A DNA stretch of 64,000 nt from Polyangiaceae bacterium (GCA_025937785.1 JAICQQ010000003.1:1-64000), one strand, 5' to 3'; positions 1 to 64,000 are shown, counted from the first letter of the stretch. The notes: generated by a model from the letters alone, not told the origin. Translations and numbers: made by a program.

Positions 1-1
1 C

Positions 2-457
2 CAGGCGGTCGAAACGCTCGAAGCGCTCCCTGGCGTGCGGGTCTACATCGACGCGGGGCACTCCCGTTGGGTTCCTGCCGAACAGATGGCGGAGCGGCTC
101 AAAGGCGCGGGGATCGAGCTGGCGCGCGGTTTCGCGCTGAATACGTCCAACTTCATCGCCGACGACGAGCTCATCGGGTACGGCAACGACATTGCCGGTC
201 GCCTCGGCGGAGACGTGCACTACATCATCGATTCGAGCCGCAACGGCAACGGTGCGGCGCCCGACAACCAATGGTGCAACCCTCCAGGTAGGGCGCTCGG
301 GCGGCGCCCTGCGCCAGTCTCCGACGGCTCGCGGCTGGATGCGTTCGCCTGGCTCAAGAGTCCCGGTGAATCGGACGGCAGCTGCAACGGCGGCCCGCCC
401 GCGGGGCAGTGGTACCACGCCATGGCCCTCGAGTTGGCAAACAACGCCAAATGGTGA
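2..457 (+). CDS. GH6 cellulase, C-terminal fragment
   Basis: This is the C-terminal ~150 residues of a glycoside hydrolase family 6 enzyme (endoglucanase or cellobiohydrolase), an inverting enzyme that cleaves beta-1,4-glucan outside the cell. The frame is open to the window edge, so the N-terminus, any signal peptide and any carbohydrate-binding module are missing. Visible GH6 signatures are YIDAGHSRW near the start, the SRNGNG segment, WCNPPGRALG, and DAFAWLKSPGESDG. The last contains the Asp region that acts as the base in characterised GH6 enzymes. The GTG at 35 is internal to the domain and is not the true start. Its stop lies 2 bp from the stop of the convergent aminotransferase gene. 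Confidence 0.9.
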   Translation, partial: QAVETLEALPGVRVYIDAGHSRWVPAEQMAERLKGAGIELARGFALNTSNFIADDELIGYGNDIAGRLGGDVHYIIDSSRNGNGAAPDNQWCNPPGRALGRRPAPVSDGSRLDAFAWLKSPGESDGSCNGGPPAGQWYHAMALELANNAKW

Positions 458-459
458 AG

Positions 460-1659
460 TCACCGCCGTGCGGCGTCGACGCACGCACGATCGGTGACCA
501 AGCGCATGAGCCGGCGTCCCGCTTCGGCGAGCGTCGCGTCCTGCTTCGAGAAACAGAACCGGACCAGCTTGGATGCGTCGGGGCTGCCCTGTCTGTAGAA
601 GCTCGAGGCAGGCACCACGGCCACGCCGATCGATTCGACCAGGAAGCGCGCGAAGGCGACGTCGTCCAGGTCGCCTCGCGCAGGGAACTCGGCCATGACG
701 TAGTACGCGCCTTGGGGTGCGTACGGGCGAAAGCCCGCCGCGCCCAGCAGCGGCAAGAAGCTGTCTCGACGCTTTTGGTAACCGTCGCGCAGATCGCGAT
801 AGTACTCCGGGCCCAGGGTCAGCGCGGCGACCGCGCCACGCTGTAAGGGCGCGGGCGCCCCCACGGTGCAAAAGTCGTGGACCTTGCGGATGGCCGCGGT
901 GATATCCGGCGGCGCGATCGCGTAACCGATGCGCCAGCCCGTGACACTGTAGGTCTTACTCAAGCCCGAGATCATCACGGTGCGCTCCCGCAGCTCGGGC
1001 AGACTATGCGGGTAGACGTGTTGTCGCCCGTCGTACACGATGTGCTCGTAGATTTCATCGGTATAGACCAGCGCGTCGAACTCGTTCGCCAGGGCAGCGA
1101 TCTGCTCGAGCTCGGCTCGGCTGAAGACCTTGCCGGTGGGGTTGTGCGGAGTGTTGACGATGATGCCCTTCGTGCGCGCAGAAAACGCGCGGCGAAGCTC
1201 GTCGGGATCGAAGGAGAAGTCCGGCGGATGCAGCCTGACGAAGACGGGGACCGCACCCGACAAGATCGTGTCGGGGCCGTAGTTTTCGTACCAGGGTTCG
1301 AACACGATCACCTCCTCGCCGGGGTCGACGGTGGCGAGCAGCGTGCTCAACATGGCTTCGGTCGAACCGCACGTGACTGTGATCTCCCGTTCCGGATCCA
1401 CTTCGACGCCGCTGAACGCAAGGTGTTTCTGCGCAAGGGCTCGGCGAAACTCGGCGGCGCCCCAGGTGATGGCGTACTGATTGACGTCCTCCGCGATCGC
1501 GCGTCGAGCCGCCTCTTTCAGCTCCGCAGGCGCGGGAAAGTCAGGAAACCCTTGAGCCAGGTTCACCCCGCCGTGTTCCAGACACAAGCGCGTCATGTGC
1601 CGAATGACCGACTCGGTGAACTGCGAGGCCTTGTTCGATACTTTGCTGCGCTGACTCAT
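460..1659 (-). CDS. PLP-dependent class I/II aminotransferase
   Basis: A 399-residue cytosolic fold-type I aminotransferase. It resembles the methionine/kynurenine-oxoglutarate aminotransferase group (YbdL-like), which moves amino groups from bulky amino acids to 2-oxo acids. Visible motifs are AQGFPDFP near residue 35, NPTG at 173-176, YTDEIYE around 200-206, the Schiff-base lysine K235 in SGLSKTYS, and the GWRIGYA phosphate-binding Arg. The frame is open for 42 more codons upstream, but that stretch is not family-like. The ATG at 1659 gives MSQRSK and the normal family length. Substrate choice cannot be read from the sequence. Confidence 0.9.
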   Translation of the reverse strand: MSQRSKVSNKASQFTESVIRHMTRLCLEHGGVNLAQGFPDFPAPAELKEAARRAIAEDVNQYAITWGAAEFRRALAQKHLAFSGVEVDPEREITVTCGSTEAMLSTLLATVDPGEEVIVFEPWYENYGPDTILSGAVPVFVRLHPPDFSFDPDELRRAFSARTKGIIVNTPHNPTGKVFSRAELEQIAALANEFDALVYTDEIYEHIVYDGRQHVYPHSLPELRERTVMISGLSKTYSVTGWRIGYAIAPPDITAAIRKVHDFCTVGAPAPLQRGAVAALTLGPEYYRDLRDGYQKRRDSFLPLLGAAGFRPYAPQGAYYVMAEFPARGDLDDVAFARFLVESIGVAVVPASSFYRQGSPDASKLVRFCFSKQDATLAEAGRRLMRLVTDRACVDAARR

Positions 1660-1867
1660 CGCGGCCAGCATACACCGCGCGCTCACCTTGCAAATCCTGC
1701 TGTCGAACATGCGATAGTTGCCTTGGATTGCGCGCAGGTTGCACCCTACCGGCGTCATACGAGCGGGGAGTACGGCCGGGTGCACCGCCGTCGGACTCGC
1801 GTCGCCTGCGCGGTGCTCTTCCCAGCAAGTATGCGCAGGTGGCTTTGCGGGATGTGGGCACTTTGGG

Positions 1868-1896
1868 TTGACCTCTGAGCTAACGAGGCTAGCCTC
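1868..1896 (+). promoter_or_regulatory. Candidate sigma70-like promoter with 12-bp palindrome
   Basis: TTGACC is followed after 16 bp by TAGCCT, about 40 bp before the ATG of the arylsulfotransferase-like gene. The -10-like hexamer sits inside the perfect palindrome GAGGCTAGCCTC (1885-1896), which could be an operator. This is pattern matching only; the -10 fits the consensus poorly. Confidence 0.3.
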
Positions 1897-1938
1897 TCGC
1901 TTCGCTGACGTCCGATTCGAAACAAGAAAGGAGAAGTC

Positions 1939-3456
1939 ATGCGCTCACTTTGCTCTCAGGGAGGCGCCGTACCTGGCGCCTGCGCTCCACGTGTCTCCTG
2001 GCTGATCGCGCTGGTGCTCGCCAGCCCGATCGCTTGTAGCTCGGGTGGCGAGGGTGAAGGGACCGAGGGCGCGACGGCGTCCAATAGCTCGACCGTCGGG
2101 AGCGCCTCGAGCACTCAGGCGACAGTAGCCACCAGCAGCGCAGCATCGACGAGCACGGCGACGACCGGAACCGCCATGGAAGACCTCAACGTGAGCCTGT
2201 CACTGAGTGAAGCCATTCAAACGGTAGGCATCGTCGAGTTCTCGAGCCCGAGTGCAATCACGGAAGCGCGTGTGGACTTCGGCAGGCAAGCTGGAAGCTT
2301 CGAGTTCAGCGCGCCGGTGGACCTGACCGAGCCGAACTACCGCACGCTGCTGCTGGGGATGAAAGCGATGACCACCTACTACGTGCAGGTGGTTGCGCAA
2401 GCCGGCGGCGCGGCGCTAACGAGTGAGGTGCTGACGATCGACACCCGGGATCTGCCGAACTCTACCCCGAACGTCAGCGTCAACGACGTGAACCCCTCCG
2501 CGTTGTACGGTGGATTCACCATCAACTGCACCGGTGTGGGCGGGCTTGGCGGCAACCAGGGCAGCGGCGTTGCCTTCATCATCGACCAGGACGGTGATCC
2601 AGTGTGGGCTTACGACCTCCAAGGCACCGTGGTGTCCGGTTGCTCGCGCGCGCGCATGTCGTTCGACGGCAAGGACATGTGGATCGGCAACTTCAGCAAC
2701 GTGAGCCCCGACGGCGCGCTCATGCGCCTCCGCATGGATGGCAGCATCAGCGAGACGTTCAGCTTTCCGGGGCGGCATCACGACTTCACGGTGCTTCCCA
2801 ACAACAACATCCTGTTCCAAGAACAAGAGAACGGCGGTATGGGAATGGGCGGTGCCGACGAGGGGCCAGACCTCATCCGCGAGCTCGACGTCAATACCGG
2901 CACGGCCCGCGACATCTACCACGAGAATACCGATTTCGCCGAGCAGATCGCCGAGTCGGGCGCGCACACGAACTACATCAAGTACGTGCCGCACCTGAAT
3001 GGGATTTCGTTCTCGATGCGTCACACCAACACCATCGGCGTGATCAGCTATCCTGAGCCGGGTGAAACGGCAGAGCTCTTGATGGTGTTCGGCGGACCGC
3101 TCAACGACTTCGATTTCGAGTGGGAGGTCCAGCACGGACACCAGGTACTCGAGGAGAGCATCCTCATCTTCAACAACAACGCCGAAGGCAGCTTCGGTGA
3201 GTCGGCGGTGCTCGAATACGAGTACGACTTGGCTGCCGGCACCGGGACGCAGGTGCTCGACTATCGATCGGGCAACAACTCCGGCGCTTTCGGGGATGCG
3301 CAGCGGCTTCCCAATGGGAATACCTTCATCACCTACTCGACCTCGGGCGTCTGGCACGAGATCGACGCCAACGGCGACCTGGTGCGGGAGATGACGACGG
3401 ATGGGCTCGGCTACTCCGAACACCGCAAGAGCCTGTACGGGCCGCCGCCCCACTGA
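1939..3456 (+). CDS. Arylsulfotransferase (ASST)-like lipoprotein
   Basis: A 505-residue exported protein. An N-terminal signal ends in a lipobox with Cys33 (ASPIAC), then comes a Ser/Thr/Ala-rich linker to about residue 80, a fibronectin-like beta region, and a large beta-propeller. The propeller has the repeated His/Asn-rich patterns of the arylsulfotransferase family (PGRHHDFTVLPNNN, HTNYIKYVPH, SMRHTNTIGV, HGHQVL). Characterised ASST enzymes transfer sulfate between phenolic esters in the periplasm. Activity is not proven here, because the catalytic His was assigned only by fold-level resemblance. A strong AAGGAG 6 nt before the ATG fixes the start. Confidence 0.75.
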   Translation: MRSLCSQGGAVPGACAPRVSWLIALVLASPIACSSGGEGEGTEGATASNSSTVGSASSTQATVATSSAASTSTATTGTAMEDLNVSLSLSEAIQTVGIVEFSSPSAITEARVDFGRQAGSFEFSAPVDLTEPNYRTLLLGMKAMTTYYVQVVAQAGGAALTSEVLTIDTRDLPNSTPNVSVNDVNPSALYGGFTINCTGVGGLGGNQGSGVAFIIDQDGDPVWAYDLQGTVVSGCSRARMSFDGKDMWIGNFSNVSPDGALMRLRMDGSISETFSFPGRHHDFTVLPNNNILFQEQENGGMGMGGADEGPDLIRELDVNTGTARDIYHENTDFAEQIAESGAHTNYIKYVPHLNGISFSMRHTNTIGVISYPEPGETAELLMVFGGPLNDFDFEWEVQHGHQVLEESILIFNNNAEGSFGESAVLEYEYDLAAGTGTQVLDYRSGNNSGAFGDAQRLPNGNTFITYSTSGVWHEIDANGDLVREMTTDGLGYSEHRKSLYGPPPH

Positions 3457-3462
3457 CGCGCG

Positions 3463-4659
3463 TCATTTCGGGATTTCGAACTGCGGTTCGCAGGCGAAGT
3501 TCACGGCCAACGTGGTGGCGGCGTCGGCCTGAACGGTTTGGCACGCGTCGGTGCAGAGCACGATGCGCGACGGGGTTTCGGTGTCGTCATAGTGCCACGC
3601 GAGCCCGTCGCATTCGGGATCGTACGCCAAAGCGTTCGGAGATCCGTTGTCGACGCTGTACGTCACCGCCACGGCTTCCTTGTCGAATTCACGACCGGCA
3701 GGTGGTTCGGGGATAGCCACGTCGCACGAGATCGCCGACCCGCGGATCTGGTCGATAGCGGCGCGGAAGTCTTGCGACGTTTGGGTGGGGTTACCGGTGT
3801 CGATGAGGAACGCGCGTTCGGTGCCGCCCGCTTCGGCGATGGCCGCCAAGTTCGTGACCGTGTCCGGGGCATCGTCGAACGGCGGATTGGCGACACCGAT
3901 GACGTACGTGGGGATCGCGTCGGCGACCGAGGCAGCGAGCTCCGCCACGTCGTCTACGCTCGCGTCGTCGCAATCTTGCGGGTAGCCGTCCGTCACGAGC
4001 ACAATCGCGTAGCGGCCGGGCCGAGAAATCCTCTGCTCTTCGATGTAAGTGACGAGGCCGCTCATCACTGCCAGCGTCGGAGTCCCTCCGATCCAGTCTT
4101 CCTCGGGCACGGCATCCAAGGCGGGCTCGAAATCGCCGTTGGGCAGCGCCGTCATCGGGATTGCCGGCTCGGTGTACCGCTCGGGATCGCAGCGCTCGTC
4201 CTCCTCGCTCGAGTTGGGGAAGAACGTGAGCGCTGCAGACAGTCCCGCCGAGGCAGGATCGGCGAAGAACGCCGAAGTGGCGGCGGCGACGGGATCCCAC
4301 TTGAGGCTCTGGTCGTGCCAGTCTTCGTCGCCTTTCCCCATGCTGCCGGAGCGATCGAAGCCGAATGCGAGATACACTGGCTCGAGGTCGGTCGTGCTCG
4401 TTTCCGTCGCGCAGGTCTCCACCGTGCCGGTGACCGTCCCGCTAGGACCAGAGCCGCCGATGCCGAGCCCGGAAGTTCCCAGGACCGGTCCCGAGCCGCC
4501 CAGTCCCGCGTGGCCGGTGGTTGTTGTGTTCACGAGCCCCGTCGAGGTCGATACCGCACTGGTTTGGCCCGTGGTGCCGTCGGAGCTGGAGGCGTCCGTG
4601 CCGCAGGCCGCGCCTCCGAGGGCAGTCAGAGGCACCATGAAAGCAAAGGCAGATCGCAT
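3463..4659 (-). CDS. vWA-domain lipoprotein
   Basis: A 398-residue lipoprotein (lipobox Cys19, LGGAAC) with a Ser/Thr/Gly-rich linker to about residue 80, followed by a von Willebrand factor A domain. The MIDAS metal site is intact: DRSGS at 102-106 and the later VTDGYPQDC loop. This indicates Mg2+-dependent ligand binding at the cell surface. The ATG at 4659 was chosen because it opens a proper signal peptide; the longer frame upstream is charged and not signal-like. It lies downstream of the prolyl oligopeptidase gene on the same strand, but a terminator-like hairpin separates them. The ligand is unknown. Confidence 0.82.
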   Translation of the reverse strand: MRSAFAFMVPLTALGGAACGTDASSSDGTTGQTSAVSTSTGLVNTTTTGHAGLGGSGPVLGTSGLGIGGSGPSGTVTGTVETCATETSTTDLEPVYLAFGFDRSGSMGKGDEDWHDQSLKWDPVAAATSAFFADPASAGLSAALTFFPNSSEEDERCDPERYTEPAIPMTALPNGDFEPALDAVPEEDWIGGTPTLAVMSGLVTYIEEQRISRPGRYAIVLVTDGYPQDCDDASVDDVAELAASVADAIPTYVIGVANPPFDDAPDTVTNLAAIAEAGGTERAFLIDTGNPTQTSQDFRAAIDQIRGSAISCDVAIPEPPAGREFDKEAVAVTYSVDNGSPNALAYDPECDGLAWHYDDTETPSRIVLCTDACQTVQADAATTLAVNFACEPQFEIPK

Positions 4660-4751
4660 GGCTGAGAGAACCTCGACGCAACGAGGCCGCTCCGGGTAAT
4701 GCCTGGTGTCGAGCAGGCGATCTCGATACTTTTCAAAAAAGCGTCGACGGG

Positions 4752-4787
4752 GACTCCGGCCCCCGAATTCATGGGGGACCACGAGTC
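4752..4787 (-). terminator. Hairpin with downstream T-run after the prolyl oligopeptidase gene
   Basis: Read on the minus strand, GACTC and GAGTC form an outer stem and CCCCC/GGGGG an inner stem around ATGAATTC. Eleven bases later there is a run of six T (plus-strand A-run 4735-4740). It starts 5 bp after the peptidase stop, as an intrinsic terminator would, although the T-run is displaced from the stem. Confidence 0.5.
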
Positions 4788-4792
4788 GTGGT

Positions 4793-7036
4793 TCAGTGGG
4801 GCGAAGCGCCGCCGCGTGGGCCGACGGGCACGTCGAGCGCGTCGAGCATGAACGCCTGCACGTCGACCTGCTCGCTGATCCGCGCGTCGAGCTTGGAATC
4901 GCCGCCGTGGCCGGTGTCCGCGTCCGTGCGTAGCAAGATCGGGGAGCCGCTGGTGTTCACTGCTTGGAGCCGGGCCACCATCTTTCGCGACTGCATCGGC
5001 TCGACGCGCGGATCGTTCTCGCCGGTCAGCATCAACACGGGCGGGTAGCCCGCGGCATCGGGGACGTTGTGGTACGGCGAGTAGGCGCGGAGTGCGCGGA
5101 ACTGGTCGCGATCGGCGACGCTGCCGAACTCGGTGATGTTGAAGGCACCGTTCGGCGACAACTCGACGCGCAGCATGTCGTAGATGCCGACGGAGGAAAC
5201 CGCAGCCCCGAACAGATCGGGGTGCTGCACCAGCGTCGCCCCCATCAGCAGGCCGCCGTTGCTGCCGCCAATGATCCCGAGCCGCTGGGGCTTGGTGTAG
5301 CCCCGTTCACTCAGGTGGCGCAGCACCGCGGCGAAGTCGTCGAACACATTTTGCTTGTTGGTCAGGTTGCCTGCGCGATGCCAGGCTGCCCCGAACTCGC
5401 CGCCACCGCGTAGATTGGCCACCACGAACAGCAGGCCCTGCTCGAGCCAAAGGCCCGCGCTCGCTCGAAAGTGCGGTTCGAGGCTGACGCCGTAACCGCC
5501 GTACCCCGTAGCGATGCAAGCGTGCGTTCCGTCCAGCTTCAGATCCTTGGGGGCCAGGATGTTGAGCGGGACGCGGGTGCCATCCTTCGAGATCGCGAAC
5601 TCGCGCAGCGCCTGGTAAGGAGCAGGGTCGAACGGCGCGCGATCGGCGAGCGCCGTCTTCGTGAAGCGTTTCCCGTCGTCGTCGAGTCGATACCAAGCGG
5701 GCGGCTCGAGGAACGACTCGGCTTGCACCAGCACGCTGCCGGTCCCGTCGCGCGTGAGCCCGACGAATGACGCCACCGACAGCGGTAGCTCGAGCGGTTC
5801 GGGTACGCCCAAGTGATCGAAGCGCCGAACCGCGGTCGGACCGCCGAGCTGATACGTCAGGTACAGGTCGCGGTCGCTCACGAGCAGCGTGCGCTCGCCC
5901 CAAAAGTCCGTCACGATCGGGTGTTCGCCGGCAGGTACAATCGTGCGCGCTGCGCGAGCGTCGAGCGTGGCGGCGTCGATGCGGATCACCTCACCCTTGG
6001 GTGAGCGGGCGCGCGTGATCGCGAGCAAGTCGCGTGTGTGGGGCAGGAATGCTGCTTGAATCAGCTGCTCGCCGAAGCGCGAAAACTGACGCCATTGGCC
6101 CTGCTCATCGCGGAGGTAGTGGGCGAACTCGCCCCCATCGCCGTTCTGTACCGTCAACAGCACGCGCCCCAATCCGTCTACCTCCAACTGGTTTTCGGCG
6201 ATACGCGGAAGTTCCTTGCCGATTTCGTAGCGATCGCTGCTCTCCTGCGTCCCGAGCGTGTGGAAATATACCTGCTGATAGAAGGCTAGATCCGCCGTCG
6301 CGCGTTCGCCGACGCGCGGGTAGCGCGTGTAGTAGAAGCCCGATCCATCCGGCGCCCAGGCCAAGTCGCCGCCGGCGGTTCCGCCGTTGACGCGGGTTAC
6401 GGCGTCCTCGAGCTTGGCGCCGTCGGCCACGCGGTACACGCTGACGTCGCCGAGTTCGGTGCCCGCGCGCGAGAGCGACACCGCGAGCAGCGTGCCGTCG
6501 GGCGATGGCACGAACCAGTCGATCGCCGTTTGCCCGGTGCCGTCGAGGTGATTCGGATCGACCAAGACCTTCCCGGAGCTCGGCTCGGCGCCGGGCTCGA
6601 GCGCGACGATGACAGGTTGCTGGGCAGGGGGTCGATGCACCTTGACGAACCAGCGGCCCGCCACGGCTTCGACCCACTGATATCTCGGAGGCTCCGCCGC
6701 GAACAGTGCTCGCACCCGATCTTGGATCAGGTCGCGCCCGGGCAGCGCGTCGAGCACGCCGCGTGTGTAGCGGTTTTGCGCGGCGACCCAGCTTCTCACC
6801 GCCGGGTCGGCAGAGTCTTCGAGCCAGCGATACTCGTCGGTGACGGCGACGCCGTGGTAGCGGTCGACCACCGGGTGCTTGGGGGTGTCGGGCGGCTGAA
6901 CCCCGGCGCCTCGCGTGTGTGGTGTTGGTTCGGGGGGCACCGACGTCGACATCGGCGCGCCGCTGCATGCGACAACGAGCGCGACGGTGCCCGCGCCGAC
7001 GAAGCTCTGCACGCCACCCTCGTTTCGCTTGCGCAT
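4793..7036 (-). CDS. Prolyl oligopeptidase family S9 lipoprotein
   Basis: A 747-residue serine peptidase of the prolyl oligopeptidase family, which cleaves short proline-containing peptides. A lipobox (ALVVAC, Cys24) suggests it is anchored in the periplasm or outer membrane. Domain order is a signal/linker (1-50), a seven-bladed beta-propeller (about 120-460) and an alpha/beta-hydrolase domain (about 480-735). The catalytic triad is complete: Ser592 in GGSNGG, Asp675 in TGENDPRVEP and His710 in DTGHGG. The length matches the family with an added lipoprotein leader. The ATG at 7036 precedes a normal signal sequence. Confidence 0.93.
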   Translation of the reverse strand: MRKRNEGGVQSFVGAGTVALVVACSGAPMSTSVPPEPTPHTRGAGVQPPDTPKHPVVDRYHGVAVTDEYRWLEDSADPAVRSWVAAQNRYTRGVLDALPGRDLIQDRVRALFAAEPPRYQWVEAVAGRWFVKVHRPPAQQPVIVALEPGAEPSSGKVLVDPNHLDGTGQTAIDWFVPSPDGTLLAVSLSRAGTELGDVSVYRVADGAKLEDAVTRVNGGTAGGDLAWAPDGSGFYYTRYPRVGERATADLAFYQQVYFHTLGTQESSDRYEIGKELPRIAENQLEVDGLGRVLLTVQNGDGGEFAHYLRDEQGQWRQFSRFGEQLIQAAFLPHTRDLLAITRARSPKGEVIRIDAATLDARAARTIVPAGEHPIVTDFWGERTLLVSDRDLYLTYQLGGPTAVRRFDHLGVPEPLELPLSVASFVGLTRDGTGSVLVQAESFLEPPAWYRLDDDGKRFTKTALADRAPFDPAPYQALREFAISKDGTRVPLNILAPKDLKLDGTHACIATGYGGYGVSLEPHFRASAGLWLEQGLLFVVANLRGGGEFGAAWHRAGNLTNKQNVFDDFAAVLRHLSERGYTKPQRLGIIGGSNGGLLMGATLVQHPDLFGAAVSSVGIYDMLRVELSPNGAFNITEFGSVADRDQFRALRAYSPYHNVPDAAGYPPVLMLTGENDPRVEPMQSRKMVARLQAVNTSGSPILLRTDADTGHGGDSKLDARISEQVDVQAFMLDALDVPVGPRGGASPH

Positions 7037-7180
7037 GCCGGGAACGATAGTCGACTCCGTGGCGCTGCAGAACCCAAATGCTCGGCGGCGGCGCTAAAGC
7101 AGTGCGGGGCTCGAGGGCGCTGACTTGCGAGGCCCGACGCCTCAGAGTAAAGAGGCGGAGCTAACGAAAGAGGAGCCAGC

Positions 7181-7480
7181 ATGTTCGGACTCGTCGGAAA
7201 GTTCATCGCCCAAGAAGGAAAGCGCGAAGCGCTGATCTCCGTGCTCGCGGCCGCGACCGGCGAACTGCCAGGCTGTCTCAGCTACATCGTGGCTCGCGAC
7301 GCCCGCGACGCGGACACCATCTGGATCACCGAGGTCTGGGAGGACGCCGCCCACCACGCGGCGTCCTTGAAGCTGCCCGCAGTACAGCAGGCGATCCAGC
7401 AGGCGCGCCCCTGGATCCGCAGCATGGAGCAGGTGGCCACGACCGAGCCCGTCTCCGGCGTAGGCCCGTCTCCGGCGTAG
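7181..7480 (+). CDS. ABM-domain quinol monooxygenase-like protein
   Basis: A 99-residue single-domain protein of the antibiotic biosynthesis monooxygenase (YgiN-like) ferredoxin-like fold. Family members dimerise and oxidise quinols or polyketide-like phenols without a cofactor. Typical features are GKFIAQEGKREAL, PGCLSYIVARD and WITEVWED. A good GAGGAG-type site precedes the ATG. The last ~10 residues (VSGVGPSPA) are encoded by a 17-bp tandem repeat that also provides the TAG stop, so the natural C-terminus may have been changed by repeat expansion. Confidence 0.8.
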   Translation: MFGLVGKFIAQEGKREALISVLAAATGELPGCLSYIVARDARDADTIWITEVWEDAAHHAASLKLPAVQQAIQQARPWIRSMEQVATTEPVSGVGPSPA

Positions 7481-7515
7481 ACCCATCCCCGGCGTAGGCC
7501 CATCTCCGGCGTAGG
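7448..7515 (+). repeat. 17-bp tandem repeat, four units
   Basis: There are four consecutive 17-bp units of the form CCC[G/A]TCTCCGGCGTAG[G/A], with only one to three differences between units. The array begins inside the 3' end of the ABM gene and runs into the intergenic space. Because 17 is not a multiple of three and each unit contains TAG, the second unit supplies the gene's stop codon. Confidence 0.95.
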
Positions 7516-7555
7516 CCCCGCGAAGCACCGTCGCGGTGAAGTCAGCGCTCGGTGA

Positions 7556-7849
7556 CTACAGCAGGCACTGTTCGAGCCCATCCGGGTTCGACGCCTGCAT
7601 CGCGCATTCGAACTCGCGGCGCGATACCCGATCGCTGCACTCTGCGAAGGCCGGGTCACGATTTGCCTTGGCGCGAGCTTCGTTCTTGAGCTTCAGTCGA
7701 TCGGGGGGTGACGTGTCCGGTCGATCCGACTCGAGCAGAAGCTCGACGTATTTGTCGAGCAAGCTGTAGCACTCGTCCTGAGTCAGGCTTTTCTGGCACC
7801 CCGCCGCCAGCACCAGGCAGACGAGGGCCGGGGCGCGAACCGCGCTCAA
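7556..7849 (-). CDS. Small four-cysteine lipoprotein (copy B)
   Basis: A predicted 97-residue lipoprotein with no recognised function. The best start is TTG at 7849, which overlaps the TGA of the upstream gene (TTGA) and opens a proper signal with lipobox LAAGC. The mature part has four cysteines in [D/E/A/F]EC-like contexts spaced x43, x10 and x12. These match the neighbouring copy A (x42, x11, x13), so the two are paralogues from an old tandem duplication. Four conserved cysteines suggest two disulfides in the periplasm. No ATG or GTG start fits. Confidence 0.7.
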   Translation of the reverse strand: MSAVRAPALVCLVLAAGCQKSLTQDECYSLLDKYVELLLESDRPDTSPPDRLKLKNEARAKANRDPAFAECSDRVSRREFECAMQASNPDGLEQCLL

Positions 7850-8136
7850 TCGAAGCAGTCCTCGGCGGCCTCGTCGGCGGTGGCAGCGTTTCGTACACAC
7901 TCGAGCGCCTTGTTGGTGATGCGCTTGCCGACGCAGTCCTTCATCGTGCTGTCCTTCAGCTCGCGCTTGGTCGCATCGATTTCGGCCAGAATGGCCTTCT
8001 CGTTGCTGGAGCCAAGCGTGGCCCGAAGCTCCAAGCGTGCCACTTGCTCGATGATTTCTTCGCATTCTTCGACGGTCGCGGGGTGGCCACAACCGCTCGC
8101 CACGCAAGCCAAAAATGGCAAAAGACGACGCCTCAT
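7846..8136 (-). CDS. Small four-cysteine lipoprotein (copy A)
   Basis: A 96-residue predicted lipoprotein (MRRRLLPFLACVASGC) with four further cysteines in EEC, KDC, LEC and EDC. It is helical in appearance and of unknown function. It is a paralogue of the next gene, which it overlaps by 4 bp (translational coupling). The ATG at 8136 was chosen because it begins the signal peptide; the much longer open frame upstream would overlap the divergent TPR gene and has no signal. The shared cysteine spacing is the main evidence that both are real. Confidence 0.75.
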   Translation of the reverse strand: MRRRLLPFLACVASGCGHPATVEECEEIIEQVARLELRATLGSSNEKAILAEIDATKRELKDSTMKDCVGKRITNKALECVRNAATADEAAEDCFD

Positions 8137-8230
8137 GGGATGCCGGAGCTTTGCGCCTGGAACGCGCGAAGGCAAGTCTCCGCAACGAAATCTGGACGTG
8201 TGTGCAGCGCCTGCTATTTTCTTAGCGAGT

Positions 8231-8986
8231 ATGCCGGCCCCAGGCAAAGCCCCCCCCGAAACCGCGGAAGTGTGGTTGCGCAAGGCGACGCTGGCACCGC
8301 TCTCCCGCGAACGGGCGAGCTTCGCTCGTAAGGGGCTACGAGCGCGGGGGGGGCGTGATCCGACGCTGCGCGCCATGCTGCTTCGCCAGCTTTACTTGGC
8401 GTACATGGAAGATCGCCTGTTCCAGAAGGCGCTCAAAGTGGCCCAGGATATCGTCGCCCTCGACGTCATGCCGGATGTCGCCCGGCAAGACGCGGCCCGT
8501 GCCTGCCTCGGCTTGGATGCGGTGGACGACGCCGTCGGTCACCTGCGGCTCGCGTGCCGCGTGTGCCCGCCGTCGCGGCGGGCCTTCCACTCGTGGACGC
8601 TGGGCAGCGTTTACTATCTCGCCGAACGCTATCATGAGGCAATCGCGGCCTTCCGTAAGGCGGCGACCTGGGGCACCAGCGACAAGCCCCTCTATCGTGC
8701 GCAACTGGCGCTCGCGACGCTCGCGGTCGGACAGACGGTAGACGACCTGGAAGGTCTGCGGGACGCGCTCGACGACGCGCCGTGTGGTCAAGGGTACGGC
8801 AAGTTCGTGCTCGGCGAGCTCGCGTACTACCTCGGAGATCTCGATGAAGCACACGCGTGCCTGGGATCGTTCGTCAAACGTACGGCAGGTGGTCGCGTCG
8901 CGCTGCAGGTGGCCCTCGAGCGCGAGCTCGAGAAGGCGCGCGCCCTGCTGGGGCGCCTGGACGAAGCGCGTATGAAGCGGGCTTGA
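8231..8986 (+). CDS. TPR-repeat protein
   Basis: A 251-residue soluble, all-helical protein with tetratricopeptide-like repeats (for example LGSVYYLAERYHEAIAAFRKA and LGELAYYLGDLDEAHACLGS). These normally form protein-protein interaction scaffolds. There is no signal peptide, so it is probably cytosolic. The ATG at 8231 lies 95 bp from the divergent lipoprotein start; the open frame extends further upstream only across that gene. No partner can be named. DsbD follows 68 bp downstream on the same strand. Confidence 0.75.
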   Translation: MPAPGKAPPETAEVWLRKATLAPLSRERASFARKGLRARGGRDPTLRAMLLRQLYLAYMEDRLFQKALKVAQDIVALDVMPDVARQDAARACLGLDAVDDAVGHLRLACRVCPPSRRAFHSWTLGSVYYLAERYHEAIAAFRKAATWGTSDKPLYRAQLALATLAVGQTVDDLEGLRDALDDAPCGQGYGKFVLGELAYYLGDLDEAHACLGSFVKRTAGGRVALQVALERELEKARALLGRLDEARMKRA

Positions 8987-9054
8987 CTGCGCAGCGCTGG
9001 CCCCCAATAAAACCCCGAAGCACCGCTGGGTTGTTTCCACTAGTACTAAAAACG

Positions 9055-10359
9055 ATGCGTCCCCAAGCCTCGATAGCGTTTGCCGGCATTCCCTTCGTTC
9101 TGGCGCTGTCGTCGGTGGCGCACGCGACCACCGAACCCGACCTGTTCACTCAGGCGCTGGCGAAGGGGCCGTTGTACGCGGCTGGCGCGGCGGTGCTGGG
9201 GGGTCTGGCCGTGAGCCTGACGCCGTGCGTGTACCCCATGGTGGCCGTCACCGTCAGCGCGTTTGGCGCGCGCGAAGCGAAGAGCCGCTGGGAAGGGACC
9301 AAGCTCTCCGCCGCCTTCATGCTGGGTATCGCTTGCATGTTCACGCCGCTCGGCGTGATCGCGGGGCTCACCGGCAGCGTGTTCGGCGCCGTGCTGCAAA
9401 ACCCGTGGGTCGTGCTGGGCATGGCTGGCTTGTTCCTGGCGATGGCGGCCTCGATGTTTGGAGCGTTCGAGATGACGTTGCCGTCGTCGCTCACCAACAA
9501 GCTGGCGACGATCGGGGGCATTGGTTACAAGGGTGCGTTCGGCCTGGGCTTCGTCTGCGGGGTCATTGCGGCGCCATGCTCGGGACCGGTGTTGACGGGC
9601 ATCCTCACGTGGATCGCGAATACCCAAAGCGCGCCTCTGGGCGGCGCGGCCATGGCAGCATTTTCACTGGGGCTTGGGTTCCCGTTCTTTCTGGTGGGAG
9701 CGTTCGCGGTTCAGCTGCCGAAGAGCGGCCCCTGGATGGTGCACGTGAAGTCGGTGCTGGGCATCGTGCTCATCGTCGTTGCCCTGTACTTCATCAACCT
9801 GCATTTTCCAGTCATCTCGAGCTTCGCACATCCCGGCGTCGGCTTCTTCGTGGCAGCGGGCGTGGCCGTGGGCGTGGGCGTGCTGCTGGGCGGGGTGCAT
9901 CGCGACTTTGCCGAGCCCAGCAACGGAGGTCGCGTGCTCAAGGCGTTGGGCGTGCTGCTGATCAGCGGCGGGGCCTTTCTCTGCATCGCCGCGGCGCTCA
10001 AGCCCAGCGCCACACTCTCCTGGGAAAAAACCGACTACGTGCTGGCACGTGAGAAAGCCCTGGCTGCGGAGCGGCCGATGCTCGTCGACTTCACGGCGTC
10101 TTGGTGTGTCGCGTGCAAAGAGCTCGACAAACTCACGTTTTCTCACGACGCGGTCGAACGAGAGGCGGGCCGTTTCATCGCCGTGCGAGTCGACGCTACC
10201 GACGACGAAGACCCCAAGGTCGAAAAGGCACTGGCCGAGTTTCGCGTGAAGGGCCTGCCCACGGTCATCCTCTTCGACTCGGAGGGGCGCGAAGCCAGGC
10301 GCTTCAACGATTTCGTCGAGGCGGAGCCTTTCCTCGAGGCGTTGCGCAAGGTCAACTGA
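9055..10359 (+). CDS. DsbD-type thiol:disulfide interchange protein without the N-terminal alpha domain
   Basis: A 434-residue inner-membrane protein. A signal/first segment leads into the eight-helix DsbD/CcdA transmembrane domain, with the paired cysteines Cys58 (TPCVYP) and Cys175 (APCSGP). A C-terminal thioredoxin domain with CVAC (351-354) follows at about 320-434. It would carry electrons from cytosolic thioredoxin to periplasmic thiols for disulfide isomerisation or cytochrome c maturation. The periplasmic DsbD-alpha domain of E. coli is absent, so reductant must pass to separate partners. The SCO and cytochrome c genes of the next operon are plausible clients (inference). Confidence 0.92.
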   Translation: MRPQASIAFAGIPFVLALSSVAHATTEPDLFTQALAKGPLYAAGAAVLGGLAVSLTPCVYPMVAVTVSAFGAREAKSRWEGTKLSAAFMLGIACMFTPLGVIAGLTGSVFGAVLQNPWVVLGMAGLFLAMAASMFGAFEMTLPSSLTNKLATIGGIGYKGAFGLGFVCGVIAAPCSGPVLTGILTWIANTQSAPLGGAAMAAFSLGLGFPFFLVGAFAVQLPKSGPWMVHVKSVLGIVLIVVALYFINLHFPVISSFAHPGVGFFVAAGVAVGVGVLLGGVHRDFAEPSNGGRVLKALGVLLISGGAFLCIAAALKPSATLSWEKTDYVLAREKALAAERPMLVDFTASWCVACKELDKLTFSHDAVEREAGRFIAVRVDATDDEDPKVEKALAEFRVKGLPTVILFDSEGREARRFNDFVEAEPFLEALRKVN

Positions 10360-10444
10360 AGCGCCGCCATCGGGCGCCACCCTGGAACGCGCATTTCGAT
10401 TTGCCCGCTCAGCGCGAGCTCAGCCGGTGCTATGCGGCGACCAT

Positions 10445-10497
10445 GCTACGAGCTCCGAGCGCGGAGTAGCGCGGACGGTCGCCGGCGCTGAGCGCCG
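10445..10497. terminator. Two short hairpins between convergent genes
   Basis: This 140-bp convergent gap (dsbD-like and SLC13-like genes) holds GCTAC/GTAGC enclosing TCCG/CGGA (10445-10470) and the tight hairpin CGGCGC-TGA-GCGCCG (10483-10497). No T-run follows on either strand. A bidirectional terminator role is a guess from position. Confidence 0.3.
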
Positions 10498-10499
10498 CC

Positions 10500-11729
10500 T
10501 CAAGATGCGCCGGCCAACGTGACCACCCACAGTGTTCCCACGATGGTCGTGGCGAGGGCAATCGGAAGCCCGGCCTTCAGGTGCTGCCAAAAACCGAGGC
10601 CACCCACGTCGCGCGCTGTCTCGGCCACGATGATGTTGGCGACCGAGCCCAGCAATGTCAGGTTTCCCGCGAAGGTGCTGGCCATGGCCAGCAACTGCCA
10701 ACCGAGCGTCGCATCACCCAGGGCGTTGACTTGATCGCGAACCACGAGGATGAACGGAACGTTGGACACCAGGTTCGAGCCCACCAAGAAGATCCCGGAA
10801 AGCCAGAACCCGTCCGCGAGCCCCTGGCCGTGCTCCGCGAGCGGAAACCTGGCGAAGAATGCCGCAGGGGCGCCGCTCTTCTCGAGGGCTGCCACGACGA
10901 CGAACAGGCCCGCGAAGAACAGCAGCAGCGTCCAATCGATGCGAGGCCAGAGCTCGCGAGTATCACGCCGGTGGAGCAGCATCAGCGCCACGAATCCGGC
11001 AGCCGCCGCCCAGGCTAGGTTGGCTCCCAAGGCGTAGGCGATCGACGTCAAGAACACGACGCCGAGACTCATGCGGGCCGCGCGCGAGATCGGTTCCACG
11101 CGTCTCGGAGGCGTGAGCGTGGCGCTCCTCAGTGGTTCGCGAAAGAGCAGCCCCAAAATCAGATGGTTCAGCGCCAGGCCCAGCACCGCGACCGGCGCCA
11201 TCACCAGCAAGAACTCGCGATACACGAGGCCCCCGAGCAGCCCGCACAGCATGTTTTGGGGGTTTCCGACCAGCGTGGCCACGCTGCCGGTGTTCGCGGC
11301 GGTCGCCAGCGCCAACAGAAACGGCGTTGCCGGCAGCCGGTGTTCGCGAACGATGCGAACCACCACGGGCGCTCCCAGCACACACACGGCGTCGTTGGTG
11401 ATCGCCGCGCTCAGCATGCCCGCTCCCCACACGATCATTCCGAGCAAACGTCGAGGCGTGCGCGCCCACGCGACGAGCTGGGTCTCGACCTGATCGAAAA
11501 AACCATCGACGGCCAGAAATGCGCCCATGCCCATCACGCCAAACAGCAGCAACAGCGTCGCGCTGTCCACCGCGGCCAGCGCAGCTTCTGGCGTCAGAGC
11601 ACCCAGTGCCACGCAGGCCACGGCGCCAGCGAGCGCTATCGCCGGCCGATCGAACCCCAGGAGCCGAAGCCGCCGCGCGGAGACCAAGAGGTAGGTCACG
11701 ACGAAGATGGCGATGCCCACGGTGTTCAA
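10500..11729 (-). CDS. SLC13/ArsB-type ion transporter superfamily permease
   Basis: A 409-residue polytopic inner-membrane protein with about 11-12 hydrophobic segments, of the ion transporter superfamily (arsenite/Na+/dicarboxylate/NhaD-like). The two re-entrant signatures appear as SAAITNDAVCVLGAP and, in the second half, SNLVSNVPFILVV. NTGSVATLVGNPQN lies between them. Family members move small anions or exchange Na+/H+; the substrate cannot be told. It starts 46 bp after the cytochrome c gene stop, so it may be the last gene of the ABC/SCO operon. Confidence 0.85.
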   Translation of the reverse strand: MNTVGIAIFVVTYLLVSARRLRLLGFDRPAIALAGAVACVALGALTPEAALAAVDSATLLLLFGVMGMGAFLAVDGFFDQVETQLVAWARTPRRLLGMIVWGAGMLSAAITNDAVCVLGAPVVVRIVREHRLPATPFLLALATAANTGSVATLVGNPQNMLCGLLGGLVYREFLLVMAPVAVLGLALNHLILGLLFREPLRSATLTPPRRVEPISRAARMSLGVVFLTSIAYALGANLAWAAAAGFVALMLLHRRDTRELWPRIDWTLLLFFAGLFVVVAALEKSGAPAAFFARFPLAEHGQGLADGFWLSGIFLVGSNLVSNVPFILVVRDQVNALGDATLGWQLLAMASTFAGNLTLLGSVANIIVAETARDVGGLGFWQHLKAGLPIALATTIVGTLWVVTLAGAS

Positions 11730-11775
11730 GGCGGCGGGACTTTAGCGTCGCCGCGTGTCTCTGACCAGCGGAGCT

Positions 11776-12144
11776 TCAGCGGATGGATGCCGCGGCGGTC
11801 GCCGTAGGGGTTCCCGCGGTCACCCAGCTCGCGAGGACCTGGCGCTCCGCGTCGGTCATGCCGGTCTTGTTCATGAGCGGCATGCTGCGGTCCAGGGCCA
11901 CGCGAACTCGGATGCGTTCGGCGTGCTCGACCATGTCGGTCGCCGTGTCGAACACGATGCCACCCGGCGCGATCGGAAAGGCGCGCTCCGTGGGGTGTTT
12001 CGAATGGCAGCTGATGCAGTGCTCGTCGACCAGGCGGCGTGCCTCGGAATACGCAGGAGCGCGCGGCGCGGTGTCACACGCCGCCAGCCACCACGCCACG
12101 AGGCTCCCTCCCGCGAGCCCGACGAGCCGCCTCGCCGGGGACAC
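11776..12144 (-). CDS. Cytochrome c lipoprotein, PuuD C-terminal domain type
   Basis: A 122-residue monohaem cytochrome c anchored as a lipoprotein (lipobox Cys23, WLAAC). The haem site is CISCH (43-47). Sequence after it (PIAPGGIVFDTATDM, RSMPLMNKTGMTDAER) closely resembles the cytochrome domain at the C-terminus of urate hydroxylase PuuD, including the likely axial Met, but the PuuD membrane domain is absent. GTG at 12144 was chosen because it sits just after the ATPase stop and yields a clean signal; a TTG at 12156 is an alternative. Likely role: periplasmic electron carrier for this operon. Confidence 0.8.
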   Translation of the reverse strand: MSPARRLVGLAGGSLVAWWLAACDTAPRAPAYSEARRLVDEHCISCHSKHPTERAFPIAPGGIVFDTATDMVEHAERIRVRVALDRSMPLMNKTGMTDAERQVLASWVTAGTPTATAAASIR

Positions 12145-12145
12145 C

Positions 12146-12955
12146 TCACAATCCAAGTTCGCTCAGTACCTGCTCTTTGAGCGACTGAGCCTCGGGGCTG
12201 GTCAGCTTGCGCGGGTGAGCGAGGTCGACGTCGATGCTACACTTGATGGTCGCCGGTCGCGGTGAGAGCACCAAAATGCGATCGGCCAGGTGAATCGCTT
12301 CCTCGACGTCGTGCGTGATGAGGACCAGCGTCTGCTCTTGTTCGCGGAGCAGCTGCAAGAGCTCGTTGCGCATGCGCAGGCTCATCAGGGCATCCAACGC
12401 CGAGAACGGCTCATCCATGTACAAGATCTCGGGCTTCACCGCGAAGGCGCGGGCCAACTCCACACGCTTCAGCATGCCGCCGGAAAGTTCGTGAGGGTAC
12501 TGTCGCTCGAAGCCTTTGAGACCGACCAGTTCGGTGAAGCGTGCCGCGATCGCGAGCCGCTCGGCGTGGGTACCCGTGTTCAGGCCGAACGCGATGTTCT
12601 CTTGCACCGAGAGCCAAGGGAACACCGACCCCTGCTGCGAAATGACGATACCTTTGCGATCCGCCCGCCGCCGCGGCACGCCGTCGATGAGGACTCCCCC
12701 GCGATCGGCCGGATTGAACCCAGCCAAAATACCGAGCAGCGTGGACTTGCCGCAGCCCGAGGGGCCGACGATGGCAACGGTTTGACCGGCGGCCACCGAG
12801 AAGCTGATGCCTCCCACCACCTCGAGCACACCGGCATCGGTGGGGAAGCTTTTGTAGATCTCGTCCACGACGATCTTGTGTGCCGCGCGGGCCGGAGCCT
12901 CGGACACTGGAGCTTCAGCAGCCCAGGTCAGAGGGAACGTTGCATCATTTGACAT
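12146..12955 (-). CDS. NitT/TauT-type ABC transporter ATP-binding protein
   Basis: A 269-residue ATPase of the nitrate/sulfonate/taurine/bicarbonate ABC importer group. Visible are Walker A GPSGCGKST (64-72), a Q-loop around SQQGS (106-110), signature LSGGM (157-161, with Met in place of the usual Gln), Walker B ILYMDE (177-182) and the H-loop LITHD. An N-terminal extension of ~27 residues precedes the domain. It overlaps the permease stop by 11 bp and would power import with that permease and the substrate-binding protein upstream in the operon. Confidence 0.93.
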   Translation of the reverse strand: MSNDATFPLTWAAEAPVSEAPARAAHKIVVDEIYKSFPTDAGVLEVVGGISFSVAAGQTVAIVGPSGCGKSTLLGILAGFNPADRGGVLIDGVPRRRADRKGIVISQQGSVFPWLSVQENIAFGLNTGTHAERLAIAARFTELVGLKGFERQYPHELSGGMLKRVELARAFAVKPEILYMDEPFSALDALMSLRMRNELLQLLREQEQTLVLITHDVEEAIHLADRILVLSPRPATIKCSIDVDLAHPRKLTSPEAQSLKEQVLSELGL

Positions 12956-13712
12956 ACTGCCACCTCACCGACTTGAGTCCTTCGAACGAGCGCATGAGTG
13001 AATCCAATAGGAGCCCGATGATGCCGATGATGACCATGCCTGCGATCACGAGGTCGTAGCGGTTGCCGGCGTTGCGCGAGTCCATGATCATGTAACCGAG
13101 CCCCGACTTCAGCGCGATCATCTCGGCGGCAACGACCACCAACCACGCCACGCCGACCCCGACGCGCATGCCAATCAAGACTTGTGGGAGCACTGCAGGC
13201 ACCACGACCCGGCGCATCGCCTCGAAGCGAGAGACGCCGAAGTTTTCGGCTGCCCGCAGGTAGCGCGGGTCGATGCTGTGCACACCCACGGCCGTCTGCA
13301 GAATCATGGGGAACACGGAGGCGATGAAGATCAGGAAGATCGGCGATGCGTTGCCGATGCCAAACCACAAGATCGCGATCGGAATCCAGGCGATCGGCGA
13401 GATTGGCCGCAGCATCTGAAAAACCGGGTTCAGCGTCATGTAGACGGAGTTGACGCGGCCCATCCACAGCCCGAGCGGAATGGCCACCACGAAGGCGAGC
13501 AGGAAACCCGCACCGACGCGCATGAGTGACGCGCCAATATGATCCCAGAGCGTGCCGTCGTTGATCAACTCGACGGTCCCCGTCACGACTTGCCAGGGTG
13601 TCGGGAAGATGACGCTGCCGCTGCGTACCACCGCGGCCCACCACACGGAAACCAGCAGCGCCAGCAGCACCGAGGGCAGGAATAGTGATTTGGCAGTGAG
13701 ACGGGTTCGCAT
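12945..13712 (-). CDS. NitT/TauT-type ABC transporter permease
   Basis: A 255-residue inner-membrane permease with about six membrane segments and the BPD_transp_1 EAA loop (AAENFGVSRFEAMRRVVVPAV, trimmed motif around residues 150-175). It pairs with the downstream ATPase. The ATG at 13712 follows an AGGAGAA Shine-Dalgarno, and the longer upstream frame overlaps the cupredoxin gene. The substrate is not determined, but the family mostly imports small oxyanions, sulfonates, bicarbonate, cyanate or pyrimidine-like compounds. Confidence 0.92.
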   Translation of the reverse strand: MRTRLTAKSLFLPSVLLALLVSVWWAAVVRSGSVIFPTPWQVVTGTVELINDGTLWDHIGASLMRVGAGFLLAFVVAIPLGLWMGRVNSVYMTLNPVFQMLRPISPIAWIPIAILWFGIGNASPIFLIFIASVFPMILQTAVGVHSIDPRYLRAAENFGVSRFEAMRRVVVPAVLPQVLIGMRVGVGVAWLVVVAAEMIALKSGLGYMIMDSRNAGNRYDLVIAGMVIIGIIGLLLDSLMRSFEGLKSVRWQYVK

Positions 13713-13720
13713 ACGTTCTC

Positions 13721-14155
13721 CTAGAGCGACACTATATGCGCCGCGAAATGCTCGGCTCGGTACCTGAGCCGTGACCAAGGCGTATTCGGCCCCTCGGCGA
13801 CGATGACCTTCATTTGACCGCTCGTGTGCGCGGTGCATTCGAACTGGTACTCGGAGGCCACGTTGAACGGCAGGCGGAAGCTCTGACCGGGCATGATCAA
13901 GGTCGGTCCGAAGATCTGCGGCACGCTGTCGAGGTTACGGAGCACCAATACGTCGCGTAGCCCGAGCACCAAGCGGATTTCGGAGGGCAGCACTTCGGCG
14001 TCGACGCCCGCGCGCCGCATTTCCCAAGTGCCGCTGGGGATTTCGAAGAGTGCGTCGCGAGACTCGACCGGCACCGGGACCAGCGCGGCGGCGAGCGTCA
14101 CACCGCCGATCGCGACCAGCGCCACCCCCAGGGCCTTCGAACGTGCAAGCTTCAT
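13721..14155 (-). CDS. Cupredoxin-like periplasmic protein lacking one copper ligand
   Basis: A 144-residue protein with an N-terminal signal/anchor (about 8-25) and a cupredoxin-like beta fold. The C-terminal ligand loop has Cys107, His110 and Met115 (ECTAHTSGQM). The usual first histidine in the N-x-D-x-x-P-H segment is replaced by Gln80 (RNLDSVPQIFG), so a normal type-1 site would be incomplete. It overlaps the SCO gene by 4 bp (ATGA). It may bind copper differently, hand it over, or be a structural relic. Confidence 0.75.
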   Translation of the reverse strand: MKLARSKALGVALVAIGGVTLAAALVPVPVESRDALFEIPSGTWEMRRAGVDAEVLPSEIRLVLGLRDVLVLRNLDSVPQIFGPTLIMPGQSFRLPFNVASEYQFECTAHTSGQMKVIVAEGPNTPWSRLRYRAEHFAAHIVSL

Positions 14156-14757
14156 GTGTCTAGCAGCCGCTTCACGTCATGGAGGATGTCAGCCGCTGGC
14201 TCCCCGAATGGTACCAGTAGACGCAGCACACCCTGCTTGTCGATCAAGTAGATGGATGTGGAGTGGTGCACCTCGTACTGGAGCTTCTCGTTCTCGGACT
14301 GGACCTTGTTCGCGACCACCCCGTAGGCGTGCTGCAGAGCGTCGAGCTTCGACGAGTCGCCGGTCGCCCCGCGGAAGTCCGCGTCGAAGAAGCCCAAGAA
14401 CTCGCGCAGGCGTCCGGGGGTGTCTCGTTCGGGATCGACCGTGACGAACACCACCTGCAATTCTTTCGAGAGATCACCCAGACTCTTGTCCACATCTGCC
14501 AGGCGGCTGAGAGTCACCGGGCAAATGCGGGGGCAATGGCTGAACCCGAACGCCAGCGCGACCACCTTGCCACGGAAGTCGCGCAGCGCGATGGGCGAGC
14601 CATGCGACCCCTCCAGTTCGAAGTCGGGCGCTTCCCGCGGTGGATCGAAGACACCCGAACGGTAGCCCTCGCTCTTGCAGCCAGCGCCAAAGGTCCCGGC
14701 GAGCGCCAGCGCGACGAGTGCCAGGCGACGCTGCCAGGGATGACGTCGGTCCTTCAT
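14152..14757 (-). CDS. SCO1/SenC family copper-thioredoxin lipoprotein
   Basis: A 201-residue lipoprotein (lipobox GTFGAGC, Cys27) with a thioredoxin-fold SCO domain. The copper-binding CPRIC motif (Cys75, Cys79) and the distal His165 in HHSTSIYLID are intact. SCO proteins deliver copper to, or reduce cysteines of, CuA sites in cytochrome oxidase and N2O reductase. No oxidase gene is in the window. Its place between an ABC substrate-binding protein and a cupredoxin-like protein, with ATGA overlaps on both sides, indicates obligate co-expression. Confidence 0.92.
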   Translation of the reverse strand: MKDRRHPWQRRLALVALALAGTFGAGCKSEGYRSGVFDPPREAPDFELEGSHGSPIALRDFRGKVVALAFGFSHCPRICPVTLSRLADVDKSLGDLSKELQVVFVTVDPERDTPGRLREFLGFFDADFRGATGDSSKLDALQHAYGVVANKVQSENEKLQYEVHHSTSIYLIDKQGVLRLLVPFGEPAADILHDVKRLLDT

Positions 14758-15767
14758 AGCCGCACCTCGTGCGCCATCGCTGCCTTGGCGAACCGTTCGG
14801 TGACGTATTGCTCGTAGGGGGCCGGTGCCTTGAGCGTGCCGGCCTCCAGCGAGAGCTGCATCAGCTCGTCGAACTCTTCGCGGATCATCCGCAGGTCGCC
14901 GTAGGTCACCCGATCGGCGGGGTTATTCATGACGAACTGCAGAATGGACTTGTCTTGATTGAAGTACTGGCGCGTCGCTGCGATCTCGACGGCCTTGTCT
15001 CGGTTTCGCCTGGTCTTGTCGAGCCAGGCGCCGGCGCTCAGCACCCCGTTGACCAGCTCTTGCACCAGCTCGGGGGCATCGTTGATCAGCTCTTCGCGCA
15101 CGGTGAGCACGCAACAGATGTAGTTGCGCCATTCGTCGCGGGTCATCTTGAGCGGGATGGCGTAGCCTGCCTTCTGCGCCGCCGCGCCGAAGGGTTCACC
15201 GGTGCAGTAGGCGTCGACGGCTTTGGCGTAGAGCGCTGCCGGCATATCGGGGGGCGGCATTTCGACGAGCTCGATCTGCTCGACGCGCATCCCCTCTTCC
15301 TTCAGCATCTTCCGAAGAAACAGCAGATCGACCGCGAACCGGCTGGGGATAGCCACACGCTTGCCGGTGAGATCCTTGAATTTGCGATAGGGCGAGTCTT
15401 TGCGGACCATGATCACCGCCCCAGATCGGTGGCCCAGCGCCACGATCTTCACGGGAATCTTCTTGCTCGTGAGGTCCATGACGAGCGGGGCCAGCATGTA
15501 CGCCGCCTGGATCCGCCCCGCCATCAGGGACTCTTTGATCTCGGGCCAGCCGGAGTACTTCGAGTACTCGAACAGCCTTCCTTTCACGCTGCCCGTCTGT
15601 TGCTGCAGGAGTCGGGACGCGCAGGCAATGGGCAGCGTTAGGTTGCAGGTCACAGGCAACCCGCCCACTACCAAGGGGCTCGCTGGCGAGTTGTCCGACG
15701 AACTCTTGCAACCAAGAGCTACGGTAGCCGCTCCCAGCATGAAGCTTCGGCGAGTCGTCAGCGTCAT
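14754..15767 (-). CDS. NrtA/SsuA-like ABC substrate-binding lipoprotein
   Basis: A 337-residue periplasmic binding protein of the NitT/TauT group (NMT1-like fold). It begins with a twin-arginine-like TRRSFMLGAA signal and a Cys after ALG, so it may be Tat-exported and lipidated. Family features are the GGLPVTCNLTLPIA entry strand, GAVIMVRKDS, LTGKRVAIPS, VDAYCTGEPFG and NYICCVLTVREE. Several cysteines remain in the mature chain. ATG at 15767 and GTG at 15773 are both possible; neither has a strong Shine-Dalgarno. It is first in the operon and overlaps the SCO gene by 4 bp. The ligand is unknown. Confidence 0.88.
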   Translation of the reverse strand: MTLTTRRSFMLGAATVALGCKSSSDNSPASPLVVGGLPVTCNLTLPIACASRLLQQQTGSVKGRLFEYSKYSGWPEIKESLMAGRIQAAYMLAPLVMDLTSKKIPVKIVALGHRSGAVIMVRKDSPYRKFKDLTGKRVAIPSRFAVDLLFLRKMLKEEGMRVEQIELVEMPPPDMPAALYAKAVDAYCTGEPFGAAAQKAGYAIPLKMTRDEWRNYICCVLTVREELINDAPELVQELVNGVLSAGAWLDKTRRNRDKAVEIAATRQYFNQDKSILQFVMNNPADRVTYGDLRMIREEFDELMQLSLEAGTLKAPAPYEQYVTERFAKAAMAHEVRL

Positions 15768-16056
15768 ACTCACGCGAAGTGTAACTTCAGGTTGGTGTGA
15801 GACAAGGAACTTCTACTATGCTCATCAGTGCTGCTACCGACGCGGCGGGGGCATTTACAAGAACCGCCGTGAACGATCGTGTGTGCGCAGAACAGCTGGC
15901 GGAATTCGTCAGGGAGTGGGGCGTACTCCGAAATCACTCGCGCAAATCGCGGTGCTGGGCCGTTGCGAGCCCGCGGCGACGCTAGGTTACGGACGCCTTG
16001 CGAATGTCTAAAGACTCGGGCGTGTGAGCGGCGCTCGGGCTCGTGTATACCGAGCC

Positions 16057-16575
16057 ATGCACGCCGAGGACACGGCTTCGAAACCGATCGATTACTGGGT
16101 AGAAAGGCTAGGGTTGCAACCGCACCCCGAAGGTGGCTTGTACGCCGAGACCTATCGATCGAGCGGGCGCCACACGGGTGAATACGAGGACTTCCCGGGC
16201 CAACGCAGTTTTGCCACGGGCATTTATTTTTTGCTCCCGGCGGGTGTCTTCTCGGCTCTGCATCGTATCCGCTCCGACGAGCTCTGGCATTTCTACTGTG
16301 GCGCGCCGCTCGAGATCGCCGCGATCGACCGCGAAGGCGAGCTGTCGATCAAGACTCTGGGGTTGGATCTGGAACGGGGTCAAGCGCCGCAGCACGTGGT
16401 CAGCGCCGGCGCATGGTTCGGCGCCTCAGTGACAGCCGCTAGTGGCTACACGCTCGTGGGTTGCACCGTGGCACCCGGCTTCGACTTTCTCGATTTCGAG
16501 CTCGCGCGGCGCGGAGAGTTGATGGCGCGGTATCCACAGCACGCGCACCTGATTGCCCGTTATACGCGCCGCTAG
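16057..16575 (+). CDS. DUF985 cupin-fold protein
   Basis: A 172-residue protein of the DUF985 (cupin_5) family: one small beta-barrel, function undetermined, sometimes proposed to bind sugar-like ligands. Typical features are PHPEGGLYAETYRS, FATGIYFLLPAG, HRIRSDELWHFYCG and the C-terminal VAPGFDFLDFEL. The ATG at 16057 matches the family start; a GTG 33 bp upstream is open but adds atypical residues. Its TAG stop shares the tetranucleotide CTAG with the stop of convergent comF. Confidence 0.88.
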   Translation: MHAEDTASKPIDYWVERLGLQPHPEGGLYAETYRSSGRHTGEYEDFPGQRSFATGIYFLLPAGVFSALHRIRSDELWHFYCGAPLEIAAIDREGELSIKTLGLDLERGQAPQHVVSAGAWFGASVTAASGYTLVGCTVAPGFDFLDFELARRGELMARYPQHAHLIARYTRR

Positions 16576-17306
16576 AACGCTGCGCCCTCGCGCTGCCGTG
16601 CCGGGCTGTCCGTGTGCGCGAGTGCCCATACTTCCCTGAGATCGAGGTGCGCGGCGCGACAGGCGGCCTGACAGGCTGCGAGCGTGGCACCGGTGGTCAC
16701 TACGTCATCGACCAGTACGACACGCGCCGTCGATCCAAGGCTACTGCGCCGCGAGATACCGAATGCACCACTCAGGTTGTGATGGCGTTCGCGGGCGCTG
16801 AGTCGCGCTTGCTGCGCCGTGGCATGGACCCGCTCGATCAAGTCGTGCGCCACGCGCGCCCGAGCGAGCCGGGCGAACTGGTTCGCCAAGAGAGCGCTCT
16901 GGTTGTAGCCGCGCTCGACCAGGCGAGCTGGATGCAGGGGCACGGGGACGAGCATGACATTCGGCCTCGGCAGGGTGCTCGCGACGACTGCTCCCCAGCG
17001 TTGCCACCAGAGCTCGGCGAGCGGCTGGGCCAGATCGGTCCTGCCGGAATACTTGAATCGTTTGATCGCCAGGCTGAGCGGCGGCCCGAACGGGCCGATC
17101 GCAAGCACCGGCACGGAGTGAACCGACACCGGCTGCGAACCACGTTCGGTCGCGACAGCGCCGGTAGCGCACTCGGGGCAGAATACTCCCTGGATCCCGA
17201 CGCTGCCGCAGGCGCCGCAGCGCTGCGGCGCCAGAACATCGAGCAGCGCTCCGGAGAACACCCGCAGGGTATGGCAGAGACGCAGGGTATGGCAGAGACG
17301 GACCAT
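16572..17306 (-). CDS. comF: ComF family phosphoribosyltransferase-like protein
   Basis: A 244-residue ComF/GntX-type protein. It has an N-terminal zinc-binding module (Cys30, Cys33, Cys43, Cys46) and a type I phosphoribosyltransferase domain with the PRPP loop VVLVDDVVTTGAT near residues 195-207. ComF is needed for DNA uptake in competent bacteria; GntX has other roles. The first 15 residues (MVRLCHTLRLCHTLR) come from an in-frame 18-bp duplication. The true start may be GTG at 17261, giving VFSGALLDVLAPQRC, which resembles usual ComF N-termini. Confidence 0.9.
   Translation of the reverse strand: MVRLCHTLRLCHTLRVFSGALLDVLAPQRCGACGSVGIQGVFCPECATGAVATERGSQPVSVHSVPVLAIGPFGPPLSLAIKRFKYSGRTDLAQPLAELWWQRWGAVVASTLPRPNVMLVPVPLHPARLVERGYNQSALLANQFARLARARVAHDLIERVHATAQQARLSARERHHNLSGAFGISRRSSLGSTARVVLVDDVVTTGATLAACQAACRAAHLDLREVWALAHTDSPARQREGAAF
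17263..17298. repeat. Perfect 18-bp tandem duplication at the comF 5' end
   Basis: Two identical 18-bp units (CGCAGGGTATGGCAGAGA) sit at the start of comF and, being a multiple of three, duplicate RLCHTL in the predicted N-terminus. Perfect identity implies a recent or actively maintained event. Confidence 0.95.
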
Positions 17307-17372
17307 GAGCCCGCATCGGCCGCACGCCGCGCGAGTTGCTGGTTTTTTCGAAGCTCGTCGCCGCAGCCTTGC

Positions 17373-17771
17373 TCAGCTAATGCCGAGCAATTGGTTCATC
17401 GACAGCTCGTCTGCCGGCGTAAAGGCGTATTGGTCGAACTCATCACTCGAAACCCACCGAAACGCGTTCACGTTGTTCTCTTGCGGGGCGCCGCTGGCGA
17501 GCGTGCACTCGTACAAATACAAATCGACGGTGTAGCGCTCGTAGGGGTGGCTCACGAAACTCATGAGCGGACCGGGAACGATGTCCACTCCGAGCCGGTG
17601 CATCACTTCCCTCCGCAGCGCGGTCGCATCCGTCTCGTTGGGTTCGACGCGTCCTCCGGGGAACTCCCACAGCATGGGCAGCACGGCGGACGGCCGTCGT
17701 TGCGTGATGAGATAGCGGCCTGCGCTCATGATCACCGCAGCCACCACACGAATTGTCGGCGGCTTTTTCAT
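17373..17771 (-). CDS. Nudix-fold protein with degenerate Nudix box
   Basis: A 132-residue MutT-like Nudix domain protein. The first half of the Nudix box is intact (GRVEPNE, Gly40 to Glu46, then R54-E55). The metal-binding EE pair of REUXEEXGU is replaced by His58-Arg59 in REVMHRLGV. Family enzymes hydrolyse NDP-X substrates with Mg2+ held by those glutamates, so normal catalysis is doubtful and a binding or regulatory role is possible. It lies between the FHA and comF genes on the same strand, 66 bp before comF. Confidence 0.85.
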   Translation of the reverse strand: MKKPPTIRVVAAVIMSAGRYLITQRRPSAVLPMLWEFPGGRVEPNETDATALRREVMHRLGVDIVPGPLMSFVSHPYERYTVDLYLYECTLASGAPQENNVNAFRWVSSDEFDQYAFTPADELSMNQLLGIS

Positions 17772-17795
17772 GGACTGGTTTTCATGACCGCGGAC

Positions 17796-18851
17796 CTAGT
17801 AGTCCACGCGGAACAGCTGCTGGCCCATCAGCAGAATTTCTCCGCTGTTCATGCCGTGCTCCATCCCGATCCGGACGAAGGTGCCGTTCGAGCTCCCGAC
17901 GTCGGTGAGATAGACCTGGCCGTCGGCTTCGGGCCCTACCCTGCAGTGCAGACCAGAGACGTAGCCGTCTTCGGAGAACAGAATGTCGCCGCGCTCACGG
18001 CCCAGGTGCACGCCCCGTTCGGGGATGGGGAACGCGTTGCCGGTCGTGTCGCGGCCGATCACGAGCGCGAGCCGCCCGATGTAGCCACGCGCCGGGCTTC
18101 CGAAGCGCTCGACCCCGTCGGCGCTGGGCCCCTGAGTCTTCAGCGCTTCGTAGCGCACGATCTCTTGGCCGATGCGGAAGACGTCGTTGAACTGGAGCTT
18201 CCAGGGCTGGTTCGGGTGTAGCTTGACGTAGACGCCGTTGAGCGAGCCTTCGTCCTTCACGAAGATCTTGCCGTCGCGACGCGTGAAGCTCGCGTGGCGC
18301 GGCGAGAGGTAGCTGTCGCCTGCGAAGATTGAACCAGTGTCGCGGCCGACGATGATGGTCGGGACGTCCGGTAGGGGATACTGGCCTGCCTCGCTGCCGT
18401 CCGCGCGCAGGGCCGTGAGGATGACCGCACTGCCGCTCGCAGCAGCGGGCATCGGCGGCGCGGCGGCGGGGGGGGCGCTCGCCATCGCGGCAAGGTTGTA
18501 GCCGCAAGAAGCGCAGAAACGATTGCCGAGGGGATTGCTGTGACCGCACTGCGGGCAGGTCACGCTGGCGCCCCCGGGTGTAGCTGCGGGTCGCGGTGGT
18601 TGTGCCGACTGACTCGGCGGCGCCGCAGGGGGGGCTGCCTGCATCGCCGGAAGCGGAGCTTGCGGCGGCAATGGCTGAGCTGCGGCTTGCGCGGCCGCGA
18701 TCGTCTCGTCCGTGACCGCAGGTACGCCGTGGGGAGGCGTCTGAGGAGAAAAAGGCTTCGGAGCGTTTTCTCGTGGAAGCTCGGCGCCACAGCCGAGGCA
18801 AAACTTATAGTGGTCCTGATTATCCTTGGCGCACTTGGGGCAGGTGATCAC
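17796..18851 (-). CDS. Double zinc-ribbon, double FHA-domain protein
   Basis: A 351-residue protein with, in order, zinc ribbon 1 (Cys4, 7, 18, 21), a Pro/Ala linker, zinc ribbon 2 (Cys99, 102, 113, 116), a second Ala/Pro linker, FHA domain 1 (about 165-235) and FHA domain 2 (about 278-350). Both FHA domains keep the phosphothreonine-binding pattern GR...SxxH...N: GRD, SPRH, SLNG in the first and GRE, SGLH, SSNG in the second. It probably reads Thr-phosphorylated partners of Ser/Thr kinases, which are abundant in myxobacteria. It is cytosolic, with no membrane segment. Confidence 0.9.
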   Translation of the reverse strand: MITCPKCAKDNQDHYKFCLGCGAELPRENAPKPFSPQTPPHGVPAVTDETIAAAQAAAQPLPPQAPLPAMQAAPPAAPPSQSAQPPRPAATPGGASVTCPQCGHSNPLGNRFCASCGYNLAAMASAPPAAAPPMPAAASGSAVILTALRADGSEAGQYPLPDVPTIIVGRDTGSIFAGDSYLSPRHASFTRRDGKIFVKDEGSLNGVYVKLHPNQPWKLQFNDVFRIGQEIVRYEALKTQGPSADGVERFGSPARGYIGRLALVIGRDTTGNAFPIPERGVHLGRERGDILFSEDGYVSGLHCRVGPEADGQVYLTDVGSSNGTFVRIGMEHGMNSGEILLMGQQLFRVDY

Positions 18852-18957
18852 GGATAGGCCTCCAAATGGGCTGATACCATGGGGCTCAACAGTGTTTGCC
18901 TCACTTTTGTTTGCCTCAGTAGCTTGCCCGTAACTGCGCGATTATCCACGGTCGACT

Positions 18958-18978
18958 GCCGGGGTCAAGCTCCCCGGC
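18958..18978 (-). terminator. Hairpin downstream of ruvA
   Basis: A perfect 7-bp GC stem (GCCGGGG/CCCCGGC) with a 7-nt loop lies 46 bp after the ruvA stop on the minus strand. There is no T-run. It may separate ruvA from the FHA gene. The same gap also holds two copies of TTTGCCTCA. Confidence 0.4.
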
Positions 18979-19024
18979 GTCGTTCGATAACCACACGGCT
19001 CGGGCCGGTTGGCCGGTGACCGCT

Positions 19025-19621
19025 TCACGCGCTGAGGCTCTGCAGCGCTTCTCGAAGCAGGGTCCCCAGAGATTCGGTGTCCACCTTCGCTCCCAGGCCC
19101 TTCACGGCGCGCTCGGCCTCCGCGGGTCGATAACCCATGTTGGTCAGCGCCGCGATCAGGCGGGCTCGATTGCCTTCCTGGCCGGCCACGCTGCCCTCTG
19201 CCTGCGGCTCCATGGCGAGCAGCTTCTCTTTGAGCTCGAGCACCAAACGCTCGGCCGTCTTCTTCCCGATGCCGGGAATGCGGTTCAGCCGCTTCAAATC
19301 CCCGTTCGAGACCGCGCTGACTAGATCGGGTACGGGCAGCGCTCCCAGGACGCTGAGTGCCGTGCGCGGGCCAATATTTGGGACATCGATGAGCAAGCGG
19401 AAGACTTGGCGCACCGACTCGTGGGCGAAGCCGTAAAGGTCCAGCGCCTCTGCGCGTACATGTGTGTGAACGTAAACCACGACACGGCCTTCCGGGTCGC
19501 GATTCAACTGGTTGACCGTGCCGGCAGGAGCGAAAACTTCGTACCCGACCCCATGGACGTCCACGACGAGCGCGCCGTTCGGCTGCTCGTCGACGATGGT
19601 GCCTATCAGTCTACCGATCAT
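19025..19621 (-). CDS. ruvA: Holliday junction branch migration protein RuvA
   Basis: A 198-residue RuvA, the tetrameric protein that holds Holliday junctions and recruits the RuvB motor. It shows the N-terminal OB fold (MIGRLIGTI, VDVHGVGYEVF), two helix-hairpin-helix motifs (LLIDVPNIGPRTAL and LNRIPGIGKKTAERL, about residues 75-120), a flexible linker and the C-terminal RuvB-binding domain (ALTNMGYRPAEAERAV). Length and start are standard. ruvB and ruvC are not adjacent in this window. A small lipoprotein gene is divergent, 70 bp away. Confidence 0.97.
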   Translation of the reverse strand: MIGRLIGTIVDEQPNGALVVDVHGVGYEVFAPAGTVNQLNRDPEGRVVVYVHTHVRAEALDLYGFAHESVRQVFRLLIDVPNIGPRTALSVLGALPVPDLVSAVSNGDLKRLNRIPGIGKKTAERLVLELKEKLLAMEPQAEGSVAGQEGNRARLIAALTNMGYRPAEAERAVKGLGAKVDTESLGTLLREALQSLSA

Positions 19622-19691
19622 GAGTCCCGCCTTGACTCCACCGAGCCCAGTCGGGCAAACCTAGCTGCCCTGGCGAGCTCAGCCACAAATT

Positions 19692-20006
19692 ATGACGAAG
19701 TTCGAACAAGTATCGCCGAGGTGGTCCTCGATCCTCGCTTCCAGCGTGCTCGCCTGCTGCGTCTGCGCTTGCGGCGGCTCTGCCAGCGAGACTCCTCCGC
19801 CGCTCGAGCCCACCACCAACCCGCGGGCACCTCACTCGCAAACCACGCGCCCCGCGGAGCAGCCGAACCGCACCGATGATCCCAACGCTGCGGCAGACAG
19901 CGAGCCGCCGGACGACGAAGATGCAGATGCCCACGATGCTGACGAGGGAGCACCCGCGCCAAAGTCCACCGGCAGCCAGGCGCCCGGTCCCGCTTCCCCC
20001 GAATGA
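19692..20006 (+). CDS. Small acidic lipoprotein
   Basis: A 104-residue predicted lipoprotein. The signal has several cysteines (VLACCVCACGG), so the exact lipidated residue is uncertain. The mature part is entirely low-complexity, rich in Pro, Asp, Glu and Ala (for example EPPDDEDADAHDADEG) and probably disordered. No function is recognisable. It is supported by a good signal peptide and by fitting exactly between divergent ruvA and the convergent TPR gene, 22 bp away. Confidence 0.55.
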   Translation: MTKFEQVSPRWSSILASSVLACCVCACGGSASETPPPLEPTTNPRAPHSQTTRPAEQPNRTDDPNAAADSEPPDDEDADAHDADEGAPAPKSTGSQAPGPASPE

Positions 20007-20028
20007 ACCCGTCGCTGAGCCTCCGCGG

Positions 20029-20922
20029 TCAGAATGTGCCGACCGCGCTGACGCCGGCGTAACCTTCTCCGGCTTCCGGGACCACGACCCAGCTCGACTT
20101 GGGCGCGGCGCTGCGGCCCGTCGCGGCGTCGTTGGGTCCCGCGCTGCCCGGCTGCGGTTTGCTCAAGAAGTACCAGGCGACGCCGCCGGCGACAGCGACG
20201 CCGCCGCCAATGATCAGTCCCACCCCAATCTTCTGCTTCGTGATCCCGCTGTTGCCCAGGTCTTCGACACTTTGGTTGCAGCGTTGGCGAGTCGGGCAAG
20301 CGTCCTCTGCCTCCTGCTCGTCGCTGCTGCCGATGCTGTGGAGGACGACGCCGGTGACGACAGCCGCGAGCCCCACGCCGCCGACGATGACAGGGCCCAC
20401 CCAGTGCTTGTCCGAGTCGGCGGGCTTCGCCGTCGCCGCGGCCTCGGCCGATGCCGGAGCGGCTTCGGCAGGTTCCGCCGGCGGTTGCTGCGGCGGCTGG
20501 GCCTCGGCGGAGGGCGAGGCCGTCGTGGGCGCTTCAGCAGCGATCTGTTGGTTGAGCACCACGATGCGCCGTTCGATCTGATCTTTCTGGGGTGATTCTG
20601 GCTTGCGCGCGAGGAAGGTCTGCAGCGCCTCGACGGCCTGGGCCTTGTCGCCTTTCAACTCGTAGGCGCGCGCCAAGTTGAGGAGCAAAGCGTGAGCGGT
20701 GCAGTCGCGCCGGTAGGCGTCTTCCCAGTAGGTGATGGCGCGGTCGTAGTCCGCTTCGTTGAAGGACGCTTGACCCGCTTGAAAGGCCCCCTTCGCCGCC
20801 GCGATGTCGCCTTCCGTGGGTTCCGCCGTGCACTCCGGGTAAGGGCGAGTCTGGGCCATGGCCGCATGACCTGAAAGAAACAGCACCACACCCAGCGTCC
20901 GGGGCCCCAGCAAACTCCGCAT
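20029..20922 (-). CDS. TPR protein with two membrane segments
   Basis: A 297-residue exported or membrane protein. It has a signal peptide (to about residue 23, AMAQ), a TPR region (about 40-125: GQASFNEADYDRAITYWEDA, LNLARAYELKGDKAQAV) and an Ala/Pro/Glu-rich linker (about 130-170). Two glycine-rich hydrophobic segments follow (about 177-197 and 238-255), flanking a short cysteine-bearing loop, and then a basic tail. This layout is common in myxobacterial envelope proteins of unknown role. The ATG at 20922 opens the signal sequence. Confidence 0.8.
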   Translation of the reverse strand: MRSLLGPRTLGVVLFLSGHAAMAQTRPYPECTAEPTEGDIAAAKGAFQAGQASFNEADYDRAITYWEDAYRRDCTAHALLLNLARAYELKGDKAQAVEALQTFLARKPESPQKDQIERRIVVLNQQIAAEAPTTASPSAEAQPPQQPPAEPAEAAPASAEAAATAKPADSDKHWVGPVIVGGVGLAAVVTGVVLHSIGSSDEQEAEDACPTRQRCNQSVEDLGNSGITKQKIGVGLIIGGGVAVAGGVAWYFLSKPQPGSAGPNDAATGRSAAPKSSWVVVPEAGEGYAGVSAVGTF

Positions 20923-21275
20923 CGAAGCTTCTCTTTCTCCTGGGACCGCGCGGCCCCGGTTTCGGTGGATACCACAGTGCTACGCGAAGCGAGTCGTTCA
21001 ATTTCTCCACGAGACAGCGGGACAGATGGCGAGCGCTTTCTGACAAGTGGGAGCGACGGTCTTCCGGCGGCCCAACGGCCGAGTTGCTGCGCCTGGTGTC
21101 CGCGCCGCACGAGACCGTGTTGGGCCTGGGCGCTAGCACTCCACCCCATACGGCGTTGGCACAAGCCGGGGCGCGCCAGTAACTGAGCAGTAGGCCCTGG
21201 AAATTACGAACTTTTTTCGTTCGGGCCCTGGTGGGCCGTTGCCCACGGCGCAGGCTCGAGTAGAAGTGGTCACGC
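20923..21275. other. Divergent 353-bp intergenic region
   Basis: There is no convincing gene here. It separates the TPR gene (minus) from the sigma54-activator gene (plus) and must hold both promoters. A hairpin at 21193-21227 (GGCC/GGCC around CGAAC-TTTTTTC-GTTCG) lies 49 bp before the activator start, and GGCCCTGG occurs as a direct repeat at 21193 and 21224. I found no clear -24/-12 sigma54 element. Confidence 0.6.
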
Positions 21276-22694
21276 ATGCTCCTGGAAGGCAAGCAAGTCC
21301 TCGTCGTCGACGATGAACCGAACCTGCGACGCGTGCTCAGCGCGCAGTTGAGTCGAGACGGCTACGACGTCCACACGGCAGAGGACGGTGCTCAGGCGCT
21401 GGCGGTGCTGGCGGAGCACCACATCGATCTCGTCATCACCGATCTGAAGATGCCGGGCGTAGATGGAATGGAATTGCTCCGGAGCGCTCTCAAACTCGAC
21501 GCCGAGTTGCCGGTGGTGATGATCACCGCGCACGGCACGGTGGACAACGCTGTCGAAGCGCTGAAGCTCGGTGCGTTCGACTACATCACCAAGCCCTTCG
21601 ACCAAGGCGAGGTCCGCACCATCGTACGCAAGGCCCTGAAGACACGGGACCTGGCGGCCAGGGAAGCGTCGCCGCCTTCGGTGCACCTGGCGGGCGAAGC
21701 CCGTTACGGCATCATCGGTTCGAGCGCCAGCATCACCGAGCTCCACTCGGTGCTGAACCGGGTGGTCGACACTCCGTCCACCGTGCTCATCACCGGCGAA
21801 GGCGGCACCGGAAAAGAGTTGGTCGCACGGGCGCTGCACGAGAACTCGTCGCGGCGCCAGCGCCCCTTCATTCGGGTGAACTGCGCAGCGATCCCGAAAG
21901 AGCTGATGGAAAGCGAGCTGTTTGGCTACGAAGGCGGGGCAATTTCGGGAGCAGCTGCGTCGAAACCCGGGCGCTTCGAACTGGCCGCGGGGGGAACTTT
22001 GTTCCTGGACGAGATCGCGTCGGTGCCGGTCGAGCTCCAAGTGAAGCTGCTGCGCGCCCTGCAGGAAGGTGAGTTCGAGCGGGTCGGCGGCGTCGACACC
22101 CATCGAGTGGACGTGCGTCTGGTCGCTGCCACCAACACGGATCTGAAACGTGTGATCGCCGAGGGATCGTTCCGCGAAGATCTGTACTATCGGCTCAACG
22201 TAGTCCCCATTCGACTACCGCCGCTGCGCGAACGCGCGGAGGACATCCCCGCTTTGATCCAGCACTTCCTCGAGCGCTTCAACGCTCGACTGCGCAAGCA
22301 AGTGCAGGGGGTCGCCCCCGATGCGCAGGTTTTGCTCACCGAGTATGCGTGGCCCGGAAACATCCGCGAGCTGGAGAACGTCATGGAGCGTGCGGTGCTG
22401 TTCTGCGATGGCGAACGCCTCGAACGTGAAGACCTACCCCTCGAGATTCGCGAGAGCGACCCGGCGCAGGCTTCGGGACGAGGCCCGCTCGAAGACGAGC
22501 TCGTCGGCGACGACGGGTTGAAAGAGAAGGTGCGCGCCGCCATGAGCCGCCTGGAGAAGAAGCTGATCGTCAAGGCGCTCGATCAAACTCGGGGCAACGT
22601 GACGCACGCGGCGCGTTTGCTCAAGATCTCGCGCAAGGGGCTGCAGCTGAAGATGAAAGAATTGGGACTGCGTGACGAACGTCAGGAATGTTGA
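21276..22694 (+). CDS. NtrC-family response regulator with atypical GAISGA loop
   Basis: A 472-residue three-domain regulator. It has a receiver (about 7-120, phospho-acceptor Asp56, Lys106), an AAA+ sigma54-interaction domain (about 147-380, Walker A GEGGTGKE 174-181) and a Fis-type HTH at the C-terminus ([16 protein letters not shown]). The sigma54-contacting loop, normally GAFTGA, reads GAISGA (221-226). The preceding basic residue is also lost (FGYEGG), so sigma54 engagement may be altered. No cognate kinase is adjacent. It overlaps the next lipoprotein gene by 7 bp, linking the two. Confidence 0.93.
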
Positions 22695-23917
22695 GTTCGC
22701 CGGACTGCTACTACCCAGGGCACGACGTCCTGCTGCCAGCGCTCTGGCTCCTTGCCGTCGGCGTAGCGGCTTGCGATTCACCCGCGCCTAGCGCGTCGCC
22801 CCAGGTGTCGGCGGAGCCTTCCGCACAGCCGATTGCTTCGCTGGGATTGGACAACGAGGCCCCGCCGCGACGCGGCATGGTCTACATACCGGGGGGCGCC
22901 CTGGTCGCGGGAAGCCCACCGCACTCATTTCCGCGCATCGCGGACGAAGAGATGGCGGGCCTGCAGGTCATCTTCAAAGGCTTTTATATCGATGCCTTCG
23001 CGCACCCGAACGAAGAGGGCGCGATCCCGCTCACCAACGTCAGCCAAGAAGAGGCGCAGACGCTCTGCGAACAGCGGGGTAAGCGCTTGTGTTCGGAGTT
23101 GGAGTGGGAGCGGGCGTGTAAGGGACCCGACAACAAGAGCTACGAGTACGGTGACAGCTACCGGGCCGAAACCTGCGGCACCGGAGCGCGTCCGATGCTG
23201 GCGCCGAGTGGCTTGCGTGTCGGCTGTAAGAGCGATTTCGGTGTGCACGATCTGCACGGCGGCGTTTGGGAGTGGACGAGCAGTCCCTGGGGGCGCGGCA
23301 GCGAGGGCGGCCTGGTGACGCTCCGGGGCGGCAACGGCCTCCAGGGGCCGCTAGTCGGACGCTGCGCCAACGGCAAGCCGATGAATCCCGCCAAAAAGTC
23401 CGGAACTACCGGGTTTCGCTGCTGCGCGGGCGAGCGCAACAGCGCCGAAGTCGTGCTCGATGTGGTGGGACGCAAAGGGCTCGAGCATAAGGAACGCCTC
23501 GATCACGCGCTGATGAAACGCCTGGTCGACGTGATGCCATCCGAGGCGGATCAAGATCTGGGCAAGGACGCCAAGTTCGTGCCCGACCGCATGTGGTCGT
23601 GGCACCCGATCGGAAACGACGAGCTCGTGGTGGTCGGCGGCTGTGTTCGCTCGGTACAACCCCTCAGGTGCGGTGTGATCGTAGGTCGCCAATCGTTCGA
23701 CAGCATGAGCTCGCTGGCCTGGGTGTCGAGCGGTCACTGGTTTCCGTCGCTTCACCCCGAGAAAGATCCGCGCGATCTGTGGCTGCTCGGGGGTGACGAG
23801 ATCGGGCGCTACAAGCGCCTCGTCGCGTACAACTGGGGCGAGATCAGAGTGGGACCTAAAGAGCGCCGCCTGCCCAAGCTCGCCAAACGCAAGCCCGAGA
23901 AGAAGACCAAGCGTTGA
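22688..23917 (+). CDS. SUMF1/FGE-fold lipoprotein
   Basis: A 409-residue lipoprotein (GVAAC, Cys29) with a Ser/Pro linker, then a formylglycine-generating-enzyme-like (SUMF1) domain, about residues 62-255. Signatures are [35 protein letters not shown] and the terminal TGFRCC. About 150 further residues form a second, unrecognised domain ending in a very basic tail. Many SUMF1-fold proteins do not oxidise sulfatases, and I could not assign the FGE cysteine pair, so catalysis is unproven. It is translationally coupled to the activator gene upstream. Confidence 0.82.
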
Positions 23918-23948
23918 GCCGTACCAAACTACCGAGCGAGGACCAAAC

Positions 23949-25529
23949 ATGACCCACGCGACCAATTCCGTCACCTTGCAAGTTGCCGAGCGCACCCGTT
24001 GGGATGCCGTCGTCGTCGGCGCCGGACACAATGGGCTGGTCGCGGGTCTGGTGCTGGCGCGCGCGGGTCTGAAGACGCTGATCGTCGAGGCCAAGTCGGT
24101 GGCCGGTGGCGCTGTGCGGACCGAGCACGTCTTCCCCAAGGCGCCCGGGCTCGCCACGTCCACGGGCGCCTACTTGCTCGGACTGATGCAGCCCGAATTG
24201 CTCGCTCGACTCGAGATCGACCTGCCGTTGTTGCGGCGTGATCCTCATTACTTCTTACCGACGACCGACGGCCGTTATCTCCTGTTTGGTTCGGATCAGA
24301 CCGAACTCGAGCGCCAGTTCGTCGATTTCTTTTCCGAACGCGACCTGATCGCGAACCGCGCGCTGAGCGCCGAGCTCGAGGCTCTGCGAGAGGACATTGC
24401 CCCCACCTGGCTCGAAGCACCGCTCAGCATCGAAGACACCGCCGAACGCTACGTTCGCCCTGAGCTCCGGGCTACCTTCGTGGACCTATGCCGCGGTTCG
24501 GTCGGCGACTATCTCGAACGCTTCGAATTCAAGAGTGACCTCGTCAAGGCCATGTACGCGGTGACCGATGGTTTCTCGGGCCTGTACGGCACCTGGGACA
24601 CCCCGGGCACCGGCATGAACTTCCTGGTGCATAACATGTGTCGGCTCCGCGGGGGTGGTGGCACCTGGATGATCGTCCGCGGTGGCATGGGCACCATCAC
24701 TCAAACGCTGACTCGGCACTTCTTGGAAGCAGGCGGAGCGCTTCTATTGAACCAACCAGTCAGCGAGATTGCGATTGAACAGGGCTCCGTCCGAGGCCTG
24801 GGCCTCGCGAGCGGCGTACGCCTGACGAGTCCGGTGGTGGTCGCGGGGTCGGACCCCTTCACGCTCCGCGACCTCGTGGGCTCCGCGGCGTTTCCTCACG
24901 GGCTGTCCGAGCGTTTGGACGCGATGCGCCGCCCCGGGTCGACGTTCAAGCTGAACCTGGCGCTCGCTGGCTTGCCGCGCTTCAGCTGTCTTCCGGAAGA
25001 TCGAGGCCAATTCGGGCCCACGATCCACCTGTTGCCCGATGAACGGAACGTCATGCGCGTGCTGCAAGAGGCGTTCGAAAGCGTGCGGCAGAACCGCCTG
25101 CCGGAGTTCCCTACCATCGAGTGGTACGTGCATTCCACCGTCGATCCGACGCTGACGGACGCCGCGGGCCACCTGAGTTCGGCTCTGTTCGTGCAGTGGG
25201 TGCCGAGCACGCTGGCAGGCACCACTTGGGACGCCGAAGTCGAAGCGTACTCCGATCACCTGCTGTCCATTTGCGATCGCTTCGCGCCGGGCACTTCCCA
25301 ATTAGTGGTCGATCGCATGGCGCTCCACCCGCAACGCATCGAGGAATACTTCGGGATCCGGCACGGACACATTCACCACATCGACAACAGCTTTGGATTC
25401 TCGGATCGTTTTCCGCACCGGCTGCCCATCGGCGGTCTCTACTCGTGCAGCGCCGGGACCCACCCAGCCGGATCGGTCATCGGTAGCGCCGGCTACATCG
25501 CTGCGAACTGCGTGCTCGCCGACAGCTAG
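23949..25529 (+). CDS. PYROXD2/phytoene-dehydrogenase-like FAD oxidoreductase
   Basis: A 526-residue flavoprotein of the phytoene desaturase/PYROXD2 group. The N-terminal Rossmann motif VVVGAGHNGLVAG (about 21-33) is followed by the second glycine/acidic strand VEAKSVAGGAVRTE and GGMGTITQTL. The C-terminal FAD segment GLYSCSAGTHPAGSVIGSAG is near 500. Substrates in this group are carotenoid-like or unknown. The ATG at 23949 was chosen over a frame start 156 bp upstream that lies inside the previous gene. A hairpin follows its stop. Confidence 0.88.
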   Translation: MTHATNSVTLQVAERTRWDAVVVGAGHNGLVAGLVLARAGLKTLIVEAKSVAGGAVRTEHVFPKAPGLATSTGAYLLGLMQPELLARLEIDLPLLRRDPHYFLPTTDGRYLLFGSDQTELERQFVDFFSERDLIANRALSAELEALREDIAPTWLEAPLSIEDTAERYVRPELRATFVDLCRGSVGDYLERFEFKSDLVKAMYAVTDGFSGLYGTWDTPGTGMNFLVHNMCRLRGGGGTWMIVRGGMGTITQTLTRHFLEAGGALLLNQPVSEIAIEQGSVRGLGLASGVRLTSPVVVAGSDPFTLRDLVGSAAFPHGLSERLDAMRRPGSTFKLNLALAGLPRFSCLPEDRGQFGPTIHLLPDERNVMRVLQEAFESVRQNRLPEFPTIEWYVHSTVDPTLTDAAGHLSSALFVQWVPSTLAGTTWDAEVEAYSDHLLSICDRFAPGTSQLVVDRMALHPQRIEEYFGIRHGHIHHIDNSFGFSDRFPHRLPIGGLYSCSAGTHPAGSVIGSAGYIAANCVLADS

Positions 25530-25546
25530 CGCGGCTGTTGGTGCCT

Positions 25547-25572
25547 GCCCCGGTGTCCCGCTAGGTCGGGGC
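25547..25572 (+). terminator. Terminator-like hairpin after the FAD oxidoreductase
   Basis: GCCCCG and CGGGGC form a 6-bp stem with a 14-nt loop, starting 17 bp after the stop codon and followed by TTT. It is weak but well placed. Confidence 0.4.
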
Positions 25573-25742
25573 TTTCACCGCGAAGTCGCCACCGATGATC
25601 ATCGGATCTGCTTCCTGATTCATAAGCGTTCTTCTTCATCGCCCTTCGTACTGCGGGAGGCGCATCACAACCGCTTAGGCCTCGGGCCGAAATAGGTTGT
25701 CAACCCACGCTCAGTTCCGCGCCGTGGTAGTGATTACCGCAA

Positions 25743-26033
25743 GAGGACGCGGAGGCCGCAGAGGATGGGATTGAACAACTTCACGAAGAAGATTATCGGG
25801 GCCCTAATGGCCCTGCATCGAGAAACTTGGTCCAGGCTTGCTGGAAGTCCACGTACGAGGCATGCATGGCCTTCGAGCTGGCTGAACGCGGCCTCAGCTT
25901 CCTACCAAGCTGTCTGGCCGCCACGCTGGCTGCTGATCAACTTCAATGTGAAGCTTCTCAAGAGTGACATCAGCAGCCTCGTCAACGAGCTTCCCGAGTA
26001 AACCCTCGGCGAGCTCAGCGAACTCTGCGGTGA
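25743..26033. repeat. Inverted 9-bp-periodic flanks around the GxxExxY remnant
   Basis: Before the remnant, 25743-25764 reads GAGGACGCGGAGGCCGCAGAGG. After it, 26004-26033 read on the other strand gives CGCAGAGTT-CGCTGAGCT-CGCCGAGG. Both are 9-bp-period CGCNGAG repeats in opposite orientation. Such purine-rich CGCAGAG tracts commonly border GxxExxY genes in other bacteria (recollection, not searched). Confidence 0.6.
25765..26001 (+). pseudogene. Decayed GxxExxY family gene
   Basis: This is a frameshifted remnant of the small GxxExxY protein family (function unknown, normally ~125 residues). Frame 1 reads KKIIGALMALHRE. After one extra base the next frame reads LGPGLLE. After another extra base the third frame reads STYEACMAFELAERGLSF, the family's defining E-x-x-Y block. 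The first frame then resumes with LLINFNVKLLKSDISSLV and a TAA. About 50 central residues are missing. The continuous 78-residue open frame is therefore accidental and mixes real and shifted sequence. Confidence 0.85.
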
Positions 26034-26178
26034 GTCCTCCCGCAATCGGGGACACTCTGGAGACGCGAGTAGTTGGTTGAATCAAAGCGACAAGGAAGAA
26101 ATCAGATCTTCGCCGACTTGGCGATCTTGCGTTCTTCTGGCGCCTCGGGCCGGAGCAGGCTTTCAGTGTCCGCTTGCG

Positions 26179-26607
26179 TTAGTCATCGCGACACCAGTTG
26201 TTCATGCGGTAGGCTTGCGACTTCATCGGGCCTTTGAGCGCGTCGAGATCGCGCTTGTGCAGCGCCGCCTGCGCCAGCTCCTTCTTGCTCAAGTCTTCCG
26301 CGAGCTCGTTGCAGAGGTATGCGGCGCTGTCGAGCGAGCGCCGGAAGGACTCGACGTCGATCGCCATTTGACGATCGCTGAACTGCATCGGTCCGAGCGC
26401 TTGCGACAATGCCTCGTAGTGCCGCGCACCCGAACGCAGACTGGTCGGTGTGATGTTCGCCGTCTCTTCGCTGATGCTATGCATCGTTGCGTTGACGGTG
26501 TCTGCCAAGCGTTCGCACTGGCTGGCGCGGCGCATGCGGTCGCAGCCGGCAAGGAGCGAGATGGCTACGGCACAAGAGCAAACGATTGGGGCTGCGGGAG
26601 GCGACAA
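26179..26607 (-). CDS. Hypothetical helical lipoprotein
   Basis: A 142-residue predicted lipoprotein. Signal SPPAAPIVCSCAVAISLLAGC places the lipidated cysteine at 22. The rest is helical and charged, with three cysteines (QCERLAD, YLCNELAE, NNWCRDD). No family is recognised. The start appears to be TTG at 26607, since no ATG or GTG precedes the signal in frame and no strong Shine-Dalgarno is seen. The lipobox and codon use support a real gene, but the start is uncertain. Confidence 0.6.
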   Translation of the reverse strand: MSPPAAPIVCSCAVAISLLAGCDRMRRASQCERLADTVNATMHSISEETANITPTSLRSGARHYEALSQALGPMQFSDRQMAIDVESFRRSLDSAAYLCNELAEDLSKKELAQAALHKRDLDALKGPMKSQAYRMNNWCRDD

Positions 26608-26794
26608 GTGACCGCGAGCGTAATGCGCGATCCCGTACTGCGCAATCGTCGCGACCCACAGCGGGGCTGCTGCGACGACTGGCCTGGGCGCTCGGCGAGC
26701 TCCGGCTAGGTGGCTCGATCATACACGAGCCGCAGGGCTCGTCGAATTCCTGCTTCTACGCGCGACGCGGTGGTGCAACAATGCACGACTCGTG

Positions 26795-27973
26795 ATGCGG
26801 CGAGCGACGCGGCTGCTCTGGGTGGCACTCGGGATAAGTGGTGTCGGTGTTGGCCTCGGCGTTCTGGTCGAGCCCGAGCGGAGTGCGCATCGTCCGCAGG
26901 TGAAAATCGCACGTCCCGTCGAGTCGGTTGCTCAGGAGTCGGTTGCTCACGAGTCACCACTGAACGAGTCACCACCACCGCGTGCGATCGGGGTAGAGGC
27001 GGCCGAGAGCGTGGTGGCGGACTTTCGGCGTCGAACACTGAGTCCCGAGCCGCGAGAGCAGCCATCGCCGCTGCTGGCCATCGCGGGCTCGCGTGTGGGT
27101 CGCATCGAACCAGATGCCCTCGTCGTGGTAGAACCAGGGACGAAAAAAAAGCGCCTCACACTGCGGCTTCCAGGAGCATTTGCAGTCGCTGCCTCCCCCC
27201 TTGCACTGTTCGCAGTGGGTAAAGATCGTCTGCTGGTATTGGGACCCGGCGAACAGAAGCCGACGAGCATGCCGCGCCCGAGTTTGTTCCCCGGTTCGCA
27301 ATTGCTGCCCGACCTCATCGATGCTGAGCGCATCTGGGTGCGCCATCCGGGTTTCAGCTCATTGTTCGGCTACGCGCTCAGTCCTAGCTCTGCGGCATTG
27401 CTGCCTCTCGAAGAGACGATGACGCTCAGTCGCGCGGAGGGCAGCTTCCTGGCGTTGGCGGACGGCTCGTTGCTGCATTTTACGGGTGCGGGGTGGGAGC
27501 AGCTGTTCATCCATGGGCGGCGCCTCGAGCTGCCCTGGCCCAAGTCGAACCCGGTTCCCTTTCGCACGCTGAGGGCTCGGCGCCTCGATCAGTTCTACGT
27601 GCTGAGCGCAGACGGAGAGCTCGGGCTGTATCAACTGGCGATGCCGCCGGGGCGCGTGTGGCAACGCAACATTGGCCCGCTCCCCGTCGACATCGCTACG
27701 AGTGGCGACACGGTTTTTCTGTTGCGTACCGAGCGTACTCGAGGGGACGAGTTGGGCTGGTTGCTGCAGGTGATTCACCCCAAACGCGAGGATGTGTTCG
27801 TTCGGCTCGGGGACGTAGGCGCGGACGCTGGGACGTTCGAAGGCGACTGGTATGGTCGGCTGCTGGCGCGGTACGGGCTGGCGGCATCGCTGCGGTGGGT
27901 AGCAGTCGGTGGCACAGGGCAGCTCCGAGTCTGGGACGCCAACACGCTGGAGCCGGTCGCCATCGGCAAGTGA
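26795..27973 (+). CDS. Exported propeller-like protein of unknown function
   Basis: A 392-residue protein with an N-terminal membrane anchor or signal (TRLLWVALGISGVGVGLGVL). A low-complexity stretch follows with four pentapeptides of the form ES(V/P)xx, encoded by a 15-bp tandem repeat. The rest is a beta-rich C-terminal region of about 300 residues resembling a WD40/PQQ-like propeller (repeated strands such as DALVVVEPGTKKKRLTL, DQFYVLSADGELGLY, LRVWDANTLEPV). No catalytic motif is seen. The ATG at 26795 directly follows an in-frame GTG. It is convergent with nothing and lies 82 bp before the Clp gene, possibly in the same transcript. Confidence 0.7.
   Translation: MRRATRLLWVALGISGVGVGLGVLVEPERSAHRPQVKIARPVESVAQESVAHESPLNESPPPRAIGVEAAESVVADFRRRTLSPEPREQPSPLLAIAGSRVGRIEPDALVVVEPGTKKKRLTLRLPGAFAVAASPLALFAVGKDRLLVLGPGEQKPTSMPRPSLFPGSQLLPDLIDAERIWVRHPGFSSLFGYALSPSSAALLPLEETMTLSRAEGSFLALADGSLLHFTGAGWEQLFIHGRRLELPWPKSNPVPFRTLRARRLDQFYVLSADGELGLYQLAMPPGRVWQRNIGPLPVDIATSGDTVFLLRTERTRGDELGWLLQVIHPKREDVFVRLGDVGADAGTFEGDWYGRLLARYGLAASLRWVAVGGTGQLRVWDANTLEPVAIGK
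26921..26980 (+). repeat. 15-bp tandem repeat coding ES(V/P)xx pentapeptides
   Basis: Four 15-bp units each start with GAGTC. The first two differ only at the last base, and the third and fourth are diverged. They encode ESVAQ, ESVAH, ESPLN and ESPPP in frame, lengthening the linker of the propeller-like protein. Confidence 0.85.
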
Positions 27974-28055
27974 CCGCGTGGCCCCACAGGATAGGGGGCC
28001 GAGAGCATGCTCAAACTTGTCCGGTTGGTTCGACCTGGACGATGAAGACGGGACG

Positions 28056-30638
<2,583 letters not shown>

Positions 30639-30641
30639 ACG

Positions 30642-31976
30642 TCACGCCTTGATGCCCAGTCGCTTCATCTTGTCGATCAGCGTGGTGCGTGTGGTGCCCA
30701 AGAGCCGGGCGGCTTGGCTCTGGTTGTTCTGAGCCTCGGCGAGAGCCTCGCGGATCAGGTCGCGCTCGAAGCTCTCCAGGCGTCCTCGTAGCGATGGGGT
30801 GCTTCCCTTCTTGCTGACTGCGGCGGAGGAGAGGGGACGCGCGGTCTCGGACGTCAGCTCGCCATCGTTGCTGAGTGCCAAGAGCTCTGCCACGGTGTTC
30901 TCGAGTTCGCGCACGTTGCCTGGCCATGGATGCAGTTGCCATGCGGCGATCAAATCCTCGGGCAAGGGCACGTCGCTGAGCCCGAACCGATCGGCGTACT
31001 TCAGCTGGAAGTGTCGCGCGAGCAAAGGAATGTCGGAAGCCCGTTCCCTGAGCGGCGGCACCGTGACCTCCACCACGTTCAAGCGATAGAACAGGTCGGC
31101 GCGAAACTTCCCGGCTGCGACGAAGCGTTCCAGCGGTGCGTGGGTGCAAGCGATCACCCGCACATCCACACGCTCCACGCTGCGTGCTCCGAGTGGTTGC
31201 ACCTCGCCTTGCTGCAATGCCCGCAGCAAGCTGCTCTGTATGCTGCCTGGCAGTTCGTAGATCTCGTCGAGGACCAGCGTGCCGCCGTCCGCGCGTCGGA
31301 AGAAGCCGTCGTGGGATCGCGTGGCGCCCGTGAATGCACCTTTCTCGTATCCGAAGAGCTCTGCCTCGGCGAGGCTCTCGCTGACAGCGGCGCAGTTGAA
31401 GCGGATCAGCGGTTTGGTGCGGCGCGCGCTGTGGGCGTGGATCAGCGATGCCACCGCCTCCTTTCCGGTGCCAGTTTCGCCTTGCAAGAGTACGTTGATG
31501 TCGCGCCGCGCGATGCGTGCGGCTTTCTCCAGCATGCGGGTGAATACGGGGTGTTCCCCGACGACGAGCTGCGCCACGTCGTTCTGCGCGGTTCGTCGCT
31601 GTTCGCTACGGCGCAGTCGCACGCGCTCGGCGGCCCGTTCGACGCTGAGGCTGAGTTCGTCGTTGGCGAATGGCTTGGCCAGATAGTCCCAGGCGCCTTG
31701 TTTCATCGCCTGCACTGCGAGTCGCTCGTTGCCGCGGGCCGTGAGGAGCAGCACGGCGACTTCCGGGCAATGCGCGCGCACCCAGGCGAGCAGGTCCAGC
31801 CCCGACGCCCCCGGCATGCTCAGGTCGGTGACGATGACATCCTGGCTCGGGGCAAGCTCGCGAGCGGCTTCTACGCTGTCGGCTTCGGTCACGTCGAAGC
31901 CAGCATCGCGGAGCACCTCCGAGACCGTGAATCGCACCGGTGCTTCGTCGTCGACCACGAGCACGCGGGCCTTCAT
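30642..31976 (-). CDS. NtrC-family sigma54-dependent response regulator
   Basis: A 444-residue regulator. It has a receiver (Asp51 in VTDLSMPG, Lys101), an AAA+ domain with Walker A GETGTGKE and the canonical GAFTGA loop (213-218), and a C-terminal Fis-type HTH (NQSQAARLLGTTRTTLIDKM). It overlaps its sensor kinase gene by 4 bp (ATGA), so the two form a cognate pair that should activate sigma54 promoters. Its stop lies 3 bp from the convergent clp stop. Target genes are not evident; the divergent membrane protein is one candidate. Confidence 0.95.
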   Translation of the reverse strand: MKARVLVVDDEAPVRFTVSEVLRDAGFDVTEADSVEAARELAPSQDVIVTDLSMPGASGLDLLAWVRAHCPEVAVLLLTARGNERLAVQAMKQGAWDYLAKPFANDELSLSVERAAERVRLRRSEQRRTAQNDVAQLVVGEHPVFTRMLEKAARIARRDINVLLQGETGTGKEAVASLIHAHSARRTKPLIRFNCAAVSESLAEAELFGYEKGAFTGATRSHDGFFRRADGGTLVLDEIYELPGSIQSSLLRALQQGEVQPLGARSVERVDVRVIACTHAPLERFVAAGKFRADLFYRLNVVEVTVPPLRERASDIPLLARHFQLKYADRFGLSDVPLPEDLIAAWQLHPWPGNVRELENTVAELLALSNDGELTSETARPLSSAAVSKKGSTPSLRGRLESFERDLIREALAEAQNNQSQAARLLGTTRTTLIDKMKRLGIKA

Positions 31977-33310
31977 GCTGGCCCCTTTTCGAGCGCGGGC
32001 GCGCGCTGGGAGCGGCCTAGCGGCAGCGACAGCCGGGCCGTGGTGCCTCCGCCCACGGTGCTGTCGAAGGACAACGTCCCCCCGTGCTGTTCGACGATAC
32101 CGTTAGCGATGGCTACGCCGAGGCCGGTGCCTCCCGGCCGTCGACTGAAGTACGGCTCTTTGATCCGCGCGAGATCGTCGTCGGACATGCCGGGCCCGTC
32201 GTCGCTGACTTCGATTACGATGTTGCTGCTTCGCACCGTGCCACGCAGGCCTAGGGTACCGCCGCCAGGCATCGCATACAGGCTATTCTGGGCGAGATTG
32301 AGCAATGCCTGTTTGAGCTTGTCAGGGTCGAACTCGGCGTACGACTCGGGACACTCGACTTGAATCACGACGCCGGTTTGCTGCGCTTGCCCGCCGATCA
32401 GTTCGGCAAAGTCGAACAGGTAGGCGTCGAGCCTTTGCTGCTTCTTGCACAGTTCGAGCAGCGGGCGAGTCAAGGTCAGGCTGTCCTCGAGCACCGCTTC
32501 GACACGCGACACTTCGTTCAACACGACGCCGAGCCTGACCTGCAGACGAGCGACGTCGAGCGCTGGTTCGGTGTCGCTGGGCTGTCTCGTCACGCCGTCG
32601 TGCATCAGCTGTGCCAGTCCCTTGATCGACGCCAGCGGGTTCTTCAGTTCGTGTGCCATGCGGGCTCCGAGCGCTTCCAGCTCGCTAGCCTTTCGCGCCG
32701 TGCTCTCAATGACGTCGAGACGCAAGCGCTCGAGCCGGGCAGCAGTCTCTCGGTAGGCGGACGCGAGCCCGGTGACTCCGAAGTACAGCAACGTGGTCGC
32801 CACGAGCGTGGCGAGGAGCAGCATCAGGTGCACGTGCGGCGGCCGAATCGCGGGCCACTCGAACAGCCAGGGGCTGGCCCCGATCATGGTCACCGAGAGC
32901 GCGAGCACGATCAGCACGCAGCGCGTCGAGCGGCTGCTGCCGAAGGCCGCGAACGCGATGCCGGTGGGTGCGAACAGAATCGGCAGGAACGGACTTCGCG
33001 GTCCGCCGCTCAGGCTGCACACCGACGCGATCCCCACGAGCGTGATCATCAGGGAACGGGCGAACGCTTGGGGATCGATGGAACGCGTCCTCATCTGATG
33101 TGCTTCCCAGAAAAAGAAGGCGAGCATCACGAGGAAGTTCGCTGCGATCGCGACGAGTTGCGCCGGAGGTGCGCCGGCACCGATCAACAACAGCATGAGT
33201 ACCGGACCCACGGGCAAGAGTAGTTTCGGACGCAGCCGCAGGACCGTGGTGGATACGCTGGCCAGCTGGTCCGCTTGGATCTTGTCTGCGCTCGCCCGCG
33301 TCGCGTCCAT
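31973..33310 (-). CDS. Membrane sensor histidine kinase
   Basis: A 445-residue sensor kinase with about six N-terminal membrane helices (residues 30-185) and very short loops, so the signal is probably membrane-embedded or internal. A coiled linker leads to the HisKA domain with phospho-acceptor His220 (MAHELKNPLASIKG). The HATPase_c domain has the N box (LLNLAQNSLYAMP), G1 DDGPGM and G2 GGTGLGVAI. It is NtrB-like in overall form and translationally coupled to the NtrC-type regulator that follows. Confidence 0.95.
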   Translation of the reverse strand: MDATRASADKIQADQLASVSTTVLRLRPKLLLPVGPVLMLLLIGAGAPPAQLVAIAANFLVMLAFFFWEAHQMRTRSIDPQAFARSLMITLVGIASVCSLSGGPRSPFLPILFAPTGIAFAAFGSSRSTRCVLIVLALSVTMIGASPWLFEWPAIRPPHVHLMLLLATLVATTLLYFGVTGLASAYRETAARLERLRLDVIESTARKASELEALGARMAHELKNPLASIKGLAQLMHDGVTRQPSDTEPALDVARLQVRLGVVLNEVSRVEAVLEDSLTLTRPLLELCKKQQRLDAYLFDFAELIGGQAQQTGVVIQVECPESYAEFDPDKLKQALLNLAQNSLYAMPGGGTLGLRGTVRSSNIVIEVSDDGPGMSDDDLARIKEPYFSRRPGGTGLGVAIANGIVEQHGGTLSFDSTVGGGTTARLSLPLGRSQRAPALEKGPA

Positions 33311-33421
33311 ACTCCGTACGTACTTAGCACGTCGCGCAGCGCCCCTGGCTGAGAACCCGTGGGTTCGGGTGACGGTCGGGGCGATCGGAAGCTGCAGCCC
33401 GTGACTGTCGGCAGGTCGTCA

Positions 33422-33439
33422 GTGTCGGATTTTCGACAC
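33422..33439. promoter_or_regulatory. Inverted repeat in a divergent promoter region
   Basis: GTGTCG-GATTTT-CGACAC is a perfect 6-bp inverted repeat lying between the divergent kinase and membrane-protein genes. A second, GAACCC-GT-GGGTTC, is at 33353-33366. Either could be an operator for the adjacent two-component system. This is positional inference only. Confidence 0.35.
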
Positions 33440-33475
33440 CCCATGCAGACGCTCCGAGCGGGATTTTGACGGCTT

Positions 33476-34267
33476 GTGGCGCGGTTCGACCTGCGCGTGC
33501 GGCTGGCGATGGTTGGCGCGGTCCCTGCACTGCAGGCGTGCATGACTCCTTCTGGCAGTGGAATGCTGGTGGCTTCGTTCATCGCGATGCCCCTGGCTTT
33601 GGCGGGGCTCTTGCTCTATGCGATTGAGTGCTTGGTTCGACGGCGCGAGTTGCCGCGCAGAACCTTCTTGGTGGTGCTTGCGGGTCTGATCGTCTGGCTC
33701 GGCGTCTGGGGGGGCATTGCGCGCTCGGGCGCCTTGAACGTTTGGGACGGCTTGCCGCCCCGTGCGTTGCCCGCGCTGATCGCGTTGTTCGCGACGAACC
33801 TGTGGTTTGCGTTCTCGCGCACCGGCCGAGCGCTGGCGCAAGGCGTGAGTTTTCGGTGGCTCATCGGCTTTCAGGTCTTTCGGCTCCCGCTCGAGCTCAT
33901 GCTGCATCGTGCGATGGTCGAGGGCTTGATGCCGCCGCAAATGAGCTTCGAAGGCTACAACTTCGATATCGTCACGGGGATATCTGCCGGCGCCATCGCG
34001 CTGACGAGCGTGTGGTTCACGCTGCCGCGGTGGGTGTGCTGGGCGTTCAACGTGGTTGGCTCCACTCTGCTCGCCATCATCGTCACCATCGCGATCGCTT
34101 CGATACCCACCTTCGCGCTGTTTGGTCCAGATCGTACGAACACCTGGGTGTTTGGCTTTCCCTACGTGTATCTTCCGGCGGTGATGGTTCAATGGGCCCT
34201 CTTGGGGCACTTGCTCGTCTTCCGGAAGCTCCGCATGACGTCGCACGGCCCTGCTCGCGCTGGCTGA
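33476..34267 (+). CDS. Seven-helix membrane protein of unknown function
   Basis: A 263-residue (from GTG) or 241-residue (from ATG at 33542) integral membrane protein with about seven hydrophobic segments. The GFQVFRLPLELMLHR helix and EGYNFDIVTGISAG loop recall an uncharacterised family seen in other phyla (recollection only). No enzymatic motif is visible. The GTG start adds a segment ending VPALQAC that could be read as a poor lipobox; I think the ATG at 33542 is at least as likely. It is divergent from the kinase/regulator pair. Confidence 0.75.
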   Translation: MARFDLRVRLAMVGAVPALQACMTPSGSGMLVASFIAMPLALAGLLLYAIECLVRRRELPRRTFLVVLAGLIVWLGVWGGIARSGALNVWDGLPPRALPALIALFATNLWFAFSRTGRALAQGVSFRWLIGFQVFRLPLELMLHRAMVEGLMPPQMSFEGYNFDIVTGISAGAIALTSVWFTLPRWVCWAFNVVGSTLLAIIVTIAIASIPTFALFGPDRTNTWVFGFPYVYLPAVMVQWALLGHLLVFRKLRMTSHGPARAG

Positions 34268-34302
34268 CGCGCGCGGAAGCGATTCCAAGTGGTCCCCGTT
34301 GT

Positions 34303-34321
34303 CTTCGCGCGTTAAGCGAAG
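34303..34321 (+). terminator. Hairpin after the membrane protein gene
   Basis: CTTCGC and GCGAAG form a 6-bp stem with a 7-nt loop, 36 bp after the stop codon. No T-run follows, so a terminator role is tentative. Confidence 0.3.
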
Positions 34322-34421
34322 CGAGACGCGCGCGCTGTGATACGCTTCAAGGCCCGCTCGAAGACACCGGGTGCATGACCGACTCTCGTGTCACACGCTT
34401 CCCAACCTCCACGACTTACTC

Positions 34422-35588
34422 ATGAGATTAGACGCAGCTTCGGCGGCCGGTTTCGCGTTCGCGGTGGCGCTCTCGGGACTCACCGCCGCCTGCATTTTCT
34501 CTTCCCCGCCAGCGGCGAAGAACGACGACGGCGCAACGGTGACTAGCGCTATCACCTCGAATGGCATGACGTCCGCTTCCTCATCCACGACCAGCACGAG
34601 CGCGGGCTCCACCGCTGCGACCATCACGACCGGTACCGGCGGCACGGGGGGCGGGATGTTTCCTCCCGTCGTGTTGCCCACTCCTCCCGGCGCGGGCGGC
34701 GTGCCACGACCCGCGGGCGAAGCCGGCGGCGTCACAGCGCTCGATTGGGCTGGGTTCACCGGTGCGGTCAGCTACACGTTCGATGACTCGAATTCGAGTC
34801 AGATTCAGAACTATGGCGCTCTCCAAGCGCTCGGCGTGCGGATGACTTTCTATCTGCAGACCAACAAGACCGACGCATCGAGTCCGATCTGGGCTCAGGC
34901 GCTCGACGATGGCCACGAACTCGGCAATCACACGCACAGTCACGGCATGGAAGACGATGGCTCCGACACGGATGCCGCGACCCAGTTCATCGAGAGCCAT
35001 TTCGGGGTCACTCCGTTGACGATGGCGGCGCCCTATGGCGCAGACGGATACAAGGCAGTCGCCAGCACCCGCTTCTTGATCAACCGCGGCGTCAGGGGCG
35101 GCCTGGTCCAGCCCAACGACGATACGGACCCGTTTTCGCTGTTCTGTTACATCCCGGCGGAGAACGCTGCCGCGGACGCGTTCAACGCCCAGGTCGACTC
35201 GGCGCGCAGCGGGGGCGGGTGGCATGTCGTGCTCGTGCACGGTTTCACCGGCGGATCGGACGGGGCATTCCAGCCCGTGGCGTTCGCAGAGTTCGTCGCC
35301 GCCGTAGAGTACGCAAAATCGCTGGGCGACATGTGGCTAGACAGTGTCTTGAACATCGGCGCCTACTGGCTGGGGCAGAAGGCCTTTGCCAGCGCCAACT
35401 CTGACGTCGACCCGAGCGGGGCGATCACGTACACATGGACGCTGCCGGCGCATTTCCCGAGCGGTCGCGTGCTGCGTGTCACGGCGAGCGGAGGCACTCT
35501 GAGTCAAGGCGGCCGGGAGCTCACCTGGAACGAGCTCGGTTACTACGAAGTCTCGCTCGATGAACTCTCGCTCACGGTCGCGCCCTGA
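34422..35588 (+). CDS. Polysaccharide deacetylase (CE4) lipoprotein
   Basis: A 388-residue lipoprotein (SGLTAAC, Cys24) with a Ser/Thr/Gly-rich linker to about residue 100, a CE4/NodB deacetylase domain and a C-terminal beta domain (about 310-388). CE4 motif 1 reads TFDDS with the catalytic and metal Asp pair, and motif 2 is HTHSH (metal histidines). Enzymes of this type remove N- or O-acetyl groups from chitin, peptidoglycan, xylan or exopolysaccharide. The ATG at 34422 opens the signal; the in-frame start 51 bp upstream gives no signal. Confidence 0.88.
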   Translation: MRLDAASAAGFAFAVALSGLTAACIFSSPPAAKNDDGATVTSAITSNGMTSASSSTTSTSAGSTAATITTGTGGTGGGMFPPVVLPTPPGAGGVPRPAGEAGGVTALDWAGFTGAVSYTFDDSNSSQIQNYGALQALGVRMTFYLQTNKTDASSPIWAQALDDGHELGNHTHSHGMEDDGSDTDAATQFIESHFGVTPLTMAAPYGADGYKAVASTRFLINRGVRGGLVQPNDDTDPFSLFCYIPAENAAADAFNAQVDSARSGGGWHVVLVHGFTGGSDGAFQPVAFAEFVAAVEYAKSLGDMWLDSVLNIGAYWLGQKAFASANSDVDPSGAITYTWTLPAHFPSGRVLRVTASGGTLSQGGRELTWNELGYYEVSLDELSLTVAP

Positions 35589-35657
35589 CCGCTGCTGTGC
35601 GAGGTTCGAGCAGCGCGCTCGGGTCACTGAACCGCGACCGGGTCAACCGAGGCGCGG

Positions 35658-38186
35658 CTAGGTCGGTATCGCCTCGATCGCGCGTCGGTAGCGTTCGCGT
35701 CGGACTGAATCGCCGAGGATCTCGAACGCCTCGTCGAGCACCACCAGGATGGTGTCGAGCTTGTCGCGCAAGTCGGCGTTGCGGGCAGTGAGCACGCGCG
35801 AGGGAGTCAGGTCGCGTTTGAGACTCTCGTGGGCTTTCCTGATCTCGTAGTCGGTGGCCGCGCGCGACACCCCCAGAACCTCGAAATAGTCGCCCTCTTC
35901 TACCAACGCGAAGCGGGCGGTGACGCGGGCACGGAGTGCCTGGTCGTCCAGCGGATCCTCGCGCTCGGTGGGGGCGTTCGGCACGCGCTCGGGAGCCGCT
36001 GCTCGCGCCAGTACCCCGAGGTCCACCAGCGCCAAGCACACAGCGGGGAAGTCCGCCGCGGCACCGGCGCGCTGCGCCTCCTCCAGCGTCAACGCGGGTG
36101 CGCGGCGCACCAGGTCTAGTTCCGCCGCGCTGAGCGCGCATTCGCCGAGCAGATTGAAGTGTTGGCCTTGGCCGAGCGTGGCGGCGCCACCGCCCAAACG
36201 AGCGCGGGCTTCCGCCGGCGATACCACGCGCTGCACGGTCTCGACGAAGACCTCCGCGCCGGTAGAGCCTCCGAACACTGCAGGCTCGGAGCGCAATCGA
36301 TCGGGGACTTCGGCTTCCCAATCGAGCTGCCCGGATTGTTGCTGAACGAGCCGAGTGATCAACCATTCTGCGTGGGCACGCAGGACACTCCACAGCTCGT
36401 TTTGCTTCAGGTGACCATTGGCGATCAGAGCGGCACCCGCATGTCGCCCGAACGGTGGCAGGCGCTTGGCGAGCTGCGCGACGGCGTCGGCAGGCAGGTC
36501 GCCGCGTTGCGCCAGGAACTGAACCAGCGACTCTTCGTCGGCGCTGGTCGATGCGGTAACGAAGTCACCGTCCCGGAATACCACGCGCCGGATGCCGCGT
36601 GCGTCCTCGAAGACGAGCGCGCCCGTGAGGCGCTCTCGAATGACTTGCGCCAGGCAAACCCGCGCCACGCCCTCACTCAGTGCCTTCGAGAACCCGCGCC
36701 CGTTCAGGCCCTCGGCGTGCGGCGCACCGGGAACACTCGGAGCCCCGGGTGTCGTCTGAACACCGGCGGTGCTCGGCACGTCCGGAGCACTCGGCACGTC
36801 CGGGATCGGCGTGTTCGGACCGCTGGGGGCGTCGCCGCTGTCCGTTTCGGGTGACGCAGGTGAGTCCGTTTCGGGTGTCTGCTCGGCGCTTCGGAAGCGC
36901 GGCGGGCGGCTGGTGGGCGGGGGCCCCAAGTGCGCCGCTCCGGGCTCACCACCAGGGTAAGCTGCCGCTGGATGAGCGCGATCGGCACGGGCGTCGAAGG
37001 CGACGCGTGACTCCGGTGAGCGCGCCCACTCGCTGGCAGGCGGACGGCCCGTCTCAGCGAGGGTCGAACCCCCGACGGCGGTCAGCGCTGGCACGCTGAG
37101 GCTGCGTGGCACAGGGGTCGGAGGCGCTGCCGTCGGTGTGGGCGGCGGGTCGCTAGCTCGAGCGCCGCCGACATCGCCCGCGCCAGCCTGCGATTCCTCC
37201 TCGAAGGCTGGCGCGGCTCCGCCCGGATTGGTCGCACGACCTTGCGGATCGTCGAGCTCGACGAGTGCGCTTCCGCCCCGTTGTGAGCCAGGGGCTGTAC
37301 CGCCGCCCTCGGAGCCGCTCTTCGTGCCGGGGCCGACGTCTTGTTCGAAGTCGTCATCGTCGTCGAGCGGCTCGTCGAGCGAAGCCAGCACATCGGGCGG
37401 AAGCACCGCGTCGATCTCCGCCTCGGGCGACAGCCTTTGACGCTGCAGATCTCTGAGAGGCTGCGCTTCCAGGCGTTGCTCGGCATCGTGCAGCAGCGCT
37501 GCCAGCTCGGGGCTGATGTGCGAGTGCGGAATCTCTTGACTCATCTGCACCGGAGGGTCGTCCGGAAGCAAACTCATCCGCGCAGCGTGTTGCGAGTTTG
37601 GACGCTGCCAATTGAGCGTCGGCGGTGGCGGCGTGACCGGTGGAGGAGGCGCCGAGGTCAGTGGGTTCGCGTGCGGTGGCACGGAACCTTGGTCATGGTG
37701 GGAAGCGTCCACCATGTACGGTTTGCGCGCGGCGGCCACCAGGACGGGCGTGCGGCTCGGCAAAACCAGCGAGCCGTTCATCGGGGCTTCCGGCGGCGAT
37801 CCAATCAGCGCCTCGACCTTCCTGAGCAACGCGTAGACCTCCACGGGCCTGCGAAAAACAGCTCGTGCGTGCGTCTGAACGCGCTCTGGGGCGCTGTCCA
37901 AGACTCCATCGGGTGCACCGAGAAAGACGACGCTGGGCGGTACCAGGGAGCCGTTGCACACGGTTGCCACCACATCGAGCACGCCCGGCGCATCCGCGTC
38001 GCACAGGATCAAGGCCGGCCGCTGTACCGAGACTCGGGCGGACAGCAGCCCGAGCGGCACGTCCACCGTGGGATACCCGCGCGATTTGAGGGCGACGGTC
38101 AGGCGCTCCGCCTCGGCTGAGGCATCGCTCACGAAGATCAGCCCTCCGCTCGGCGATTCGGGTAAGTCCTGATCTGCCCTGGTCAA
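35658..38186 (-). CDS. Receiver-like / DUF4388 / J-like multidomain protein
   Basis: An 842-residue cytosolic protein. Residues 15-130 look like a receiver-type domain (LIFVSDAS, ALILCDADAPG). A Pro/Ala/Asp-rich linker spans about 140-500. A DUF4388 (PATAN) domain follows at about 505-640 (LTGALVFEDARGIRRVVFRDG), then a helical region, and a C-terminal J-like domain (about 765-840, DYFEVLGVSRAATDYEIRKA) that lacks the HPD tripeptide needed to stimulate Hsp70. The start is TTG at 38186, with GAGGGG ~15 bp upstream. Such architectures occur in myxobacterial signalling proteins; the role is unknown. Confidence 0.8.
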   Translation of the reverse strand: MTRADQDLPESPSGGLIFVSDASAEAERLTVALKSRGYPTVDVPLGLLSARVSVQRPALILCDADAPGVLDVVATVCNGSLVPPSVVFLGAPDGVLDSAPERVQTHARAVFRRPVEVYALLRKVEALIGSPPEAPMNGSLVLPSRTPVLVAAARKPYMVDASHHDQGSVPPHANPLTSAPPPPVTPPPPTLNWQRPNSQHAARMSLLPDDPPVQMSQEIPHSHISPELAALLHDAEQRLEAQPLRDLQRQRLSPEAEIDAVLPPDVLASLDEPLDDDDDFEQDVGPGTKSGSEGGGTAPGSQRGGSALVELDDPQGRATNPGGAAPAFEEESQAGAGDVGGARASDPPPTPTAAPPTPVPRSLSVPALTAVGGSTLAETGRPPASEWARSPESRVAFDARADRAHPAAAYPGGEPGAAHLGPPPTSRPPRFRSAEQTPETDSPASPETDSGDAPSGPNTPIPDVPSAPDVPSTAGVQTTPGAPSVPGAPHAEGLNGRGFSKALSEGVARVCLAQVIRERLTGALVFEDARGIRRVVFRDGDFVTASTSADEESLVQFLAQRGDLPADAVAQLAKRLPPFGRHAGAALIANGHLKQNELWSVLRAHAEWLITRLVQQQSGQLDWEAEVPDRLRSEPAVFGGSTGAEVFVETVQRVVSPAEARARLGGGAATLGQGQHFNLLGECALSAAELDLVRRAPALTLEEAQRAGAAADFPAVCLALVDLGVLARAAAPERVPNAPTEREDPLDDQALRARVTARFALVEEGDYFEVLGVSRAATDYEIRKAHESLKRDLTPSRVLTARNADLRDKLDTILVVLDEAFEILGDSVRRERYRRAIEAIPT

Positions 38187-38257
38187 GCGACTCGAAGCCC
38201 CTCTCGTGTCATCGCCTCAGCCCGTCTCCGGAGGCGGGCTCCGGTGCCCGGCGGGGT

Positions 38258-38407
38258 TCATGGCCGGTCCGTCGGGGTCTTGCGCAGCGCGCGTTCTGCC
38301 AGTACTCGTCCCAAGGCCGCACCAGCGCGACCCCACCAAGGGGCAGAGATGATCGCAACGGTCACGAAGACCACGATGAAAAGCTCGCCGCGCGTCATCT
38401 CCAACAT
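38258..38407 (-). CDS. 49-residue single-pass membrane protein
   Basis: A short gene below usual length cut-offs: ATG at 38407, TGA at 38258-38260. The product starts MLEMTRGELFIVVFVTVAII, with one strong membrane helix (about 8-22). It then has APWWGRAGAALGRVLAERA, an amphipathic basic helix, and a hydrophilic tail. The layout (short N-terminus, helix, hinge, amphipathic helix) recalls TatA-like proteins, but no Tat signature residues are clear. It lies 71 bp upstream of the DUF4388 gene on the same strand and 33 bp from divergent folK. Confidence 0.6.
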   Translation of the reverse strand: MLEMTRGELFIVVFVTVAIISAPWWGRAGAALGRVLAERALRKTPTDRP

Positions 38408-38440
38408 AACTTCGTTAGAATCCTCGCTCTTACAGGTTCG

Positions 38441-38944
38441 ATGTCAAAGCCAGCGGACTGCGTTATCGGGATGGGGGCGAACCTCGGGGCTCGCCTCCAA
38501 AGTATGCGCCAAGGCGCGGCCCAGATTGCCAGCTTTTGTGAGGTTTCTGCCGTCTCTGCCCTTTACGAGACTTTTCCGGTTGGACCATCCCAGCCGCTGT
38601 TCCTGAACGCCGCGCTCCGCATCCAGTGTGAGGGCGACCCCGAGGTGCTGCTCAGTCGGCTGCTCGCGATCGAGCGTAGTCTGGGTAGGATTCGCGCTCA
38701 GCCCTGGGGGCCCCGGACCCTAGATCTGGACATTCTGTGGATTCTGGATACTTCCCATCGCAGCTCTTCGCTCGTCGTCCCGCACCCTCAGCTCACCGAG
38801 CGCTGCTTTGCGATTCTGCCGCTGCTGGATGTCGCACCCACAGCCGTCGACCCCGCGACCGGAACCGCCTACGCCTCGCTCGTTTCTAGGCTCGACTGCT
38901 CAGGTGTCTCTCGCGTCGATGGACCGAGCTGGGCCGCATTGTAG
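38441..38944 (+). CDS. folK: 6-hydroxymethyl-7,8-dihydropterin pyrophosphokinase
   Basis: A 167-residue HPPK, which transfers pyrophosphate from ATP to 6-hydroxymethyl-dihydropterin in folate synthesis. Signatures are MGANLGARLQSM at the N-terminus, SALYETFPVG, FLNAALRIQ, the ATP/Mg motif WGPRTLDLDIL (about 88-98) and VVPHPQLTERCFAILPL. It has standard length with ~20 extra C-terminal residues. It is not in a folate operon here; the ATP synthase genes follow after a hairpin. Confidence 0.96.
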   Translation: MSKPADCVIGMGANLGARLQSMRQGAAQIASFCEVSAVSALYETFPVGPSQPLFLNAALRIQCEGDPEVLLSRLLAIERSLGRIRAQPWGPRTLDLDILWILDTSHRSSSLVVPHPQLTERCFAILPLLDVAPTAVDPATGTAYASLVSRLDCSGVSRVDGPSWAAL

Positions 38945-38963
38945 CGGCGTTTTCGGGGTGTCA

Positions 38964-38991
38964 GTGGCGGGTTTGTTTCCGCGCCCGCCAC
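38964..38991 (+). terminator. Strong hairpin between folK and the ATP synthase genes
   Basis: GTGGCGGG and CCCGCCAC form a perfect 8-bp stem around a 12-nt loop, 19 bp after the folK stop. There is no T-run. It could end folK transcription or act as an attenuator ahead of the atp genes. Confidence 0.45.
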
Positions 38992-39099
38992 CTCCGGAAG
39001 TTCGCCTTTCCTTGTCTGGACACGCCGAGCGCAAGGTGGTACTTGCGGCGCGCGCCCCGCCGTTGCTGCGGGAATTTCACAACCAAGAGCCAAGTCGTA

Positions 39100-39615
39100 A
39101 TGAGCCTATTGTCAGACGGATTCGCCGGGTCCGCAGGGCCTCTGCTGACGCCCCCCCTCGCCAACGTTCCCCTCGCAAGCGTCTCCATCGACCTCAACAA
39201 GACGGTCCTGCTGCAGATGGTGATCTTCGCGGTGCTGATCGTCGTCCTGAAGCCGCTCTTGTTCGATCCCATCTTGAAGGTGTTCGCGCTGCGCGAAGAA
39301 CGCACCGATGGGGAGCGCGAGCGGGCTCGCAAGCTCCAGCTGAAGGCGGGCGACTTGCTGACTCGCTACGAAAAAGAGCTGGAGCGCATCAACCACGCGG
39401 CCGCTGTCGAGCGCGACAAAGCCCGCGTCGAGACCGCCAAGCTCGAAGCCGAAATCCTCCACGAGGCTCGTGACGTCACCTCGAAGGTCGAGCGCGAAGG
39501 GCGCGAGCGAATCCAGCACGAGGTATCGCAGATGCGTGCGGAACTACAGCGGGAGTCGGCCACGATGGCCCGTGAGATCGCCCGCCGAATCTTGGGTCGA
39601 GAGGTGGCAGGATGA
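39100..39615 (+). CDS. atpF: F-type ATP synthase b-type subunit (first)
   Basis: A 171-residue b or b' subunit of the ATP synthase peripheral stalk. It has a short N-terminus, one membrane helix (LLQMVIFAVLIVVLKPLLF, about 32-50) and a long charged helix forming the dimeric stalk that binds delta. The ATG at 39100 was chosen because the frame upstream is not family-like. It overlaps the second b-type gene by 4 bp (ATGA). Two b-type genes in tandem imply a b/b' heterodimer, as in cyanobacteria and many other bacteria; which is b and which b' is not resolved. Confidence 0.9.
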   Translation: MSLLSDGFAGSAGPLLTPPLANVPLASVSIDLNKTVLLQMVIFAVLIVVLKPLLFDPILKVFALREERTDGERERARKLQLKAGDLLTRYEKELERINHAAAVERDKARVETAKLEAEILHEARDVTSKVEREGRERIQHEVSQMRAELQRESATMAREIARRILGREVAG

Positions 39616-40361
39616 CTCGGATGCGTAGCTTGCAACCGCTACTGGTAGCCGCGGTTTTGGGGTTCGCGACCGTCGCCTTCGCGGATGGCGGGGAGCACGC
39701 CCCGGCCGACGCCCATGGCCACGAAGGCAGCGCTGCGCTCGGCGACGCCCACGGCGAGCACGGCCACCACGTGCCGAGCTGGGACGACATCAACTGGTAC
39801 GAAGGGTTGCTGTTCGAAAGCGAGGACTCGGAGCCGGGCTTGCTCTCGCGCAAACCGGGGACCCCCGTGCCGTTCCTCGCGATGGCCATCAACAGCGCCA
39901 TCCTGTTCTTGATCCTGATCGGGGTAGGTGGGCCCAAGGTGCGGGAAGCGCTCAAGGCACGCAAGGCGAACATCACCGCCGGCATGGTCCAGGCGGCCGC
40001 CATGCGCGACGAGGCGGAGCAACGCCTCAAGGACTACGAGAACAAGCTCGCGCACATCGACGAGCAGATCGAGGCAGCGAAGCAACAGATCCAAGATCTG
40101 GCCAAAGTCGAACGCGACCAGGTGCTCAAAGAGGCGCGCGCCAAGCGCGATCGCATGGTGCTCGATGCCCACCAGCTCATCGAACAAGAGCTCAAGGCTG
40201 CCCGAGAGATCCTGATGGAAGAGACCGTGAAGAGCGCGATGAAGACAGCGCAAGCGTTGATTCGCCAAGCCACCTCCGCGACGGACGAGCAACGCTTGCA
40301 ATCCGAGTATCTGGCATCGCTCCGAGGCACGGAGCTCTCTACCGCGAGAGGTCAAGCATGA
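39612..40361 (+). CDS. atpF: F-type ATP synthase b-type subunit (second) with exported His-rich N-terminus
   Basis: A 249-residue b-type stalk subunit. The C-terminal ~150 residues are a normal b subunit (membrane helix FLAMAINSAILFLILIGVG, about 92-110, then a long coiled helix). Ahead of it is a cleavable-looking signal peptide (to AFAD, about 25) and a ~65-residue His/Asp/Glu-rich segment (HAPADAHGHEG, HGEHGHH) that would lie in the periplasm. Typical b subunits are ~160 residues without this. It overlaps atpH by 4 bp. Confidence 0.88.
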   Translation: MTRMRSLQPLLVAAVLGFATVAFADGGEHAPADAHGHEGSAALGDAHGEHGHHVPSWDDINWYEGLLFESEDSEPGLLSRKPGTPVPFLAMAINSAILFLILIGVGGPKVREALKARKANITAGMVQAAAMRDEAEQRLKDYENKLAHIDEQIEAAKQQIQDLAKVERDQVLKEARAKRDRMVLDAHQLIEQELKAAREILMEETVKSAMKTAQALIRQATSATDEQRLQSEYLASLRGTELSTARGQA

Positions 40362-40900
40362 GCGAAGCAGCCGTCGCCCAGCGTTACGCACGCGCCATCT
40401 TCGAACTCGGCATCGAAGCGCATCAGCTCGAAGACCTGACCAAGCAGGTCACTGCCTTCGCCAATACCTACGCGGCCAATGACGAGCTCGCGACGCTGCT
40501 CGAGAATCCGATCGTCTCCAGCGACCAGCGCGAGGCGGTCTTGAAAGAGGTGGCCGCGCGGCTGGGCGTACACGGTCTGGCGCTGAACGCGATTCGCTTG
40601 CTGGCGCAGCGGCGACGGCTACCCGTGTTGCCCGAACTGGCCCGTCAACTCGTGCGCCTCGCGGACGACCAGACCGGTGTGGTGCGGGCCACCGTAACCA
40701 GCGCCGTTCCGCTATCCGCCGACTACGTGTCGAACTTGGAGAAAGCGCTGGCGAGCATGACCAAACGGCGCGTCGTCGTGGAGCAGAGGCACGACCCGAG
40801 TCTGGTGGCCGGTCTGGTCACGCAAATCGGTGACAACACCATCGACGGCAGCATCAAAGGGCGCTTGGCAGATCTCGAGCGCCAACTTCTTCACGCGTGA
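40358..40900 (+). CDS. atpH: F-type ATP synthase delta subunit
   Basis: A 180-residue OSCP/delta subunit that joins the peripheral stalk to the alpha3beta3 head. It begins AVAQRYARAIFELG, as in the family, with the N-terminal helical bundle to about 110. It ends with the conserved DNTIDGSIKGRLADLERQL. ATGA overlap with the second b gene; atpA starts 103 bp downstream. Confidence 0.95.
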   Translation: MSEAAVAQRYARAIFELGIEAHQLEDLTKQVTAFANTYAANDELATLLENPIVSSDQREAVLKEVAARLGVHGLALNAIRLLAQRRRLPVLPELARQLVRLADDQTGVVRATVTSAVPLSADYVSNLEKALASMTKRRVVVEQRHDPSLVAGLVTQIGDNTIDGSIKGRLADLERQLLHA

Positions 40901-41003
40901 AACGAGCCTCGAGCACAGGCTTCCGTACTTACCGACCGAGCGCCTGCCTGCCACCCGAGCGATTTCATCCCCACCCCCTCAATAAAAGAATCAAGAGAGA
41001 GCC

Positions 41004-42680
41004 ATGCAGCTGAGTGCCGACGAGATTTCCTCGATTATCAAGAAGCAGATCCAGAACTTCGACAGCCGCGCCCTGGTGTCCGAGAGCGGTACGGTTTTGA
41101 CGACGGGCGACGGCATTGCTCGCATCTACGGCCTCGAAGGGGTGATGGCCGGCGAGTTGGTCGAGTTTCCGGGCGAAGTCTTCGGGTTGGTGCTGAACCT
41201 GGAGGAAGACAACGTCGGCGTCGCGATCTTGGGTGATTCGATCGGCGTGCGTGAGGGTGACGTGGTCAAGCGCACGGGTCGCATCGCAGACGTCCCCGTC
41301 GGCGAAGCCACCGTCGGGCGGGTCGTCAACTCGCTCGGGCAACCGGTGGATGGAAAAGGACCGATCGAGACGAAACACCGCCGCCGCATCGAGATCAAGG
41401 CGCCGGGCATCATCAGCCGTCAACCGGTGAAAGAGCCGCTGCAGACAGGCTTGAAGGCGATCGACTCGATGATTCCGATCGGGCGCGGGCAGCGCGAGCT
41501 CATCATCGGCGACCGTCAGACGGGCAAGACAGCCATCGCCACCGACACCATCATCAACCAGAAGGGCAAGGACGTCTTCTGCGTATACGTCGCGGTCGGG
41601 CAGAAGGCATCTACCGTGGTGCAGGTCGTCGAGAAGCTGCGTGCCCATGGCGCCATGGACTACACGATGGTCGTCACCGCCACGGCCACCGAGACCGCTC
41701 CACTGCAGTTCTTGGCTCCCTACACCGGCGTTACCTTGGGCGAGTACTTCCGCGATACCGGCCGCCATGCGCTGGTGATCTACGACGACCTTTCCAAGCA
41801 GGCCGTGGCGTACCGCCAGATGTCGTTGTTGCTCCGCCGTCCGCCGGGGCGTGAGGCTTACCCGGGCGACGTATTCTACATTCACTCGCGGCTGCTCGAG
41901 CGTGCGGCGAAGATGGCGAACCGCTTCTTCGTCGTGCCGAAGGATCAAGAGGTGCCGCCGGGCGACGCCAAGTTCCGCGGAGCGGACGGCAAGGCGCACA
42001 TCGGCGCGGAAGGCGAGCACGAGGCCGAGGCGTCGTTGAAGGAGCTGAACGACAGCAACCTGACCGTCAAGCGGGATCCCCACAGCGGTGGCTCGCTCAC
42101 TGCACTGCCGATCATCGAGACCCAGGCTGGCGACGTCTCAGCATACATCCCGACCAACGTGATCTCGATCACCGACGGGCAGATCTTCTTGGAATCGGAT
42201 CTGTTCTACTCCGGTGTCCGACCGGCCATCAACGTGGGCATCTCGGTCAGCCGCGTCGGCGGCAATGCGCAGGTGAAGGCCATGCGTAAGATTTCGGGTA
42301 CGCTCCGGCTCGATCTGGCTCAGTTCCGCGAAATGGCGGCATTCTCCCAGTTCGCGAGCGATCTGGATGCGGCCACCCGCGCGCAGCTCGAACGTGGCAA
42401 GCGCCTGACGGAGCTCTTGAAGCAGGGGCAGTACGTGCCGCTCGCCGTCGAGAAGCAGGTGGTCATTATCTACGCGGGCATCAAGGGGTATGCAGACGAG
42501 CTGCCGGTCGACTCTCTGAAGTCGTACGAGCAGGAGCTGTTCGCCTACATCGACAAGAAAGCACCGGAGCTCTTCGAGAACCTGCGCAAGAAGCCGGAGC
42601 TGACGGACGATCTCGTCGCGCTCTTGGACAAGACTCTGAAACAGTTCACCAAGCAGTTCGTCGCCTCGCGGCAGAAGTAG
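41004..42680 (+). CDS. atpA: F-type ATP synthase alpha subunit with a ~50-residue insertion
   Basis: A 558-residue alpha subunit (usual length ~505-515). The Walker A-like GDRQTGKT (169-176), RLLERAAKM region, [20 protein letters not shown] and the Arg-finger region ISVSRVGG are intact. Between AAKMANRFF (about 308) and SGGSLTALP (361) there is an acidic insertion of about 50 residues rich in Gly, Glu and Asp. In other alpha subunits these blocks are nearly contiguous. The genes for gamma, beta and epsilon do not follow; glgC is next, so the operon is split. Confidence 0.97.
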
Positions 42681-42710
42681 CCGCGTTAGCTAGCGTAACC
42701 GGGTGACGGC

Positions 42711-42983
42711 GTGGTGAAACGGTCGGGTCCCGGTACTTCCAGGGCGGCACGCAAGGCCGCCCGCGCGCGCAAGCAGCGCGCGGAGGAGCGCGGCCTGCCA
42801 GCGCCGCCCCCGGCGGTCACGTCTATGGCGCAGATCCAGCTGCCTCGGGCGAGGGCCCGGCAAGCCGCGTCCGAGGCCCAACGTTCCAGGTTTCCTCTGC
42901 TCGCGAAGGTGGCGGTGTTCGTAGCGCTGCTGATGGCTGTCGTGTGGTGGGCGGCGCGTTACAGGCACGCGCTACTCGACTGA
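42711..42983 (+). CDS. Small basic membrane-anchored protein
   Basis: A 90-residue protein with a strongly basic N-terminal half (SRAARKAARARKQRAEERG), a Pro-rich hinge and one C-terminal membrane helix (LLAKVAVFVALLMAVVWWAA, about 63-82) followed by RYRHALLD. It looks tail-anchored, with a nucleic-acid- or phospholipid-binding cytosolic part. The start is GTG at 42711 (a second GTG follows at once). It lies 30 bp after atpA and may be co-transcribed with it. Function unknown. Confidence 0.55.
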   Translation: MVKRSGPGTSRAARKAARARKQRAEERGLPAPPPAVTSMAQIQLPRARARQAASEAQRSRFPLLAKVAVFVALLMAVVWWAARYRHALLD

Positions 42984-43133
42984 GTTCGAGGCTCGGTTCT
43001 GGCGTGCGGCGGCTTGCCCCGGAGCGTCAGCGAGTGGACATGTTTGACACGTGGATTTTGCGCGGTCGAGCGTGTCGTTGAAGTTCGCTCTTGCGCGCTT
43101 CGGCCACGCCATACGAGCATCGGGGCCAGGACC

Positions 43134-44393
43134 ATGGCGAAGCGTACGCGTGTATTGGGAATCGTGCTTGCTGGTGGCGAAGGCAAGCGCCTATCCCCGT
43201 TGACCCGAGATCGCGCCAAACCAGCGGTTTCGTTCGGTTGCTCGTATCGGTTGGTCGACTTTGCGCTCAGCAATCTCGTCAACGGGGGCTACCGCAGAAT
43301 CGCCGTACTGACGCAGTACAAGAGTCACAGCCTCGATCGCCATCTCGCACAGACGTGGCGCATGTCGCCGCTCTTCGACAACTACGTCATGAGCGTCCCC
43401 GCCCAAATGCGCCTCGGCAAGCGCTGGTTCGAAGGTTCGGCGGACGCCGTGTATCAGAACCTGAATCTTCTGACCGACGAGGACCCGGACTACATCTGTA
43501 TCTTCGGCGCGGATCACATCTACCGCATGGATCCCGAGCAAATGGTCGAAGCGCACATCCAGTCGGGAGCCGGTGTTACGGTTGCTGGTATTCGCGTGCC
43601 GCGCGATGAAGCCTCACGCTTCGGTGTGATCGAACCTGGACCCAACGGGCGCATCCGGAGCTTTCAGGAAAAGCCCCAGCACGCGCCTGGCTTGCCCGAC
43701 AACCCGAACGAAGTGTTCGCTTCGATGGGCAACTACGTGTTCTCGAAGAAGTTTCTGGTCGAAGCGCTGCAGGACGATGCGCGCGACGTGACCAGTCGAC
43801 ACGACATGGGCGGCAACATCGTAACCAGCCTGGTGGCATCGGGGGACGCTGCTGTCTACGATTTTGCGGTGAACAAGGTGCCGGGCGCCACCGATCGCGA
43901 TCGGGGTTATTGGCGCGATGTCGGCACGCTCGACAGCTACTACGACGCGCAGATGGATCTGATCAGCGTGCACCCCGTCTTCAACTTGTACAATCAGCAG
44001 TGGCCGATTCACACGTACTCCGGGGCGCTGCCCCCCGCGAAGTTCGTCTTCGACGACGACGACCGCCGCGGCACCGCGATTGACTCGATGGTAGGCGCGG
44101 GCGTGATCGTGTCCGGCGGCACCGTGCATCGGTCGGTCGTCTCTCCCGGGGTTCGTGTTCACACGCGCGCAGTGGTCGAAGACTCCGTGTTGATGAACAA
44201 CGTGGACATCGGTCGCGGTGCCATCGTGCGGCGCGCTATCATCGACAAGAACGTGCGCGTCCCCCCGGGCATCAAGATCGGCGTCGATCTCGAGCGGGAT
44301 CGCGAGCGCGGGTACACCTTGTCCCACAACGGTGTCGTCGTGATCGGTAAGGGGTCGGTGCTTGACCCCGAGACCGGCGCGCTACAAGACTAA
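43134..44393 (+). CDS. glgC: Glucose-1-phosphate adenylyltransferase
   Basis: A 419-residue ADP-glucose pyrophosphorylase, which makes ADP-glucose from ATP and glucose-1-phosphate for glycogen. It has the nucleotide-binding [24 protein letters not shown] (first 20 of this motif define it), [11 protein letters not shown], the substrate loop FQEKP and [16 protein letters not shown]-terminal left-handed beta-helix follows ([20 protein letters not shown]). The ATG at 43134 follows CCAGGACC; the frame open upstream is not family-like. glgA follows 7 bp downstream. Confidence 0.97.
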
Positions 44394-44400
44394 CGGCTTC

Positions 44401-45621
44401 GTGACAGAAGACGCTCTCAAGATTGGATTGCTCACCCGCGAGTACCCTCCCGAAGTCTACGGGGGGGCGGGTGTGCATGTCGAGTACCTGGCGCGCGAGC
44501 TCTCCAAGCACGTGGAGCTCTCCGTTCAGTGTTTCGGGGCCGAGCGGCAGGCGCCGGAAGTCGGCGGTGCCCACCAACCTTGGGAGAAACTCGAAGGCAA
44601 GGCGCCACACCTGGCGGCGCTGCGCACGCTGTCCGTCGACGTGTTGATGGCGAAAGCAGCCGAGGGCGTCTCGTTGGTGCATAGCCACACCTGGTACGCC
44701 AACTTCGCGGGGCACCTCGCGAAGCTGATGTACGGCATTCCGCACGTGATGACCTCGCACAGTCTGGAGCCGCTGCGCCCCTGGAAGGCAGAGCAATTGG
44801 GCGGCGGTTACGCCATCTCTTGCTTCTGCGAAAAAGTCGCGATCGAGGCAGCGGACGCCATCATCGCCGTTTCCCACGGTATGCGTAGCGATATCCTGCG
44901 CTCGTATCCGCTCGTCGACCCGGGCCGCGTCGCGGTGATCTACAACGGCATCGACACCGACGAGTTTCAGCCTGGTGGCGACCCCAGCGTGCTCGCCCAC
45001 TTCGGGATCGATCCGGCTCGGCCTGCGGCCGTCTTCGTAGGGCGCATCACGCGACAGAAGGGGGTCGTGCACCTGCTCGCCTCCGCTCGTCATTTCGACC
45101 CGGAAGTGCAGTTGATCTTGTGCGCGGGTGAGCCCGACACCCCAGAAATCGAGGCGGAGGTGAACGCGCTCGTCGCGGAGCTCCGGGCGGAACGCACGGG
45201 CGTCGTCTGGATCGACGAAATGATGCCGCGCCACGAGCTGCGCAAGCTGTTGGGGGCTGCCAGCATGCTCGTGTGTCCGAGCGTCTACGAACCGTTCGGT
45301 ATCGTCAACGTGGAGGCTATGGCGTGCGGCTTGCCCGTCGTTGCGTCGGCGGTGGGCGGAATCCCCGAGGTCGTGGCTGACGGCGAAACTGGCTTTCTGG
45401 TGCATTTTTTGCCCGATGTGCACGGGAACCCACAAGACCCCGCGACCTTCGCGGCAAGCTTCGCCGAGGGCGTCAACCGCTTGGCGCGGAACCCCGCGCT
45501 CGCCAAGGAAATGGGCCAGGCGGGGCGCCGTCGCGCGGTCGAGCGGTTCTCGTGGCGATCGATCGGTGAGCAGACGCTGGCTCTCTACCAGTCGCTCGTG
45601 CATGGCAGCACGCACGGATAG
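44401..45621 (+). CDS. glgA: Glycogen synthase, GT4 actinobacterial type
   Basis: A 406-residue GT-B fold glycosyltransferase. It resembles the GT4 glycogen synthase/GlgM type of actinobacteria rather than the GT5 enzyme of E. coli. It starts at GTG (KIGLLTREYPPEVYGGAGVH), carries SHTWYANFAGHL and VSHGMRSDIL. The C-terminal domain has VGRITRQKG, the sugar-nucleotide E-x7-E (CPSVYEPFGIVNVEAMACG) and GGIPEVV. It may use ADP-glucose from the adjacent GlgC to extend glycogen or make maltose-1-phosphate; which one is not decidable from sequence. Confidence 0.93.
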   Translation: MTEDALKIGLLTREYPPEVYGGAGVHVEYLARELSKHVELSVQCFGAERQAPEVGGAHQPWEKLEGKAPHLAALRTLSVDVLMAKAAEGVSLVHSHTWYANFAGHLAKLMYGIPHVMTSHSLEPLRPWKAEQLGGGYAISCFCEKVAIEAADAIIAVSHGMRSDILRSYPLVDPGRVAVIYNGIDTDEFQPGGDPSVLAHFGIDPARPAAVFVGRITRQKGVVHLLASARHFDPEVQLILCAGEPDTPEIEAEVNALVAELRAERTGVVWIDEMMPRHELRKLLGAASMLVCPSVYEPFGIVNVEAMACGLPVVASAVGGIPEVVADGETGFLVHFLPDVHGNPQDPATFAASFAEGVNRLARNPALAKEMGQAGRRRAVERFSWRSIGEQTLALYQSLVHGSTHG

Positions 45622-45696
45622 CCCGAAAGCGATGGTCGCTGCGCTCCCTGAGCGCCCGGCTTGACGCCAGGGCGGTTTGAAGGTTGGTTCGGGGGC

Positions 45697-46491
45697 ATGG
45701 CTTCTCCGAAACTTGGCTGGAAGATGGGTAAGACTTCGCTGTGCGCCCTGCTACTGGAGCTCTGCGCGGGCTGCGGGGGCGGCCAGGCTCCCGCCAAGGC
45801 CCCGGACACCGGCGAAGCCGAGGCCACCGCTCCGGCGGGTGACGGTGCTGGGGCAGACGCAGCCGATGCCGATAGCGAGGGCGAAGCCGAGCCCGAGCAG
45901 GCGGGCGCGTTGCCGACGAAGTGCCACAAGGCGGCGGACCCTTGCGTGCCCCCGCCGAAGTTCGTCGAAGGCTTGTGTTCGGACACCTACGCCGCGGTGG
46001 CGCTGCACATGTTCTTGCCGAGCGCACCGTGGAAGAAGGCGTACTTGAGGGGTAAGACCAAGGCGTGGAACGCGTCGGGTGGCGTTTCTGACAACGAAGC
46101 ATACCTGGAGTTCGATGAAGAAGTCGTGCTGTTGAAAAAGCGCGGAGGCCCGGGCGGGATTCAGGTCAGCGGCGCCGAAGGTGGCTACGACGCGCTGCGC
46201 TGGGACGGCTCCTGTGTAACCCTCGACGCATCCGAGGTCACGCTCACGGCTCCGCCGCAGCCGAAGGCCGCCAAGGTCGAATGGCGATTTCTGGACGAAC
46301 CGACGCAGAACGCGTTGCGCGAGAGCGAAACGGTGGTCGAGGCCTATCGCACACGGCGCAAGGAGTGCAAAGGCGCGGTGAGCGGGACCGTGAGCAAGAA
46401 GTGTGTGGTAGCTGACGATGCCCTCAGCCAGAAAATCGTCGATCACGTGCGCAGCGGCGGCGCGCTCGGCACGCCAGAGCGCATGCCCTGA
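45697..46491 (+). CDS. Hypothetical lipoprotein
   Basis: A 264-residue predicted lipoprotein (MASPKLGWKMGKTSLCALLLELCAGC; a second ATG at 45724 also fits). An acidic Ala/Glu/Asp linker (about 30-80) precedes a ~180-residue domain with five or more cysteines (TKCHKAADPCVPP, GLCSDTY, WDGSCVTLD, KECKGAV, KKCVVADD), which suggests a disulfide-stabilised periplasmic fold. No family recognised. It lies 75 bp after glgA on the same strand, but a functional link to glycogen is not implied by the sequence. Confidence 0.75.
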   Translation: MASPKLGWKMGKTSLCALLLELCAGCGGGQAPAKAPDTGEAEATAPAGDGAGADAADADSEGEAEPEQAGALPTKCHKAADPCVPPPKFVEGLCSDTYAAVALHMFLPSAPWKKAYLRGKTKAWNASGGVSDNEAYLEFDEEVVLLKKRGGPGGIQVSGAEGGYDALRWDGSCVTLDASEVTLTAPPQPKAAKVEWRFLDEPTQNALRESETVVEAYRTRRKECKGAVSGTVSKKCVVADDALSQKIVDHVRSGGALGTPERMP

Positions 46492-46552
46492 TATTCGAGT
46501 CCGCCGCTGGTCAAGGTCGTGATCGATTTTGAGGCCCTGAGAGCCTCGAGCC

Positions 46553-47872
46553 TCAAGGCGAGGCACTGAACCAGCAGCTGCCGAGCTCCCATCCGCTCAG
46601 ACCGATCAACGACGGCAGGTGTGCGCCGTAGACGTGCAGTTCGCCGACGACACCGAGAGACAGAGCGCGCGCGGTCGTGCGCGGATCGGTCTTGAGCTTG
46701 GGCGGATGCCGGGCCAGCGCAGGATCGGCGGCTGCGTACAAGGCAGCGATGGCACCCTCGGGGCTGTCGTCGACGCGCCGCACGAAGTCCAGCATCAGGA
46801 CGAACTGGCGGCTGCGCTTTGCGGCCGAAAGCTCGGCGCGGGAACGGGCGGTCACGGTCAACTCGTGGCCCGGACGACTCAGCAGCGACGCCACGGACGC
46901 CGCGATTTCCAGCATCTGCGGAGAGCCCTGGTCCGCCAGCAGGGCGCCGGCGGGGCCCCCCCAGCCTGGACCCGAACGGGCCGCGGGCATGCCGCGCAGG
47001 CCCAGGTGGCTCAGGCGTGCGGGGATGAGCTCGTCAGCGAGCTGCTGGGCGACGCCAGGCCGTCCCCAAGCTTGGGCGTCGCGGCCGCTGTGAAGTACCA
47101 CCCAGCCGAGGGGGCCCGCGTCGAAGCTGCGCGCGCCCGCGCGTGGCTCGTGCAGCCCCTTGCCGAGCCAACCGATGTCGGCGTCGCCGGTTTCGAACGC
47201 GCGCAGCGCCTCGCTCAAGTCACGTGCGGGCTCCGCGCGGATACGATCGAGAAACGCCGCCCCGCGCGCGGCGTTGTCGTTGCGCGTGAAGGTGATGCCG
47301 TCGCGTGCGACGAGCGCCCGATAGGCACCCGTACCGTCCGGGCGCAGACTGGAGAAGCCCTGCGGTACGATCGCCGTGATCGGACTCGACAGCAGGTTCG
47401 CCAGCGCTTCGGGCTGCGCGCCTCGAAACAAGAGCGCTTGCGTGCGGCGCGGATCGATCACCGGCTGAACGAATGCGTTCAGCCACGCGACACCGCCGCT
47501 ACCCGCCGATCGCTTCAGAGCGAATACGACATCGCGAGGTCCGAGCGGTTTTCCCGATGCGGTGCGCAGCCCTGAACGCAAGCTGACCCGGGCGCCCTCG
47601 GGAACCGCTTCCGGCAGGGAGGCCGCCAGGGCGGGGAAGGCGGCGCCGCTGCTGTCCTTCGCGTAGAGCGTATCGAAAAGCGCGGGCGCGAACAGCGCAG
47701 AGGCCACGTCGTCGAGCACGTGTGGATCGATGCCGCCCAGACCCACGGGCAACCTGAGGCGCAGCGAGCCGCCGTACTTGGGGGGGGTCAAGCCCGCGAC
47801 CGGTGCCGCGACGCAAGCCAGCGCCAGAAAACTGCGGCGACGAACCGCTGCGCGGGTGGAGCAGCGAGTCAT
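46553..47872 (-). CDS. Divergent SBP_bac_5-like exported protein
   Basis: A 439-residue exported protein with a twin-arginine-like signal (RRRSFLALA) and features of the oligopeptide/dipeptide substrate-binding fold: PKYGGSLRLRLPVGLGGIDPH near the start of the mature chain (motif trimmed here to residues 28-48), then GTGAYRAL, and AFETGDADIGW. It lacks a lipobox and no ABC permease or ATPase genes are adjacent, so it may be a stand-alone binding protein rather than a transporter part. Coupled by ATGA to the VCBS-like gene before it. Confidence 0.7.
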   Translation of the reverse strand: MTRCSTRAAVRRRSFLALACVAAPVAGLTPPKYGGSLRLRLPVGLGGIDPHVLDDVASALFAPALFDTLYAKDSSGAAFPALAASLPEAVPEGARVSLRSGLRTASGKPLGPRDVVFALKRSAGSGGVAWLNAFVQPVIDPRRTQALLFRGAQPEALANLLSSPITAIVPQGFSSLRPDGTGAYRALVARDGITFTRNDNAARGAAFLDRIRAEPARDLSEALRAFETGDADIGWLGKGLHEPRAGARSFDAGPLGWVVLHSGRDAQAWGRPGVAQQLADELIPARLSHLGLRGMPAARSGPGWGGPAGALLADQGSPQMLEIAASVASLLSRPGHELTVTARSRAELSAAKRSRQFVLMLDFVRRVDDSPEGAIAALYAAADPALARHPPKLKTDPRTTARALSLGVVGELHVYGAHLPSLIGLSGWELGSCWFSASP

Positions 47873-49284
47873 TGGATGACCCAAAGCCGGGTGCGCGTGC
47901 CGACGACGATGGGCGCCATCGTTCCCGTACCCGGGCTGCACGCGGCGACGGCGGTGATCCCGTCGGGGATGGGGACCCGCAGCCGCTCGGACAAACTTCC
48001 GTCAGGGGCTACGGAATGCACGAGCAACGCATCTGCACGCGGATCGAGCGTAGCCCGGCTCGACAACAGTTCTGGATTGCCGTCGCCGTCCAGATCTGCG
48101 AGCGCCAGCTGCGCACCGGCTTCGGTGACGCGCCCCAGCGCTTTGCCGCTGCCCGTGACCACGATCGAGTCGTCTGCCGCCTGGTAGGCGGCCACGTAGG
48201 TGACGGGTGCGCCGTCCTTCGTGAGCACGGTCGCGCTCGTGACCGCGCCATCGAGGGTAATGGGCGGATAGGCGCCAGGCGCCGGATCGTCGGGGATGCA
48301 CCGCACCAGCTTGGGCTGCAGCCGGTGGCCCACGAGATCGAGACAGCCGCCTGCGTGCGGGATGCGCCGCGTCGCGCTGGTAGTGAGCTCTAGCGAAGCG
48401 TCGAGGCGCACGAAACTCGCGCGGTCGCTGAGGCCCACGTCCAGCCCGGCTCCCGGTCGAATCTGTACGCTCGCCACCGGTTCGCGGACGGGCGCCGGTG
48501 CGATGGGCGACAGCTCGGCCCATTCCCTGACCGCGGTCGCGACGAAGCGATCCCCTCGAAACCTGCCCAGGGCGAGCCGACGTCGCCCCACGAACGCCAC
48601 CTCGTAGGAGCCGTCGTTGTCTGAGTCGCCGCACGCGAGCGCGACCGGAGAGCGCTCCGGTGGGGAGGCGAGCGTGGTGTGCGACGCAACCAAGGGGATA
48701 GTGGCGAAGAAGCTGCGCAACTCCGGATCCAGCGGGCGCTCGGCGAAGCCATGCGCGGTGGCATTGGGGTGAGGCTCGCGAACGCGATCCCAAAAGCTGC
48801 GTGCGATCGGATAGAGGTTTGCGACCACGCGCAAACGCCCGCCCCGGATCTCGGGTTCGAGGTAGAGCAATGCCCCGAGCTTGGCCGCCGCGAGCTGAGC
48901 CGCCCCAAGACTGGCGTCGACGGGGTGGCTCTTCACGGACGCTCCCAGCCCGGCTGCGACCACGCTCGCAATTCGGCCGGCGAGCCGCGCCGGGTCCGAC
49001 AAGGGTGCGTCCGCTGTGGGAGTGGCCGCCACCACGAGCGTGGGTTGGGCGAGCGGCAGTTGCTGCCGAAGCTCGCACGAAATTTCGCTGAGCGCGTTGG
49101 CACGCCCCACGCTGCAGGCAGCCACTGCAGGGCTGGGCGGTTCGTGAGCTCGAGCCGCGCCCTGGAGTAACAGGCCACACACTGTATAGCCGGCCGCTCG
49201 CCGGACGCGTTCGAACGCACGCAACGTGTACGTGCGTGTTAGCGACTGTGCGTCGAACTCGGAGTGTATGCTGTGCTCTGACAT
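47869..49284 (-). CDS. Exported VCBS/FG-GAP-repeat-like protein
   Basis: A 471-residue protein of unknown function. After a long N-region and hydrophobic signal (about 38-55, VCGLLLQGAARAHE) it has an alpha/beta part (about 60-190). Then comes a beta-rich C-terminal half with Asp-rich calcium-type loops DSDNDGSYEVAF and DLDGDGNPELLSS, typical of FG-GAP/VCBS propellers. The start is uncertain: ATG at 49284 leaves ~35 residues before the signal, and a TTG closer to it is possible. It overlaps the SBP-like gene by 4 bp, so the two proteins probably act together in the periplasm or surface. Confidence 0.7.
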   Translation of the reverse strand: MSEHSIHSEFDAQSLTRTYTLRAFERVRRAAGYTVCGLLLQGAARAHEPPSPAVAACSVGRANALSEISCELRQQLPLAQPTLVVAATPTADAPLSDPARLAGRIASVVAAGLGASVKSHPVDASLGAAQLAAAKLGALLYLEPEIRGGRLRVVANLYPIARSFWDRVREPHPNATAHGFAERPLDPELRSFFATIPLVASHTTLASPPERSPVALACGDSDNDGSYEVAFVGRRRLALGRFRGDRFVATAVREWAELSPIAPAPVREPVASVQIRPGAGLDVGLSDRASFVRLDASLELTTSATRRIPHAGGCLDLVGHRLQPKLVRCIPDDPAPGAYPPITLDGAVTSATVLTKDGAPVTYVAAYQAADDSIVVTGSGKALGRVTEAGAQLALADLDGDGNPELLSSRATLDPRADALLVHSVAPDGSLSERLRVPIPDGITAVAACSPGTGTMAPIVVGTRTRLWVIQ

Positions 49285-49404
49285 TGGGGCATTCTTCTTG
49301 GACGAACTTTCGCCCGGCTGCCGTCGAAAGTCCATCAGCGTCGGGAGTTCAGTGCCCACTGCTCGTGAACCTATGATAATCGATACACTGAGTCATCGAG
49401 GCCT

Positions 49405-50190
49405 GTGCACCCCGTGCTGTTCACTTTAGCTGCCTTGCCAACGGATTGCAGGAACTCCCTTCGCGCGCTTTCGAAACGGTTCGGCCTCGGCGCGGAGCAT
49501 CGTCGCCTCAGCGCGTGCGTCTGGGCCTGCGCCTGCGCCGTCCTGCTGTTCGTGGTGAGCTTCCCGAGATCAGCGGGCGCGCAGTGCGTGGACGAGACGC
49601 TCAAGCAACAACTGATCGGGCAGCGCGCCTATCGCGGGGTAGTTCCGCGCAAGTTCCAAAAGGCGCTCCGGCACGAACTGTCGCCGATGGGGGGCTGGTA
49701 CGCCGCGGACCTGGCTGATGGCGCACCCGTCTACGGCGGCGCCTACACGTTTCACTTCACCGAAGACTTGGGGCTCGAAGCCGCCTACTTCCGGACGAAG
49801 CAGACGTTTGGCTTCCTCGAGAGCGTGGACGAATCGAACCTCGGAACCATCCGCCTGCTGGACGAGCCTTCTGAGACGTTACAGCTGTTCACCGGGAGTC
49901 TGGTTTGGTCCCTGGCCTACGGCAAGGTGCGCTGGCTGGGCGGCGCTATCGGGCGTTTCGACTTCTACTTGGCGCTCGGCGCCGGCGCTTCAATCGAGCC
50001 TGGGGATCGCGGTGTCACCGGATCCGGCGGGTTTGGTCTGAAGTTCTACCTCACGGAATGGCTGGCCTTTCGCCTCGACGTGCGCGACTACGTGCGCCAG
50101 ATGGATCGCCAACAGCTGGGTGTGGACCGCATCGTGAACGACATTGCCGCCATGGGTGGCCTCAGCCTCTTCATCCCCTTCAGCAACTAG
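49405..50190 (+). CDS. Outer-membrane beta-barrel domain protein (myxobacterial type)
   Basis: A 261-residue protein with a signal segment (WACACAVLLFVVSFPRSAGA, about 41-60) and an eight-strand-like beta-barrel (GGAYTFHFTEDLGLEAAYF, FDFYLALGAGASIE, KFYLTEWLAFRLDVRDYV, GGLSLFIPFSN). This matches the outer-membrane barrel family found mainly in myxobacteria and relatives, which includes GltA/GltB of gliding motility. The GTG start at 49405 leaves an unusually long n-region; a downstream TTG may be the real start. First of three same-strand genes. Confidence 0.78.
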   Translation: MHPVLFTLAALPTDCRNSLRALSKRFGLGAEHRRLSACVWACACAVLLFVVSFPRSAGAQCVDETLKQQLIGQRAYRGVVPRKFQKALRHELSPMGGWYAADLADGAPVYGGAYTFHFTEDLGLEAAYFRTKQTFGFLESVDESNLGTIRLLDEPSETLQLFTGSLVWSLAYGKVRWLGGAIGRFDFYLALGAGASIEPGDRGVTGSGGFGLKFYLTEWLAFRLDVRDYVRQMDRQQLGVDRIVNDIAAMGGLSLFIPFSN

Positions 50191-50430
50191 CCCGCTGGTT
50201 TTGGGGTTTTTCTACAGGAAGACCGGAGACAGAGTTTTCTCGAAAATCCGTTCGCTCCAGTGATGGGTTGTGTAGCGCCGGAGCGGGTGCATGTGGGGTC
50301 AACGGTCTCGCGCAGTCTCAGCTGCGGCTGATCGCCAATCCACGAAAAATCTTCCCGTTCTTGTCGGCCTCCTGTGAATTTTGGGGGTCCGTTGCGCGTG
50401 CGGCTCGTGTTAAGATCCGGTTGGGTGCTC

Positions 50431-51213
50431 ATGACCAGGTCGAAACGTTTCGTGTGCTCTGCCTTGATCGTGCTGACGCTGGGGGTGGAGGCGCAGGCTC
50501 AGACCACCAAGAAGCCCAACGCCCAACCTGCGAAGAAGCCGGCAGCGACTTCGGCTCCCGAGTCTGCCGCTGCACCGGCGCCCGGCGACGCTGGCGAGGC
50601 GGGCGAGGCCGAGACGCCACCCGCGGCGGCCGATCCAACGAGCGGTGACGATCTCGGGCCGCCGCCGCCGCCCGCGAAGGCGCAGGACGAAAAGACGCGG
50701 CCGTCGCCGCTCACGCCGGAGCCCAATGAGTTCCCCAAAGGCAACCTGAAGCCCCCGCCAGCAGAGTACGACCAACTGCTCAGCGATATCGCTGCGCTGA
50801 GAAGCCGAGTGGCAGCGCTGACAACCACGTTGTTCAAGAGCAAGCTTCGGATCATCGTCGAAACCGAAGGCGACGACGCGAGGATCACCAGCTTCGTAGT
50901 GACCCTCGACGACGGTGTAGTGTTCAGCGTGCCCGATCGCTTCGTCGCAGAGGACGAGAAGATCGTCTACGAGCACGCGGTAGCACCTGGGCACCACGTG
51001 ATCGGCGTCGAGATCGAGCGCGAGGACGCCCGCGGCCAGCAGTACAAGACCTGGCAGACCTCCAGGTTCTCCGTGCTGGTTCCGGACAGTCAGCTACTCG
51101 AGACGCACATGGTGGTCGCCGACGACTCCGACATGGCCGAGGACTTCGCCGAGGACGAGGACGGTGAGTACGACGTGCGCGTGCGTCTGCGCGCTCGTGT
51201 CACGGAGCCATGA
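50431..51213 (+). CDS. Ala/Pro-rich exported protein with a beta-domain
   Basis: A 260-residue protein: signal peptide (KRFVCSALIVLTLGVEAQAQ), Ala/Pro/Lys-rich linker (about 25-110), a short coiled helix (LLSDIAALRSRVAALTTTLF) and a beta-sandwich-like domain (about 135-225). It ends in an acidic Asp/Glu-rich tail (DDSDMAEDFAEDEDGEYD). No enzyme motif. It sits between an outer-membrane barrel and a TPR protein and overlaps the latter by 4 bp, so it is probably a periplasmic linker of that complex. Confidence 0.72.
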   Translation: MTRSKRFVCSALIVLTLGVEAQAQTTKKPNAQPAKKPAATSAPESAAAPAPGDAGEAGEAETPPAAADPTSGDDLGPPPPPAKAQDEKTRPSPLTPEPNEFPKGNLKPPPAEYDQLLSDIAALRSRVAALTTTLFKSKLRIIVETEGDDARITSFVVTLDDGVVFSVPDRFVAEDEKIVYEHAVAPGHHVIGVEIEREDARGQQYKTWQTSRFSVLVPDSQLLETHMVVADDSDMAEDFAEDEDGEYDVRVRLRARVTEP

Positions 51214-53306
51214 AACTTACTGCCGTCTCGCTCGCTCTCGCGCACCTGCTGACGCACGGAGTGCTCTGGGCCCAAACGCCCGCGGGGCGCCCGCAGCCGA
51301 AAGCTGCCACCGCGTCCGCTGCGGAAACGAAAGCTGACGCGGCCGAAGCCGCCGAGGGCGAGGTTGCTCCGAAAGTGGACGACGCGGTCCCTGCGCCCGG
51401 CGAGGCTCCTGCAGCCGACGCGACTCCGCCGCCCGACGCCGCGCTGCCGCCCGACACGAAGGCCGAGGCCATGCACGCCTACCAAAAGGCGCTCGAGCAG
51501 AAGCAGCTCTCGGCATCCATTCCGTTGAGCCGCGCGCGCTTGCAGGAAGAACTCAAGGCGATCGAGGCCAAGCTGGTCGAGGGCCGTCACGACGAAGCGA
51601 TCGGTGACCTGGTCTACGTCGTCGAGTCCCCGCGCTTCGGCGCGTTCAAAGAGTCCGAGGAGGGCAAGGCGGCCCGCTACCTCTTGGGCGACTCGCTCGG
51701 TCGCATGGGCGCCACGCAGTTGGCTCGCGGCTATTTGGTTCCGTTGCTCGAGGGCGATCCCAACGGCACGTGGGCGCGGCGCGCCGCCCGCAGCCTGGTC
51801 GACCTGGGCCTGAACAGCGACCAACCGCGGGTGTTCGTCGAGGATCTCGCGCAGGTTCCCGCGAGCGCTCCTGAAGAGTTACGCGGCGACATTGCGTACC
51901 TGACGGGCCGCATGCATGAGCGCGAGCAAAAAAACGACGAGGCGCTCGCTCAGTTCGCGAAGGTCAGCGAACGCTCGCGATTCTGGGCGCAAGCGACCTA
52001 CTACTCCGGCTTGCTCGAAGTCGAGCGGGGCAATCTGAAACGAGGCGAACAGCTGTTCTGCAAGGTCGCCGATTCGAAATTGACGCCTCGCCACGCGCCG
52101 CTGTTCGGCGGTGGAGACTTCTTTCGTGTGAGAGATTTGGCCCGACTTGGTCTCGGTCGCGTGGCCCACGAACAGTACCGCTTCGATGATGCCCAGTATT
52201 ACTACTACCTGGTGCCGCGTGATTCCCCGCACCTGCCCGAGGCGTTGTACGAGACCGCGACCACGCGCTACGAGGCGAAGGACTATGAAGGAGCTCGCGA
52301 GTACATGGACGAGCTCAAGTCACTTCAGGTCTCGCATCCGTATCAGGACGAAGCCTGGTTGCTCGACGCCTACATCGACCTGGCCACCTGCCACTTTCCC
52401 GACGCGGACGCCAAGCTGGCAGAATTCCTCAAGCGTTACGAACCGGTTCGCAACGCCGCGCGCCGCCTCGTAAAAGACGAGAGCGCCATGAAGAAGTTGG
52501 TCGAGGCGGTTCGGGTCTCGAGCGATCCTGCCGTGGCCGGCATCGGGTCTAGTCCGGGGACGGCACGTGCCCTAGGGGCGCTCTTGCGCGTCGATGCACG
52601 CTATAACCGAGCGACCTTGCGCTTGGCGCGGCTCGACCACCAGCTGCGCGGCCTTTTGATGGCGATGGGTGACCTCGACGAGGCGCAGCGGCGCCTCGCG
52701 AAGCCCGATGATATCCGCCCGCAGGCAATCGGTCCGCTCGGTCAGAGTGACTACGACAAAGTCCGGCGCATCGAGGCGCAGCTCAGTGAAGTCAAACGTT
52801 TGCTGAGCGACGTCAAGCGGGCTGGTGGCGGTGCGGCGGAGCTCAAAGAGCTGGAAAAGCAGGCACAAGCCCTGACCCTGCGCGTCAAGGCGGCCAAGAG
52901 CAGCGCCACGGCGCGCGTCGAGGCCGAAGCCAAAGAGGGCAAGGACCTCGCGGGGCTGATCGCCGAGGATCGAGCGCGGGCCAGCCGGCTCTATGAAAGT
53001 TCGAACGAACTTCGTGCCAAGGTAGAAGCCGAGCAGATCGCCCTGGCGAAAGACGCGCTGGTGCGCGCAGACCGCAGACTCTCCCGCTTGGTGCGGCGGG
53101 CACGCCTCGGACGCATCGAAACCGTCCTCGGGAAGAAGCGTGCGCTCGAGGTAGAGATCGAGGCCCTCTCGCAAGGTCTGCTGCCGCAGAGCGTCGTCGA
53201 TTCGTTGGACGCGCAGCGTTACATCGGCGACGACGAGGAGTACTGGCCCTTCGAAGGCGAAGACTGGGCCGACGAATACGTCGGTGGCGAGGGGCTCCGA
53301 GACTAG
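51210..53306 (+). CDS. Periplasmic TPR/coiled-coil protein (GltC-like layout)
   Basis: A 698-residue exported protein: signal peptide (to WAQT, about 22), an Ala/Pro/Glu linker (about 25-85), TPR-like helices (about 100-420, for example ARYLLGDSLGRMGATQLARGYL and LYETATTRYEAKDYEGAREYM). A coiled-coil region follows (about 510-650, LSEVKRLLSDVKRAGGGAAELKELE), then an acidic C-terminus. The barrel / beta-domain / TPR order and lengths recall gltA-gltB-gltC of Myxococcus xanthus gliding machinery, but I base this on architecture only. Confidence 0.75.
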   Translation: MKLTAVSLALAHLLTHGVLWAQTPAGRPQPKAATASAAETKADAAEAAEGEVAPKVDDAVPAPGEAPAADATPPPDAALPPDTKAEAMHAYQKALEQKQLSASIPLSRARLQEELKAIEAKLVEGRHDEAIGDLVYVVESPRFGAFKESEEGKAARYLLGDSLGRMGATQLARGYLVPLLEGDPNGTWARRAARSLVDLGLNSDQPRVFVEDLAQVPASAPEELRGDIAYLTGRMHEREQKNDEALAQFAKVSERSRFWAQATYYSGLLEVERGNLKRGEQLFCKVADSKLTPRHAPLFGGGDFFRVRDLARLGLGRVAHEQYRFDDAQYYYYLVPRDSPHLPEALYETATTRYEAKDYEGAREYMDELKSLQVSHPYQDEAWLLDAYIDLATCHFPDADAKLAEFLKRYEPVRNAARRLVKDESAMKKLVEAVRVSSDPAVAGIGSSPGTARALGALLRVDARYNRATLRLARLDHQLRGLLMAMGDLDEAQRRLAKPDDIRPQAIGPLGQSDYDKVRRIEAQLSEVKRLLSDVKRAGGGAAELKELEKQAQALTLRVKAAKSSATARVEAEAKEGKDLAGLIAEDRARASRLYESSNELRAKVEAEQIALAKDALVRADRRLSRLVRRARLGRIETVLGKKRALEVEIEALSQGLLPQSVVDSLDAQRYIGDDEEYWPFEGEDWADEYVGGEGLRD

Positions 53307-53319
53307 AGGCGGGCGACTC

Positions 53320-54810
53320 TTAGGGCAGGCGCTTTCCTTGCGCGTCGTAGCCGACGAGCGTCCGGTTGAGCGTCGCGAGAGTCTCCGCGAGCTTGGCGCG
53401 ATCGCCGGCGAGGACGATCGAGAACTTGGTCGGATCGCAGTACTCGCTTGCGATCTGGTTGGCTTGGGCCAGGGTCACCGCTTCGACCGCGGCCGGCCAG
53501 GTCTGATACCAGTTCACCGGACGATCGAAGATGGCCAGGCTGGCAAAGCTTGCGCCGACGCTGGAGACTCGTTCGAACCTGCCGGGATAGCCCAACAATA
53601 GACCGCTCACCGACTCGTCGCGTTCTCTGGCCGTGAGCGGCTTCGAGCTGCAGGTCATGCTGAGTTCCTTCAACATTTCGTCGATGCTGGCGCGGGTCGT
53701 TTCACTCTTCACGGCCGCAGAAATCGTGAAGTAGCCGGCGTCGCGGTAGCGCTGGAACGTGCTGCGAGCGCCGTAAGTGTAGCCCTTGTCCTCGCGCAAG
53801 TTCAGGTTCACGCGGCTCGTGAATGCTTCACCGAAACTCCGGTTCATCACCATCGCGGGGAAATACTTGTCGGTGTTGGCGCCTTCCGCGCGGCGCACGA
53901 CGGAGAGCACTGACTGCGCAGCGCCGGGGAAGTCTACGAGGTAAACGCCGTGTTCGGTGGAGGCTTCGGCGAGCTCGCGCGCTGTGGTCTTTGCTAGCCC
54001 CTTCCAGTCGCCGAACACGCGTTCGAGCTCTTTGAAAACGCTGGCTTGGTCGATGCCGCCAACCACGACGAACTCGACTCCCTCGGGCACCAGGGAGTTC
54101 TTGTAATGAGCTTTGGCGTCCGCGAGCGTGATGGCCTTGAGTGACGTGCGTGTCCCTTCGTCGACACTGCCGGCGTAGCCCTCCCCGAAGAGCACGTTGA
54201 GCACTGCGGCGTCTTGAGCCGAACGCGGATCGGATTCGCTCGCCAGCGCCTGCGCGATGAAGTAGTCCTTCCGGCGCTTGAACTCTGCGGCGTCGAAGCG
54301 CGGACGCCGCACCATGTCTGCGAGCAAGTCCAGCGATGCGCCGAGATTTTCGGCGAGCATGTCCATCGAGAGCAGGGTGTAATCGACGGACGCGCTGGCG
54401 CTGTAGTCGGTCGCAAGCCGTTGCAGCGCTTCGCTCAGCTCGAGCGCCGAGCGCGAGCCTGCGCCTTCGTCGAGCATATCCGCCATCAGGTAGCTGAGGC
54501 CGGCCTTGCCCTTGGGATCGGTCTCACTACCCCGGGGGATCACCGCCAGCAGCGAGACGACTGGCAGGTCGCCCCACTGCGCGTGCCACACGCGAATGCC
54601 GTTGCTCAGGGTGCTCACGTTTGGGGCCGGTGGTGCCCACGCAATCACCGGATCGGGTGAAGGGAGGCGGCTACGATCGATGCCCGTGGAGTTTGCCGGC
54701 GCGGTGGCGACGGGAGCAGGAGGTGGAGGCGGAGGCGCGACCGGTGGCGGGGGCTCGGAGCAGCCAGCACCCAAAAGGCCCAGGACGATCGCGAGACGAG
54801 CGTGCTTCAT
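53320..54810 (-). CDS. M16 peptidase-fold lipoprotein lacking the zinc motif
   Basis: A 496-residue M16 (insulinase/MPP) family protein. Lipobox GLLGAGC (Cys17) and a Pro-rich linker precede two M16 half-domains (about 65-270 and 270-480). Where active enzymes have HxxEH, this one reads GLSYLMADMLDEG, so it cannot bind catalytic zinc. Such chains usually act as the non-catalytic partner. It overlaps the gene for an active M16 protein by 4 bp, giving the classic alpha/beta heterodimer arrangement. The ATG at 54810 matches the lipoprotein signal. Confidence 0.9.
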   Translation of the reverse strand: MKHARLAIVLGLLGAGCSEPPPPVAPPPPPPAPVATAPANSTGIDRSRLPSPDPVIAWAPPAPNVSTLSNGIRVWHAQWGDLPVVSLLAVIPRGSETDPKGKAGLSYLMADMLDEGAGSRSALELSEALQRLATDYSASASVDYTLLSMDMLAENLGASLDLLADMVRRPRFDAAEFKRRKDYFIAQALASESDPRSAQDAAVLNVLFGEGYAGSVDEGTRTSLKAITLADAKAHYKNSLVPEGVEFVVVGGIDQASVFKELERVFGDWKGLAKTTARELAEASTEHGVYLVDFPGAAQSVLSVVRRAEGANTDKYFPAMVMNRSFGEAFTSRVNLNLREDKGYTYGARSTFQRYRDAGYFTISAAVKSETTRASIDEMLKELSMTCSSKPLTARERDESVSGLLLGYPGRFERVSSVGASFASLAIFDRPVNWYQTWPAAVEAVTLAQANQIASEYCDPTKFSIVLAGDRAKLAETLATLNRTLVGYDAQGKRLP

Positions 54811-56147
54811 TGGCCGACCTTTCCGCTGGGAGCCTTCGCAGCCGCCCCTGGCTTGGGGATGAAATCGATCCGGACGAAGTTCTTTGGATCCAGCCATTTC
54901 CGAGCTGCTTCGTGCACCTTGGCGCTGGTCGTATCGGTGTAGCGAGCCAGGTCTTTCGCCAAGTAGTTCGCGTCACCGGTGTGCTGATAGTACGAGGCCA
55001 GCGTCGAGGCTCGTGACATTGCCGTCTCCATCCGTTCGTAGAAGCTCTTCTTGTAGCGATTCTTCGCGCGCTCGAGCTCGTCGTCAGTGGGGGCGCTGCT
55101 GAGCGCCTTTTCGAAGGCAGCGAGTGTACTCGTATAGAGTTTGTCGATGGTCTCGCCCGGCGCGGCGGTGACTTGAATCACGTAGAAGCTCGACATCTGC
55201 TGCGAGACCTGGAAGGCCGTCACGTCTTTGGCGACCTTCTGGTCGTACACCAAGGGCTTGAACAGGCGGCTGCTCTTGCCGTCGGTCAAGATGCTCGAGA
55301 GTAGGTCGAGCTCGGCGTCGCCAGGGGCGAACAGGGCGGGGGTGTGCCACGCTAGATAGATGCGGGGCAGCTTCACGTCGTCCTCGACCACGAGCTTGTT
55401 GATGCCGGTGAGCTTCGGCGTGGCCGCGTTCGGGCTCGGCGCGCGCGCGCCAGCGGGGATGGAACCGAAGTAGCGCGCCACCAGCGCCTTGGTGCGCTCA
55501 CGGTCGAAGTCGCCCACCACGGTCAAAACGGCGTTCGACGGCACGTAATATTGCTTGAAGAAGCCTTGCACGTCCTGAAGCGTCGCTGCCGAGAGGTCCT
55601 CGTGCGAACCGATGGGTGCATGACGGTACGGATGACCCGCGGGATACAGCATCTCGCCGAGGTGCCACCAGGCCATGCCGTAAGGCTCGTTTTCGTAGCG
55701 CTGACGGCGTTCGTTCTTCACTACCTCGCGCTGGTTGTCGAGCTTCGCTTGATCGAGCGTGGGCAACAGGTTCTGCATGCGCTCGGACTCCATCCACAGC
55801 GGCAGTTCGACGTAGTTGGCCGGCACTCGTTCGAAGTAGTTGGTGCGATCGCGATTGGTGGTGCCGTTGACGTTGCCGCCTATCGGTTCGTAGGGTTCGA
55901 AGTACTCTTTGTTGAAATTTTCCGAACCCTGGAACATCAGGTGCTCGAACAGGTGGGCGAAGCCGGTCCGGCCTTTCACCTCGTGCCCCGAGCCCACGAG
56001 ATACAGGACCTCGGTGGCGACCACAGGCAGGCTCTTGTCTTCGCTCAAAAGGACCGTGAGGCCATTGTCGAGCTGGTATTGTTCGACGTCGATGTGCGGG
56101 GTGGCAGTGGTGGCCGCGGCGGCGGCGAGTAGTATCGCGATATTCAT
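54807..56147 (-). CDS. Catalytic M16 zinc metallopeptidase
   Basis: A 446-residue M16 peptidase with the inverted zinc motif HLFEH (65-69) and the distal Glu region NQREVVKNERRQRYE (about 140-155). The C-terminal R/Y pair region with RASTLASYYQHTG is also present. A short signal peptide (MNIAILLAAAAATTATP) sends it to the periplasm. It degrades peptides, probably as a heterodimer with the lipoprotein partner encoded next. The ATG at 56147 was chosen; the frame stays open ~100 codons upstream but without family likeness. Confidence 0.93.
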   Translation of the reverse strand: MNIAILLAAAAATTATPHIDVEQYQLDNGLTVLLSEDKSLPVVATEVLYLVGSGHEVKGRTGFAHLFEHLMFQGSENFNKEYFEPYEPIGGNVNGTTNRDRTNYFERVPANYVELPLWMESERMQNLLPTLDQAKLDNQREVVKNERRQRYENEPYGMAWWHLGEMLYPAGHPYRHAPIGSHEDLSAATLQDVQGFFKQYYVPSNAVLTVVGDFDRERTKALVARYFGSIPAGARAPSPNAATPKLTGINKLVVEDDVKLPRIYLAWHTPALFAPGDAELDLLSSILTDGKSSRLFKPLVYDQKVAKDVTAFQVSQQMSSFYVIQVTAAPGETIDKLYTSTLAAFEKALSSAPTDDELERAKNRYKKSFYERMETAMSRASTLASYYQHTGDANYLAKDLARYTDTTSAKVHEAARKWLDPKNFVRIDFIPKPGAAAKAPSGKVGQ

Positions 56148-56425
56148 CGGTAGGCGAACCTCACAGACAGCTGGTAATTCTCGGCGAGTCGGTCGAATGG
56201 GTTGAGTTGTGTCAGACGCCAGACTTACCACGACAGAAATGTCATGTCCTGTGCACAGTTCCGGAATCAGCGCTGATGTGCAGCTACGGATGGCCGCGGC
56301 AATTCTGACCAATTTTCGAAAAACGGCCTGGCAGGCCGCTAGTGGCGCGCGCTTTGCAGGGTTAATTGCTGACCGGGTAATGGGAGCGATGGTCGGCTGC
56401 GGCGTCACGTCGGTAGCCGCCCAGG

Positions 56426-58144
56426 ATGAATCGGATGCGACTGGGAACAATCATAGGCTTGGCGTGCCTGGGCGCCGTGGCGATCCGTTGCACGAGCGCG
56501 GAAGATTTGGCGAGAAAGGATGCCGGCGCTCCCGGGGGGAGCACGGGACCTGGCGCCACTGGCTCGTCCACGACCGGCGGCGGAGACCCAGTGCCGCCGG
56601 AACAAGAGTTGGAGGACAGTTTTCGAGTGCCCGTCGCCACGGGCCGGTTCGTCTGGACCGCAAATCCCGAGAGTAACCGCGTGGCGTTGATCGACGCGAC
56701 GACCTTCAGCGTGGCGGCGCTCGACGCGGGCTTTGCACCCACCACTCTCGCGGCGTTGCCCAACCAACTCGCGGAGCGCAGCGGCGCCATCGTCATCAAC
56801 GCGGCGAGCGCGGACGCGATGGTGTTCCTCGCCAAAGACACGAGCGACGTCGTCGTCAGCTCGCCGATCCCAATCCACGCCTCGGCCAACGCTTGGGCCG
56901 TCAGCAAGTCCGGACGCTGGGCGATCGCTTGGACCAACGCGCTCGGAGTCGCGACACTCGACCCCACCGACGGATTTCAAGATATCAGCGTCATCGACTT
57001 GGGCGACTATCCCGACCGCGACCCCAGCGTGGTGCGCCTGAGCGTCGGTTACCGGCCGACCCGGCTGGTCTTCGCGGACGACGAAAGGCGAGCGCTTGCC
57101 GTTACCGAACCAGGTGTGTCCGTGATCGAACTCACCGGCGACGGGGGCCCGCGCGTGGAGCGCGACGTCGTCGTGTCCGACGCACCGGCTGCGGAGGTCG
57201 AGATTGCGCCGAGCGGCAGCCTGGCGTGGGTTCGCCAGACGGATTCGGCGACCCTCAATCTGGTCGATCTCGAAACTGGCGAGCGTCTGCCGCTGCTGCT
57301 GCCGGGTGTGGTGACCGATCTCGACCTCAGCCTCGACGCCAGCTTCGCGGTGGCCGTGTGCCGTGGCGCCGTCGAGCCGGGCGCTAGCGGAGCCGGCGGC
57401 TCGGGCGTGGCTGGAGGCGCCGGCGCCATAGGGCTCGCCGGGGCCGCCGGAGATGCCGCGGGCGGCGAGGCTGGAGCTGGCGGCCAGGGCCCCGGACCCG
57501 GACCGGGCCTTTCGACGGTCGTCGTGCTGCCCATCCCCGAAACCCTCGCCGCACCCGCGCCGCGGCTCAGTGTATCCGTCCCCGAAGTCGTGGGCAGCGT
57601 GGTGGTGCCGCCCGTGGGCTTCGAAGTCCTGCTCTATACCAACGCCATCGATAGTGACCGGGTCACCGTGCTCGACGTCGCGGACGCATCGTGGCGCACG
57701 ATCGAGCTCAAGGCGCCGGTGCGGGCGCTCTTTGCGACGCCGGACGCCGAGCACGCAGTCGCTCTGCTCGCGCCACCGCCCGGCAGCACCAAGGCGGGCG
57801 CGTTCAGCCTGATTTCGGTGCGCGAGGCCCTACCTCCGAAGCTCCAGGGCACTGTGGCAGCGACGTTTGGCGTCGCGCTGAGCAGCGGCAACGCGATCGT
57901 CACCACACTGGCTGAACGAGACGGCGACTCGGAAGCGTACCTGGCCAGTTTCCCCAGTTTGCGGCTCGAGAAGCTCGAACTGCCGAGCGCGCCGCTCGCC
58001 AGCGGAATTCTGGAGGATGCGCGGGTCGGCTACGTGGCGCAAGCGCACCCCGAGGGGCGCATTACGTTCATGCATCTGAGTGATGCCAGCGCTCGCACCC
58101 TGACCGGATTCGAGCTGGGAGTGAAGGTGGTCGATGGCGAATGA
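56426..58144 (+). CDS. Beta-propeller surface lipoprotein (paralogue 1)
   Basis: A 572-residue predicted lipoprotein (cysteine at 14 or 22), with a Gly/Ser/Thr linker and then a propeller of WD40/YVTN-like strands (VWTANPESNRVALIDA, LDPTDGFQDISVIDL, VGYRPTRLVFADDERRALAV). A Gly/Ala-rich insertion (about 318-362, AGGSGVAGGAGAIGLAGAAG) interrupts one blade. It ends VGYVAQAHPEGRITF...LTGFELGVKVV. Clearly paralogous to the next gene, which it overlaps by 11 bp. No enzymatic motif; a ligand- or polymer-binding surface role is inferred. Confidence 0.8.
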   Translation: MNRMRLGTIIGLACLGAVAIRCTSAEDLARKDAGAPGGSTGPGATGSSTTGGGDPVPPEQELEDSFRVPVATGRFVWTANPESNRVALIDATTFSVAALDAGFAPTTLAALPNQLAERSGAIVINAASADAMVFLAKDTSDVVVSSPIPIHASANAWAVSKSGRWAIAWTNALGVATLDPTDGFQDISVIDLGDYPDRDPSVVRLSVGYRPTRLVFADDERRALAVTEPGVSVIELTGDGGPRVERDVVVSDAPAAEVEIAPSGSLAWVRQTDSATLNLVDLETGERLPLLLPGVVTDLDLSLDASFAVAVCRGAVEPGASGAGGSGVAGGAGAIGLAGAAGDAAGGEAGAGGQGPGPGPGLSTVVVLPIPETLAAPAPRLSVSVPEVVGSVVVPPVGFEVLLYTNAIDSDRVTVLDVADASWRTIELKAPVRALFATPDAEHAVALLAPPPGSTKAGAFSLISVREALPPKLQGTVAATFGVALSSGNAIVTTLAERDGDSEAYLASFPSLRLEKLELPSAPLASGILEDARVGYVAQAHPEGRITFMHLSDASARTLTGFELGVKVVDGE

Positions 58145-59756
58145 TTCTCGATCGCTGGGTCGCGCGGCACGGGTCGCCTGGCTCGTGGCGTTCAGCTCCG
58201 GCGCCGCAGGTTGCGGCTCGGACGCTTCGAGCGCATCCCCCGGCGCGTTCGACGGCAGCGCTGCCACTGGTACGATAGGTGGCGGCAATGCCGCGACGAC
58301 CAGCGCCGTGTCGACGACAGGCGGCAACGAGCCGCCCCCGGAGCAGGAACTGGAAGGCTCCTATCAGGCGCCGGTGGCGACGGGCAGCATTCTCTGGAGC
58401 GCGAACCCTGACAGCAATCGGGTCGCCGTGATCGACACCGAGTCGCTCACGATCCAGATCGCCGATGCTGGCTTCGGACCGACCACCATGGCGCCGATTC
58501 CACGACGCGACGGTGGTCCGAGCTCCGCGATCGTCATCAATGCGCTCAGCCATGACGCCACGCTGCTCAGCCTCGACAGCGAGCGAGAGCTCACGACGGC
58601 CACCTTCCCCATTCACGCTGGAGCCAACCGCTGGGCGGTTTCCGACGCGGGGCGCTGGGCGGTCGCCTGGAGCGATGCGCGGCAGGTGGAAGCCCCAGAC
58701 CCGACGGACGGCTTTCAAGACGTGAGCCTCATCGACTTGGAAGCGGAGCGGGTGACGCGCTCGAGCGTCGGCTATCGCCCGAACCAGGTCGTCTTCGGCG
58801 CCGACGAACGGCGAATGTTCGTGGTCGCGGAACCAGGCATCTCGGTCGTGGATCTGAGCGGGGACACGCCCGATGCCGTCGATCTGATCGAAGTGAACTC
58901 CGCCGCGGGCGAGCCTGTGGCGCTGGAAGACATCGCCATTACGCGGGACGGTTCGCTGGCCCTGGTGCGCGAGGAAGGGAGCAGTAGCGTGACGGTCGTG
59001 CCCCTGGACGGCGATCCGGCCTGGGCGATCGAGCTCACCGGGCCGGTCACGGATCTGGACCTGAGCGCAGACGGGCGCCGGGGGGTGGCGGTCGTGCGCT
59101 CCACCAGCGAAGTCTTCGTGTTCGACATGGAACGGTTGGAGCAAGCGGACGCCGTGCACGCTTTGCAAGTGCCGGACACCAGCTTCGGCAGCGTCGTGGT
59201 GGCTCCCAAGGCCGACGTCGCCGTGTTGTTCACGAACGCCGTCGAAACCCACGAGGCGACGATCGTAAACTTGGAGGACGGTGCCGATTTTCTGTCACAT
59301 CGCACGGTCGATCTCAAGGCGACCGTGCGAGCGGTTTTCGTGGCCGAGGACGGCGCGCATGCCGTGGCGCTGCTCGACGTTCCCGAGGGTAGTACCAAGA
59401 AGGGCGCGTTCAGCTTGATACCCACCAAAGCCGAGCGCGCCCCCAAGATCGTCGGCACTGACGCTCCAGCGATGGCCGTCGGGCTCGCCCCGACGCGCCC
59501 GACGGCGGCGGCGCTGGTGACGACACGCGATGAAACCACGGGTGTTTTCGCGACGCATGTCGTGAGTTTTCCAGGGCTTTTGGTGGATACCTTCGCGCTG
59601 GCGAGCCCGCCGCTCGCGACCGGCGTGATGGGGGACGCGGGACTCGGCTACGTCGCGCAGGCGCATCCCGAGGGGCGGGTAACGTTCATCGAGCTGGCGA
59701 CACTTCGAGCGCGCACGCTCACTGGCTTCGAACTCGCCACGAAGGTGGTCGAGTGA
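58134..59756 (+). CDS. Beta-propeller surface lipoprotein (paralogue 2)
   Basis: A 540-residue lipoprotein (SSGAAGC signal end) closely related to the preceding protein. Shared blocks are PVATGSILWSANPDSNRVAV, DAGFGPTTMAPIP, FPIHAGANRWAVS, DPTDGFQDVSLIDL, VGYRPNQVVF, EPGISVVDL and GYVAQAHPEGRVTF, ending LTGFELATKVVE. The Gly/Ala-rich insertion of paralogue 1 is absent. Tandem duplication followed by divergence is evident. Same operon; GAGGGAATC leads into the next start. Confidence 0.82.
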   Translation: MANDSRSLGRAARVAWLVAFSSGAAGCGSDASSASPGAFDGSAATGTIGGGNAATTSAVSTTGGNEPPPEQELEGSYQAPVATGSILWSANPDSNRVAVIDTESLTIQIADAGFGPTTMAPIPRRDGGPSSAIVINALSHDATLLSLDSERELTTATFPIHAGANRWAVSDAGRWAVAWSDARQVEAPDPTDGFQDVSLIDLEAERVTRSSVGYRPNQVVFGADERRMFVVAEPGISVVDLSGDTPDAVDLIEVNSAAGEPVALEDIAITRDGSLALVREEGSSSVTVVPLDGDPAWAIELTGPVTDLDLSADGRRGVAVVRSTSEVFVFDMERLEQADAVHALQVPDTSFGSVVVAPKADVAVLFTNAVETHEATIVNLEDGADFLSHRTVDLKATVRAVFVAEDGAHAVALLDVPEGSTKKGAFSLIPTKAERAPKIVGTDAPAMAVGLAPTRPTAAALVTTRDETTGVFATHVVSFPGLLVDTFALASPPLATGVMGDAGLGYVAQAHPEGRVTFIELATLRARTLTGFELATKVVE

Positions 59757-59763
59757 GGGAATC

Positions 59764-61347
59764 ATGACGCAGATCTTTCGTGTTGCGGTAGTTGGTGCTT
59801 GGCTGCTGTCGGGGTGCGGCGACCGCGACGACAAATGGGATGCTTCGCCGGGGGAAGCGCGCTCGGTAGGTTTGGTAGGTGCCGCGGCAGTCCTCGACAC
59901 CCCTCTGAACCGCGTGCTGGTCGTTACGTCGCCGAAGCGGCACGCGGTGCGCACGCATTCATTCGATGTCGGCAAGAACGTGGCCGTCATGGCGACGTCG
60001 GCGGATCGAGATACGTTGTTCGTGCTTTCCAAGGGGGTGCAGCCGCGCCGGAACCCTGACGACGAATTGCCGAGCGTGACCGTGATTCAAGCCGGCCCCT
60101 CGCCGAGCCTCGAGCACCGCTTCGAGCTTACGGACCCGATGCAGGCTCTGGCCGTCGATCCGCAAGAAGAGTGGCTGGTCGCCTTCAAGGGCGACTCGAC
60201 CGTCACCAATCCGAACGAGTTCGTTCTGCTGCCGCTGGGAGATCCGGGTGAACGCCAATCGGTTACCATTCGATCCTTTGGCGGCATCCCCGAAGAAGTC
60301 GTGTTCACGGATGAACTCAGCGTTCCTGCGGGGCCCCCCCGGCGCTTTCTGATCGTGCGCACGGACCGCGATATTGCCTTGGTCGACCTGCTGGAGCTCG
60401 AGAGCGAGGAGGTGACCGTGCAGACTCCGAGCACCAATCAGGGCGCGAAGTCGCGCCCGGCACAGGTCGTCTTCGATCCGGGTAGCCCGGCTTCCGACGA
60501 CGAGCTCGGGGATCCGGCGCGCATCGGCGTACGACTCGAGGGTGAGCCGGACGTCATGCTGCTAGAGCTCGGTGAGCCCGCCGACGGCTCCGCAAGAGAC
60601 TTCAAGATCAATTTCAACATCGTCAACGTCGGGGGCGTGCCCTCGGCGATCGAGTTCGTGCACACGGATTTTGGTCTGCGCCTCGCGGCGCTGGTGCCCG
60701 CTCAGAGCGGCGCCAAGCTCATCGACCCCGCCACGACGGCGCTCGAAGCGGTGGACTTTCCCAAGCCGTACTCGAAGCTCACGCGCGTCGAGGCTGACGG
60801 GGGCGCAGGGGAGTTAGCGTTGCTCTACAGCCCGGACGTGCCGGGCATTGCCTTCTGGGCTTTGGGGCGCGCAAGCGGAGCGCTCTCGAAGAGCGTCGAA
60901 CAGAACGAGATAGATCTGTCCGTGGCGGCCGTACGCGACGTGCCGGGCGAACTGCGTCATCTGAAGATCCTCGAGGGGAATCAGGCGTCACGTTTCTTCG
61001 TGCTCGACTTGGAGCAGCGACAGACCTTCCCGATGCTGACCGAGACTCAGGGGTTTACCGTCAATGTCGCGCCGGATGGCCGCCGCGCCTGGGCGTTCCA
61101 CCATGCGCGAACCGAGTTCGCCAGCGTGGATTTGTCGGATCTGCACCCCACGTCGCTGTCGGTGCGGATGCCCGTGTCCGCCGTCCACGACATCGAACGC
61201 GAGGATGGCAGCCGTGCTGCGTTGGTGCTGCACGGTACCGACGGCGCCCTGAGCCAGGGTACCTTGGGACTCACGTTGTTCGACGCCAAGGCGCCGGATT
61301 CTGCGGACACGCGCTTTTTCGGCGGCTTACTCTTGGAGGGGCTCTGA
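59764..61347 (+). CDS. Beta-propeller surface lipoprotein (divergent paralogue 3)
   Basis: A 527-residue lipoprotein (WLLSGC, Cys18) with propeller-like strands (VLVVTSPKRHAVRTHSFDV, MQALAVDPQEEWLVAFKG, FLIVRTDRDIALVDLLEL, GIAFWALGRASG). It lacks the near-identical blocks of the two upstream genes but has the same size, export signal and overall plan. A strong GAGGG lies 5 bp before the ATG. One base separates it from the barrel gene that ends the operon. Function unknown. Confidence 0.78.
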   Translation: MTQIFRVAVVGAWLLSGCGDRDDKWDASPGEARSVGLVGAAAVLDTPLNRVLVVTSPKRHAVRTHSFDVGKNVAVMATSADRDTLFVLSKGVQPRRNPDDELPSVTVIQAGPSPSLEHRFELTDPMQALAVDPQEEWLVAFKGDSTVTNPNEFVLLPLGDPGERQSVTIRSFGGIPEEVVFTDELSVPAGPPRRFLIVRTDRDIALVDLLELESEEVTVQTPSTNQGAKSRPAQVVFDPGSPASDDELGDPARIGVRLEGEPDVMLLELGEPADGSARDFKINFNIVNVGGVPSAIEFVHTDFGLRLAALVPAQSGAKLIDPATTALEAVDFPKPYSKLTRVEADGGAGELALLYSPDVPGIAFWALGRASGALSKSVEQNEIDLSVAAVRDVPGELRHLKILEGNQASRFFVLDLEQRQTFPMLTETQGFTVNVAPDGRRAWAFHHARTEFASVDLSDLHPTSLSVRMPVSAVHDIEREDGSRAALVLHGTDGALSQGTLGLTLFDAKAPDSADTRFFGGLLLEGL

Positions 61348-61348
61348 T

Positions 61349-62356
61349 ATGAAGTACTTCACCCGGTTCGGCTGCGCCTCGCTCGGGGTCTTGGGCCTCC
61401 TGGGCGCTCCGCGTTGGGCACGCGCTCAGGACGCCGGCGCGCCGGCGGAGACTCCCGCCCCGACGCCTAGCACCCCTGCGCCGGCCAGCGGCACTTCGGG
61501 CGCGGCCGACGACTCTGCACCTGCTGCCGAACCGGCAGCCACGGCGCCGGAGCTACCCGCTCAGCCAGCGAGTGAGCCTGCGCCGGCGGAAACCGAGCGC
61601 CAGCAGCCTGCCGCGTCGGCGCAAGATTCGAAGGGTGCCAAGCCTGCGGGGTCCAAGTCCGAGGCGCCGGCGCGAACCTGGCAGATTCCCGTCGCCGCAC
61701 CCAGCAACACGGAGGATAGCGAGGCGGTTGCAGGGTTTTCCGGCAAGCTCGGCAGCCATCAGGATCACTGGCTAGTCTGGCTGGGTATACGCAACGACTA
61801 CGTGAGGGATGCGACCTACGATATGTTCGCGGACGACGACGCCCTCACGGTCTTCAGCGTGGGTGGTGGTCGTACCGTTTGGGTGAGTGGCGACTTGAGC
61901 CTCGCAGCGCTCGGGCTGTGGGAGATCGGTGCGCGCAGCGCAGAAACCCGAGGCAACGACATGAGCCTCCGAGTGCAGCGTTTCGAGCTGGGGCCGGAGC
62001 TGCGCTACCATTTTCACTACCGGTTCTACGGCTTCGGGCGCTTGGGGCTCGGGGCGCAGTACACGCATGCAACCATCGACGACGAGCTGTTCAATGGAGA
62101 GCTGGTGTCGAACGACTGGGCCTTTGCTGGCGACTTGTCGGGAGGCGCCGCGGTCGAGCTCTTCGGTCCGCCGAGCGGCGAACAACGCAAGCCTCGCGCC
62201 TGGTTCGTTGCCGAGGCGGGCTATGCGCTCGTGACGAACACGACGTTGTCGTTCTCCCCTGGCTCCGGTGCACCGGAACGCGCAGCGTCCGAAGAGCTCG
62301 GAGAGCTCGATCTCAGCGCGCCCTTGTTCCGGCTCGCGGTTCTCTGCACCTATTAG
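61349..62356 (+). CDS. Outer-membrane beta-barrel protein with Ala/Pro-rich periplasmic region
   Basis: A 335-residue exported protein: signal peptide ending RWARAQ (about 27), a low-complexity Ala/Pro/Glu region (about 28-125), then a ~200-residue barrel. Its alternating strands are WLVWLGIRNDYVRDATYDMF, LTVFSVGGGRTVWVS, LGPELRYHFHYRFYGFGRLG and AWFVAEAGYALVTN, ending in LFRLAVLCTY with a terminal aromatic. This is probably the membrane anchor or port for the three propeller lipoproteins encoded just upstream (inference from the operon). Confidence 0.8.
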   Translation: MKYFTRFGCASLGVLGLLGAPRWARAQDAGAPAETPAPTPSTPAPASGTSGAADDSAPAAEPAATAPELPAQPASEPAPAETERQQPAASAQDSKGAKPAGSKSEAPARTWQIPVAAPSNTEDSEAVAGFSGKLGSHQDHWLVWLGIRNDYVRDATYDMFADDDALTVFSVGGGRTVWVSGDLSLAALGLWEIGARSAETRGNDMSLRVQRFELGPELRYHFHYRFYGFGRLGLGAQYTHATIDDELFNGELVSNDWAFAGDLSGGAAVELFGPPSGEQRKPRAWFVAEAGYALVTNTTLSFSPGSGAPERAASEELGELDLSAPLFRLAVLCTY

Positions 62357-62410
62357 CCGCCGTGCCCTTCCGGCCGAGGGGCAAAGCCTCCACCGGCGCT
62401 GGAGCGTGGG

Positions 62411-62623
62411 TCAGCTCGCGCGTTCGAGGCCGCTCATGAGTGAACCCACGAGTGGCAGCACCCTGCGCTGGCGAAACAACAGAGAAGCGATCTCATTCAC
62501 ACAGCCCCCGCACCCGCTGCCGGCCCCGCAGATCTCGCCGATGGCATCGATCGTGTGTGCCCCGTCGCTGATGGCCCGCCGAATCTCTCGATCGCTCACT
62601 TGATGACAATGGCAAACAATCAC
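62411..62623 (-). CDS. bfd: Bacterioferritin-associated ferredoxin (BFD-like)
   Basis: A 70-residue [2Fe-2S] protein. The BFD pattern is complete: CHC at residues 4-6 (MIVCHCHQVSDREI) and CGAGSGCGGC (32-41), giving the four cluster cysteines. In Pseudomonas, Bfd donates electrons to bacterioferritin to release stored iron. The start is GTG at 62623 with AGGAA 5 bp upstream. It is divergent from bfr with a Fur-box-like site between them, which fits an iron-storage and release pair. Confidence 0.92.
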   Translation of the reverse strand: MIVCHCHQVSDREIRRAISDGAHTIDAIGEICGAGSGCGGCVNEIASLLFRQRRVLPLVGSLMSGLERAS

Positions 62624-62677
62624 TGGGTTCCTGCCGTGGCTGCGAACCGTGCAAAAGGCGCGGTTTTGACGATTCTG

Positions 62678-62705
62678 AGCCTAGCATCGTGAAAATGACT
62701 TTCAA
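62678..62705 (-). promoter_or_regulatory. Candidate bfd promoter overlapping a Fur-box-like site
   Basis: On the minus strand TTGAAA is followed after 16 bp by TAGGCT, preceded by TG (extended -10 style). The -35 lies inside the Fur-box-like repeat, so a bound repressor would block it. Motif reading only. Confidence 0.4.
62690..62704. promoter_or_regulatory. Fur-box-like 7-1-7 inverted repeat
   Basis: TGAAAAT-G-ACTTTCA matches the 7-1-7 Fur consensus (TGATAAT-N-ATTATCA) at 11 of 14 informative positions and is symmetric except for one pair. It lies between the divergent bfd and bfr genes, 67 bp before bfd and 160 bp before bfr. It fits iron control of both genes, mainly bfd. Confidence 0.5.
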
Positions 62706-62864
62706 CATCGTTGTGTGTTTCAGTGTTACTGCATTTTCTGGATGGCGTTTCGGGCGAAAACGCATCCCCCGTGGGTCGGAACCCGGTCTACTGTGCTCGG
62801 GAGGCCTGAGTGAAGTACCGGGCTTCGTTCACTAAAACCCGCGCGAACTCCCCACGAGGCCACC

Positions 62865-63341
62865 ATGCAAGGCAACGCAGACGTCATCGAATTGCTCAAC
62901 GAGGTGCTTACGTCGGAGCTGACGGCGATCAACCAGTACTTCATCCACTACAAGATGCTGGAGAACTGGGGCTACCGGCAGCTCGCGCACAAGAAACGCG
63001 AGGAATCCATCGAAGAAATGCGGCACGCGGACGAGGTGATCGAGCGCATTCTCTTTCTCGACGGGCATCCGAACATGCAGCGCCTCAGCCCGGTGCGCGT
63101 GGGGGAGGACCCGGTCGAGCAGCACGAGGTCGATCTGGCTCTCGAGGTGGATGCGGTGGCCCGCCTGAACCGCGGGATCGCCCTCGCTCGAGACAAGGGT
63201 GACAACGGTACCAAGGCCCTTCTGGAGAAGATCCTGAAGGACGAGGAACAGGCCATCGACTGGCTGGAAACCCAGCTACACCTGATCCGCCAGCTTGGTA
63301 CGGAGCGCTATCTGGCGGAGCAGCTGGGCCATTCCTCCTAG
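62865..63341 (+). CDS. bfr: Bacterioferritin with one ferroxidase ligand replaced
   Basis: A 158-residue bacterioferritin, a 24-mer haem-containing iron store. By alignment to E. coli Bfr, the haem ligand Met52 (EEMRHAD), ferroxidase ligands Glu18 (ELTAIN), Glu51, His54, Glu94 (LEVDA) and Glu127 (KDEE) are kept. The position of His130 is Ala (DEEQAIDW), with Gln just before. A GAGG site precedes the ATG. Iron oxidation at the di-iron centre may therefore be altered. Two hairpins follow the gene. Divergent from bfd. Confidence 0.95.
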   Translation: MQGNADVIELLNEVLTSELTAINQYFIHYKMLENWGYRQLAHKKREESIEEMRHADEVIERILFLDGHPNMQRLSPVRVGEDPVEQHEVDLALEVDAVARLNRGIALARDKGDNGTKALLEKILKDEEQAIDWLETQLHLIRQLGTERYLAEQLGHSS

Positions 63342-63369
63342 CGCGCTCGAACGGCGCCGCTAGGTCTGG

Positions 63370-63438
63370 CCGCGGTTGCTTCTGCAGAACCGCGGCTTGA
63401 AGCGCGCTCCTCGGTTCCTACGAACCAAGGAAGCGCGC
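63370..63438 (+). terminator. Two consecutive hairpins after bfr
   Basis: The first is a perfect 8-bp stem CCGCGGTT/AACCGCGG with a 10-nt loop (63370-63395). The second is a ~15-bp imperfect stem, GCGCGCT...GGTTC / GAACC...AGCGCGC, with loop CTAC (63402-63438, one bulge and one mismatch). They begin 28 bp past the bfr stop. No T-run follows, so they may be rho-assisted terminators or mRNA 3' stabilisers. Confidence 0.55.
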
Positions 63439-63463
63439 GGTGGAGAGGCAACGCGATGGGGGG

Positions 63464-63513
63464 AAGGCAGCGCAAGTGGCCAAGGCAGCGCAAGTGGCCA
63501 AGGCAGCGCAAGG
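63464..63513. repeat. 18-bp tandem repeat, 2.8 units
   Basis: Two perfect copies of AAGGCAGCGCAAGTGGCC and a partial third (AAGGCAGCGCAAGG) lie in the gap between bfr and the lysine-rich protein gene, directly after the two hairpins. Identity is complete over the repeated part, indicating recent slippage. Confidence 0.95.
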
Positions 63514-63589
63514 TAGAGACGGAGCGATCTGACGGGCGCCGCGATCGAAGGACCGGCGCCCATGCCGCCCCGCCGGGTCTCAGTGGCGC

Positions 63590-63946
63590 CTACTGACGCC
63601 CGAGCTTCTTACCGGCGGCCCGCAGGGCGAGTTCGACCTGGGAGAGGAGCTTCTTGGCGCGCGCCGGTCCGAGCTGAATCACGATCTCTTTGAACTGGCT
63701 CTCCATCTTCTTCCGGTTGCCTTTGACGGAGCGCTTGCCCTCCTTGGCCATCAACGCCCGGGCGGACTTGTTGGCGGCGGAGCGAATGTTGTGGACGTAT
63801 GCCTTGGAGATGATCATCCCCTTTTTCTCGGCGCGGTCGACCACTTCGCTGGCGGGCATGGAGCGCGGCAGGTTGCGGACGAACGCCGCCTTGTCCCCCT
63901 GGCGGATGATGGGATTGTTCTTAGTAGATCGTTTCTTTGCAGCCAT
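63590..63946 (-). CDS. Small lysine-rich conserved-looking protein
   Basis: A 118-residue very basic protein without signal or membrane segment. The central segment FVRNLPRSMPASEVVDRAEKKGMIISKAYVHNIRSAA (two adjoining motifs, residues 22-58) looks like a helix-turn-helix unit: ASEVVDRAEKKG, turn, ISKAYVHNIRSAA. Basic helices follow (KRSVKGNRKKMESQF) and a C-terminal helix pair. A DNA-binding role is inferred from charge and this pattern only. The ATG at 63946 lies after AT-rich sequence at the window edge that may hold its promoter. Confidence 0.7.
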   Translation of the reverse strand: MAAKKRSTKNNPIIRQGDKAAFVRNLPRSMPASEVVDRAEKKGMIISKAYVHNIRSAANKSARALMAKEGKRSVKGNRKKMESQFKEIVIQLGPARAKKLLSQVELALRAAGKKLGRQ

Positions 63947-64000
63947 AGGTTGCCTCGTTGTGAGTTAGCCTAAGATTAAACGATAACGCAGAGCGCGCTA

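Follow-up and report, generated by a model that had tools for sequence, protein, structure and literature searches.

A conserved gene module combining a NitT/TauT-type ABC importer with SCO and a cupredoxin, and its tentative role in soft-metal uptake

Gene content and organization of the locus

Seven genes occupy the minus strand between positions 10500 and 15773 of the window (the whole 64,000-nucleotide stretch of Polyangiaceae DNA that was analysed). The first (15773-14754) encodes a substrate-binding protein (SBP) of the NitT/TauT type (NMT1_2) with an RR signal; it starts with GTG, and a Met codon is also present at 15767. It is followed by genes for a SCO1/SenC protein with relatives in the PDB (14757-14152; Cys75-x3-Cys79 and His165), a cupredoxin with an N-terminal membrane helix (14155-13721; C107-x2-H110-x4-M115), a NitT/TauT-type ABC permease (13712-12945) and a NitT/TauT-type ABC ATPase (12955-12146; ABC_tran). 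The last two genes encode a short PuuD-type mono-haem cytochrome c with a CxxCH motif (12156-11776; TTG start) and, co-directional and 46 bp downstream, a permease of the CitMHS/SLC13 type (11729-10500; TTG start). A longer reading frame for the ABC permease, beginning at 13838, is an over-extension that seems to overlap the cupredoxin gene by 118 bp; placing the start at 13712, on an ATG preceded by AGGAG, removes this overlap. Every junction is then either an overlap (4, 4, 11 and 11 bp) or a gap of at most 46 bp (8 and 46 bp). All seven reading frames were found where an earlier note on this DNA had placed them, and its description of a tightly packed, same-strand gene group holds.

Five of the seven proteins score above the Pfam cut-off (NMT1_2, 113 bits; SCO1-SenC, 135 bits against a cut-off of 22.8; BPD_transp_1, 79; ABC_tran, 102; CitMHS, 191), and the co-occurrence of the SBP, the BPD_transp_1 permease and the ABC ATPase is the family set of a NitT/TauT ABC importer. 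The cupredoxin (Copper-bind, 17.0 bits) and the cytochrome c (Cytochrome_CBB3, 21.5 bits) fall below their Pfam cut-offs. None of the window genes matched an NCBIfam equivalog model at its cut-off.

Conservation and distribution of the five-gene core

A scan of ~85,000 species genomes with the SBP returned 80 loci at 65-78% identity. The SBP, SCO, cupredoxin, permease and ATPase genes occur in this order and on one strand in 72 of them, with junctions that are tight or overlapping; seven of the other loci are truncated by contig ends, and one (L082, Acidobacteria) lacks the permease and ATPase genes at that place. This order far exceeds chance expectation. The coupling of a NitT/TauT importer to SCO and cupredoxin proteins, as the earlier note had proposed, is thus a conserved property, and the separation of the genes in relatives that the note had named as grounds against it was looked for in the five-gene core and not found. 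The proposed seven-gene unit is not supported, since the core has five genes. Apart from the window, the cytochrome c gene is present in just two of the 80 loci searched, both from Acidobacteria (L006 and L082), and the SLC13-type permease has a counterpart in none of the 80. Genes 6 and 7 are therefore outside the conserved unit. No paper describing the five-gene combination, or operons of SCO with NitT genes, was found in the literature searched.

The hosts of the 80 loci are mainly Burkholderiales, together with Steroidobacter-type and other Gammaproteobacteria, Acidobacteria and Myxococcota-type genomes. The five proteins diverge in step with one another (r 0.62-0.85 across 58 complete loci and the window, uncorrected for shared phylogeny). 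Mean identity is highest for the SBP (75%) and the permease (77%), the slowest to change, and lowest for SCO (54%) and the cupredoxin (60%), the fastest. In a concatenated tree, the window locus pairs with the Acidobacteria locus L006, which is consistent with horizontal spread. The module is rare: of the 379 genomes searched in the window's phylum, three have a close SBP. In samples of 247 Acidobacteria and 250 Burkholderiales genomes, the cupredoxin is present in one and two, respectively, and one of the two Burkholderiales genomes has only a degenerate copy. At one locus, a gene for an alginate-export-type outer-membrane porin (L033:6375-8009) is inserted between the cupredoxin and permease genes.

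The substrate-binding protein

Residues T42-C43-N44, H115-R116, S144-R145, D176-M177, C190, E193 and C220-C221 are invariant in all 81 SBPs of the module. In the AF2 model, C43, H115, S144, D176 and E193 are located in loops that, given the type of fold, are expected to make up the ligand cleft. The fold family includes the SsuA, TauA, NrtA, CmpA, HMP and PQQ-binding proteins. The closest solved structure is an S. aureus SBP (3un6; E 1.6e-39, Foldseek 1.3e-25), whose PDB title describes it as zinc-bound and for which no function was found in the literature searched. It retains the GHH/GHR, EPFG and CCVL motifs, but has His at the positions of Cys43 and Ser144. More distant relatives (~35-45% identical to the window SBP) from Acidobacteria and Myxococcota-type genomes keep the PVTC, GHR, PPD and GEP motifs and the C221 cysteine. 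Plasmid-borne relatives were below 32% identity among the matches listed, and the two that were opened lack SCO.

SCO and the cupredoxin

The SCO protein has the Cys-x3-Cys motif and distal His of SCO1/SenC chaperones, and these putative copper ligands are almost invariant (C75 and C79 in 79 of 79 sequences, H165 in 78 of 79). The AF2 model of the cupredoxin (pLDDT 94.5) gave 33 PDB matches at E <0.001, with cupredoxins on top, confirming, at the level of the model, a cupredoxin fold for gene 3. C107 and H110 are present in all 78 sequences and M115 in 74. The position of the first His ligand is occupied by a glutamine (Gln80), which is conserved in 77 of the 78 sequences and replaced by His in L079, so that the protein lacks the classical ligand set of type 1 blue copper (His, Cys, His, Met). 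Such a Q/C/H/M ligand set is more suggestive of metal carriage or redox activity than of classical blue copper.

Massilia-type genomes contain a second, degenerate cupredoxin gene adjoining a LON-like gene (L109:10345-11184 and L110:9152-9625). These second copies were considered as a target enzyme of the module and rejected, since they are paralogues without the His and Met ligands. In two further Massilia loci, the LON-like gene immediately follows the full module.

Selenocysteine and HMA-like proteins in related operons

In three Acidobacteria relatives of the SBP, an in-frame TGA lies exactly at the Cys43 codon (PVTUHL; L138:8347, L139:8237, and ~8150 on the minus strand of L144). All three genomes contain a tRNA-Sec (62.9-71.4 bits; anticodon tca by ARAGORN). 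Four TGA-free genomes scored at most 47.6 (cut-off 47), level with other tRNA matches, so a clear tRNA-Sec is present only in those three among the seven genomes tested. L144 has a 7-bp hairpin ~17 nt after the UGA, and the SECIS signal obtained by simple folding was weak for the other two genes (L138 and L139). The two Sec proteins that were scanned fall below the SaoX cut-off. Possibly, these Sec-containing NitT/TauT-type SBPs constitute an undescribed selenoprotein subfamily. Sec is confined to these three distant relatives, and all 81 module SBPs have Cys43.

A second arrangement (L116, L133, L134 and L135) has the order permease-ATPase-permease-SBP, followed by a small Tat-type HMA-like protein with a CITC motif. 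This protein is below its Pfam cut-off (20.5 against 24.8 bits) and was found in 4 of ~10 related operons of that type. One genome (G380) contains both kinds of locus: it has an SBP-SCO-cupredoxin-cytochrome locus without permease and ATPase genes and a separate HMA-linked operon, and its permeases closest to that of the window (48 and 55%) are those of the HMA operon.

Tryptophan-halogenase-like flavoproteins are encoded near several transporter relatives (L098:8078-10087, L132, L136, L144 and L116:3078-4829), and the one in L098 shares a fused reading frame with the ATPase. After the HMA-linked transporter of L134 (9251-10006) and L133 lies a conserved ~250-residue protein with several cysteines, presumably DUF169-like.

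Genomic surroundings

No conserved flanking partner was found in the loci examined, in which the flanks differ by clade. The adjoining genes, some of them listed from greedy, rough ORF calls, encode GDH, glucokinase, CheB, EAL/GGDEF proteins, GST, LON-like proteins, glutathione reductase, and MsrA with DsbD, among others. In the window, a DsbD-like thiol transporter gene (8857-10359, plus strand, likely start near 9057) is convergent with the operon; the search used for genes 6 and 7 found no counterpart of it in any of the 80 loci. In Duganella loci, MsrB-DsbD-MsrA lies directly upstream of the module, and with the glutathione reductase of L029 these genes form a loosely recurring set of thiol-redox neighbors. 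No convincing motif for FNR, CueR, Fur, sigma54, OxyR or Zur was found upstream.

A linked cuproenzyme, including NosZ and CuA oxidase, was absent from the loci examined. The window genome does contain two CuA-type COX2 genes, both on contig C76 and one near another SCO gene, so the CuA oxidase that the earlier note had thought worth seeking elsewhere in the genome is there. The N2O reductase sought alongside it is not: NosZ was not found in the window genome, where the sole match was a COX2 CuA domain (30 bits against 625). Eight host genomes tested contain 2-7 SCO homologues each. With a separate SCO beside the oxidase, this indicates that the module SCO is not simply the only SCO of the oxidase.

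Proposed function

We tentatively favor the view that the five genes form a horizontally spread, self-contained module that captures and imports copper, either as such or in a small complex, or a comparable soft metal. The combination of Cys or Sec with His in the predicted cleft, and the recurrence of SCO, cupredoxin and HMA families around one importer family, point to a soft metal, and the replacement of the invariant SBP cysteine by selenocysteine in relatives makes capture of copper or a similar metal the most likely function. The zinc-bound title of 3un6, the SaoA and SaoP models as nearest ABC models (below cut-off), and the G380 locus that lacks its own permease and ATPase, with its closest permeases in the HMA-linked operon, argue in the same direction. 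Against copper stand the organic or inorganic anions bound by the SsuA, TauA and NrtA relatives, the sub-threshold score and limited occurrence of the HMA-like protein, the lack of a copper-regulator motif upstream, the flavoprotein genes near relatives, and the failure of SaoX and SaoB to match at cut-off. Of the two possibilities raised in the earlier note, metal delivery or redox-linked uptake, delivery of metal is partly supported and is the better backed. We infer the identity of the metal, the direction of its flow, the interactions between partners and the role of the cytochrome.

From binding by the SBP onward, the mechanism might run as follows. The exported, probably membrane-tethered SBP would bind the metal through Cys43, His115 and acidic cleft residues. 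SCO and the membrane-anchored cupredoxin would reduce, load or unload the metal in the periplasm; most likely, they would exchange copper and hold it reduced, and the SBP would present it to the permease. The permease and ATPase would then drive the metal inward. In the window version, the PuuD-type cytochrome c could donate or accept electrons.

The principal alternative is that the module imports a small anionic or sulfur-containing organic ligand on which the SBP cysteines act covalently or redox-wise, with SCO and the cupredoxin serving as periplasmic thiol or electron partners rather than as copper suppliers. We regard this as somewhat unlikely. It owes its rank to the ligands of the characterised members of the SBP fold family and to the halogenase-like flavoproteins encoded beside relatives, a possible sign of an organic ligand, and it would fit the alginate-export-type porin of L033. 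The Cys/Sec/His residues of the cleft loops speak against it; to our knowledge, anion binders of the SsuA/TauA/NrtA/CmpA/HMP/PQQ type have cleft loops of a different kind. Moreover, it is SCO, cupredoxin and HMA proteins that recur around the importer, and no catabolic enzyme is linked to it. The thiol role for SCO has a precedent: a passage of a 2020 review describes SCO proteins as capable of thiol oxidoreductase activity (PMC7558416).

Less probable still is a role in maturing a copper enzyme whose gene lies elsewhere (a CuA oxidase or another cuproenzyme). SCO and the cupredoxin would insert the copper, and copper or an assembly ligand would come in through the importer. SCO and ABC proteins serve oxidases and N2O reductase in this way, as part of the same review sets out (PMC7558416), and the two COX2 genes of the window genome provide a candidate target. 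However, no cuproenzyme is linked to the module in the loci examined, NosZ is missing from the window genome, a different SCO accompanies the oxidase cluster on C76 and hosts carry several SCO homologues, and the module is rare whereas CuA oxidases are common.

SAO-like uptake or detoxification of an organometal or toxic soft metal (mercury, silver, methylmetal) seems improbable. SaoA and SaoP are the top curated models for the ATPase and the permease, SaoX is second for the SBP, and Sec occurs in relatives; all scores are nevertheless far under the SAO cut-offs, the neighbors examined include no recognisable MerB/SaoL-type lyase, and SCO and the cupredoxin favor copper. Chance adjacency, which applies to the SLC13 gene seen in the window only, is negligible for the core, where the order is held in 72 loci while the flanks change.

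Returning to copper import, the module could, at a bolder and rather doubtful extension, belong to a new class of ABC copper importers in the NitT/TauT superfamily, in which the metal would be held by Cys or Sec with periplasmic copper carriers alongside. In the mobile form with five genes, these carriers would be SCO and the cupredoxin with its Gln ligand; in the second arrangement, the role would fall to the HMA-like protein, exported by Tat.

The inward passage of copper across the bacterial inner membrane is poorly known. A passage of the 2020 review names CcoA, an MFS protein, as the first transporter for copper uptake to be identified in bacteria, and its passage on ABC proteins concerns NosFY (PMC7558416). 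If our proposal is true, this compact, mobile ABC importer with its SCO and cupredoxin partners would open a new copper route, and the role of SCO would extend past the assembly of oxidases. For soft-metal binding, the Cys/Sec exchange in the ligand loop gives a sharp, testable prediction.

Comparison with known systems

The module shares the families and folds of its SBP, permease and ATPase with SsuABC, TauABC, NrtABCD and CmpABCD. It differs from them in the invariant Cys43, Cys221 and His115 of the SBP, in the SCO and cupredoxin genes of the operon, and in having no linked sulfonate or nitrate metabolism genes.

The nearest curated ABC models are those of SAO, a Sec-assisted organometallic system with the ABC proteins SaoA and SaoP, as described in part of PMC13188914. 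SAO has Sec-containing binding proteins, whereas here Sec was seen in the three distant Acidobacteria relatives and not in the module SBPs. The window proteins score well below membership (SaoX, 60 bits against 300; SaoA, 189 against 360; SaoP, 183 against 295), with no match to SaoX or SaoB at cut-off, and the module has SCO and a cupredoxin in place of a recognised SaoL-type lyase.

A parallel with thiocyanate dehydrogenase (TcDH), suggested in the earlier note, is not supported. For the Thioalkalivibrio TcDH cluster, the authors suggest copper acquisition through an ABC transporter, but it is in connection with thiocyanate hydrolase genes clustered in Thiobacillus, and not with TcDH, that they mention NitT/TauT (PMC5328954). 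The TcDH cluster comprises four ABC subunits and the enzyme, and no such enzyme was noted among the flanking genes examined for the module; the resemblance is loose and the parallel weak.

The module SCO resembles the SCO/PCuAC oxidase-assembly chaperones in its Cys-x3-Cys and His residues, but it is linked to an importer rather than to COX2, and its partner is a Q/C/H/M cupredoxin rather than PCuAC. A cupredoxin fold beside or inside a metal importer is also a feature of the FtrB, Cupredoxin_1 and EfeO domains; in the module, by contrast, the first His of that fold has become Gln in 77 of 78 sequences, and the associated transporter is an ABC permease instead of Ftr/Efe.
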